Source: Turneriella sp. (lineage in GTDB: Bacteria > Spirochaetota > Leptospiria > Turneriellales > Turneriellaceae). Taken from it: a DNA stretch of 40,532 nucleotides. The translations under genes and the position numbers were made by a program. The notes beneath the pieces were generated by a model. It was not told the origin of the DNA and made no database searches. It saw only the letters and a list, made by a program, of their open reading frames with translations. Every line of letters begins with the position of its first letter. The first letter of the stretch is position 1. Of the stretch, positions 1 to 40,532 are shown in pieces. The stretch spans positions 1 through 40,532 of the forward strand of contig JABARV010000012.1 of the NCBI GenBank assembly GCA_019186965.1, given 5' to 3'.

Positions 1-100
1 ATATCCTGACTTTTTTCTTAGTTACGAATGTAGAACGGAAACAAATAATTTTTGTACACTAAAATACCAACAAATTACGGAGTTAATCAGCGTAGATGGC

Positions 101-369
101 CTACCACCTTCGCAAATCGAAGAACTTCCCTCGATTGCCGCGTAGGGGAAGGAGCCTGTGCGCCAACTCGCTGGAGCAATTTTTTTGAGAGTTTTTGTAC
201 GCTATTTTGCACAAATTCCCCCGCAAATCGTTCCCGATTTGCTCTGCGAGGGGCAAAGACGCCCAAATTTGTGCAAAATTTCGCATTTTTAAGCGAACCG
301 CGTACAAAAATTCTCAAAAAAACTGCCTCTTCATAAACACTACACGAGTTGGCGCACAGGCTCGAAGGT
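101..369. repeat. Long imperfect palindrome in the gene-free left edge
   Basis: Bases 1-385 hold no convincing gene. An imperfect inverted repeat dominates: 152-170 (GAGCCTGTGCGCCAACTCG) is the exact reverse complement of 345-363; 180-202 matches 300-322 with one mismatch; 205-217 matches 266-278 exactly; and the centre folds as GCAAATCG (223-230) with CGATTTGC (235-242). A weaker outer pair is ACCTTCG (106-112) with CGAAGGT (363-369), leaving a small side hairpin at about 111-140. This could be a non-autonomous mobile element (MITE-like), an intergenic repeat family, or a long structured RNA. No transposase or clear target-site duplication is visible, and I saw no second copy in the window. 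Confidence 0.75.
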
Positions 370-385
370 ACCACCACTCAAGCAT

Positions 386-1504
386 TTACACGTTATAAAT
401 TTTTAAGATTTCGTTTAAGTATGTTTTAGGATGGAATTTTTGTGCGTAAATAAATCCTTTTTCGGTTTGTTCTTTTCTCTGTTGTTTGCTCTTGAGTAGA
501 AAATTTATATTTTCTGCAAGCTCGTATTCGTTATTGGGGTTGATGTAGATAGAATTAGGTCCAGCTGTTTCAAGAAAACAGCTTCCTTTGGTAGTGATTA
601 CAGGAATGCGGCTTGCCAACGCTTCCACAATAGGAATTCCAAAACCTTCAAAAAAAGAGGGATAGATAAATATTTTGGCTTGCCGGTAAATTGCTGGCAG
701 GTCATGGTTCGCGACGTTTTCTAAAAAAATAACGCGGCTTTGTAATCCAAGTTTTAGGATTTGCTCTTTTACTTTTTGGAAGTATTTTCTTTTTCTACCA
801 ACGACAACAAGGGGAATATCTTTAACTTGGCTGAGCGCTTTAATAATGAGCAACAAATTTTTTCTTTCTTCAATTGTGCCGACGTAGAGTAAATACTCGT
901 GGGGAAGCTTGTATAAGGAAAGCATTTTATCGAGATCGGCACGAGAAATATTTTCATAAAATTTGGCGTTACAGCTTTGGTAAACGACTTTTATTTTAGC
1001 TTGAGGGATTGAATAAAAGTTGATGATGTCATTCTTTGTTTCTTGGCTAATTGCAATAATTGTATCTGCAGATTTGCACGCATGGTAAAATTTCTTATTA
1101 TAAATTTTTCTATCTATAAAAGGATAGAGTTTTGGATAACGCAAGAAAATAAGATCGTGTATTGTTACAATCTTTTTTCCTTTAAAGTTTTTTATATTAA
1201 AAGGGAGTTCGTTGCTTAACCCGTGGTAAAGGTCTATTTTTTTTAAGTTTAATAATTTCGTTATACCAAACGATCGCCAGTGTGAACGTAACGACTTATC
1301 GATGAACCGTGTTGGTGTTTCGATAGTGCAGTTTGGCAGATTATTTATAGAATTATAAAAGTTTTCTTCTTTTAGTTTTGGAGTAAATAGCGTAAATTGG
1401 CTTTTTTTCTCAGCGTTTACCACAAGCTCGATTAACGTGCGTGAGTAATTTCCCAGACCACTTGTATTTAAAAATGCGCGTTTGGCATCAAACCCTATGT
1501 GCAT
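386..1504 (-). CDS. GT4-family glycosyltransferase
   Basis: Predicted cytoplasmic or membrane-associated GT-B enzyme of family 4 that would move a sugar from a nucleotide-sugar donor to a cell-surface glycan. The 372-aa protein begins MHIGFDAKRAF, the usual GT4 opening, and shows the donor-binding half with YVGTIEERKN and the E-x7-E motif in EGFGIPIVEAL. An in-frame GTG at 1546 would add 14 residues unlike the family start, so the ATG at 1504 is preferred; the ribosome-binding site is weak. It is divergent from gmhA with about 58 bp between. Together with gmhA and hldD nearby this suggests LPS or surface polysaccharide synthesis, but the acceptor cannot be read from sequence. Confidence 0.85.
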   Translation of the reverse strand: MHIGFDAKRAFLNTSGLGNYSRTLIELVVNAEKKSQFTLFTPKLKEENFYNSINNLPNCTIETPTRFIDKSLRSHWRSFGITKLLNLKKIDLYHGLSNELPFNIKNFKGKKIVTIHDLIFLRYPKLYPFIDRKIYNKKFYHACKSADTIIAISQETKNDIINFYSIPQAKIKVVYQSCNAKFYENISRADLDKMLSLYKLPHEYLLYVGTIEERKNLLLIIKALSQVKDIPLVVVGRKRKYFQKVKEQILKLGLQSRVIFLENVANHDLPAIYRQAKIFIYPSFFEGFGIPIVEALASRIPVITTKGSCFLETAGPNSIYINPNNEYELAENINFLLKSKQQRKEQTEKGFIYAQKFHPKTYLNEILKIYNV

Positions 1505-1562
1505 AGCTTTTAAGCAATACGATTTATACACGACGCGCCACGGCAAATCTTTATTTTAACCT

Positions 1563-2153
1563 ATGAAAGAGTACATCCAATCACAAATAAAGGCGTCGAT
1601 TGATACAAAAACAAGCCTTCTTGCAGATGAAAAACTGCTTGGGCTTATAGCGCAAGCCGCTAAAGATATTATCGCTGCGTACCGTTCTGGTAAAAAAACA
1701 ATTACCGCGGGAAACGGTGGTAGTGCGGCAGATGCCCAGCACATCGCTGCCGAGTTTGTAAGCCGCTTTTATTTTGATCGCCCGGCGCTTCCATCGATTG
1801 CACTCACAACAGATACTTCTGCTTTAACTGCAATCGGAAACGATTACGGATACGAATACCTTTTTTCACGCCAGCTTGAGGCAAACGGGCAAAAAGGCGA
1901 TTTCTATATCGCCATTTCTACATCCGGCAATTCAAAAAATATTTTAAAGTCGCTCGAGGTCGCTAAAAAAATGGGAATCCGCACAATTGGGCTTACAGGA
2001 AAATCGGGCGGTAAAATGAAGGACATGGTAGACTATTGGATTGGCGTACCTTCAGACGAAACTCCCCGTATCCAAGAGAGCCACATTCTTATTGGGCATA
2101 TTTTGTGTGCAGCGGTTGAAAAAGAACTTTTTGAAAAAGAATACCGGAAGTGA
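1563..2153 (+). CDS. gmhA: Phosphoheptose (sedoheptulose 7-phosphate) isomerase
   Basis: Cytoplasmic isomerase converting sedoheptulose 7-phosphate to D-glycero-D-manno-heptose 7-phosphate, the first step of ADP-heptose synthesis for LPS inner core. The 196-aa length is normal for GmhA. A SIS fold is indicated by GNGGSAADAQHIAAE (residues 50-64, containing His60 and Glu64) and the phosphate-binding ISTSGNS (118-124); QESHILIGH (171-179) carries the metal-binding Gln and His positions of the family. No strong Shine-Dalgarno is visible before the ATG. hldD, a later step of the same pathway, lies 3 kb downstream; hldE and gmhB are not in the window. Confidence 0.93.
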   Translation: MKEYIQSQIKASIDTKTSLLADEKLLGLIAQAAKDIIAAYRSGKKTITAGNGGSAADAQHIAAEFVSRFYFDRPALPSIALTTDTSALTAIGNDYGYEYLFSRQLEANGQKGDFYIAISTSGNSKNILKSLEVAKKMGIRTIGLTGKSGGKMKDMVDYWIGVPSDETPRIQESHILIGHILCAAVEKELFEKEYRK

Positions 2154-2206
2154 GGTATAGAGCAACTTGATTGTCCTCGTATCGTTCAAATCGGTGAAGG
2201 TAGCTT

Positions 2207-3625
2207 ATGAAAGAATTTGATTTAGTGGTTGTTGGCGGTGGTCCCGCAGGGTATGTTGCAGCTATCCGTGCGGCGCAACTAAAAATGAGCGTCGCTCTTG
2301 TAGAAAAACGTGCAACTCTCGGCGGTACATGCCTTAATGTCGGATGTATACCGTCAAAGGCACTTTTGGATTCAAGCGAGCACTATGAAAATGCGCTCAA
2401 AAATTTTGCAGAACATGGTATCTCAGCCAAGGATATAAAAATCGATGCTGCGCAGATGGTTAAACGTAAAGACAAAGTTGTTGCAGAAGTTACCGCTGGC
2501 GTAGATTTCCTCATGAAAAAGAATAAAATTGAGCGTATTTGGGGAATTGCATCGTTAATCAGCACTACAGAAATTGAAGTTGTTCCTGTGGATAATAAGG
2601 CTAAAGACGCACAAAAGCAGACACTTAAAGCAAAGCGGATTATTTTGGCGACGGGATCAATCCCCGTAGAGCTACCTACGGTTCCAATTGATGGTAAAGT
2701 TATTGTTACAAGCGACCATGCGCTTTCTTTGGCAAAAGTTCCCGAGCACCTCATTGTCATTGGCGCTGGGGTCATTGGGCTTGAGTTGGGTTCTGTTTGG
2801 CGGCGTTTGGGTGCGAAAGTAAGCGTTGTAGAATTTTTGCCACGCCTTTTTGGAAATGCCGATAGGCAAATGGCAAACCTTGCGCAGCGCCTTTACGAAC
2901 AGCAAGGTATGCAATTCTTTTTTGAGCACAAGGTAGAAAAGGCCGAAGTTAAAGGTAAAAAAGCTGTAGTTACTGTTAAAGATGCAAATGGAACAGTAAA
3001 GGCATTGGAAGGCGATGTTGTCCTTTGCGCTGTGGGTCGTAAGCCGTACCTTGAAGGCTTGGGGCTTGAAAAAGCGGGGGTAAAGCTTACCGAAAGGGGA
3101 CGTATAGCTGTGGATTTCCATAGCTATAAGACAAATATTCCTAACATCTTTGCCCTCGGCGATGTTATCGAAGGTCCAATGCTCGCACACAAGGCGATGG
3201 AAGAAGCTGTTGCATGTGTTGAAATAATGGTGGGCCAAGCAGGCCATGTCAATTATAGTACAATCCCCTCAATTGTTTATACGCACCCTGAGGTGGCGTG
3301 GGTTGGTATGGGTGAAGAAGAACTTAAAGAAAAGGGAATTGAGTATAGTGTTGGGCGTTCCTTTTTTAAATCGAATGGGCGTGCAAAGGCAATGCAAGAA
3401 AACGATGGGCAACTTAAACTCCTTTCGGATAAAAAAACAGACCGCCTTTTGGGGGCGACAATTGTCGGCGCACGCGCTTCAGAGCTTATTGCCGAACTTA
3501 CTCTTGCGATGGAGTTTGGCGCGTCTGCAGAAGATATTGCACGTACCTGCCATGCGCATCCCACGCTCTCAGAAATTATTAAAGATGCGGCAGAAAATAG
3601 TGGCGGTTGGGCAATACACCAGTAG
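2207..3625 (+). CDS. lpdA: Dihydrolipoamide dehydrogenase (E3)
   Basis: FAD enzyme that reoxidises dihydrolipoamide with NAD+ in pyruvate or 2-oxoglutarate dehydrogenase and glycine cleavage complexes. The 472-aa protein shows the FAD-binding GGGPAG (10-15), the redox disulfide in GGTCLNVGCIPSK (Cys42, Cys47), an NAD-binding GAGVIGLELG in the middle, the second FAD motif ALGDV, and the dimer-interface His/Glu pair in HAHPTLSE (449-456). A GAAGG ribosome-binding site precedes the ATG. No E1/E2 subunit gene is adjacent, so the complex served cannot be told. It ends five bases from the convergent gene at 3630. Confidence 0.93.
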   Translation: MKEFDLVVVGGGPAGYVAAIRAAQLKMSVALVEKRATLGGTCLNVGCIPSKALLDSSEHYENALKNFAEHGISAKDIKIDAAQMVKRKDKVVAEVTAGVDFLMKKNKIERIWGIASLISTTEIEVVPVDNKAKDAQKQTLKAKRIILATGSIPVELPTVPIDGKVIVTSDHALSLAKVPEHLIVIGAGVIGLELGSVWRRLGAKVSVVEFLPRLFGNADRQMANLAQRLYEQQGMQFFFEHKVEKAEVKGKKAVVTVKDANGTVKALEGDVVLCAVGRKPYLEGLGLEKAGVKLTERGRIAVDFHSYKTNIPNIFALGDVIEGPMLAHKAMEEAVACVEIMVGQAGHVNYSTIPSIVYTHPEVAWVGMGEEELKEKGIEYSVGRSFFKSNGRAKAMQENDGQLKLLSDKKTDRLLGATIVGARASELIAELTLAMEFGASAEDIARTCHAHPTLSEIIKDAAENSGGWAIHQ

Positions 3626-3629
3626 AAGA

Positions 3630-4445
3630 CTACTCCCAAAATTTTATATTTTCCATATTTTTGAGTATAATTTGTATTTCTTCACGTGCTTCAAAAGGAA
3701 GCAAAGTGTCACTCTCCGATAGTTTTGTGTTGGTCACGTACCAATCGTGTTCGGGAGTTACGCACTGGTTTTTTAAGGGGTAGAGGTAAAGCGTCCCAAC
3801 GCGGTAGAGGGGAGTTACCTCGAGTTTTTGCGCCAGAATCCCTCGTGTCCGTAGGTATTCAAGCGCGGCATTTTTTCCTTTACCGCCACTTATGGAACAT
3901 TCGACGGCAGATATACCCCTGCAAAGAAATTTCAACTGTAGGCGCTCGTACGCTTTTTCGATGTCCTGCCGGATTTCTTTGTAAAGGCGTACTTTTTGGC
4001 GTATAAGGGCGACATCGTCGTGCCGCTCGATACGAAATTGGATTTCACAGGTATCTTTACGGCCGTTTTTCTTAGCTAAGGCTAAGTACCCTGCATTTGT
4101 AGTAAGGGGCGGTACAGTGTACGTATTAGGGAGTATATAAACCGGCGCTTTTCTTTTAAGGGTAAGGATTGTTTTGTTTGCTATGGATTTCCATTGCGGT
4201 GGAAGATTTTTTTTAAAAAAGTGTTCAAGCGCCCTTTCATTAGCAGAAAGGTAGCTCTCTCTAATACGTTCCGCCAAGGGGGAATTATACGTTTCGTCCG
4301 GTTGCGCTTGTGCTACAATAGGTAGAATTTGTTTTTTTGTGTTGGCGTATAGATTCGTTTGTGGTTGACTGTATACGAAAAAGAAGAAGGATACAACTAT
4401 GCAAAATTTTCTGAACCCAAAATTCTGTGTATACAAAATACTCAT
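3630..4445 (-). CDS. Secreted protein of unknown function
   Basis: I do not recognise this family. From the ATG at 4445 the product is 271 aa with an N-terminal hydrophobic run (CIVVSFFFFVY) and a plausible signal-peptidase site after NLYA, so a periplasmic or exported location is likely. The rest is charged, with a helical middle part (LYKEIRQDIEKAYERLQ) and only two or three cysteines. An open frame continues to 4622, but that extension lies antisense to the divergent gene's signal peptide and mature N-terminus and is probably not used. The 4445 start has no good ribosome-binding site and overlaps the divergent gene by 47 bp, so the true start is uncertain. Confidence 0.6.
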   Translation of the reverse strand: MSILYTQNFGFRKFCIVVSFFFFVYSQPQTNLYANTKKQILPIVAQAQPDETYNSPLAERIRESYLSANERALEHFFKKNLPPQWKSIANKTILTLKRKAPVYILPNTYTVPPLTTNAGYLALAKKNGRKDTCEIQFRIERHDDVALIRQKVRLYKEIRQDIEKAYERLQLKFLCRGISAVECSISGGKGKNAALEYLRTRGILAQKLEVTPLYRVGTLYLYPLKNQCVTPEHDWYVTNTKLSESDTLLPFEAREEIQIILKNMENIKFWE

Positions 4446-5202
4446 ATTTTTGTTTTTTTGTAGCGCTCTACTGTACGCAGAGGACAGGGCTAAACCTAAA
4501 AATGGTCCAACGAGCGAAAGTAAAAAATCGACAAGCGAAAAAACAGAAATGGAAAAAGGTGGTGCAACAGAAGCGACATACTTAGATTTGGTGTACGCAC
4601 GCGAGAAAGCGCAAAAACTCAAAGATATGAATATGCGCGATATTCAAGTGCTCCAAAATCTTGCGAATACATTTCCTGAAGCGCTCGATAAAGGCACATT
4701 TGAAAAAATTAGCAATGAGTATAAAGAAGGATTAAAACTGGTATACCGCATGGATTACGTTGCAGCAGAAAAAACCCTGCGAGCAAACCGTGAAAATATC
4801 TACTCTGCGTTAGAGAAAGCAAGCGGAGTTTTTCGCACTAAAACGGGTGCACTTCTTAACGAATGTGCAGACCGTATGGCGGATATAGAAATGCAGGCAG
4901 AAAATGCAGCAACTGCCGAAACGGTGCGTCTTATGGGAATAGTAGAAGAAAACCAACACCGGCTTTCTGTGGGCTACCAGCAATTAAATTCGGCAGCACG
5001 CGCCGAAAGGCAACGGCGTTATCCCGAAGCGCTGTCGTATTACCGGCTTTCACGGCTGCATGCAATCCATTTAAAAATAGCATTAGCCAAAGATGATAAT
5101 GAAAAAAAGGCATTACGTGAAAAATATATGTACGAATTGGGTGAAAAAAAACCTGCGAATACTCCGGCGCCAAGTGAAAAGCCAAGTAAAGGCGGTCCGT
5201 AA
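4399..5202 (+). CDS. Secreted helical protein of unknown function
   Basis: 267-aa protein with a clear signal peptide (hydrophobic KILIFLFFCSALLYA, likely cleavage after LLYA at about residue 27), a Lys/Ser/Thr-rich linker, then a mostly alpha-helical body rich in Ala, Glu, Arg and Leu, and a Pro/Lys tail (PANTPAPSEKPSKGGP). The spacing of Tyr/Ala/Leu in the helices is reminiscent of TPR-like hairpins (RRYPEALSYYRLSRL), but no domain can be named. A GAAGGA ribosome-binding site supports the ATG at 4399. It overlaps the divergent secreted-protein gene at its 5' end. Likely periplasmic; role unknown. Confidence 0.7.
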   Translation: MQNFLNPKFCVYKILIFLFFCSALLYAEDRAKPKNGPTSESKKSTSEKTEMEKGGATEATYLDLVYAREKAQKLKDMNMRDIQVLQNLANTFPEALDKGTFEKISNEYKEGLKLVYRMDYVAAEKTLRANRENIYSALEKASGVFRTKTGALLNECADRMADIEMQAENAATAETVRLMGIVEENQHRLSVGYQQLNSAARAERQRRYPEALSYYRLSRLHAIHLKIALAKDDNEKKALREKYMYELGEKKPANTPAPSEKPSKGGP

Positions 5203-5264
5203 TCGTATTTCTTGGCAAAGTTGAATTCGGCTTTCCATACTGTGCAGAGCTTCGATAAGTCCCC

Positions 5265-6245
5265 ATGGTTGTTGTAACCGGAGGAGCAGGTTTTATTGGA
5301 AGCGCGGTTGTGCATGCGCTTAATAGAGTAGGCGAAACAGGTATTGTTATCGTCGATAATTTATCAACTTCTGAAAAGTGGAAAAATTTAGTTTCACTCA
5401 AGTACCGGCACTACCTCCATAAATCCCACTTTTTATCTGCTATTGAAACTCCAGAGCTCAAAGGAATAAAAACTATTGTACACATGGGCGCCTGTTCGTC
5501 GACAACCGAAACCGATGGTGATTACCTTATGGCGAATAACTATGCATATACACGGCACTTAGCTGAGTATGCACTGGAAAATAATATCCGGTTTATTTAC
5601 GCCTCTTCTGCAGCAACGTACGGAGGTCTTGAATCGGGTTTTAACGACGATGATGTGACAAGCCTTAAGTTGAAGCCCATCAACCGTTATGGATATTCAA
5701 AACAAATTTTTGACGAAGTAGCAATCCGCAATGGTTGGCAAAAGCATTTTGTCGGATTAAAATTTTTTAATGTGTACGGGCCTAACGAATACCATAAGCA
5801 AGATATGTCGAGCGTTATCTACAAGGCATTCCACCAGATTAACGAAAAAGGCTCTCTTAAACTTTTTAAATCGTACCGGAGTGATTTTACAGATGGCGAA
5901 CAGAAGCGCGATTTTGTCTACATTAAAGACTGCGTAAAGGCGATTGTTGCTCTTATAGAAAAAAAACAAGTAACAGGAATTTTCAATTTAGGTTCAGGAG
6001 AGGCGCGTAGTTGGAACGATTTAGCTTCCGCTGTTTTTAGCGCAATGGGACGCGAGAGAAAAATTGAATATATCGATATGCCAGAAAGCCTTAAAGGTAG
6101 CTACCAATACTTTACGCAAGCAAATATGGAAAAGTTGAGCACAAGCGGTATAGATTTTCCAAAAACTTCTCTTGAAGAAGGAGTTACAGACTATGTACAA
6201 AATTATCTTATACCCGGCAGTTTGAAATTACAAGACCGTGCTTAA
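5265..6245 (+). CDS. hldD: ADP-L-glycero-D-manno-heptose 6-epimerase
   Basis: Last enzyme of ADP-heptose synthesis: epimerises C6 of ADP-D-glycero-D-manno-heptose to the L,D form used for the LPS inner core. The 326-aa protein is an extended SDR: NAD(P)-binding TGGAGFIGS at the very N-terminus, the catalytic Tyr142/Lys146 pair in YGYSK, and HldD-like stretches such as FFNVYGPNE and KRDFVYIKDC. Starting at the ATG at 5265 puts the Rossmann motif at residue 5, as in the family. A weak sigma70-like pair (TTGGCA at 5212, CATACT at 5236) precedes it. It ends just before apt. Confidence 0.92.
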   Translation: MVVVTGGAGFIGSAVVHALNRVGETGIVIVDNLSTSEKWKNLVSLKYRHYLHKSHFLSAIETPELKGIKTIVHMGACSSTTETDGDYLMANNYAYTRHLAEYALENNIRFIYASSAATYGGLESGFNDDDVTSLKLKPINRYGYSKQIFDEVAIRNGWQKHFVGLKFFNVYGPNEYHKQDMSSVIYKAFHQINEKGSLKLFKSYRSDFTDGEQKRDFVYIKDCVKAIVALIEKKQVTGIFNLGSGEARSWNDLASAVFSAMGRERKIEYIDMPESLKGSYQYFTQANMEKLSTSGIDFPKTSLEEGVTDYVQNYLIPGSLKLQDRA

Positions 6246-6252
6246 GGAAAAT

Positions 6253-6789
6253 ATGACGACTATTGCAAAAAAAATCGATGCGCTTGTGCGCGATGTACCC
6301 GACTTCCCCAAACCAGGGATTATTTTTAAAGATATAACCCCAATTTTGCAAGACGCACAGGTTTTTAAAGAGACAATCGATGCAATGGCAAATATTTTAC
6401 GCGCTGAAAACTTACGCTACGTTGCAGGTATCGAATCGCGTGGATTTGTTTTTGCAAGCGCTTTGGCGACAGCGCTTGGGGTAGGGCTTGTCCTTTTAAG
6501 AAAACCTGGAAAGCTTCCTTGGAAAACCCTTAAAGCGACATACCAACTCGAATACGGAACAGACGCGATTGAAATCCACGAAGATGCGGTGGCGCAAGGC
6601 GATAGCGTCGCTATTATCGACGATTTACTTGCAACCGGCGGAACAGCAACCGCAGCGGCATGCCTTTTGCGCGACGCGGGTGCAGATGTGAAAAAAATTC
6701 TTTTTGCCATCGAGCTTGATTTTTTGCAAGGACGGCAAAAACTTATACAAGCGGGTTTTAAAAATATCGAAAGTTTTGTCCACTATTGA
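6253..6789 (+). CDS. apt: Adenine phosphoribosyltransferase
   Basis: Cytoplasmic purine-salvage enzyme making AMP from adenine and PRPP. The 178-aa product from the ATG at 6253 has the family N-terminus (VRDVPDFPKPGIIFKDITP), the PRPP loop VAIIDDLLATGGTA (119-132) and the conserved GIESRGF. A GTG at 6238 in the same frame overlaps hldD, but AGGAAA at 6245-6250 supports 6253. Together with the MTA phosphorylase gene at 11269, which releases adenine from methylthioadenosine, it forms a complete adenine-recovery route. The hemW start overlaps its stop codon, suggesting translational coupling. Confidence 0.93.
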   Translation: MTTIAKKIDALVRDVPDFPKPGIIFKDITPILQDAQVFKETIDAMANILRAENLRYVAGIESRGFVFASALATALGVGLVLLRKPGKLPWKTLKATYQLEYGTDAIEIHEDAVAQGDSVAIIDDLLATGGTATAAACLLRDAGADVKKILFAIELDFLQGRQKLIQAGFKNIESFVHY

Positions 6790-7943
6790 ACCAGCTTGTT
6801 TACCCATCTCTTGCGGGAGTTTATGTCCATTTACCGTTTTGTGATGTAAAATGTGCGTATTGCGATTTTTATTCGATTGCAAAACGCCATATTGATCCTG
6901 AGTTTTGGAAAAAATATACTGAAATACTCCTTCAAGATTTAGGCGCTTCGTACCAAAAACTCATAGAAGACACTCCGCATCCTGTTCTTTCGTCGATTTT
7001 TTTTGGTGGAGGAACTCCTTCAAAGGCGCCTTTTTTCGTTTTAGAAAAAATAATTGAAGAAATTTTATTAATTTTTCCAAAACATACTTTAGCTGTTGAA
7101 ATTACTGCCGAAGCAAACCCCGAATCTGTTTCCGAAACATTGTTAAAAAACTGGAAAGGCATAGGGATAAACCGCGTGAGCGTGGGCTTGCAAAGCCTGG
7201 AAGAGGCCACACTCAAATATTTGGGAAGGCTTTACGACGCGGCATCGTACAGGCATGTTTTGTCGTGGATTAAAAATGCAGGATTTAAAAATTATAGTGC
7301 AGATTTTATCACAGGAGTTCCAGGGCAGAGTGTAGAAAGCACGCTCCACGATTTGGAGTTTGCCATCCAAGAAGGGGTTACGCATGTTTCGGTCTACCAA
7401 TTGATGGTAGAAAACGGAACGCGCCTTAAAGAAAAAATTCGTATGGGGATTTTACCACATCCCCGTGACGAAGAGCAAGAAAAGCAAATGGATTCTGCGA
7501 TTGAATATCTTGAAGCACGTGGGTTTAATCGCTACGAAATTTCTAATTTTTCTAAAAATGGTTTTGGATCAATCCACAATAAACTCTATTGGACAGGAAG
7601 GCCATACTTGGGGTTAGGAGTTTCTGCGCATAGCTTTACGGGAGCCCGTCGTTTTTACCATCCACGTTCGCTGGAAAAATATATGCTTGGTTTTTCTTCT
7701 CTTGAAGATAAAGACGCGCAAAAACGCGACCAGCTTATTAACCTTTTGCGATTAAAAAAAGCACAGAGAATTAAAGATGTAGAAAATCTTTTTAGTGAAG
7801 AAAAAGATAGAAAAGCCGTACGCAATATTCTAAACGAAGCTGAAAAAAGTGGCTACCTAAATAAATCCGACAAGCTTTTTATGCTTACGCACAAAGGGCT
7901 TAAATTTAGCGATTTTCTGTTAGATAAATTTTGGAAAATTTAA
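6786..7943 (+). CDS. hemW: Radical SAM protein, HemW-like
   Basis: 385-aa radical SAM protein with the cluster motif CDVKCAYC (Cys19, Cys23, Cys26), FGGGTPS (family SAM-binding GG motif), and the HemW-type C-terminal region (SNFSKNGFGSIHNKLYWTGRPYLGLGVSAHS, read from about residue 250). HemW is a haem chaperone long misannotated as an oxygen-independent coproporphyrinogen oxidase; the CxxxCxxC arrangement without the extra HemN N-terminal region favours HemW. The start is an inferred TTG overlapping the apt stop (TATTGA); no in-frame ATG lies before the cluster. It converges with the pseudopilin operon, five bases away. Confidence 0.85.
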   Translation: MNQLVYPSLAGVYVHLPFCDVKCAYCDFYSIAKRHIDPEFWKKYTEILLQDLGASYQKLIEDTPHPVLSSIFFGGGTPSKAPFFVLEKIIEEILLIFPKHTLAVEITAEANPESVSETLLKNWKGIGINRVSVGLQSLEEATLKYLGRLYDAASYRHVLSWIKNAGFKNYSADFITGVPGQSVESTLHDLEFAIQEGVTHVSVYQLMVENGTRLKEKIRMGILPHPRDEEQEKQMDSAIEYLEARGFNRYEISNFSKNGFGSIHNKLYWTGRPYLGLGVSAHSFTGARRFYHPRSLEKYMLGFSSLEDKDAQKRDQLINLLRLKKAQRIKDVENLFSEEKDRKAVRNILNEAEKSGYLNKSDKLFMLTHKGLKFSDFLLDKFWKI

Positions 7944-7948
7944 TTTGT

Positions 7949-8578
7949 TTAGTTCCAAAGGATTGGAGGGCGTACTTCAAGAATGTATTCGTTCTCATCG
8001 GTTGTATTTTCGCTTGCCTTATAGCGAATTGTGACGCGGACATAACGTGGCATTTCTCTACGTAATTTAAAATCCCATGACTCTTCGTAGTCCATTCCAC
8101 TCATTGAACCTTCGACGCGAAACTCAGTTACGTATTTAACTAAAGGGACGGCGACGCCACGGTATGGATTGCGTGCGTCTATAAACATATCCTCTGTGCG
8201 GTAAAGTGTATAGTCCTGTCCATTCGCATCGGGTTCTACAAAATACGACACCATAAAACTACGTGCTTGCAAAACCGAGGGGTTGCCATTAAGCGATGCA
8301 GAAGGGAAGGCAAATGCATCAAACCTTTTGCCGCCGTGCGTCTCTTTTTGTACAGAGAAAACTTGGCGCGTATTGTATTTTTCAAAAATCAAATTTCCTA
8401 AATCGTAACTAATCGCTACTGCAAAATCCATTACTGCAGCCGATTGGCTTGAGACACGCGTTTGGTCGTACGTTAATTTTTTTACCTGCATATAAACAGC
8501 CATAAGGGTGGTAAAAATAAATCCCGTAAGGCCAATAACAATTAGGAGCTCAATAAGAGTAAATCCGCGCCGGTTCAT
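7949..8578 (-). CDS. Minor pseudopilin, GspJ/PulJ-like
   Basis: 209-aa type IV pilin-like protein. The prepilin peptidase site is RRG/FTLIELLIVIG (cut after Gly5, conserved Glu five residues on), followed by one hydrophobic helix and a soluble beta-rich domain of about 175 aa. In type II secretion, minor pseudopilins H, I, J and K cap the pseudopilus; size and last position in the H-I-J order point to J. Its start overlaps the stop of the I-like gene by 4 nt (ATGA). No gspK, secretin or ATPase gene is in the window, so a type IV pilus role is also possible. Confidence 0.8.
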   Translation of the reverse strand: MNRRGFTLIELLIVIGLTGFIFTTLMAVYMQVKKLTYDQTRVSSQSAAVMDFAVAISYDLGNLIFEKYNTRQVFSVQKETHGGKRFDAFAFPSASLNGNPSVLQARSFMVSYFVEPDANGQDYTLYRTEDMFIDARNPYRGVAVPLVKYVTEFRVEGSMSGMDYEESWDFKLRREMPRYVRVTIRYKASENTTDENEYILEVRPPILWN

Positions 8579-9072
8579 ATTCCAAGACCTCGATAATAAT
8601 CGAGTGCGTATGAATCTTTTTCATTCCACGAAACTTTGACATGGAAGTGTAAAAGTTTGAACGTAAGCCCTGTAGTGCTTTTAGCAGAGGCATTACGTTC
8701 TTTAAAGTATTTTGCCGCGGGGCTGTCTTTAACCGATTCTCCCATACCAAGTTCGTCTGCCATTTTTTGTAAATCAAGTTCTTCGTCTTTAATTAGGTAT
8801 TCAAATTTGTACCCGGGAACATTGGGAAAGTCTCCTTGCCCACTATCGGTTTTGTTGAGTGCTTTTATTTCGTTCATTTTTTGTTTCGCAAGGGTGATGG
8901 CTTTGCTAAGGCTCAACGCTTTTTGCCGCATTGCCATGGCGTTTACGACGCTTCCTAAAACAAGTCCCGAAAGTGCTGCGGTAAGGGTAAGCGCCATCAG
9001 AACCTCAATAAGGGTAAAGCCACGCCTTTTTTTTCTGCGCCAATAAAATTGGATAGAACGTAAAAATTTCAA
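8575..9072 (-). CDS. Minor pseudopilin, GspI/PilV-like
   Basis: 165-aa prepilin-like protein with a longer basic leader (SIQFYWRRKKRRG) before the cleavage motif RG/FTLIEVLMALTL (cut after Gly18, Glu23), a single N-terminal hydrophobic helix and a short periplasmic domain. The small size and middle position match GspI. ATGA overlaps on both sides (8575-8578 and 9069-9072) mean all three pilin-like genes should be translated from one mRNA in coupled fashion. Confidence 0.78.
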   Translation of the reverse strand: MKFLRSIQFYWRRKKRRGFTLIEVLMALTLTAALSGLVLGSVVNAMAMRQKALSLSKAITLAKQKMNEIKALNKTDSGQGDFPNVPGYKFEYLIKDEELDLQKMADELGMGESVKDSPAAKYFKERNASAKSTTGLTFKLLHFHVKVSWNEKDSYALDYYRGLGI

Positions 9073-9683
9073 TGTGGCGCCTCTTGCTGTCTCGTGAAAG
9101 AGTAGATTTGAGAAAAATGGACGGGCTGCACGTTATAACGGGGGATGTACACATAATTTGGATTTGTTTCGCCAAATTGTAAAATAACGGGGTCGGCATT
9201 TCCCGTGGGGTAGAAATGCACCCAGATAAGAGGGCCTGCCAATTCAAGCCCTGAGCTTGACAAAATTTTTTTAAGCACAGTAGGAATTTTTTGTTCCTTT
9301 ATAAGCCATTTAGGTTCAGGCTTTTCTTCTGGATTTTTAAGCTCTTCACGGTCTTTTTCGCGTTCAAAACGGTATCTTTTAATTTCTGCAAGTTGCTTAA
9401 GCGCGGCATCGGGAGCAAGTTCGAGCTTGGGATCGTACTCCCTGAGGCCAAATGTTTTTTTATCGAGGTTTATTTCGAGTGTAAGCGTTTTTGCGCTTAT
9501 AAGGGCTTGCCTGCGGGCATCTTGAAAATACCCTTCAAATGCAATGTCTTGGCTTCCCGAAAGGCGCTCTTGCATAAAGCTCGAAAGTAGATTATACGCA
9601 AGGACAAGGAGAGCTCCGCCAATGGTAAGCACAACCAAAAGCTCAATTAAAGTAAAGCCAGAACGCGCTCGTAAAAGGCGCAT
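9069..9683 (-). CDS. Minor pseudopilin, GspH/FimT-like
   Basis: 204-aa prepilin-like protein: leader MRLLRARSG, cleavage before FTLIELLVVLT (Gly9/Phe10, Glu14), an N-terminal hydrophobic helix, then a soluble domain with a charged stretch rich in Glu, Lys and Arg (about residues 110-135) that is longer than usual. First gene of the minus-strand H-I-J trio. It is divergent from the aminopeptidase gene, with 81 bp between that must hold both promoters; no clear -35/-10 pair stands out. Confidence 0.78.
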   Translation of the reverse strand: MRLLRARSGFTLIELLVVLTIGGALLVLAYNLLSSFMQERLSGSQDIAFEGYFQDARRQALISAKTLTLEINLDKKTFGLREYDPKLELAPDAALKQLAEIKRYRFEREKDREELKNPEEKPEPKWLIKEQKIPTVLKKILSSSGLELAGPLIWVHFYPTGNADPVILQFGETNPNYVYIPRYNVQPVHFSQIYSFTRQQEAPH

Positions 9684-9764
9684 AAGAACATTTACGGTGT
9701 TTTATATACGCCGCCTATCTTTTTCCTTTTCGGCGCAATTGAATTTAAGACAAGGGGTAACACT

Positions 9765-11258
9765 ATGCCTCAACCAAAAAAATCAATACAGAAAAAAACT
9801 ATTTCCACAAAAATACCTTACCTTGCGTACCCGCAAAAAATACGTTGCCAAGTTACTCTAGAGCACGATAGTAAAAGGCATTCCGTCCGCTTTGTTTCGC
9901 AAAGCGAAATAATAAACTTAAAAAATATTCCCTCTTTCTTTAAAGGTAAAATGGGCGAAACTGTCCATACACAAGAAGGAATCGTAGTGGGGTTGGGCGA
10001 AGAGAAAGATATCGATGCTGATAGTTTTGCCGATACTCTTTTGCAAGCGCTTTTAACTGCCGCTACAAAACTTGAACGTTACGATATTATCTTAAGCCGA
10101 GAAAATTTTGAAAAAGTAGGATTAAAAACGGCAATAAAAGTTATAGTTGTGTCGCAAAGTAACGCTGAATATCCTACCGATTTACTCAAAGGTGAAAAAA
10201 ACAAACAAAAAATTCTCGTTAAAGATACACGTATTGTTATTCCCACTGTGTTTTTGTCTGCTGCCGAAGAAATTTTAAACGAAGCCCTAATCGAGGCACG
10301 GCACATTAACGCAATGCGGCAAACACAGGCGCTACCCGGAAATTTTTTAACTCCGCAGACAATGGATGCGCGTGCAGACGATATCGCGAAAATGTTTTCT
10401 ATTAAGAAAAAATCTTTTGGTCTTAACGAACTTGAAAAAATGGGGGCGGGAGGAATTCTCGCTGTTACTGTAGGTTCTACACGCGAGCCGCGCCTTATTG
10501 TCCTTGAGTATAAGCATGCGAAAGCTAAAAGGACTTTAGGGCTTGTCGGCAAAGGCGTTACTTTCGATTCAGGTGGAATTTCGCTTAAACCCGGCGCGGA
10601 TATGCACGAGATGAAGTACGATATGTCGGGAAGCGCGATGGCGTTGCATGCTATTGCGGCAATTGCCGAACAAAAACTTGAAATTAACGCGGTGTGTGTA
10701 ATTGCGATGGTCGAAAACATGCCTTCGGGGAGCGCATTTAAGCCTGGAGATGTATACACAGCGCTAAATGGACAAACTGTTGAGGTGCAAAATACAGATG
10801 CCGAAGGAAGGCTCATCTTGGGAGATGCTTTAACGTATGTACAAAAACATTACAAAACAGATTTACTCATCAACATGGCGACTTTAACTGGTGCATGCGT
10901 TATAGCTTTGGGTGATTTTTACGCGGGGCTTTTTTCAAATTCTCCTTTTGCGCGCACCACAATTGAAAAAGCGGCAGAGGTATCGCACGAGCCTGTGTGG
11001 TCTCTTCCTGTTGGCAAAAGGTACCGTAAAATGCTCAAATCGACCATTGCCGATATCAACAACGTTGGCGGTAGGTATGGCGGAGCGTCGACTGCGGCGG
11101 CTTTCTTGGAATCTTTTATCGAAGAAGGACAGCCGTGGGCGCACCTCGATATAGCGGGTGTGGGGATGGTTAAAAAAGCGTTCAACGTATATACGCCGTC
11201 GGGAAGCGGTTATGGCGTGCGGCTTTTAACGCAAGTGGCGCGGCAACTTATGGAGTAG
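9765..11258 (+). CDS. pepA: Leucyl aminopeptidase (M17 family)
   Basis: Cytoplasmic dizinc (or dimanganese) aminopeptidase removing N-terminal residues from peptides. The 497-aa protein has the two-domain M17 layout: a variable N-terminal half and a C-terminal catalytic half with VGKGVTFDSGGISLKPG (Lys263, Asp268, Lys275), YDMSG and the signature NTDAEGRLILGDAL (343-356, Asp345 and Glu347 metal ligands, Arg349). E. coli PepA also acts as a DNA-binding protein; nothing here tests that. AAGGGG lies just before the ATG. The MTA phosphorylase gene follows after 10 bp. Confidence 0.92.
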   Translation: MPQPKKSIQKKTISTKIPYLAYPQKIRCQVTLEHDSKRHSVRFVSQSEIINLKNIPSFFKGKMGETVHTQEGIVVGLGEEKDIDADSFADTLLQALLTAATKLERYDIILSRENFEKVGLKTAIKVIVVSQSNAEYPTDLLKGEKNKQKILVKDTRIVIPTVFLSAAEEILNEALIEARHINAMRQTQALPGNFLTPQTMDARADDIAKMFSIKKKSFGLNELEKMGAGGILAVTVGSTREPRLIVLEYKHAKAKRTLGLVGKGVTFDSGGISLKPGADMHEMKYDMSGSAMALHAIAAIAEQKLEINAVCVIAMVENMPSGSAFKPGDVYTALNGQTVEVQNTDAEGRLILGDALTYVQKHYKTDLLINMATLTGACVIALGDFYAGLFSNSPFARTTIEKAAEVSHEPVWSLPVGKRYRKMLKSTIADINNVGGRYGGASTAAAFLESFIEEGQPWAHLDIAGVGMVKKAFNVYTPSGSGYGVRLLTQVARQLME

Positions 11259-11268
11259 AATTTACTAT

Positions 11269-12150
11269 ATGCAGCACAAAGTAGATATTGGGATTATTGG
11301 CGGCACGGGCGTTTATGGCATCGAAGGGATGAAAATCCTTGATAAGGTACGCATGGATACACCGTGGGGAAAACCTTCTGACGAAATTACGGTTGCCGAA
11401 TATGTAGACAAAGATATAAACCTAAAGATGGCCTTTTTACCACGCCATGGTAAGGGACATTTTATTCCTCCAACTAAAGTTCCTGCACACGCTAATTTAG
11501 CTGCACTAAAGCTCTTAGGCGCAGAAGCGGTTGTGGCTTTTTCTGCGGTTGGCTCTCTTAAAGAAGAAATCGTTCCTGGGCATTTTGTACTTCCTGACCA
11601 AATTATAGACCGGACACGGCACCGGCGCGATACATATTTTGACGAAGGAATTGTTGTCCATGTTTCCTTTGGCGATCCAATGGATATAACTCTACGGGAA
11701 ATTCTTAAAAAGGCGCTCGGCGAATTAAATTTACCTGTCCACACAAATGAAACTCTTATCTGTATGGAAGGGCCACAATTTTCCACTCGCGCTGAATCAA
11801 AACTTTATAAATCATGGGGAGGGGGGATCATCAACATGAGCGCACTTCCAGAAGCTAAGCTTGCGCGTGAGCTTGAATTACCGTACCAGATGGTTTGCAT
11901 GGCAACCGACTACGATGCCTGGCGTGACCACGACGAAGTAGTCACCGTTGAAGATGTAATGCAGGTTGTCCAAAAAAATTCTGCAAACGCGCAAAAGGTA
12001 CTCCTCCACGCTGTACCCCATTTAGCCCGTAAAAAGGGAAAGCTTAATAACCTGCAAGGTTCTGTAAAATTTGGCATTATGACCGCAAAAGAAAAGCGTG
12101 ACGCACAATTGTGTGTAAAATATAACACCCTTTTACCTGGATATTTTTGA
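11269..12150 (+). CDS. mtnP: S-methyl-5'-thioadenosine phosphorylase
   Basis: Phosphorolyses methylthioadenosine to adenine and 5-methylthioribose 1-phosphate. The 293-aa protein shows IGIIGGTGVYG at the start, the phosphate-binding LPRHGKGH (57-64), MEGPQFSTRAES (166-177), INM at 188-190 and MATDYDAW (211-218). Asp214 and Asp216 stand where MTAP enzymes hold Asp for the adenine N7 and purine nucleoside phosphorylases of this family hold Asn, so MTA is the likely substrate. The C-terminal motif resembles the human enzyme unusually closely. The stop overlaps the next start by one base (TGATG). Confidence 0.85.
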   Translation: MQHKVDIGIIGGTGVYGIEGMKILDKVRMDTPWGKPSDEITVAEYVDKDINLKMAFLPRHGKGHFIPPTKVPAHANLAALKLLGAEAVVAFSAVGSLKEEIVPGHFVLPDQIIDRTRHRRDTYFDEGIVVHVSFGDPMDITLREILKKALGELNLPVHTNETLICMEGPQFSTRAESKLYKSWGGGIINMSALPEAKLARELELPYQMVCMATDYDAWRDHDEVVTVEDVMQVVQKNSANAQKVLLHAVPHLARKKGKLNNLQGSVKFGIMTAKEKRDAQLCVKYNTLLPGYF

Positions 12151-13451
12151 TGGACGAAAAAAAAAGACCACACCTGATTATTATAGGGGGAGGCTTCGGT
12201 GGGCTCACCCTTGCACGGGCGTTAAAACACGCTCCAGTAGATATCACCCTCATCGATAAAGCGAACCACCATCTTTTTCAACCGCTTCTTTACCAAGTTG
12301 CAACTGCGTCACTTTCTCCGGGAAATATAGCAATGCCATTACGCGCAATTTTTCGTTCGCAAAAAAATGTGCGCGTGCTAATGAACCGCGTCGAATACGT
12401 GCTTGCAAAGGAAAAGAAAATACGTCTTGTCTCGGGAGATGAGTTCCCGTACGACCGTTTGGTAATAGCAGCCGGAGCGCGGCATTCGTATTTTGGCCAT
12501 GACGAGTGGGAAAAAAATGCACCGGGGTTAAAAAATCTTGCAGATGCACTCCGCATGCGCCAAAAAATTTTGGTTGCGTTTGAAAAAGCCGAAGCGCTTG
12601 TCGAATCCAAAGGACTTACGGGGTCAGGTGCGCTTTCCGAGGAAAATCAGAAAGAGCTTAAACGGCTTTTAACATTTGTTGTTGTTGGCGGAGGCCCGAC
12701 GGGGGTTGAACTTGCAGGAGCAATTGCAGAAATTGCGCACAATACGCTCAAAAAAGAATTCCGTGGAATAAAACCCGATACCGCACGCGTACTTTTAGTC
12801 GAAGGAGCTCCAAACCTTTTGGGCGCTTTTCCGGGAACTTTGGGTGAAAGCGCACGCAAAGCACTCACTAAACTGGGTGTTGAAGTCCGCACACAGAGCG
12901 CGGTGAAAAATGTAATGTTCGATGCAGTTGAAGTAGGGGATGAACTTATTGGCGCTAGCAATGTTTTTTGGGCGGCCGGAAATACCGCAGCTTCTCTGCT
13001 TAAAACATTGGGCACCCCACTAGATAAAGCGGGGCGTGCAATTGTGGAAAGCGATTTATCTCTTTTAGAATATCCCGAAATTTCTGTAATTGGGGATGCA
13101 GCCCACGCAATTGACTACGCAACGGGAAAGCCCTTACCAGGTGTTGCTCCTGTGGCAATCCAGCAAGGGCAGTACTTGGCAAAAAAGATTAAGGCAGAGA
13201 TCCAAAAAAAACCACTTGGGGCTTTCCGTTATTGGGATAAGGGTTCTATGGCTACGATTGGGCGTGGCCGTGCAGTGGCAAAAATTGGCCGTGCGCACTT
13301 TTCTGGTTTTATTGCGTGGTTGATGTGGTCGTTTATCCATATTATGTACCTTATTGGATTTCGTAACCGGTTTGCTGTCATGACACTTTGGATGTACGGC
13401 TACTTGACAAATAGCCGTACGGTTCGTCTTATTACGGCAGATGATTTATAA
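12150..13451 (+). CDS. ndh: Type II NADH:quinone oxidoreductase (NDH-2)
   Basis: Single-subunit FAD enzyme of the membrane surface that passes electrons from NADH to quinone without pumping protons. The 433-aa product has the FAD Rossmann motif IIIGGGFGGL near the N-terminus, the NDH-2 motif LFQPLLYQVATASLSP, the NADH-binding VVVGGGPTGVELAGA, and the second FAD motif VIGDAAHA. A C-terminal aromatic/hydrophobic region (HFSGFIAWLMWSFIHIMYL, about residue 385) fits monotopic membrane attachment. ATG at 12150 is preferred to the TTG one codon upstream. The next gene's ATG lies 11 bp inside its 3' end. Confidence 0.88.
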   Translation: MDEKKRPHLIIIGGGFGGLTLARALKHAPVDITLIDKANHHLFQPLLYQVATASLSPGNIAMPLRAIFRSQKNVRVLMNRVEYVLAKEKKIRLVSGDEFPYDRLVIAAGARHSYFGHDEWEKNAPGLKNLADALRMRQKILVAFEKAEALVESKGLTGSGALSEENQKELKRLLTFVVVGGGPTGVELAGAIAEIAHNTLKKEFRGIKPDTARVLLVEGAPNLLGAFPGTLGESARKALTKLGVEVRTQSAVKNVMFDAVEVGDELIGASNVFWAAGNTAASLLKTLGTPLDKAGRAIVESDLSLLEYPEISVIGDAAHAIDYATGKPLPGVAPVAIQQGQYLAKKIKAEIQKKPLGAFRYWDKGSMATIGRGRAVAKIGRAHFSGFIAWLMWSFIHIMYLIGFRNRFAVMTLWMYGYLTNSRTVRLITADDL

Positions 13452-14946
13452 AATTTTCTTTTTATTTTTTTTAGCAGTATTTTTTTTCGCGTGTGGCACG
13501 ACAAAAAGTGTGCAAAAGGAAGAAATACCTAAAAACGTAGAAGATATTCCAAAAGAAAACGATAACCCTCCACAAGAACAAAAATCTTTGGATGAAAAAG
13601 ATTTAAGCGAGAAAGGTTCTTTAAAAAAAGATCCTCCGCACATACAGAAGCAATCGCGAAAACCCAAAGGACGTTTTAAGTTTAGCGGGGATGAATTCGT
13701 TAAGGAAAACGGATACAACCCTTTTGAGAAAAAAAACGATACAGTAATGCAAATACGCGGACACGCGAAAGTAAGTACGAAGAACTTAAAAATGTCTGCG
13801 CCACAAATCGAAATTTATGGCTCTGGGGGAAATTATGCGTACGCAAAAGGACCAGTGGAAATTTTTGACACTAAAAACCAAACGCGTATTTTAGGAAACG
13901 AAGCTCTTTTCCTGCGTGGCGAAAGCAAGGCGATTTTGCGCGGTAATATCCAGTTACGTGCATTTGTAAAAAGTGAAAAAAAAGGCGGCAAAAAAGAGCA
14001 AATTAATTTGACGGCAAATGAGTTGGAACGTCGTTTTGATACGTCGGTTTCTCTTGCGCGAGGAAATGTTGTCGTAAAAGCAAAAGGCGGAGTTCTCTAT
14101 GCAAATGAAGTCGAATTTTTTGAGGAGCAAGATTTGGTGCACTCTTCTGCGTCGCCGCGCATTTTCACCGAATCGGATTTAATGCTCGCGGATATAATAG
14201 AATGGAAGGTGTCGATAAAAAGAGTAGATTTCAAAAATAATGTTCGAGCATTTTTTAATCGAACCGAAAATGATAATAAGAAAAAAGTACACGAGGCAGA
14301 AGAAGGGAACGAAAAAACTATTGCAACAAAAGTACGCGCCGAAGAAGCGAGGCTTGTACAAAAAGAAGAGTTGCTATTAAAACAAAAACTGACTTTACAA
14401 AAAAATGTTGTTGTCGAGCGTAAAGATTTTATTGCGTACGCCCAAGAAACCGACATATTTGGTGCATCCGCACAATTGGTTAAAGCCCGAAAAAAGGTAA
14501 AAATTTTAAATAAAACAGATAAAAATGAATCGTACGGCGATTTTTTTGAATGGCGAAAAGAATCGGGTTATATGTCATTAGGGGCAATGAAAGGAAACGA
14601 GACTCGAACTATTCTTTTTGATAAGAATGGAAAACCTACCGCACAAATTTATTCCGCAAGTGCGACTCGTGCAAATGAAGACGCTAATCCGCAGGCGAAG
14701 GGCGATGTACGGATTATACAATTAGATAATAGCCAAAGGACCGCGCCAGCGAGCATGGGCGGCGAGTGGGCAGAAATCGATTCTGCAGAAAAGATTATTC
14801 GTCTTTATGGAAGACCCTACGTCGAAGGAGAGATGGGACGCATTGGAGCGCGTAATATTATTCTTTACTACGAAGAGCGCCGTTACGAGATGCTCGGTAT
14901 CGAAACGGGAGTTATTGAAAAACAAATGAATCGGAGTGAGGATTAG
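13441..14946 (+). CDS. LptA/OstA-like lipoprotein
   Basis: 501-aa predicted lipoprotein. It has a hydrophobic leader with lipobox FFFAC (Cys18) and a Lys/Glu/Pro-rich linker. Repeated OstA-type beta motifs follow, such as MQIRGHAKVSTKNLKMSAP, YAKGPVEIFD, RGNIQLRA, ARGNVVVKAKGGVLYA and LQKNVVVERK. Family members form the beta-jellyroll that carries LPS across the periplasm (LptA, LptC, LptD N-terminus). At 501 aa it is much longer than LptA (about 185 aa) and is interrupted by a charged helical insert (about residues 278-315). It could be a fused LptA or LptC/LptA protein. The gene overlaps ndh by 11 bp and abuts the HIT gene. Confidence 0.72.
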   Translation: MIYKIFFLFFLAVFFFACGTTKSVQKEEIPKNVEDIPKENDNPPQEQKSLDEKDLSEKGSLKKDPPHIQKQSRKPKGRFKFSGDEFVKENGYNPFEKKNDTVMQIRGHAKVSTKNLKMSAPQIEIYGSGGNYAYAKGPVEIFDTKNQTRILGNEALFLRGESKAILRGNIQLRAFVKSEKKGGKKEQINLTANELERRFDTSVSLARGNVVVKAKGGVLYANEVEFFEEQDLVHSSASPRIFTESDLMLADIIEWKVSIKRVDFKNNVRAFFNRTENDNKKKVHEAEEGNEKTIATKVRAEEARLVQKEELLLKQKLTLQKNVVVERKDFIAYAQETDIFGASAQLVKARKKVKILNKTDKNESYGDFFEWRKESGYMSLGAMKGNETRTILFDKNGKPTAQIYSASATRANEDANPQAKGDVRIIQLDNSQRTAPASMGGEWAEIDSAEKIIRLYGRPYVEGEMGRIGARNIILYYEERRYEMLGIETGVIEKQMNRSED

Positions 14947-15279
14947 ATGAGTGAATGTTTATTTTGTAAAATTGCAGAAAAGAAAATTGAGGCAAAATTT
15001 GTCTACGAAGATAAAGAAATTGTAGCGTTTCGCGATGTTAACCCCGTTGCGCCAACGCACATACTCGTTATCCCAAAAGTACATATCGAAAATATTTTGG
15101 GTATAGATGGTAACCTTGGAGAAAAAATGCTACAGGTGATAAAAAAAATAGTCGTATCTGAAAAAATTGAAAAGGGATTTCGCCTTGTTACCAACACCGG
15201 CGAACACGGCGGCCAAACTGTCTACCATCTGCATTGGCATATTTTATCAGGCCGCCACATGGGATGGCCGCCCGGATAA
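14947..15279 (+). CDS. HIT-family nucleotide-binding protein (HinT-like)
   Basis: 110-aa cytoplasmic histidine-triad hydrolase, probably acting on purine nucleoside phosphoramidates or adenylated lysine. All family marks are present: CLFCKI near the N-terminus, FRDVNPVAPTHILVIPK (28-44) and the catalytic triad HLHWH (94-98). The length is normal for HinT. The start codon directly follows the preceding stop, and the next gene begins within or just after its last codons, so it is embedded in the ndh-to-regulator operon. Confidence 0.92.
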   Translation: MSECLFCKIAEKKIEAKFVYEDKEIVAFRDVNPVAPTHILVIPKVHIENILGIDGNLGEKMLQVIKKIVVSEKIEKGFRLVTNTGEHGGQTVYHLHWHILSGRHMGWPPG

Positions 15280-16280
15280 ACGTGGCTAAAAGTTCTCGAT
15301 TTCGGCTATACACCAAACTTGCTCTTGCGTCGGTTTTTGTCTGCGTTGTTGCAACTCTACTTTGGTTTATTTTTCGTATCGAAAAGATAATTTTATCCGA
15401 ACTTGATGAAAGTATAGCAGTCGAAGATTTATACGTTTCCGTATTAAATAGCACCTTTGTTGCGCAAAACGTCCGTGTTGTGGGTGATAGCGAGGGTGAT
15501 TGTGCAGGAGCTACAATCTTTGAAGTAAAGCGGCTAACGGGAAAATTTACTTGGACAGAAAGAAAACTAGTATCGCTTATTTTAGACGAAGCAAGTTTTT
15601 TTTCTGAAACTTTGAAAAAAAACTGTCTTTTCTCACGGGACAAAAAACCTGGCTTTAGAATACAAAATGTATTGCCGCAAGAAGGTATTTCGATAACTGT
15701 TAAAGGCGCAACAATTTTAGAACCTTTTTTTGGGCCTATTTCTACCGAAGGTGTTTTTGTTTTAAAGCAGGAAAAGAATGGGGAGGCTATTTTATCTTTT
15801 AGTAATTTTGTGGCAAAGAATTATCTTGCTAAGCTGGATGTTCCTAAGGGGCAGATAGAGTTTGTGAAAAACGCATCTGGATTATCTATTAAAAAGGGGA
15901 GCGCCAAAGCAACTCTTTACATCCCCGAGTTGCAAAAATTACCCCAGTTAAGGCAAAAAAATTTTCGTATTGTACAAGGTTCTTCCCTGTTACGTTTTAC
16001 TGTGGATATTTCTAACGAGCGTTACGCGCTCTACAGTATGTTGGACTTAAAAAATTTAAAACTTGTAGGCAGGCCATTTTACGATAAAATGTTTATAAAG
16101 CTTACTCCAGAAAATGTATGGCCCATGGTAGAGGATTCTCCAGGTCTTTTCACGGTAACTTTCAAGACCGTTGCATCGAGGAAAAGCTTGCCGCGCCAAT
16201 TCGCTATCGATTTAAAGCATGCGATTATAAAAAAAGCGAAGTTGGGTTTAAAGAAAAAAATCCCTATACTGCCTTTTTAG
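15264..16280 (+). CDS. Membrane-anchored periplasmic protein, AsmA-like N-terminus
   Basis: About 338 aa. A basic N-terminus (KSSRFRLYTK) is followed by one transmembrane helix (LALASVFVCVVATLLWFIF, about 19-37) and a long beta-strand-rich periplasmic part. The first strands (ESIAVEDLYVSVLNSTFVAQNVRVVG) resemble the start of AsmA/DUF748 proteins, which act in outer-membrane lipid traffic, but no full domain match can be claimed. Two starts are plausible: ATG at 15264 inside the HIT gene, or GTG at 15282 just after its stop. Its place two genes after an LptA-like lipoprotein is consistent with an envelope role. Confidence 0.6.
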   Translation: MAARINVAKSSRFRLYTKLALASVFVCVVATLLWFIFRIEKIILSELDESIAVEDLYVSVLNSTFVAQNVRVVGDSEGDCAGATIFEVKRLTGKFTWTERKLVSLILDEASFFSETLKKNCLFSRDKKPGFRIQNVLPQEGISITVKGATILEPFFGPISTEGVFVLKQEKNGEAILSFSNFVAKNYLAKLDVPKGQIEFVKNASGLSIKKGSAKATLYIPELQKLPQLRQKNFRIVQGSSLLRFTVDISNERYALYSMLDLKNLKLVGRPFYDKMFIKLTPENVWPMVEDSPGLFTVTFKTVASRKSLPRQFAIDLKHAIIKKAKLGLKKKIPILPF

Positions 16281-16289
16281 GAGATACGA

Positions 16290-16514
16290 TTGGAAAATAA
16301 AACTATTCTTGATATCGATAAGGGGCGTGGGGAAGTAATCCGTGTCGAAGTGGGGGAGTTTAAAGGAAAAAAATTGCTCCATTTACGTATTTGGTACACA
16401 AGCGACAGTGGAGAATTGCTACCAACGAAAAAGGGCGTTGCGTTAAGCATAGAACAGTTTGAGGCGTTCAAAAATGTTCTTCCGCAGGTAGAAGAGGCTC
16501 TTAAAACTCCATGA
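16290..16514 (+). CDS. PC4-like (transcriptional coactivator p15 family) protein
   Basis: 74-aa protein matching the bacterial PC4/Sub1 fold: GRGEVIRVEVGEFKGKKLLH then LRIWYTSDSGELLPTKKGVALS and the C-terminal helix IEQFEAFKNVLPQV. Such proteins bind single-stranded DNA or RNA as dimers; in bacteria the role is poorly known. The start is TTG at 16290, supported by AGGAG at 16279-16283 with six-base spacing. Its last four bases (ATGA) overlap the start of a cNMP-binding regulator, implying coupled translation. Confidence 0.82.
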   Translation: MENKTILDIDKGRGEVIRVEVGEFKGKKLLHLRIWYTSDSGELLPTKKGVALSIEQFEAFKNVLPQVEEALKTP

Positions 16515-17149
16515 GCGTAGATCTTGTAAAAAAATTTGGTTCTACCTACAAAGCAGGGCAAACAATTTTTAAAGAAGGCGACTTTGCCGAAGAAATGTAC
16601 ATCATCCACCAAGGGCAAGTGCACATTTCAAAAAGAGCAAAAAATGCTGAGCAAATTTTGGCGACGCTCCGCGATGGCGATTTTTTTGGCGAGATGGCGT
16701 TATTTACCGAGTCCCCACGTTCTGCGACGGCGGTTGTTGTTACCGATAGCGTTATCTTAAAAATCGATAAAAAATCGTTTGATTTTATGGTGAATAACAA
16801 TTCTACTTTTGCGATAAATATGATCCGTAAATTATGCGAAAGGCTCCGTAATGCGGACAACCAAATTGGCGAGCTTCTCGTGGTAAGCCGCGAAACGCGA
16901 ATTCTTAAAGCAATGTCTGCATTTTGGAATAGCGAGGGGCAAAAAGATGCTTCGGGACAGGTTTTGCTGTTACCGTATTTAGGTTTTTGCGATTATCTCA
17001 AAAAAACGTATGGAATTACTGTCGAAGATGCAAACCAAAGCCTCTTAAAATTGCGAAACCAGAATTTATTGCATATACGTAAAGATACGGTCGGAAAACA
17101 ATACATTGCATTCTCACCCAAGGTGTTAGAATTTTTCCACCTGACGTAA
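16511..17149 (+). CDS. Cyclic-nucleotide-binding regulator (CRP/FNR superfamily)
   Basis: 212-aa protein. The N-terminal cNMP-binding beta-roll has the phosphate-binding cassette FFGEMALFTESPRSATA (58-74, with Arg70-Ser71-Ala72 as in cAMP binders), then a dimerisation helix (SFDFMVNNNSTFAINMIRKLCERL region) and a C-terminal domain (about 150-212) that looks like a winged helix but lacks a textbook CRP recognition motif. Role inferred: ligand-dependent transcription factor. The canonical cassette suggests real cAMP or cGMP binding rather than a heme or iron sensor. Last gene of the plus-strand run; it converges with holA, leaving 15 AT-rich bases. Confidence 0.8.
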   Translation: MSVDLVKKFGSTYKAGQTIFKEGDFAEEMYIIHQGQVHISKRAKNAEQILATLRDGDFFGEMALFTESPRSATAVVVTDSVILKIDKKSFDFMVNNNSTFAINMIRKLCERLRNADNQIGELLVVSRETRILKAMSAFWNSEGQKDASGQVLLLPYLGFCDYLKKTYGITVEDANQSLLKLRNQNLLHIRKDTVGKQYIAFSPKVLEFFHLT

Positions 17150-17164
17150 TTTTTTGTAAATAAT

Positions 17165-18202
17165 TTAATTTTTGTTTTTCACGAGCATTAGATAAAAGCT
17201 TGTAAGAAGAACACGTTTCATTGCCGCATCCCCGGTACTTTTAACCATGCGGTCAGCGCGTACGAGGGCATCCATTACAAAGCGGATGCCATCGGGGTTA
17301 TACTTTTGTACAAGGGTGCTCCAACGTTCTGCACTTTTTTTTAAGGGGTATCCACTAATGGGGCGTGTACCAATAATTTTTCCAATTTCCGTTAAGTCCA
17401 TTCCTGAATTTTTGTAATAATGAAACCTTAGGGCTTCGCTAAAAAGGCGGATAAGCGCCGCTACAAAAAGCTCTACCTCGTCAATTGTATGCGTTTCTAA
17501 AATATGGAGGCACTCGTTAATTTCCCTGTGGGCTGTTGCATCGATAAGTTTAAAATGTTGGTTGCTTTCGGATTGTGAAATAACTTCGTCTATATCTTCT
17601 ATACGAATTTCTTTCTCGTGGAGCCTAAAAGTTAAAAGTCTATCGAACGCAGAAAATGCAATTTTCTGCTGGGCGGCGCATTTTTCAACCAAGTATTCGA
17701 TGGTATCAGTCGTTATTTTATACCCAAACTGCGCCGCACGTTCGGCAATTTCATTTACAATTTCGGCAAAGCCAAGTTGGGTTTCTTCGTACGTGAGCGC
17801 CAAATCTTCGAGGGCTTTAAATTTTTTGCTAATTTTATTTTCTCGAAATTGCAAAAGTGAAATTGTAAAATCAGTTGGATTTTCAATCGCGTGTAAATAA
17901 TTTCCGAGCGCCTTGGGCGTTGCATCAATTTTTTTTAAAAGACTTTCGGCGTGGCGGATTAAGATAAGCCTGCCCGAAGGAAACATTGGCATTGTAAGAA
18001 GTTCGCCGTGCCAACTTGAAATTTCATTATCAAGGCCAGAAAGATGAACTTCGTCAAGTGAACCAAATTCATTTTCAAGGCGTTTGCGCAAGGTAATTAA
18101 AAGGCGTTCGATTTCTCCATTGTTGTCGCCTACGTAAATAACGTAAGGAGGACTTTTTTTTAGCTCCGCTAATTTTTTGTTGAAAATATCAAAGTGTGAC
18201 AA
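17165..18202 (-). CDS. holA: DNA polymerase III delta subunit
   Basis: 345-aa clamp-loader delta subunit, which opens the sliding clamp at primer ends. Supporting features: PPYVIYVGDNNGEIERLL at the N-terminus (degenerate nucleotide-binding region typical of HolA), LLTMPMFPSGRLILIRHAE (about 69-87), and the C-terminal collar part with LVRADRMVKSTGDAAMKRVLLTSFYLML. Overall identity to model HolA is low, as usual. The start is TTG at 18202, supported by GGAG seven bases upstream, and lies 14 bp inside tsaD. Confidence 0.8.
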   Translation of the reverse strand: MSHFDIFNKKLAELKKSPPYVIYVGDNNGEIERLLITLRKRLENEFGSLDEVHLSGLDNEISSWHGELLTMPMFPSGRLILIRHAESLLKKIDATPKALGNYLHAIENPTDFTISLLQFRENKISKKFKALEDLALTYEETQLGFAEIVNEIAERAAQFGYKITTDTIEYLVEKCAAQQKIAFSAFDRLLTFRLHEKEIRIEDIDEVISQSESNQHFKLIDATAHREINECLHILETHTIDEVELFVAALIRLFSEALRFHYYKNSGMDLTEIGKIIGTRPISGYPLKKSAERWSTLVQKYNPDGIRFVMDALVRADRMVKSTGDAAMKRVLLTSFYLMLVKNKN

Positions 18203-19232
18203 AGGTGCGCTCCGATGTGACGTTACTATAGGGACTCAAAATTTTTTTTTCAAAGTAAGGATGCGCAGCTGCCGCGACCATCGCGGCATTGTCGGTGCAA
18301 TACTTAAAATCGGGGATAAGAAGAGGAACTTGCGCCTTTTTAGAAATATCTTCAAGGCCACGCCTGAGTCTTTTGTTTGCAAGCACGCCACCCGCAGCGA
18401 TAATGGGTAACTTTCCCGTATTTTCAATTGCATGCGAAAGGTTGCGTAAAATATGTTCCACAAGACGTTCTTGATAAAAAAAAGCGAGTGCGTTTACATC
18501 CGCATTGGAATTTTTTTCCGTGTAGCGCAGGAGCGCAGTTTTAATTCCGCTGAAACTAAATTCCACGCTATCTCTGCGGAGGCTTTTAAGGATTTTAGGA
18601 AAAATATTTTCCTTTTCGAGTAACAACTCATCTCCGGTAGAAATCTGCCGTTGTAAAATGTATTCAGATGCTGCTTTTTCTATAAGCGGGCCGCCTGGGT
18701 AGCCCAAACGTAAAATTTGCGCTGCTTTGTCTAAAGCCTCGCCCGCCGCGTCGTCGCGTGTGTCGCCGATAACTGAAATAAGGCCAAGGCCTTCAAGTTT
18801 ATAAATTGCAGAGTTGCCTCCCGAAAGAAGTAGTCCCAGAGAAGGGTATGTTATTTCGTGGCCGCTTAAACGTATAGCCGCTAAATGTGCCTCAAGGTGG
18901 TGTACGCCAATGAGGGGAACTTTGAAATAGCGTGCGGCGGCGCGTGCAGTTTGGTATCCCACAAGGAGTGCCCCAATAAGCCCTGGACGCGTTGTAACTG
19001 CGACGTAATCGATGCCACCGGGTTTTAGTGGGTGTGATTCCAGAATTTCATGGACTAGTAAAGAAAATTTTTCGAGGTGTGCACGGCTTGCGTATTCGGG
19101 AACAATACCGCCGTAAGGGCGGTGTGTTGCTATTTGGCTAAATAGGGGTGCTTTAAGAACGCACTTGCCGTCTTCGACTAACGCAACGCCTGTCTCGTCG
19201 CAGCTCGATTCAAACGCTAAAGCTAAACTCAT
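18189..19232 (-). CDS. tsaD: tRNA N6-threonylcarbamoyltransferase, TsaD
   Basis: 347-aa universal tRNA-modifying enzyme transferring threonylcarbamoyl to A37 of ANN-decoding tRNAs with TsaB and TsaE. Diagnostic stretches: LAFESSCDETGVALVE (start of the ASKHA fold), the metal-binding HHLEAH (111-116; His111 and His115 match the iron ligands of E. coli TsaD), LLLSGGNSAIY and IAAGGVLANKRLR. The length is normal. The ATG overlaps the ppx-like stop by four bases (ATGA) and the stop region overlaps holA. tsaB and tsaE are not in this window. Confidence 0.95.
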   Translation of the reverse strand: MSLALAFESSCDETGVALVEDGKCVLKAPLFSQIATHRPYGGIVPEYASRAHLEKFSLLVHEILESHPLKPGGIDYVAVTTRPGLIGALLVGYQTARAAARYFKVPLIGVHHLEAHLAAIRLSGHEITYPSLGLLLSGGNSAIYKLEGLGLISVIGDTRDDAAGEALDKAAQILRLGYPGGPLIEKAASEYILQRQISTGDELLLEKENIFPKILKSLRRDSVEFSFSGIKTALLRYTEKNSNADVNALAFFYQERLVEHILRNLSHAIENTGKLPIIAAGGVLANKRLRRGLEDISKKAQVPLLIPDFKYCTDNAAMVAAAAHPYFEKKILSPYSNVTSERTFVTL

Positions 19233-20743
19233 TGGAGTACCAATTTAACGTTAAAGACTTTCTCGAAAGATTCTTTTTTTTCGTCGAAAGCCCACTTTTC
19301 AAAAGAGTGTGTGTTGTCTGTTTTAAAACTGATGCACCACGTTGTCGGGAGAATTTTTTCAGCGTGTAGGCGAGTAGAGCCGTTTGACGCACCACGGTCG
19401 AGTGCATCGGCAATCCTGAGTAATACAGAAAGTTTGAGTACCACTTCTTGCGTCGCATTGGGTAGCGCTTTGTATTCCAAGTGTGTCGGTTTTGGGTTTG
19501 ATTTTCTGTGGTAGCGTGCAGTATGCGCGATAATTTGTTTCTCCAAATCACTGTACCCTGGAAGTTTAATGTTGCTTAAAATGTAGAGCGAGTGTTTGTG
19601 GTGTTGCGAATAATCGATAAATTTACCGATGTCGTGCAGCATTGCAGAAGCAACCAAAAGTTCGCGGTATTCCTTTGGTAGTTTATGCAATTCGGAAAAA
19701 TCGTCAAAAAGCTCTGCCGCAATTTTAGCGACACGTTCGGAGTGTGCGCGGTCCATCTTATATTTATCTACAATGGAATTTAGTCCTGTTTTTCTAAACT
19801 GGCCTTTGCTGCGGAGATAAATATTTTTATCGATGTTATTAAATACGTATTCTGCCAAAGCCCCATCGCGAAGGCCATTAGGAGAAACGACAAAATGGTC
19901 AATCTTGTTGTTTTTAAGTAGCGAGAGGAGTAACGCAGCACCCGGAAGAATAATATCGCGCCTGTTGTCGTCGATACTTTTAACGCGCGTAATTTCTTTT
20001 GAGGACATTGATAAAAGTTTTTGTACAATTTCTTCGAATACTTTTGTCTCTACACGCGGTAGTTCAAGTTCTTCTTTAATTGGCGCTCCCATCTCGCGTA
20101 ATACTTCCAAAAGGGTTCGTGAACTTCCCCCTGTACAAAGCCCCGCTTCAATGGGGTACCTGTGGATGTCGCGCATATAGGGGTTAAGCGAACGAGAAAC
20201 AAACCGATCGATAAGTTTTAATAGTTCTTTTGATTCGTTGCCAAACATTTCTTTGAGGCGAACAGTTCCCAACCGAAGGCTTTCGACAAAATGTATATCG
20301 GTGTCGTTTGCTATGAGGATTTCTGTCGAGCCTCCACCAATATCGTTAATAAAATAATTTTTTGCGCCCAATGAAGTATGTGCGCGTATTCCGTTATAAA
20401 TCAGCCTTGCCTCTTCAAGACCAGAGATAACCGATATAGAAATTCCAGTTTCACGCTTAGCGCGTTCGATAAAATCGGAGCTTTCACATTCGCGTAGCGC
20501 AGCGGTGGCTATTGCGATTGTTTCTTTGCAAGCGTAGTCCTTTGTTATATTATGGATTTTTTTGAGCGCAGCTATTGCAGCATCTACGTTTTCTGGACGC
20601 AAGCGTCGTGTAAGAAAAACGTCGCTACCTAACCGTGCCGGAAATTTTGCATTGTATAGAAGCTGCGAATGCGCGTCGCTATTTAAAGCAAATACTTCCA
20701 GTTTAATATTATTGGAGCCGACATCAATAATTGCAATATGCAC
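19229..20743 (-). CDS. Ppx/GppA phosphatase with C-terminal HD domain
   Basis: 504-aa ASKHA-fold phosphatase, predicted exopolyphosphatase or pppGpp phosphohydrolase. N-terminal motifs: IAIIDVGSNNIKLEVF, the GLEEARLIYNG segment, INDIGGGSTEIL and CTGGSSRTLLEVL. A C-terminal HD-type domain (about residue 320 on: HSERVAK, MLHDIGKFIDY, HTARYHRK) follows, as in long-form Ppx enzymes. GTG at 20743 is chosen because IAIIDVGSNN must sit at the N-terminus and this start falls four bases after the preceding stop; an in-frame extension to 20788 would overlap that gene. Substrate (polyphosphate or pppGpp) cannot be separated by eye. Confidence 0.87.
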   Translation of the reverse strand: MHIAIIDVGSNNIKLEVFALNSDAHSQLLYNAKFPARLGSDVFLTRRLRPENVDAAIAALKKIHNITKDYACKETIAIATAALRECESSDFIERAKRETGISISVISGLEEARLIYNGIRAHTSLGAKNYFINDIGGGSTEILIANDTDIHFVESLRLGTVRLKEMFGNESKELLKLIDRFVSRSLNPYMRDIHRYPIEAGLCTGGSSRTLLEVLREMGAPIKEELELPRVETKVFEEIVQKLLSMSSKEITRVKSIDDNRRDIILPGAALLLSLLKNNKIDHFVVSPNGLRDGALAEYVFNNIDKNIYLRSKGQFRKTGLNSIVDKYKMDRAHSERVAKIAAELFDDFSELHKLPKEYRELLVASAMLHDIGKFIDYSQHHKHSLYILSNIKLPGYSDLEKQIIAHTARYHRKSNPKPTHLEYKALPNATQEVVLKLSVLLRIADALDRGASNGSTRLHAEKILPTTWCISFKTDNTHSFEKWAFDEKKESFEKVFNVKLVLQ

Positions 20744-20747
20744 TGTG

Positions 20748-21671
20748 TTACGTACTCGGTTTGAAATCCGAAGCAAACGGCAAACCAAAAATAGATAAAA
20801 TTGTTTGCGGAATATCCATGAGAGTTTTTACTTTGGAGGCAAATATATTTTCTTCTTTACCATAAACAATTGTACCGACAGGATTCGCCGTATGCGTACG
20901 GATAGATAGATCCTCGAGGTTACCATGGTCGGAGCTAATAACTACTGTTTCTTCCGTAGGGTTAAGTGTATCCCAAACGCCGGCAAGAAAACTATCGACG
21001 TGGTGGATTATCCGCTTCGCCGCTCCCCAAGACATAGAATGCCCAACTTTATCTGTAAAAAAATATTCAAAAATAACAAGATCATAATTGCGGGCAATCT
21101 CAACAAGCTTGCAGCCGTTTTGGTATGCCTCGACAAGCGGAATGTCCATACCGTGCTTACGCAAAAACCAGTTTGTCATATCCATGTAGAGGCTTTGTCC
21201 CGATAAATAATCATCCGTTGTAAAATAAGGTTTTCCCGAACTTAGCTGCATAAGAGAAGAAGCGGAAAGAAGCCTTTCTGCGCGTGGGTGCTTTAGGCGT
21301 TCGAGGTATATTTTTGAATATGAATTAAGAAGCGTAGCGTTGTAACCGGCATCATTTAAAAGTTTTAAGATATTTTTTTCTTTGAAATAAGGGCGTAGAG
21401 TAAAAGTTGGATATCCATTCACGTGCCGTCCCAAAATTTGTGGACCGTTATATCCCGTAAAAAGCGCCGTTTGGCCTGTTGCCGATTGCGGCAGCCCTGG
21501 AACACCCATGTTTGCATCGGTTTCAATGAGCTGCCCTTTTTTTTTAAATGAACGCCCAGAATACGCCGCGAAAAAATCTGTTTTAAAACGCGCAAACGGA
21601 TTTATTTCAGGTTTGTTGCTACCTAAGCCCACACCATCTAAGAAGATATAGATGATGGGGCCATGGTGCAT
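20748..21671 (-). CDS. Alkaline phosphatase superfamily metalloenzyme
   Basis: 307-aa protein with the metalloenzyme core shared by cofactor-independent phosphoglycerate mutase, phosphopentomutase and alkaline phosphatase: FLDGVGLG (first metal Asp at 12), the nucleophile region PQSATGQTALFTG (61-73), FTDKVGHSM (second metal site) and VISSDHGNLEDLS (last metal site), then a terminal His in RTHTANPVG. It is much shorter than phosphoglycerate mutase (about 510 aa) and lacks its transferase insert, so it is probably a phosphatase or mutase of unknown substrate. The gene starts six bases after ftsH and is likely co-transcribed with it. Confidence 0.82.
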   Translation of the reverse strand: MHHGPIIYIFLDGVGLGSNKPEINPFARFKTDFFAAYSGRSFKKKGQLIETDANMGVPGLPQSATGQTALFTGYNGPQILGRHVNGYPTFTLRPYFKEKNILKLLNDAGYNATLLNSYSKIYLERLKHPRAERLLSASSLMQLSSGKPYFTTDDYLSGQSLYMDMTNWFLRKHGMDIPLVEAYQNGCKLVEIARNYDLVIFEYFFTDKVGHSMSWGAAKRIIHHVDSFLAGVWDTLNPTEETVVISSDHGNLEDLSIRTHTANPVGTIVYGKEENIFASKVKTLMDIPQTILSIFGLPFASDFKPST

Positions 21672-21676
21672 TCTAT

Positions 21677-23656
21677 TTACGCGGGTTGTGCCCCCGAGAG
21701 TAGGTCTGCCCCGAAAGGTTCTGTAGAAGTTGTTGGTTTTTTATCCAAATTTTTTTCGTTAGGTTTAGGCGTGGGCTGTAGTGGTTTTAATTTACGCCCG
21801 CTTAAAATTTCACGCAATTCGGCTCCCGTTATTGTTTCTCTTTCTAAAAGGGCCTGTGCTACTTGGTCGAGGCGCTTTTTATTTTTTTTGAGTAAAAGCC
21901 GTCCGCGGGCAAATGCCGTGTCAATGATACGCTTGACTTCGGTATCGACAATTGTCGCGTATTCTTCGGAGTGATCGCCTTTACGGGTGTAATCACGCCC
22001 CAAGAAGACAGCCCCAGAATCTGAACCCGACAGGCGTATAGGACCAATTTTTTCTGACATTCCCCACTCGGTAACCATGTGCCGTGCAATTTGTGTTGCG
22101 CGTTCAATGTCGTTAGATGCGCCTGTGGTTACGTCTTGGAACTGGATTTCTTCTGCTAAGCGCCCTCCCATAAGCACGACAATTTGGTCGAGCCAGTAGT
22201 TGCGCGAACGCATGTGTTTTTCTTGCTCGGGCAGGTGTTGTGTTATTCCTAAAGCGCGGCCACGTGGAATAATAGTGACCTTGTGGATTTCTTCTGCGTG
22301 TTCGAGCATTTCTCCCAAAATAGCGTGCCCTGCTTCGTGGTATGCTATTATTTTTTTCTCCTCGGGAATAATGAGGAACGACCTTCTTTCGGGTCCCATA
22401 AGCACTTTGTCCCGCGCATCGTCTAAATCTTGTTCTGTTACTTTTTTACGATCGTTACGGGCAGCTAAAAGGGCGGCTTCGTTAATGAGGTTTGCTAAAT
22501 CTGCACCTGTAAAACCGGGAGTTCCCCGCGCAACTTTATCCATCGACGCACCTTCTTCCATGGGAACTTTTTTGCTATGGATTTTAAGGATTGCTTCGCG
22601 TCCCTTAATGTCGGGGGTATCGACAACAACTTGGCGGTCAAATCGCCCCGGGCGTAAAAGTGCAGGGTCGAGAACATCGGCGCGGTTTGTTGCTGCGATA
22701 ATAATTACGCCTTCGTTTTCTTCGAACCCGTCCATTTCAACAAGTAGCTGGTTGAGTGTTTGTTCACGCTCGTCGTGGCCGCCGCCTAAACCGGCGCCGC
22801 GTAAACGGCCTACTGCATCGATTTCATCGATAAAAACGATGCACGGTGTTTGCTTTTTAGCTTGGCCAAAAAGGTCGCGTACGCGGCTTGCTCCAACGCC
22901 CACAAACATTTCGACAAAGTCGGATCCAGAAATAGAGAAGAAGGGAACCCCTGCTTCGCCAGCGACAGCTTTCGCAAGAAGAGTTTTACCAGTGCCGGGA
23001 GGACCAACTAAAAGAACCCCACGCGGAATTTTTGCGCCAATGGATTGGAATTTTTGCGGCGCTTTGAGGAAATCCACAACTTCTTTGAGTTCCTCTTTTG
23101 CTTCTTCGACTCCCGCCACGTCTGCAAATGTAACGCGGTTCTTCATGTCGGGACCTACTTTGGGGCGTGACCTTCCAAAGGAGAGGGCACGGTTACCAGA
23201 AGACTGTACCTGCCGCGCCATCATAAACCAGAAAAGGGCGACAATACCAATCCAAGGCAATAGTGGAACAAAAGTACGCCAAAAGAAGCTTTCTTCGACA
23301 GGAGCGCCTTTAAAAAACTTCACTTTGTGTTCTTTAAGGGTGTCGAGTAATTTTTCGTCAATGTAGGGGATAATGGTTTTAAAAAGTACATCCACCTTTT
23401 TTTCTTTATCGAAATATTTACCGGTAATGGTATTCCCTTGGATTGTAAGCGGCGCCTGTTCGGTTACAGAAAGCGATTCGTTATCTACCAAATTCAAAAA
23501 TTGGGAATAATGGATTTCTGTAACTTTGGATTGCTGTTCTTGGAATACTTGGTACGTAAGAGCGGCCATAACCACGATAAGCAAAATCAAAGCAATGTTT
23601 TTCATGGTTCTATTTGGGGTAGGGTTTCCCAAAGGGCCTGGTTTTTGTGGTGTCAT
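21677..23656 (-). CDS. ftsH: ATP-dependent zinc metalloprotease FtsH
   Basis: 659-aa membrane AAA+ protease degrading misassembled membrane proteins and regulators (LpxC and sigma32 in E. coli). Layout: transmembrane helix about 19-37, periplasmic domain, second helix about 128-147, Walker A GPPGTGKT (218-225), Walker B FIDEID (275-280), second region of homology around [18 protein letters not shown] (324-341), zinc site HEAGH (440-444) and the downstream acidic ligand region [18 protein letters not shown] ribosome-binding site precedes the ATG. It heads a minus-strand run with the metalloenzyme, ppx-HD, tsaD and holA, separated by a few bases or overlapping. Confidence 0.97.
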
Positions 23657-23803
23657 TTTCTATCATCTCCCTTGCAGGTAATGAAACGGATGTGGTTCAT
23701 TGGACAAGCGGTCAATTGTATTGTAAACTAATGATACTAAAAATAATTAAAAATGCCAAAAATACTTGACTTGCCTTATCAAATTTGAGGCACGCGTTAG
23801 GTA

Positions 23804-24058
23804 ATGCCACTTATGGAAGATAATTTGAAAGAAAAAGTTAAAAAGAAGCTCTATTTGGGCCACGACGAAGATGACGATGATGAACTCGACGACGACGAGG
23901 AAAACGAAGGCGACGAGGCAGAGCGAGAAATTGCGGTAAGCTATGCATGCGAAGATTGCGACTACCGCTGGGAAATCTATCTTGAAGAAGAAGACGACGA
24001 GATGGACGATACCCAGTATTGCCCCATGTGCGGTAGCGCAAACACAAGCCAAATTTAA
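23804..24058 (+). CDS. Small acidic zinc-ribbon protein
   Basis: 84-aa protein: a basic helix (EDNLKEKVKKKLYL), a run of about 20 mostly Asp/Glu residues (21-40), then a zinc-ribbon fold built on CEDC (Cys49, Cys52) and CPMC (Cys73, Cys76) separated by a second acidic patch. The pattern resembles rubredoxin-like or FmdB-type ribbons, but no named family is recognised. The start is ATG 23804 or 23813; neither has ideal ribosome-binding spacing. It is divergent from ftsH across 147 bp and sits 66 bp before the LapA-like gene. Role unknown; protein-protein or metal binding is likely. Confidence 0.75.
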   Translation: MPLMEDNLKEKVKKKLYLGHDEDDDDELDDDEENEGDEAEREIAVSYACEDCDYRWEIYLEEEDDEMDDTQYCPMCGSANTSQI

Positions 24059-24124
24059 AAGTCGTTAAACCTTATTTAGAGATAATTTTTTGCGACAAAA
24101 GGGCCACTTACAAAGGAGGATGGA

Positions 24125-24355
24125 ATGCAGCGCCTAAATATTTTGGCGCTTAGCGCAATCCTTCTTGTTTTGTTGTTGCTCTTAAATGGCCAAAAGGTTC
24201 AAATCCAGATATTTTTTATCCAGACGATTATGCCTTTAAGCGTGGTTATGGCTATGTGCGTCGGCATAGGTATTGCGTTGACGCTACTTTTTCTCCACCT
24301 AGGGCGTTCTTTTAAAAAGATGGTTGCGCGGATTAAAAAATCCGCGCATTTATAG
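24125..24355 (+). CDS. LapA-like (DUF1049) inner-membrane protein
   Basis: 76-aa protein with two transmembrane helices (about 4-22 and 34-57) joined by NGQKVQIQIFFIQTIMP, the pattern of LapA/YciS (N-Q-x-x-V..F..). In E. coli, LapA works with LapB and FtsH in control of LPS synthesis through LpxC turnover. Its closeness to ftsH (divergent, one small gene between) is suggestive, but no lapB gene is seen here. A strong AAAGGAGG lies at 24112-24119. The last codons form the stem of a terminator-like hairpin. Confidence 0.75.
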   Translation: MQRLNILALSAILLVLLLLLNGQKVQIQIFFIQTIMPLSVVMAMCVGIGIALTLLFLHLGRSFKKMVARIKKSAHL

Positions 24356-24360
24356 TTTTT
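24326..24360 (+). terminator. Intrinsic terminator inside the 3' end of the LapA-like gene
   Basis: A perfect 9-bp stem GCGCGGATT (24326-24334) and AATCCGCGC (24339-24347) with an AAAA loop is followed by ATTTATAG and five T at 24356-24360. The stem encodes the last residues (about ARIKKSA) of the protein, so coding and termination share sequence. The T-run begins 8 bases after the stem, a little far for a textbook terminator. It would separate this transcript from the convergent htpX gene. Confidence 0.65.
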
Positions 24361-24379
24361 CTATAGATAAGCTGTGCTT

Positions 24380-25306
24380 TTATACTCTGCCCGATGCAGC
24401 GCGTTGTAAACGCTGTATGCGATCTTCGAGGGGCGGGTGTGTAGAAAATAAAGAGAGAAATCCTTTCTTATTCGATATTTTCATCGAAGCCATCGAAGGT
24501 GCAGTCCCCGTGTCGACCAATTCTTGGGTTCCGCGTAGCCTCTCTAACGCCGAGATCATCTTTTGGTTTCCGGCTAAATTTGCGCCCCCTGCATCTGCAC
24601 GGTATTCGCGGTAGCGCGAGAAAGCGGCGACAACCATGGAACCTAAGAGTGTGAAAACAATATCGAAAACTATAGTTAGGATAAAATTAAGCATCGAGGG
24701 AAACGCTCCCCCCTCGCGATCGTCGCTACGGCTCATGGCAGTACTGATGGCAAATGCAACAACACGCGAGAGGAACATGACAAACGCGTTTACAACCCCT
24801 TGGAGGAGGGTCATAGTAACCATGTCGCCGTTTGCAATGTGCGATACTTCGTGGCCTAAAACGCCTTCGACTTCTGCCCATTCCATTTTTCGAAGAAGCC
24901 CTGTAGAAACAGCAACGAGTGAACTTGAACGCGTTGGGCCAGTTGCAAATGCGTTGACTTCTTCGGATTCGTACATTGCTACCTCTGGCATTTTAGAAAG
25001 CCCTGCTTTCTTTGCCAACTGGTGTACAGTAGTAACAAGCTGCGCTTCAATACCCGAAGCCTGGCGGGGATCGATGACGGATAACCCCATCATCATTTTT
25101 GCCATTACTTTAGAGAGGGCAAGCGAAATGAACGCGCCGACAAAACCCCAGATAAGGCAAAAAACAAGAAGCGCTTGTAGATTGAGGCCGTACCCCGATG
25201 CAGTACGCTCGATGTAGCGGCCCACGCCCAAAAGGCTTAATAAAATAGAAATTGTAACAACGACAAGTATGTTGGTAACAATAAAAAGTAGTATTCTTTT
25301 ACCCAT
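24380..25306 (-). CDS. htpX: Membrane metalloprotease HtpX
   Basis: 308-aa M48 zinc protease of the inner membrane with a part in membrane-protein quality control overlapping FtsH. Two N-terminal transmembrane helices (about 4-27 and 43-66), the zinc motif HEVSH (152-156), two more hydrophobic segments, and the third ligand region SRYREYRADAGGANLAG are all present. The segment NAFATGPTRSSSLVAVSTGLL is typical. Upstream, TTGGAC and TTAAAT with 17-bp spacing (minus strand, within 25307-25350) could be a sigma70-type promoter. Confidence 0.95.
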   Translation of the reverse strand: MGKRILLFIVTNILVVVTISILLSLLGVGRYIERTASGYGLNLQALLVFCLIWGFVGAFISLALSKVMAKMMMGLSVIDPRQASGIEAQLVTTVHQLAKKAGLSKMPEVAMYESEEVNAFATGPTRSSSLVAVSTGLLRKMEWAEVEGVLGHEVSHIANGDMVTMTLLQGVVNAFVMFLSRVVAFAISTAMSRSDDREGGAFPSMLNFILTIVFDIVFTLLGSMVVAAFSRYREYRADAGGANLAGNQKMISALERLRGTQELVDTGTAPSMASMKISNKKGFLSLFSTHPPLEDRIQRLQRAASGRV

Positions 25307-25372
25307 CTTGGCAATTTAATATAAATAGGGGTGTTTGTCCAATTTTTGCTTGTCGCATGAGGCTCCTGGATG

Positions 25373-27043
25373 TTAGCGAAAGCGCACAAACACAGCTTCT
25401 GAAGGTAAGGATTCGTGGTCTGCTAGTTCTTGGCTTTCGCCCCATGCATTATCGCATGCAGTTACCCAAAAGTAGTATCCAACTCCTTTTTCAAAAAATG
25501 GATATCGGTGTTTATAACGCGGATTTTTATCTGCCCATGCCTTGTTTTGTAGAAGCGTATCGTTGGTAATTTTTACCCGTATGGGAACTTTATGCCATAT
25601 TTTTTGGGTAGAGAAGGGGGGCCTTGTAAAATATACTGCACCTTCAATTTTGTGCGCTTTGTGGCCGTAGTAAATGAAATAATACCCGCGTTTGATGACA
25701 TCCAGTTCGGTATTGGGAGGTATCTCAAAGGTTACGCTTTCGCTATCTACAGCAATAACACGCAAGGTTTTTGGAGCTTCGGGAGGCGGATTTTCTCTGA
25801 AATTAAGGGTTATACTTTTAAGTAAGGGTGATGTTTTTCCCGCGTTGTCGGAGGTAAAAATTCCTTTAAATTGGATAAACCGGCATTTGGTTCCAACCAT
25901 TTTTTGGATGGGCAAAAATGGTATATCGTTTGGAGAAAGCTCCGGCATAAACTTGCGGTCCATGCACCGCGCAAAAACTTCGAGAAGGTTTTCGTCCGTA
26001 GTTTTTTCAACGGTGCTAATTTGCGTTATCGTACTTTGCGAAAACCGCATATCGAAGATACCGCTATAGAATATCCCCTTGCGCTGTTCGTATTTGTCGC
26101 CATACGGATTTAACTTTCCGTAGTCGAGTATTTCTTCCGGTGAAAAAATTCGATTCGTAAAAAGGATATTGTCTGCATACCCACGGTACGATGGAAAAAG
26201 TACGTAAGGCGCTTCTGCCAAATTTTCAAAGTTGAGTACATAGTTTGCGCCGCTTTCTCTTTGGAGGGTAAATGTGTCTTGTTCGCGTCCATTAAGCGTG
26301 AGCGTTAAAACTCCTTTAGCTTCGGAGTACGTAAGCGAAAGATGGTTACGTTTTTTAAGTTGAACTTTATCGATACTTTTAAGGGTGGCATTTTTTAGTT
26401 CTGGTTTTTGATCCAATGGTGTTTTTGCTAAAAGGTTTGTAAAGGTTGCTTCAACGCGTCCCTTGGTGAGGCGTATAGAGAACAAGTATTGCTTTGCAGA
26501 AACAAAATTTTCACGCTGCAAAATCGTTCCGTTAGAGGCATCGGGGCTAAATTCACACGCAAAAGAAAAGTCGCCCACCTCGCGTGTAAGGGTACCGCCG
26601 GCCAAGTGCAAGTAGAGCGGTAATTTAAGTGCAAGCCTGTGGTCACGCAATAAAAAGCGGGCGCTTTGTCCAGCCATCCCTTTGTGGAATTGCCGCTCGA
26701 AATTGGCTTCTACAATACTTGTCCTGTGTGTGGGGTTTCTCACGAGCGAATCTGTTTCAAAGTCGAGAAAAATATCTTCGCTGCTTGGTTGTAGCGCCGC
26801 TTTTCTTTCAAGGCTAATAGCCGGTGTTTTGGAATTAAGATTTATTATTTCCAAATTTTCGTTGTGTGAAAAAAGAAAACCATCCCGTGGCAAAAAAACT
26901 TTTCGTTGTGTCGGCGCAGCTTCCAAGCCAGATTGCGCGTAATTAGCAAGCGATGCCAAAAAGGTAAGAAGTAAAAAAAGTACCGCAAAAAAAACGGTAC
27001 TTTTTTTACTCAAGTGCGCTAATTTTTTCCACGCGCCGCGCAT
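25373..27043 (-). CDS. Secreted LamG-like/fibronectin-like protein
   Basis: About 556 aa, no assigned function. A basic N-terminus and hydrophobic signal (STVFFAVLFLLLTFLASLANYA) indicate export. The first 300 residues read as a concanavalin/LamG-type sandwich: FSFACEFSPDASNGTILQRE, FSIRLTKGRVEATF, HLSLTYSEAKGVLTLTLNGRE and YRGYADNILFTNRIFSPEEI match the usual strand order and the closing motif before 'ILDYGKLN'. The C-terminal part (from PEAPKTLRVIAVDSESVTFE) looks like a fibronectin III domain. ATG at 27043 is preferred to TTG 27058 because GAAGG lies eight bases upstream; either way the gene overlaps the 3' end of rpiB. TTG 27013 is another option. Confidence 0.7.
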   Translation of the reverse strand: MRGAWKKLAHLSKKSTVFFAVLFLLLTFLASLANYAQSGLEAAPTQRKVFLPRDGFLFSHNENLEIINLNSKTPAISLERKAALQPSSEDIFLDFETDSLVRNPTHRTSIVEANFERQFHKGMAGQSARFLLRDHRLALKLPLYLHLAGGTLTREVGDFSFACEFSPDASNGTILQRENFVSAKQYLFSIRLTKGRVEATFTNLLAKTPLDQKPELKNATLKSIDKVQLKKRNHLSLTYSEAKGVLTLTLNGREQDTFTLQRESGANYVLNFENLAEAPYVLFPSYRGYADNILFTNRIFSPEEILDYGKLNPYGDKYEQRKGIFYSGIFDMRFSQSTITQISTVEKTTDENLLEVFARCMDRKFMPELSPNDIPFLPIQKMVGTKCRFIQFKGIFTSDNAGKTSPLLKSITLNFRENPPPEAPKTLRVIAVDSESVTFEIPPNTELDVIKRGYYFIYYGHKAHKIEGAVYFTRPPFSTQKIWHKVPIRVKITNDTLLQNKAWADKNPRYKHRYPFFEKGVGYYFWVTACDNAWGESQELADHESLPSEAVFVRFR

Positions 27044-27431
27044 GCCTTCCGCCTTCAAAGGGTGTTTTTAGGAAAATATCGACCATTTCTACCGCAGTAT
27101 TTTCATCGACAACGCGGCCGCCCATTGCGATAACATTTGCATCGTTGTGCCTACGCGCCATTTCCGCAGTGTATTTGTTGTGGCACAGCGCCGCACGTAT
27201 ACCTTTAATCTTGTTGGCGGCAATTGAGATTCCGATACCGCTGCCGCAAATTAAAATACCGCGCTCAAATTCGCCAGAAGCGACACGGCGTGCAAGTGCG
27301 GCGCCAAAGTCAGGGTAGTCGACAGATTCTGCGTTATTTGTCCCCAAATCGGTGAAAGGAGCGCTCAGCCTTTTTTTAATCGCTTCTTTGAGTTCAAACC
27401 CGCCGTGGTCTGCTGCAATGGCAATTCTCAT
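27006..27431 (-). CDS. rpiB: Ribose-5-phosphate isomerase B
   Basis: 141-aa RpiB/LacAB-type isomerase of the pentose phosphate pathway. Hallmarks: AADHGGFELK (Asp8, His9) at the N-terminus, the catalytic Cys62 in LICGSGIGISIAANK, and RRHNDANVIAMGGRV with His95. Starting at the ATG at 27431 gives the exact family N-terminus (MRIAIAADHGG). The same frame stays open upstream to 27599 through the DoxX-like gene, which matters for possible frameshifting (see findings). Its start overlaps the DoxX-like stop by four bases. Confidence 0.93.
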   Translation of the reverse strand: MRIAIAADHGGFELKEAIKKRLSAPFTDLGTNNAESVDYPDFGAALARRVASGEFERGILICGSGIGISIAANKIKGIRAALCHNKYTAEMARRHNDANVIAMGGRVVDENTAVEMVDIFLKTPFEGGRHARRVEKISALE

Positions 27432-27793
27432 GAAGCCCTCGTGTGCCAAAATGCCCAACCAATAAGGATAAATTGGAAAGGTAAACGCAAAACAAGTAAC
27501 CATTGGGGAATACGCATACCCGCCCCCCCCGAAGAAAGGTGGTACACGTTTGCGGGAAATACCGCGATAAGGTGTGCAATGATTCCCCATGCTGCCCACA
27601 CGGTGTAGTTGTGTACAAGAAGAAGCGCCGCAAGCCCAATTTCTGCAAGCCCTGTAAGGTATACGATTGGCCTATGCCACGGGATATAGGGTGGCATAAT
27701 ACGTAAAAAAAATTTAGGTTTTAAGAAATGGAGTAGCCCTGCGCCCGCAAAAAAGGTGGCCAGTGCGTAGAGCGAAATTGTTTTTATTTCCAT
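27428..27793 (-). CDS. DoxX-like four-helix membrane protein
   Basis: 121-aa integral membrane protein with about four hydrophobic segments (ISLYALATFFAGAGLLHF, VYLTGLAEIGLAALLLV, WAAWGIIAHLIAVFPA and LLVLRLPFQFILIGWAF), fitting the DoxX/DoxD group whose roles range from redox to osmotic stress and remain vague. Two oddities: the start codon lies in one arm of an 11-bp inverted repeat with no ribosome-binding site, and the coding sequence holds eight consecutive G (27523-27530 on the opposite strand) in slippery phase. It overlaps rpiB by ATGA. Confidence 0.75.
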   Translation of the reverse strand: MEIKTISLYALATFFAGAGLLHFLKPKFFLRIMPPYIPWHRPIVYLTGLAEIGLAALLLVHNYTVWAAWGIIAHLIAVFPANVYHLSSGGAGMRIPQWLLVLRLPFQFILIGWAFWHTRAS

Positions 27794-27821
27794 GGGATTT
27801 AGAGTGCCTAAAATCCCATGG
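27790..27821 (-). promoter_or_regulatory. Inverted repeat enclosing the DoxX-like start codon
   Basis: CCATGGGATTT (27790-27800) and AAATCCCATGG (27811-27821) are perfect 11-bp inverted repeats around a 10-base loop. On the minus-strand mRNA the ATG start (27793-27791) lies in the second arm, so folding would hide it. It could be a translational control hairpin, an operator, or a repeat without function. No T-run follows in either direction, which argues against an intrinsic terminator. Confidence 0.6.
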
Positions 27822-27880
27822 TTCTAATGCGACATAATCTTTCAAGCTAAAATTTCATCTTTCACTGGCTACAAATTCGT

Positions 27881-28381
27881 TTAACCTGTTTTTACTTCGA
27901 TTTTTTTGACGTTTGTTTTTGCCTTTTCGTTTTTAGGCAACGTAATTGTTAACACGCCGTTTTTAAATTTTGCATCGATTTTTGCTAAATCGATTGTCGC
28001 AGGTAGGCCGATAACCCGACGAAAGCTCCCGTACGCACTTTCGATGATATGCGCTTGTTCTTTTTCATCGCGCTTTTCAATCTTTTTTTCACCTTCGAGA
28101 ACCAATTCGTTATCCGAGTGCGAAATATTGATGTCTTTTTCTTCAAGTCCGGGAAGCTCTGCGGTTACGACAATTTCTTTTTCGTTTTCACGTATATTTA
28201 TCGAAGGCACAAAGCGGTTAAAAAATTTCTCCCCTTCAAGAACAACTGGGTTAGATCGCCAGTTGCCCGCAAAGTTATCGAAGAATTGGTTAAACTCGCG
28301 CTGTAGCGTGTTCATACGGCTATTCATATCCGAAAGCAGACGTTCCCTGTCTTCGGCAACCCATGGTTTAAGAAAATTCAT
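27881..28381 (-). CDS. Small heat shock protein (Hsp20/alpha-crystallin)
   Basis: 166-aa ATP-independent chaperone that holds unfolding proteins. The alpha-crystallin domain runs from about residue 57 (VPSINIRENEKEIVVTAELPGLEEKDI) to FKNGVLTITLPK near 146-157, with YGSFRRVIGLP and the usual A-x-x-x-NGVL motif. The C-terminal tail lacks a clear I-x-I/V anchor after the domain (ending VKKIEVKTG, where IEV may serve). GGGGGA sits before the ATG. Confidence 0.92.
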   Translation of the reverse strand: MNFLKPWVAEDRERLLSDMNSRMNTLQREFNQFFDNFAGNWRSNPVVLEGEKFFNRFVPSINIRENEKEIVVTAELPGLEEKDINISHSDNELVLEGEKKIEKRDEKEQAHIIESAYGSFRRVIGLPATIDLAKIDAKFKNGVLTITLPKNEKAKTNVKKIEVKTG

Positions 28382-28414
28382 AAATCCCCCTTAGATAGTT
28401 TTGTGGTTGTTGCA

Positions 28415-28442
28415 AAAATAAAAATTCTTGGCCAATCGTCAA
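28415..28442 (-). promoter_or_regulatory. Candidate sigma70-like promoter for hsp20
   Basis: On the minus strand TTGACG (28442-28437) and TATTTT (28420-28415) are spaced by 16 bases, placing transcription start about 25-30 bases before the hsp20 ATG. The -10 is only a fair match. No CIRCE-type inverted repeat or HrcA site was seen in the 108 bp between hsp20 and the divergent aminotransferase. Confidence 0.4.
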
Positions 28443-28489
28443 ACCAAAAAAATAGAGTACGATGTATCTTAATCTTCTTTTGCGGAGCT

Positions 28490-29704
28490 ATGGAACTTGC
28501 ACACCGACTTTCTCTCATTGAACCATCGCCCACACTTGCTATTTCTGCGCGGGCAAACGAACTTAAGGCCGAAGGAAAAGACATTGTTGGTTTTGGTGCG
28601 GGCGAACCTGATTTTGATACACCACAGCACATTAAAGACGCGGCAATAGAGGCGATCAAAAGTGGATTCACAAAGTACACACCCGTTTCGGGAATTCCAG
28701 AACTGAAAAAAGCAATTGTACAAAAATTTGAACGCGACAATGGTTTAACGTTTGCTCCCAACCAAATTTTAGTTTCCACAGGCGGCAAACAGGTCCTTTA
28801 TAACTTTTTTCTTGCTGTTTTAAATGACGGCGACGAAGTCGTGTGCCCTGCGCCATACTGGGTTAGCTATAAAGACATTGTGTCTTTGGCGGGTGGTACG
28901 ATAAAACTCCTACACACCAGTATTGAATTGGGTTTCAAAATAACTCCGCACGATTTAGAAAAACAAATTACGCCGCGCACCAAAGTTTTTATTCTTAACT
29001 CACCTTCTAACCCAACGGGCGCAACGTACACTCCTAAAGAAATCCATTCTATTGCGAAGGTGCTTGAAAAATACCCAGATGTTCTTGTGCTTACCGATGA
29101 CATTTACGAAAAATTAACGTATGGAGTAGAGTTTTCAAACCTCGCAACCCAATCGGAAGTATTGCGTCCACGCACTATTGTCGTTAACGGGCTTTCAAAA
29201 GCGTACGCGATGACGGGTTGGCGCTTGGGTTATGCAGGAGGGCCAAAAGAAATAATTTCTGCAATGGATATGCTACAAGGGCAATCCACCTCGAACGCCA
29301 ATAGTTTTGCGCAAAAAGGAGGAGTTGCTGCGCTTAACGGGGACCAAAACTGTGTGGATGAAATGCGTGCTGTTTTTGAAAAACGCCGCGACCTTGCGTT
29401 TTCTCTTTTGGATAACCTAAAAGGCGTGAAAGTTTTTAAACCACAAGGGGCGTTTTACCTTTTTCCCGATATAGCAGACCTTAAAGCAGCGCCGGGTTGG
29501 GAAAAGCTTAAACAAAAAACAGGGGAGAGCGATACAGGAAAAATTTTCTCAAAAGGGCTCCTCGACGAAAAGCTCGTTGCAGTAGTGCCGGGTTCTGCGT
29601 TTGGTTATGAAAATGGTTTTCGCATTAGTTACGCGACAAGCGAAGTCCAAATAGAAAAAGGGCTAAAGCGTATTCGTGCATTTGTCGAGGAGCTATGGAA
29701 GTAA
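28490..29704 (+). CDS. Aspartate aminotransferase (class I/II, PLP)
   Basis: 404-aa PLP enzyme, most like the Igamma-type aspartate (or aspartate/prephenate) aminotransferases: LSLIEPSPTLAISARANELKAEG at the start, GEPDFDTP (38-45), NSPSNPTG (170-177), TDDIYEKL (202-209), the PLP lysine Lys237 in GLSKAYAMTGWRLGY, and the substrate-binding Arg in NGFRISYATS. An in-frame extension to 28403 has no homology; GGAG at 28484-28487 supports the ATG at 28490. It overlaps mgtC by 10 bp. Exact amino-acid preference is not determinable. Confidence 0.9.
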   Translation: MELAHRLSLIEPSPTLAISARANELKAEGKDIVGFGAGEPDFDTPQHIKDAAIEAIKSGFTKYTPVSGIPELKKAIVQKFERDNGLTFAPNQILVSTGGKQVLYNFFLAVLNDGDEVVCPAPYWVSYKDIVSLAGGTIKLLHTSIELGFKITPHDLEKQITPRTKVFILNSPSNPTGATYTPKEIHSIAKVLEKYPDVLVLTDDIYEKLTYGVEFSNLATQSEVLRPRTIVVNGLSKAYAMTGWRLGYAGGPKEIISAMDMLQGQSTSNANSFAQKGGVAALNGDQNCVDEMRAVFEKRRDLAFSLLDNLKGVKVFKPQGAFYLFPDIADLKAAPGWEKLKQKTGESDTGKIFSKGLLDEKLVAVVPGSAFGYENGFRISYATSEVQIEKGLKRIRAFVEELWK

Positions 29705-30243
29705 ACGAAGATTGGCCTGCATTTATTAAAATGCTTTCGCTTTACGGGCCGCGCCTTTTGGCGGCAATTGTTGCAGGTTCAATAATTGGGCTTGAAGGCG
29801 AACTTTCTAGACGCGCTGCAGGTTTAAGGACAACCCTTCTTATTATGATTGGCTCATGCCTTTTTGCGATTTTGTCTGTAGCAATTGCGACACGCTTTGG
29901 CGGGGATCCAGGACGCATCGCTGCACAAATTGTAACGGGTATTGGCTTTTTGGGCGCAGGCGTAATTATGCACGAAGGCGACCACATTTTTGGAATAACA
30001 ACTGCGTCGACCGTGTTTGCAACCGCCGCTATTGGAACAACTACTGGGTTTGGGTATATCTATTCAGGAGTCGCCCTCGCGATTATTGTGGCGCTTGTTT
30101 TAATTGTTTTTCGCCCTGTACGTAAAATTGTCCAAAAATTTAGTTTCTTTAACCGTTTCGGTGACCACGCCTACCGCGCAAAAACGGGAGAACGTGTGCT
30201 TATCGGCCAGAGCGGCGCTACGCCTACCGACGAAAAAAATTAA
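29695..30243 (+). CDS. MgtC/SapB family membrane protein
   Basis: 182-aa membrane protein with about four or five helices and the MgtC/SapB signature: RLLAAIVAGSIIGLEGELSRRAAGLRTTLL, IAAQIVTGIGFLGAGVIMHEG and GITTASTVFATAAIGTTTGFG. Members affect magnesium-limited growth or F-ATPase activity in pathogens; many, including the short form seen here without the C-terminal ACT-like domain, are of unknown role. The ATG sits inside the end of the aminotransferase gene (GAGCTATGGAAGTAA), suggesting coupling although the functions are unrelated. Confidence 0.88.
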   Translation: MEVNEDWPAFIKMLSLYGPRLLAAIVAGSIIGLEGELSRRAAGLRTTLLIMIGSCLFAILSVAIATRFGGDPGRIAAQIVTGIGFLGAGVIMHEGDHIFGITTASTVFATAAIGTTTGFGYIYSGVALAIIVALVLIVFRPVRKIVQKFSFFNRFGDHAYRAKTGERVLIGQSGATPTDEKN

Positions 30244-30315
30244 AACGTTATTTTAGTAGATTCTGCGTTCTCTGTGGGTTAAATCCGTTTTTTGTCGTAA
30301 AATACGAATCCATTC

Positions 30316-30347
30316 CCGTCTAATAGGGCAACTATTTTATTAGACGG
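30316..30347. promoter_or_regulatory. Inverted repeat before the outer-membrane protein gene
   Basis: CCGTCTAATA (30316-30325) and TATTAGACGG (30338-30347) form a perfect 10-bp inverted repeat around 12 bases, 20 bp before the GTG start of the next gene. No T-run follows, so an operator or a 5'-leader hairpin is more likely than a terminator. The remaining part of 30244-30366 is AT-rich without a clear promoter. Confidence 0.5.
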
Positions 30348-30366
30348 TAATGGTTATTGAGGTAAC

Positions 30367-31086
30367 GTGCGACAAAAAAAAATATATGCGCTTTTTGTCT
30401 TAACTACACTTTTAAGTATATTGCCCCTTTGGGCGGCGCCAGCTAAAGCTAAAACAGCAAAACAAAAAGCGGTGGCAGACCCTGCCACAAAAGATATGGT
30501 GTTGCCCGAGGAAAATACGGGCAACTATGGTCGGCCGTGGAAGCGGAGCGTTCTCGATTTGCGCGTGGGACTTTTAGGTGGGCCAACTATTCCTGTAGGG
30601 CAGGCGTCGAAAGTTCTCGAAGTGGGTTGGGGTGGGCGTCTATGGGCGTCGGCGGAAACAAGTTTTATCAAGCTTCCCAAATCTAAAATTTTTGAAAATA
30701 CTCTCCTTATTTACGAGTTTAGTTTTTATAAAGTAAAGGGCACGTCGGTGTCGAGTAAAATGGGACAAGACACCGACGCCGATTATGTCACTAACGCAGG
30801 TGCTATCGGGAAAGCATACGACGTACAATTTTCTCCAAAATTTATAATGCGTTTTATTCCTTATTTTGGGGTGGGGCTTACCAATATCACTTCGGATACA
30901 AAAACCCCGACGGGAAACATCCACGCGGTTTCTGGAGACATAATCATGAAGTATGGCGTCGCTACAGCGTACGATTTTAACCAACGGTGGCAGGCGTTAC
31001 TTACGGTGGACCATTACATTTACTTTGAAGAAAAAGTCGGTATGTCTCTTCGGATTAACCTCGGTGTGACGATGATGATTTTTTGA
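30367..31086 (+). CDS. Probable outer-membrane beta-barrel protein
   Basis: 239-aa exported protein. A signal peptide (KKIYALFVLTTLLSILPLWA, likely cut after WA at about 23) leads to an Ala/Lys-rich linker, then alternating-hydrophobic strands ending in a C-terminal Phe (LRINLGVTMMIF), the pattern of an eight-stranded barrel such as OmpA- or OmpW-like proteins. GTG start with GAGGT at 30359-30363. It directly precedes two giant lipoprotein genes, with 58 bp before the first, and could be co-expressed with them. Confidence 0.7.
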   Translation: MRQKKIYALFVLTTLLSILPLWAAPAKAKTAKQKAVADPATKDMVLPEENTGNYGRPWKRSVLDLRVGLLGGPTIPVGQASKVLEVGWGGRLWASAETSFIKLPKSKIFENTLLIYEFSFYKVKGTSVSSKMGQDTDADYVTNAGAIGKAYDVQFSPKFIMRFIPYFGVGLTNITSDTKTPTGNIHAVSGDIIMKYGVATAYDFNQRWQALLTVDHYIYFEEKVGMSLRINLGVTMMIF

Positions 31087-31144
31087 TATAAAGTTGTCGT
31101 AATCGCATTGAGTGTACCGTCAAAAAGGACGAAGGGAGAAAGAT

Positions 31145-34100
31145 ATGAAACGACTACGTATCGTAGGATTTATTTTCATGACAACGTTGCTTTTGGCAGC
31201 GTGCGGGCGTGTCACCGACACTAGTGAAAAAGAAATTACCGTCGCCAATAGTGGAGTGAGCATCGATTCGGCAGCCGCACAAGAAACAGCGGCGGCGCCG
31301 GTGTACGTCTCGCACACCGTCGTCAGCAATAACACCATCGAAGTTACTTTATCGAAAGAATGCACCGACGCCACGGTCACGAACACCGCCAACTACATCG
31401 TCAACGGCGGCTTACAAGTGCAGTCGGTGACAAAAGATGCCACCGATAAAGCAAAACTTATCTTGACGACAACCACGCAGCAAGCGCAAGCGTACACGCT
31501 CACAATTTTAAATTTAACAAGTCTTGCTGGCACTCCCATAACCGGTGTAATCCAAATCCCTTTCACCGGTTTATCTCTGCCTGCTGCGACGTTCACTTGG
31601 CGTAATCCCGTGGACCAGTCGGCGCTGCCCATAACGATTGGTAGCTGGACTTTATGCGACCCCAACGTTTCTTCAAGCGCGTGTACTGTGCAACCGTACT
31701 ACAATAAAAATGCGGTAGATATTCTTGTTAGCGGCACCGACGTTGCTGCATACCGCTATAAACTCGACGCGGGTAGCTGGGGCTCAGAGATTCCCGTTGC
31801 CACACCTCTGACACTTTCGGGGTTAAGTGAAGGCTACCATACTCTCTATATTGTTGTGAAACACACTTTAGGGTATTGGCAAGAAACGACCTCGCCCGAT
31901 GTAAAAATATTCTCTTGGGTACAAGACACTCTTCCCGCTGCCGATGCGGCGTTTGATACAGTGACGCTACCGACAACCAACGGTGGGACAACCGCGTCGC
32001 AAAGTGTGAACATTCGGGTCATCGGTTCTGAAATTGCGCGGTATCAAATTTGTCTCGATAACGGCGCGTACAACGATTGTACGACGAGCACTTTCAAAGG
32101 TACAACACCCACGTCGGTGAACACGAACATATCGATTCCCAATGCCGACTATACCGCGATACTCACGCCAGGTAGCGCAACGTTCAAAGTTATTGGCTAC
32201 GATGCAAGCGGCAACGCGCAAGCTACCCCCGTGGCTGCCGGCACTTTTAGTTATACTATCGACACCCAAAACGTTGAAGCCGTTTTTAAGGTTTCTGATT
32301 TACCCAGTTCGATCAACAACGGCACCACGTCGGCCACCGTGAACGTGTTGAGCACTTACGGTGCGGTCACTTACATCGGTGCAATAATCGACGGTACTGA
32401 TTGCGGTACAATCGATTGGGTGACGCTCGCAGCGTCGCCAGTGCCGGTTGCAACACCGATTACGCGCAGCGGCATGACGGATACAGTCCCACAAAAAACG
32501 ATTTGCGCCGTAGGGCGTAGTATCGGTGGTTTGTGGCAAGGCTCATGGAATGGCACGGGGACGCCGCCCAATATCACAAAATATACTTGGCTTATCGACA
32601 CCACTGCACCTTCAGTGACTATTTACTGGCAAAACCCCATCACCGCACCCACATCGACAACCCAAACGAGCGGCTATAAATTCCAAGTGTCATCAAGTGG
32701 CGGCGCGTCGCACTATCGTTATGCAGTGGTGACCGGTGCAGGTACGCCGTGTTCATCGGGTACGTATAGCGGAGACATCACGATTGAAAACGATATCAGC
32801 GTCGACCCGCCGACAATTTTGACAACCGGTACAACCGTCTATAAAGTGTGCGTGGTCGCGGGTGACTTAGCGGGTAACTGGCAGTCGACGAGCGCGGCGA
32901 GCCAAACCGCAGAGTGGACGGTTGACTTGGAAGCGCCGACGGCAAATCCGTCGTTTGCCGCCGCCTCGAGTAGCGCACGCAGTTTTAACACGGCCGCGCT
33001 GACGTTTAGCATCGATAATACAACCGCTACGTCAGATACGTTTTATTACGAAGTGCAGGTGGCCACTGACGCTGCCTTTACGAATATCGTTGCAGATACA
33101 ACGGTAAAAAGCTGTAAAGCGGTTTCACTACCCGAATGCCCATCGGCGTTGGCAACGAAAGACTTTGCCGTTGCTGTCGACGCATTCCAGTCGCCCAGTT
33201 ATTACGCACGCGTCAAAGCGGGCGATAGTTTGGGCAACATGCACAGCGGCTTTTCGGCAGCGTCGGCAGAACATTTTGTGGTCGGCAAAATTGTAGGTGT
33301 CATCAAAAACGAGTTAAACGCCAACGTTAGCGGTGTTGCGGTCAAGCTCCTCACGAACGCGGGGAGCGATGTCACAGCGCTTTACGGCGGCACTATTACA
33401 ACCGATGCCAGCGGAGCTTTCACAATCGACAACGTACGCACGGCCAAGTTAGGCTACCAAATCCGTGTGGCCGAAGGCGATGCAACGTACTACCCCGCGA
33501 CAAAACGAAACATCACTGTTCAAGAAAAAGGTACGGCCGGTTCGCTGCAAACAAACATTGGTACATTGGGTGTCGCCACGAAAGCCGGTGCATCAACGCA
33601 GACGATAACGGCAAAAGTGATCGACGCCGACGACGGGTGGATGCTCGGCTACGCCGAGGTCAAACTCATCGACTATTTGGGGGCAACCGTAGCCACCGCC
33701 CGTTCGCTTACCACCGCTGCCGACTGCACGAATATACCACCGGTGGGCTCACCGCCGACAAACATACCTAAGGCTAAATTTGACTCAGGAGCAACCTGTG
33801 GTGATGTCTCTTTTGCTAACGTTGCGCCGGGGACATACACTATTCAAGTCAACGGTGACAGTTGGGGAACGAGTAACCAGCGCTACAACCAGCTCAACGT
33901 TGAGGGACTTGTAGTACACAGCAGCACAGTCGCCAAAGGGCGTATACCCATGGTACGCCTTTTGACCGGCCAAGATCTAAAAATTGTTCTTTCGTGGGGC
34001 GCGGCCAATCCTATTGACCCCGATATACATCTTGTGGGCACGGTGCCCGCAGGGCAAAGCGTTACCAACGTGAATGGGGACAACTGCAACACCGATCACT

Positions 34101-34693
34101 TCCACGTTTGGGCGGCGCGCCCTAACGTTGGTTTAACCTGGCAGCAACAGTATTCGGCAAAAACCCGCACATACATCCAAGGGGACGCATCGTATAATGG
34201 GGCCAACTATTTTCCCGTAAGTTCATCGACGACAGTTGCGCTCGTTCAAGACGCCAATACAGGCTATGGGCCAGAAGCCATCAATATGCTTTCGGGGTAC
34301 ACCGACGGCACGTACTGGGTGACGGTGATTAACTGGTCTCAGTGGTATCATAGTCATCCCGGATATGCGACTACCAAAGCTGCACAACGTTGGGATGTGA
34401 CACAAGTTAGCATAAAAGTTTACGACAAAGATGGCTTGGCTTTTGAGATTATTGCTGCAGAGCCAGCAACGACCCCAACGGCATTGGCACCAGCAACGGC
34501 GGTTGCAGGGTGCGGTTTAGGCGGTGCCAGCGATTGGACTGAGTGCGAACTGTGGCAGGCGTTCAAAATTACCGTTGCGGGAGGTGGGGCGGCAGGGAGG
34601 AAATTTACCCCCGTCAACACCTACCAAAATTGGCAAGATGTATCGGGTGCCAGTGTGTACGATATGAATAAATGTTATCTCAAGACATTCTGA
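31145..34693 (+). CDS. Giant surface lipoprotein with Ig-like repeats and DUF2135-like module
   Basis: 1182-aa predicted lipoprotein: signal with lipobox LAAC (Cys20). Regions by eye: a Big_5-like Ig domain (51-143, TIEVTLSKECTDATVTNTANY); four tandem repeats of about 110 aa (145-600) each ending near W/Y-x-x-D-T-x-x-P and carrying G(N/L/Y)WQ motifs; a fibronectin-like domain (601-713); two carboxypeptidase-regulatory-like modules (714-815 and 818-940); and a DUF2135-like module (944-1105) with LSWGAANPIDPDIHLVG and GYGPEAINMLSGYTDGTYWVTV. GGGAG supports ATG 31145 over the in-frame start at 31112. Function unknown; surface exposure is likely. Codon and G+C usage differ from flanking genes. 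Confidence 0.8.
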   Translation: MKRLRIVGFIFMTTLLLAACGRVTDTSEKEITVANSGVSIDSAAAQETAAAPVYVSHTVVSNNTIEVTLSKECTDATVTNTANYIVNGGLQVQSVTKDATDKAKLILTTTTQQAQAYTLTILNLTSLAGTPITGVIQIPFTGLSLPAATFTWRNPVDQSALPITIGSWTLCDPNVSSSACTVQPYYNKNAVDILVSGTDVAAYRYKLDAGSWGSEIPVATPLTLSGLSEGYHTLYIVVKHTLGYWQETTSPDVKIFSWVQDTLPAADAAFDTVTLPTTNGGTTASQSVNIRVIGSEIARYQICLDNGAYNDCTTSTFKGTTPTSVNTNISIPNADYTAILTPGSATFKVIGYDASGNAQATPVAAGTFSYTIDTQNVEAVFKVSDLPSSINNGTTSATVNVLSTYGAVTYIGAIIDGTDCGTIDWVTLAASPVPVATPITRSGMTDTVPQKTICAVGRSIGGLWQGSWNGTGTPPNITKYTWLIDTTAPSVTIYWQNPITAPTSTTQTSGYKFQVSSSGGASHYRYAVVTGAGTPCSSGTYSGDITIENDISVDPPTILTTGTTVYKVCVVAGDLAGNWQSTSAASQTAEWTVDLEAPTANPSFAAASSSARSFNTAALTFSIDNTTATSDTFYYEVQVATDAAFTNIVADTTVKSCKAVSLPECPSALATKDFAVAVDAFQSPSYYARVKAGDSLGNMHSGFSAASAEHFVVGKIVGVIKNELNANVSGVAVKLLTNAGSDVTALYGGTITTDASGAFTIDNVRTAKLGYQIRVAEGDATYYPATKRNITVQEKGTAGSLQTNIGTLGVATKAGASTQTITAKVIDADDGWMLGYAEVKLIDYLGATVATARSLTTAADCTNIPPVGSPPTNIPKAKFDSGATCGDVSFANVAPGTYTIQVNGDSWGTSNQRYNQLNVEGLVVHSSTVAKGRIPMVRLLTGQDLKIVLSWGAANPIDPDIHLVGTVPAGQSVTNVNGDNCNTDHFHVWAARPNVGLTWQQQYSAKTRTYIQGDASYNGANYFPVSSSTTVALVQDANTGYGPEAINMLSGYTDGTYWVTVINWSQWYHSHPGYATTKAAQRWDVTQVSIKVYDKDGLAFEIIAAEPATTPTALAPATAVAGCGLGGASDWTECELWQAFKITVAGGGAAGRKFTPVNTYQNWQDVSGASVYDMNKCYLKTF

Positions 34694-34703
34694 GGGTAAA
34701 AAT

Positions 34704-37700
34704 ATGTGCCATAAAACATATCCACGGTTAGCTCTCTTTTTAACCACGCTTACGCTGCTATGGACTACTCCGGCTTGCGTCGGCAAATTTTTATCGACAA
34801 TGCTCTCTGAAGAAGGGGCTAATTTTCGGATCATTGAAGCCAGCGCGGTGGCTAACACCCGTATTCGGGTTTCGTTTAACCGCCCGCTCGACAAAACGCA
34901 AGGGGCGAGCACGGTGTTGAGTAATTACAGCATCCCGGGTTTAACGTTGATGTCGGTGGAAGCGGGCTCTGAATCCAACCAAGTTTTTTTGAATTTGGAT
35001 CCCAGCGAAACCTCAGCTAACAACCGTATGCAGCATAAATCGTACACTCTCACTGTCTCGAATGTACTCAACCAAACATTAGACCCACTTTTGCCCGAGG
35101 GACGCTCGATGACTTTTATGGGCGCACGCTGGCTGCGGGCTGTATGCCAAAACGACGACGGCACTTCGTCGTGTCCGCCTTTGGCGGCAACGGGCGGTAC
35201 ACAAGGGTATGAAATTAAAGTACGCGGCGACTATGCGGTGGGTGTCAACTACCGCTGGCGGTTGGTTGATCCTTCCACCAGTACCCCTAAACCGGCTTGC
35301 GAAAACCCAATGCACACCAATTATGCAACGTGTAACGATGGTGCCTTGCCTGCATACGACAACGGGTTGGGTAACGGCACGACAACACTGGATTGGAATG
35401 TAACCCCTATTCCTGTAAGCACCCCCATCCGGATCAGCGGTCTTGCCACGGGCAATTACCGTTTAGAACTCATGATCCAAGACGCGGAGGGCGCATGGCA
35501 GCCGACAAGTGAACAGACGGTGTACGATTTTTTTGTCGATGGAACTTCGCCGGAAAGAATTGGCTTAAGTAATGCCGGAGGGCCTTCGTCAGTGCCTGCG
35601 TATACTACTCTTACTAACGTGCAAATTACTAATATCGGGATACGTCCCCGAAGCTGCACCGAATTCCCCAACCCGGCACCCGATTGTTCAGCGTCGCCTG
35701 AGGCGCCGTCGCACTATAAATACCAAATTCTCTATAAAGCAGGTAGCTGCCCGAGCGCATCACCCACAGAGATTGTGCCTTGGACGAGTGAAGTTTCGGC
35801 AAACATCCCCATCACCTACGACATGAGCGCCAACGGTGAAGGTTGCTATACCATCCGTGTTCTCGCACGCGACATTGCAGGCAACTGGCAATGCGACACC
35901 AGTGGCGGCGATGCTGCGCCGAGCAAATGCCAACACGGCCTGGGTACGGGTAGTATCAATGACTTCTTTAATAACCGTGCGTATCAGGTGGCGCATATCC
36001 ATTTTGACCAGACTGCGCCCACCGCAAGTTTTATGAGCGGCACCACCCCCAATAACCCAACGGCATCGACGACGTTGACGATTGGGGTTACCGCCGCGGC
36101 GGATGTACCCTATTTTCGCTACCGTATCACAGGGCCAGGCCAAGCAGGTGTTTGGACTGGTGATAAAGTTTCCGGTGCCGGTGGGGTGGCAAACCCTTAT
36201 ATCGCGGGTAATCCTCCGGGGGAATATATCTCTGCCTCTGGCCTCACCGATGGTGGCACATACACGGTGGATATTATCGGTAAAGACGCTGCAGGAAATT
36301 ACCAATCCACCTCATCGCCGACTTCTTATACATTTACTGTTGATACGACTGTGCCGACGGCGACGCTCACCGCGTACACCGGCGCAGGGGGGTGTGTCGG
36401 CCAACAGGGGTTGCCCAATAACCCGACGAACAACAACTGTGTTTCGGTAACGGTCGGCGGTCTTGGAGTAACGCATTACCGCGCTGCCATTGTAACAGGG
36501 ACAGCTTGCCCCACTGTAGATGGGGCTTATGCTGCAGCAGTAGATGTCAGTACAAATTATATTGATTTATCGCCTGGATTTGTCAACGGCACAACGTATA
36601 GTATTTGTGTACGCGGTGGTTCTTCCATAACAGGCCCCTTCGGTCTTGCACCGGGGGAAGTGACCCGCCATACGTTTACTTTCGATAACGCGCCGCCTAC
36701 CGGTACAGCGGTTACCCAGTTTTTAACCCCTGTCTATGCCACCGCGCCTGCCTCGGGCACCATGAAAACAGTTCTCAAAAATGCCGACGCCATTATTGGC
36801 AACACATCGGGTGAAGCGGTGCTTGCCTACAAAGGGGCTATTTACCAAACGAGCGATTGTTCGGTGACTCCGGGGCTTGCGGCGATTCAAGCGCTCACCG
36901 AGAAGTCGGTCTATACCCCCATCCAGAAAAATGGTATGGCAAATGCAGAGCAACGCGTTTGCTTTATTGGGCGCGATGCGGCTGGTAACTACCAAACTTC
37001 AGTGCAGCAGTACTCGTTCACCGTTTTTGATCCGGTAACGCCTTCCGACGGCGGTGGTGTCGACGATACAGCGTATGTATCGAATTTTAATTTTACTTGG
37101 GCGGGATTACCCAACAATGTCACAGAAATTCGTATTCGCATTTGCACCGATTCTGCCTGTGCGTCGCCCATCCCTGGATTTCAAAACGGCGTGGCACTGT
37201 GTTCGAGCGCGGCAACGTGCGTAGCAACGACGAGCTATAACGTTGTGAGTAACTGCACCGGCTTGGGTTGTATTAAGTCGTTGAACGGTTCGCGGTACTA
37301 TGCGCAGCTCAAAGTGGTCGACGCATCGGGGAATGCCAGCGAGTTTGGTTCAACCTCTGACGGCAAAGTGGTTACGGGCGGCGTTGCGGGAATTATACGC
37401 GATACTAATGGCAATGCGGTCAGTGGAGCCACAGTAACGCTTTACGACAACACCTGCGGCGGCGCCGCGTACGGAAGTGCAACGACAGCGGGTGCAGGTA
37501 CGTTTACCATCAACAACGCAACGCCTGCATACCCACCCATTGTACTGGCGACTAACGGCCACTGTCTTAAAGTGACCGCTTCGGGGGGACGGCAAGGCAC
37601 AAAACAATACATCCAAGTGGATCCAGCCATCGATACCAATGTGGGTAGCATCTACGTGGTCGATCCCACGGGTAAAGGGTGTATCGTCGGAGCGTTGGTC

Positions 37701-38948
37701 GATGGTTCCACAGGAAGCCAGTTGACGCTCTCGAACGCGACTTTTACCCTCAAAGATTGGAATGGCACAGTTATTTCGGGAGCGCCCGCACTCGATCCCG
37801 ATGGGAAACAATTTATTTTTCCTGCAAGTTGTGTAGTTGCATGGGGGAATGCACCGTACAATAATCCAGGGACAAGTGCCCCGCCGATAAACTCGCCACA
37901 GATCGATTATGGCAATGGCTTGCCCTCAGGTGTGTACTCGCTTACCGCTTCAGTGCCGTCGTATTATCCTTTCACTGAGCCTTCGATTGGTGTCACGAAT
38001 AACACGGTTGTGCATACCGGTTATTTGCCGATGGTGGCTGCTTTCAAAGATAAAGCAGTCGATTTATCCGACGCCAAGAAAATAAAAATAATTTTGACGT
38101 GGGGCACCGGTGCAAAAGATTTAGATTTGCATTTGGTCGGTCCGTCTAACACAGGCTACGATTGCCAAGCGTACAATGCCCCCGCGATTGAAAATACAGC
38201 GAGCAGTAAATTCCATATCTATTTTCAACAAAAGTATTGCGCGAACATTGGTACATCTGCCCCTTATGGTTCGGCAAACATGGCCGTCGACGACACGTAT
38301 GAATATGGCCCTGAGATTATCAATTTGAACGACGGCTATGCAGACGGTGCGTATAAAGTCTCTGTGTTTAACAACGACACCACCGCACCGAATTGGACGA
38401 ACTCGAAAGCGCGCATTTATATTTTTGCGGGAAACTATTTTTCTGGTGGCGGTGGCTTAATCAAAATGATAGATTTACACACGTCGAGCACGGATCGTCT
38501 GTGGCGGCCATTTAAGTTTTCTATATCGGGGACAACGCTCACTATCGACGATAACGCCGGATCGACCTTTGGTTATACCGCCGCAACGTATGCACAGATG
38601 GTGGGCTCGTCAAATGGTTTAGGCGGCATCACCGACCTCGTCTTGTCGGCGGGTGGTTCTGGGTACACCGTTGCACCGACGGTTACTCTCTCTGGCCCGG
38701 CAGGGGCGGGAACAACTGCGACGGCAACGGCAAGCATTACGGGTGATGTGGTGACAGGCCTTACTATCACCAGCAATGGCACGGGTTACACCTCGACACA
38801 GAACGTGACCGTCACCTTTAGCGGCGGCGGTGGGGGTAGTGGTGCCGCTGCCTCGGCAGTCGTTTCTCTCTTTGATCCCAAAACAGACCCAGGACTTTTC
38901 ACCAATGGTACGACCGTTGCGGGCGGTGCGGGGTTAGCCGACTATTAG
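34704..38948 (+). CDS. Giant surface lipoprotein paralogue with GSGYT-type C-terminal repeats
   Basis: 1414-aa predicted lipoprotein, 10 bp after the first. The lipobox TPAC (Cys25) is permissive. Big_5-like domain about 41-140 (NTRIRVSFNRPLDKTQGAS); Ig-like repeats 160-880 with recurring GNWQ/GNYQ motifs (392-395, 531-534, 761-764); carboxypeptidase-regulatory-like modules 891-990 and 993-1115; DUF2135-like module 1126-1250 (LTWGTGAKDLDLHLVGP, YGPEIINLNDGYADGAYKVSV). Unlike its neighbour it ends in a Gly/Thr-rich tail (1309-1388) with two GSGYT/GTGYT repeats. Many cysteines in the repeats suggest disulfides. A GAGGG site overlaps the previous stop. Tandem duplication and divergence is inferred. 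Confidence 0.8.
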   Translation: MCHKTYPRLALFLTTLTLLWTTPACVGKFLSTMLSEEGANFRIIEASAVANTRIRVSFNRPLDKTQGASTVLSNYSIPGLTLMSVEAGSESNQVFLNLDPSETSANNRMQHKSYTLTVSNVLNQTLDPLLPEGRSMTFMGARWLRAVCQNDDGTSSCPPLAATGGTQGYEIKVRGDYAVGVNYRWRLVDPSTSTPKPACENPMHTNYATCNDGALPAYDNGLGNGTTTLDWNVTPIPVSTPIRISGLATGNYRLELMIQDAEGAWQPTSEQTVYDFFVDGTSPERIGLSNAGGPSSVPAYTTLTNVQITNIGIRPRSCTEFPNPAPDCSASPEAPSHYKYQILYKAGSCPSASPTEIVPWTSEVSANIPITYDMSANGEGCYTIRVLARDIAGNWQCDTSGGDAAPSKCQHGLGTGSINDFFNNRAYQVAHIHFDQTAPTASFMSGTTPNNPTASTTLTIGVTAAADVPYFRYRITGPGQAGVWTGDKVSGAGGVANPYIAGNPPGEYISASGLTDGGTYTVDIIGKDAAGNYQSTSSPTSYTFTVDTTVPTATLTAYTGAGGCVGQQGLPNNPTNNNCVSVTVGGLGVTHYRAAIVTGTACPTVDGAYAAAVDVSTNYIDLSPGFVNGTTYSICVRGGSSITGPFGLAPGEVTRHTFTFDNAPPTGTAVTQFLTPVYATAPASGTMKTVLKNADAIIGNTSGEAVLAYKGAIYQTSDCSVTPGLAAIQALTEKSVYTPIQKNGMANAEQRVCFIGRDAAGNYQTSVQQYSFTVFDPVTPSDGGGVDDTAYVSNFNFTWAGLPNNVTEIRIRICTDSACASPIPGFQNGVALCSSAATCVATTSYNVVSNCTGLGCIKSLNGSRYYAQLKVVDASGNASEFGSTSDGKVVTGGVAGIIRDTNGNAVSGATVTLYDNTCGGAAYGSATTAGAGTFTINNATPAYPPIVLATNGHCLKVTASGGRQGTKQYIQVDPAIDTNVGSIYVVDPTGKGCIVGALVDGSTGSQLTLSNATFTLKDWNGTVISGAPALDPDGKQFIFPASCVVAWGNAPYNNPGTSAPPINSPQIDYGNGLPSGVYSLTASVPSYYPFTEPSIGVTNNTVVHTGYLPMVAAFKDKAVDLSDAKKIKIILTWGTGAKDLDLHLVGPSNTGYDCQAYNAPAIENTASSKFHIYFQQKYCANIGTSAPYGSANMAVDDTYEYGPEIINLNDGYADGAYKVSVFNNDTTAPNWTNSKARIYIFAGNYFSGGGGLIKMIDLHTSSTDRLWRPFKFSISGTTLTIDDNAGSTFGYTAATYAQMVGSSNGLGGITDLVLSAGGSGYTVAPTVTLSGPAGAGTTATATASITGDVVTGLTITSNGTGYTSTQNVTVTFSGGGGGSGAAASAVVSLFDPKTDPGLFTNGTTVAGGAGLADY

Positions 38949-38975
38949 GTACTTAGCCCTGCCCATATTAGCATA

Positions 38976-39027
38976 AACAAACGTCCAATATAACGAATTT
39001 TATTGGACGTTATATTGAACATTTGTT
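38976..39027. promoter_or_regulatory. Competing hairpins between the lipoprotein and YeeE-like genes
   Basis: Two structures share sequence. Hairpin A: 38980-38990 pairs exactly with 39001-39011 (AACGTCCAATA and its complement, 10-base loop). Hairpin B: 38976-38995 pairs with 39008-39027 at 18 of 20 positions; the two differences would be G-U pairs in minus-strand RNA. Both cannot form at once. It could be a bidirectional terminator or an attenuation-like leader of the downstream transporter; no strong T-run follows on the plus strand. Confidence 0.6.
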
Positions 39028-39038
39028 AAGTTGTCCTT

Positions 39039-39046
39039 GGGGGGGG
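39039..39046 (+). repeat. G8 homopolymer at the ribosome-binding site of the YeeE-like gene
   Basis: Eight G in a row end five bases before the ATG at 39052 and take the place of the Shine-Dalgarno sequence. Tracts like this can change length by slipped-strand mispairing and so alter translation. Whether it varies cannot be seen from one sequence. Confidence 0.6.
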
Positions 39047-39051
39047 TAACT

Positions 39052-39546
39052 ATGGCACCTGAATATATATGGCCTTTTTGGTTGGGCGGTCTTATGATTG
39101 CTCTTGTTTCAATTAGTCTCGTGGTTATAACGGGAAAGTTTTTGGCAGTTACGCGGGGATACGTGACAGCGTGTTCTGTTTTTTCACGCCTAAAGTATTT
39201 TAAAAAGCGTGGGGGTGGACGAATTTTTTCGTATAGCAATCTTTTTGCTGTAGGCCTTATTGCAGGCGGCGCTTTAGCTGCGCTTACGACAACAGGCTGG
39301 CATCCCACTTGGGATTTAGGAAGCTTTAACCAAATTTGGGGCGAAAGCCTTCTTGTTAAAGGTTTGGTTCTTACGACAGGCGGATTTCTTTGGGGCTTAG
39401 GTTCGCGCCTTGCAAAAGGTTGTACTTCGGGAAATTCTATTACAGGGCTTTCGAAAGGTTCGCCTGCAAGTTTTGTTGCAACGTGCGGATTTCTTATTGC
39501 GGGAGTTGTCGTCACCTTTGCGATTTCTTTTTTAAGTAGAGTTTAA
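39052..39546 (+). CDS. YeeE/YedE family (TsuA-like) transporter, first half
   Basis: 164-aa membrane protein with about four helices and the YeeE/YedE motif GGFLWGLGSRLAKGCTSGNSITGLS (about 116-140), whose conserved Cys is involved in moving thiosulfate or related sulfur species in TsuA. Full-length TsuA-type proteins have two such halves; here the second half is a separate gene 11 bp downstream. An in-frame TTG at 39031 exists, but the ATG at 39052 after the G8 tract is preferred. A regulatory-looking hairpin region lies upstream. Confidence 0.82.
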   Translation: MAPEYIWPFWLGGLMIALVSISLVVITGKFLAVTRGYVTACSVFSRLKYFKKRGGGRIFSYSNLFAVGLIAGGALAALTTTGWHPTWDLGSFNQIWGESLLVKGLVLTTGGFLWGLGSRLAKGCTSGNSITGLSKGSPASFVATCGFLIAGVVVTFAISFLSRV

Positions 39547-39557
39547 TAGGAGTAAAA

Positions 39558-40064
39558 ATGGGTTGTGCAGAAGCGTTTGAAGATTCAAACTTAACAAGTG
39601 TTATTCCAACAGAAGAAGTTGTACAAGGCGCAGCTAGTAAAATTAAAGAAAATGCGTTGCGTGCAGTTTTTTTAAGCTTGGGAGTTCTCTTCGGGTATAT
39701 TCTTATACGCGCAGGGGTATCGAGTTACGATGTAATCCGCGATATGTTTCTTTTCAAGTCGTGGCACATGTACGGCGTTTTGGGTGTTGCGGTTCCCGTA
39801 TCTTTTTTAGGAATTCAGCTTTGGAAAAAACTCCGCCGTAAATCCCTTTTGGGTTTAGAAACAGATTGGGAAAATGATAAGTTGACAAAAAACCATGCCA
39901 TAGGTGGTCTTATCGCAGGTTCGGGTTGGGCGCTTACCGGCGCATGCCCTGGCCCGGCGCTTGCTATTTTGGGGTACGGGCTTTATTCAGGAGCATTTAT
40001 TGTACTTGGAATTTTTTTGGGAACTTATGTATACGCCCTTTTTCACGAAAAATTTGAAGCGTGA
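39558..40064 (+). CDS. YeeE/YedE family (TsuA-like) transporter, second half
   Basis: 168-aa membrane protein: a soluble N-terminal stretch of about 30 residues, then about four helices, with the paired motif [26 protein letters not shown] (about 115-140), including the conserved Cys of GACPGP. It presumably dimerises with the preceding gene product to form a complete sulfur-compound permease. GGAG lies before the ATG. Its stop overlaps the GTG start of a cysteine synthase gene (GTGA), so import and assimilation are probably translated together. Confidence 0.82.
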
Positions 40065-40453
40065 AAGGCATAGCTAAAAATTTTTCAGAGGCTGTAGGTA
40101 ATACGCCTCTTATAGAACTTTTTAGCCTTTCTGCGCTTACGGGGTGTCGTATTTTGGGAAAGGCTGAGTTTATGAACCCTGGAGGTTCTGTAAAAGACCG
40201 TGCCGCGCTCTATATGATTAACGATGCGGAAAAAAAAGGTCTTCTCAAAAAAGGCGGAGTTATTGTCGAAGGAACCGCAGGCAATACGGGTATCGGGCTT
40301 ACCCTCGTAGGAAACGAACGCGGGTATAAAACAGTTATTGTGATGCCCTCGAACCAATCGCAAGAAAAAATTGATTTTTTGCGCGCTATTGGCGCAGATG
40401 TTCGCTTGAGTCTGTTGAAAAACTCAGCCTTTACAACAGATACTTGTTTTTGA
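40061..40453 (+). pseudogene. Cysteine synthase, 5' part, interrupted
   Basis: The first 116 or so residues are a clear PLP-dependent cysteine synthase (CysK/CysM type): [21 protein letters not shown] with the PLP lysine Lys45, [16 protein letters not shown] and [22 protein letters not shown]. After GADVRL (about 40407) homology stops, the frame continues [14 protein letters not shown] and ends at 40453, far short of the usual 300 or more residues. The foreign sequence looks like an insertion-element end. Without the second domain the product should be inactive. Distinguishing cysK from cysM needs the missing part. Confidence 0.7.
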
Positions 40454-40532
40454 CCAAAATTTTTAACATTGCTTATTTCTTTTATAAGCTTTTTGACATA
40501 TATAGGCATAAGTGCTATCATGCTGTCTGATA
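40408..40532 (+). mobile_element. Putative left end of an insertion sequence in the cysteine synthase gene
   Basis: From about 40408 the sequence GAGTCTGTTGAAAAACTC begins, resembling terminal repeats I associate with IS1182/IS5-type elements; TCTGTTG (40411-40417) recurs inverted as CAACAGA (40434-40440). The stretch is AT-rich, non-coding and ends in a promoter pointing right, where a transposase gene would be expected beyond the window. The other end and any target duplication are not visible, so an alternative is a rearrangement or assembly junction. Confidence 0.5.
40493..40521 (+). promoter_or_regulatory. Sigma70-like promoter near the right edge
   Basis: TTGACA (40493-40498), a 17-base spacer and TATCAT (40516-40521) make the best sigma70-type match noticed in the window. 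It points out of the window to the right and fits the promoter of a transposase gene inside the putative insertion element. Confidence 0.55.

Follow-up and report, generated by a model that had tools for sequence, protein, structure and literature searches.

A small barrel gene linked to two giant paralogous lipoprotein genes in Turneriella: a candidate outer-membrane partnership

How lipoproteins reach the surface of spirochaetes and remain there is a question on which a locus of Turneriella sp. bears. The window analysed here, a whole stretch of 40,532 nucleotides, contains three co-directional, closely packed genes at 30367-38948, the first for a candidate beta-barrel and the others for two large lipoproteins. 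The barrel gene (30367..31086, forward strand as are all protein features given below; 239 aa, GTG start) encodes a signal peptide, a Lys/Ala/Pro-rich linker, approximately eight beta strands, and a C-terminal Phe. It is followed after 58 nt by the gene for lipoprotein A (31145..34693; 1182 aa, ATG start, lipid cysteine at residue 20), and after a further gap of 10 nt by that for lipoprotein B (34704..38948; 1414 aa, with the lipid cysteine at residue 25 and CVGKFLST as the first residues of the mature protein). A purine-rich ribosome site precedes each of the three starts, and the three genes form an operon. The gene order, a barrel candidate and then lipoproteins of 1182 and 1414 aa, is that given in the preliminary description, whose coordinates and gene calls were confirmed.

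The cassette is flanked upstream by genes for an aminotransferase and an MgtC-type protein and downstream by two Sulf_transp (YeeE-type) halves. Strong hairpins were found on both sides, at 30310..30353 (fold z-score -4.2) and at 38976..39027 (fold z-score -4.4), the latter being a likely transcript end. The two hairpins have common CGTCYAATA stems, an arrangement that occurs nowhere else in the genome. Mobile-element ends were considered and rejected; since the relatives have unrelated strong hairpins in similar places, transcript ends are the more likely explanation. Rfam and tRNA scans of the window gave no matches, and scans for promoter and terminator consensus sequences gave none above shuffled sequences.

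The barrel protein had no match in Pfam, NCBIfam, or PHROGs, and its AlphaFold model was of low confidence (pLDDT 50, pTM 0.45). When this model was searched with Foldseek, all 15 matches with E <= 0.001 were outer-membrane barrels, nearly all of them small, and the leading solved structures were NspA, OmpA, Ail, OmpX, and OprF. With so poor a model, this result may be trusted in its direction only. Beta-type amphipathicity was also higher than in shuffled sequences (11 of 1000 shuffles were as high). The earlier beta-barrel call agrees with the Foldseek matches and with the amphipathicity; the protein appears to have a small outer-membrane barrel-like fold of approximately eight strands, at low model confidence.

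Subsequently, the architecture of A and B was analysed. Lipoboxes were read from the sequence as LLAA before the cysteine in A and, in a loose form, TTPA before it in B, and the lipid cysteine of both is kept in every ortholog that includes the N-terminus. Common to A and B are a chain of Ig-like repeats, two CnaB/transthyretin-like modules, and a DUF2135-related module. With a profile built from relatives, approximately three to four Ig-like repeats reach significance in A (best E 4e-20; residues 186-587, and to 604 with one more, weak match; 31700..32956) and five in B (best E 1e-13; residues 234-767, 35403..37004), and the profile also detects approximately 8 to 12 in distant relatives of like architecture. 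The repeats of the relatives pass the NCBIfam model NF047446 (OmpL47-type; 40.8 and 57 bits) and Pfam Big_13. The copies in the window are too diverged to pass NF047446 (12.5 bits for B against a cut-off of 40) and fall below the Pfam cut-offs too, and no Big_2 match was found in A or B at E up to 1. By the profile of the relatives, the repeats in the window are of the OmpL47/Big_13 type.

The first regulatory-like (CnaB/transthyretin-like) module of A lies at 33284..33538 by CarboxypepD_reg and a structure model, and the second at 33605..33931 (ends approximate) by alignment and the structure model. In B the two modules span 37377..38030 (end approximate), the first from a CarboxypepD_reg match to residues 894-974 and the second by alignment to A. 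In the C-terminal part of A, CarboxypepD_reg scored 34.3 bits against a cut-off of 32.3. The model of the C-terminal 478 residues of A (mean pLDDT 75, pTM 0.79) matched Gram-positive pilins and adhesins in Foldseek and also one isolated CnaB2 domain (TM by target 0.73). These matches agree with the presence of two regulatory-like modules.

The DUF2135-like module occupies 33968..34585 in A, with D-P-D-I-H-L-V-G at 34016-34039 and G-Y-G-P-E at 34262-34276, and 38076..38534 in B, with D-L-D-L-H-L-V-G at 38118-38141 and Y-G-P-E at 38304-38315. Pfam DUF2135 (PF09906) has no match in the proteins of the window or elsewhere in this genome. In profile comparison by hhalign, the module was related to true DUF2135 (YfaP-like) sequences with probabilities of 97.2 and 97.7% over approximately 100-120 columns, with the D-x-D-x-[HW] and Y-G-P-E motifs aligned; the modules of A and B differ from these proteins in being missed by the Pfam model and in their context. 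Among 15 sequences of the module, 19 columns are invariant, including W-G, D-x-D-x-H, F-H, and G-P-E; the invariant residues comprise D254, D256, H258, G338, P339, and E340 in the numbering of the A fragment. Taken together, the Ig-like repeats, the two regulatory-like modules, and the DUF2135-like module with its motifs, all of which had been proposed for both proteins, were supported. The Big_5-like N-terminal domain proposed with them was weakly matched by Pfam in B (E 0.018, below the cut-off), and no Pfam match was obtained for it in A. Toward its C-terminus, B has in addition a Gly-rich repeat insert (38616..38870) that resembles repeats of phage virion proteins (phrog_460, phrog_701), and then a conserved tail (38871..38945; DPxxDxGLxxNGTTxAxGAG..); orthologs largely lack the insert.

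The barrel is present in six of the seven genomes of the genus that were searched and in none of 54 other genomes, and its orthologs within the genus are 69-76% identical. Linkage of the barrel gene to these lipoprotein genes in relatives, on which the preliminary description depended, was borne out: in all four genus members where the arrangement is readable, barrel, A, and B are adjacent and in the same order. Two of them have the order groEL-barrel-A-B (G004 and G005), and in G002 the end of the barrel gene, A, and B are adjacent on a single contig. The cassette is broken at contig ends in G001 and G006, the latter having extra copies of A and B. In the genome of the window, groEL lies apart from the cassette, on a different contig (L218, G000:C5:120000-132000) where no cassette follows it, and third-position G+C is 0.53-0.55 in A and B as against 0.33-0.47 in neighbouring genes. 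Both observations fit a cassette that would have moved in this genome, by relocation or by transfer within the genus.

In an unrooted tree built from the DUF2135-like module, the A and B proteins fall into two clades, which are jointly split from all other sequences with 99/99 support. Because of this separation, the simplest reading of the sequences is a single duplication before the genus split, in agreement with the duplication suggested earlier. The accompanying idea that divergent repeats point to variable binding targets fared less well. Past the signal peptide, identity among A orthologs is approximately even along the chain (0.35-0.69 per 50 residues), and among B orthologs only the Ig region is patchy (0.16-0.54). 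Variation is seen more clearly in whole repeat modules that A and B orthologs have inserted at fixed sites. The A proteins of G002, G004, and G005 have approximately 300 aa of repeats, each of approximately 45 aa, inserted before the DUF2135-like module (L068 9777-14354; L070 3030-7610; L071 4416-8996), and B orthologs have Gly-rich or T-N-G repeats inserted before the conserved tail. A Kelch-like identity of the A repeats, proposed by eye, was given no support by Pfam in the two copies tested.

Relatives in named genomes belong mostly to the Spirochaetota; a tblastn search of a plasmid collection with B gave no matches. In a survey of 393 genomes of the phylum, a C-terminal profile of the lipoproteins had full-length matches in nine further genomes outside the genus. 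In six of these (G053, G098, G110, G131, G147, and G184), a gene for a barrel-like protein of 208-301 aa directly follows the lipoprotein gene. These barrels are one family (G053/G147/G098 compared with G131/G184/G110 at 99.7%), and their profile has strong matches in eight genomes, namely those six, G193, where the contig breaks, and G158. In G158 the barrel gene follows that for a lipoprotein of 1851 aa made up of Big_12 and PKD domains, which has no match to the Ig profile and is without the shared C-terminus. This lipoprotein does share the start of the mature protein, CNGDVFNSYIDER, alongside CSGDVFHNYKKER, CSGDAFHQYEVNR, CTGNLFKKYLDSH, and CSGDAFNQYQKER of others; the mature start in G184 is divergent (CKAAITAYNDYR). 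From these starts we defined, after seeing the data, a motif directly following the lipid cysteine (C-x-G-D/N-x-F-x-x-Y). Lipoprotein A is without the motif and B has the loose variant CVGKFLST. A profile of the lipoprotein N-terminus matches in all eight second-barrel genomes, and in six its E-value is below 1e-30; the match in G184 covers only the Big_5-like part, that in G158 is weak (E 2.2e-5), and many other genomes match in the Big_5-like part alone. The other three of the nine genomes are G104, G172, and G167. Their lipoproteins have linker-like starts and end in a membrane helix, and the neighbour is a PrsW protease-cNMP protein instead of a second-family barrel. In G167 a barrel-like gene of 283 aa lies divergently upstream, and its product is not clearly related to either barrel family.

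Are the barrel of the window and the second family related? Their hhalign probability was 75-85, and one of 17 control barrel-like ORFs scored equally (83). Furthermore, the second-family profile did not match the cassette barrel of any genus member. Since a control ORF scored as well, homology is not claimed.

These findings may be explained by an outer-membrane partnership, in which the small barrel of approximately eight strands would sit in the outer membrane and, serving as a dock or support, would hold a lipoprotein by its lipid-proximal end. A and B would be lipid-anchored and would extend outward as Ig-like beads, then the two CnaB-like modules, and then the DUF2135-like module. The outer domains would be exchangeable and would do the contact work, probably by binding neighbouring cells, polymers, or surfaces. 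To this reading, a barrel docking the lipid-proximal ends of giant surface lipoproteins with exchangeable outer domains, we assign a probability of roughly 0.4. It is favoured by the adjacency of barrel, A, and B wherever readable in the genus, with the barrel in none of the 54 outside genomes, and by the Foldseek matches of the barrel to small outer-membrane barrels. It is favoured also by the distant relatives, which keep a small barrel and the lipid-proximal start while the outer parts change: the second barrel follows related lipoproteins in six genomes and, in G158, a lipoprotein that keeps the motif but not the shared C-terminus, every strong second-barrel genome matches the N-terminal profile, and the membrane-helix lipoproteins have no adjoining second-family barrel. 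The recurrence of the pairing of a barrel with a giant lipoprotein in distant spirochaetes suggests a dedicated partnership. In addition, the Ig-like repeats of the relatives pass the model of the OmpL47 type, and OmpL47 is surface exposed in Leptospira (PMC2698987). The reading is weakened by the equal score of the control ORF, which leaves the homology of the two barrel families unsupported, by the absence of the motif from A, its looseness in B, and its definition after the fact, and by the low confidence of the barrel model; moreover, gene adjacency is not physical contact. The gene order, the linkage, the common architecture, a single duplication and, at low model confidence, a barrel-like fold come from the computation itself. 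The physical complex, docking near the lipid, exposure at the surface, and an adhesive role are what we infer from these genes. A more specific proposal is that the small barrel docks giant modular surface lipoproteins by recognising a short segment next to the lipid cysteine (C-x-G-D/N-x-F-x-x-Y; CVGKFLS in B of Turneriella), and that lineages lacking the barrel use the C-terminal membrane helix as an anchor instead. We regard this proposal as rather doubtful.

The docking reading has to be weighed against an arrangement in which A and B, as Lig-like surface adhesins or fibres, arrive by a general route, and the barrel, an ordinary small outer-membrane protein of the OmpX/Ail type encoded in one operon with them, acts independently, for example as a second adhesin. 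This is a real possibility, if one at somewhat below even odds. In the sister family, the Lig proteins are surface lipoproteins with Ig chains, for which a review describes no barrel partner (PMC7821625); the adhesin Ail is among the Foldseek matches, and the two barrel families may have no common origin. With an independent barrel, however, the repeated linkage of small barrels in distant lineages, in one case to a lipoprotein with different outer domains, would be unexpected.

Two other explanations appear less probable. The lipoproteins may stay in the periplasm as a structural assembly or an envelope sensor, anchored to the outer membrane by the barrel. Sequence cannot tell localisation, and DUF2135 proteins such as YfaP of E. 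coli are not known as adhesins, which counts for this explanation. Many spirochaete lipoproteins are periplasmic, as stated for T. pallidum (PMC7521688). Long chains of Ig-like and CnaB-like beads are nevertheless typical of surface fibres and adhesins, and module insertion at fixed sites suits an exposed protein better; we consider a periplasmic assembly improbable. That the barrel is a Slam-like translocon exporting the lipoproteins to the surface seems very improbable. As in Slam systems, also called type XI secretion, an outer-membrane barrel gene adjoins a surface lipoprotein gene, and Slam genes likewise adjoin those of their lipoprotein cargo (PMC5449769). Slam, however, consists of a TPR domain and a 14-stranded DUF560 barrel, whereas the 239-aa barrel of the window matched neither DUF560 nor TPR in Pfam and has approximately eight strands. 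A barrel of this size would probably have too narrow a lumen to serve as an export pore for such large lipoproteins.

Among known systems, A and B resemble LigA, LigB, and LigC in being large spirochaete lipoproteins with tandem Ig-like domains and paralogous copies (PMC7821625) and, as read from the sequence, in their lipobox cysteine; LigB and LigC also have Big_5 domains (PMC7821625). They differ from the Lig proteins, whose domains are Big_2, in having no Big_2, in their CnaB-like and DUF2135-like modules, and in the linked barrel gene. The likeness to OmpL47-type repeat proteins holds through the relatives, the copies in the window being far below the NF047446 cut-off, and OmpL47 itself, unlike A and B, is a 39-kDa non-lipoprotein. 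The proposed pairing of a lipoprotein with a barrel of approximately eight strands would have a counterpart in RcsF-OmpA of E. coli, although RcsF is small and a stress sensor. RcsF is a surface-exposed lipoprotein complexed with an outer-membrane protein whose membrane domain is an 8-stranded barrel (PMC7553776). Spirochaete lipoproteins with Ig beads (PMC7821625) and lipoprotein-barrel complexes (PMC7553776) are thus already known. The linked set of barrel, A, and B appears unstudied; no description of it was found in the non-subscription papers that we searched. A barrel gene kept beside giant lipoproteins despite their differing visible domains makes docking through a lipid-adjacent segment testable, and the cassette offers a defined gene set for this question in a genus that has a cultured free-living species.

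Several minor observations were made on the lipoproteins and their relatives. The C-termini of cassette-type lipoproteins are mostly aromatic (LDW, FDW, LNW, and MNW; TF, GF, or NW in A; DY in B of the window). At L086, L135, and L138, membrane-helix lipoproteins lie beside an intramembrane protease of the PrsW type that carries a fused cNMP-binding domain, possibly as a sorting pair. A lipoprotein of approximately 1200 aa rich in regulatory-like modules occurs in several genomes of the same class (L140, L141, L149, and L151); it weakly resembles the C-terminal part, and no barrel gene adjoins its gene. At the barrel-linked loci L076, L088, L136, and L137, a giant Big_5-repeat protein is encoded upstream and a barrel-like protein of approximately 500 aa downstream, forming a four-gene set.
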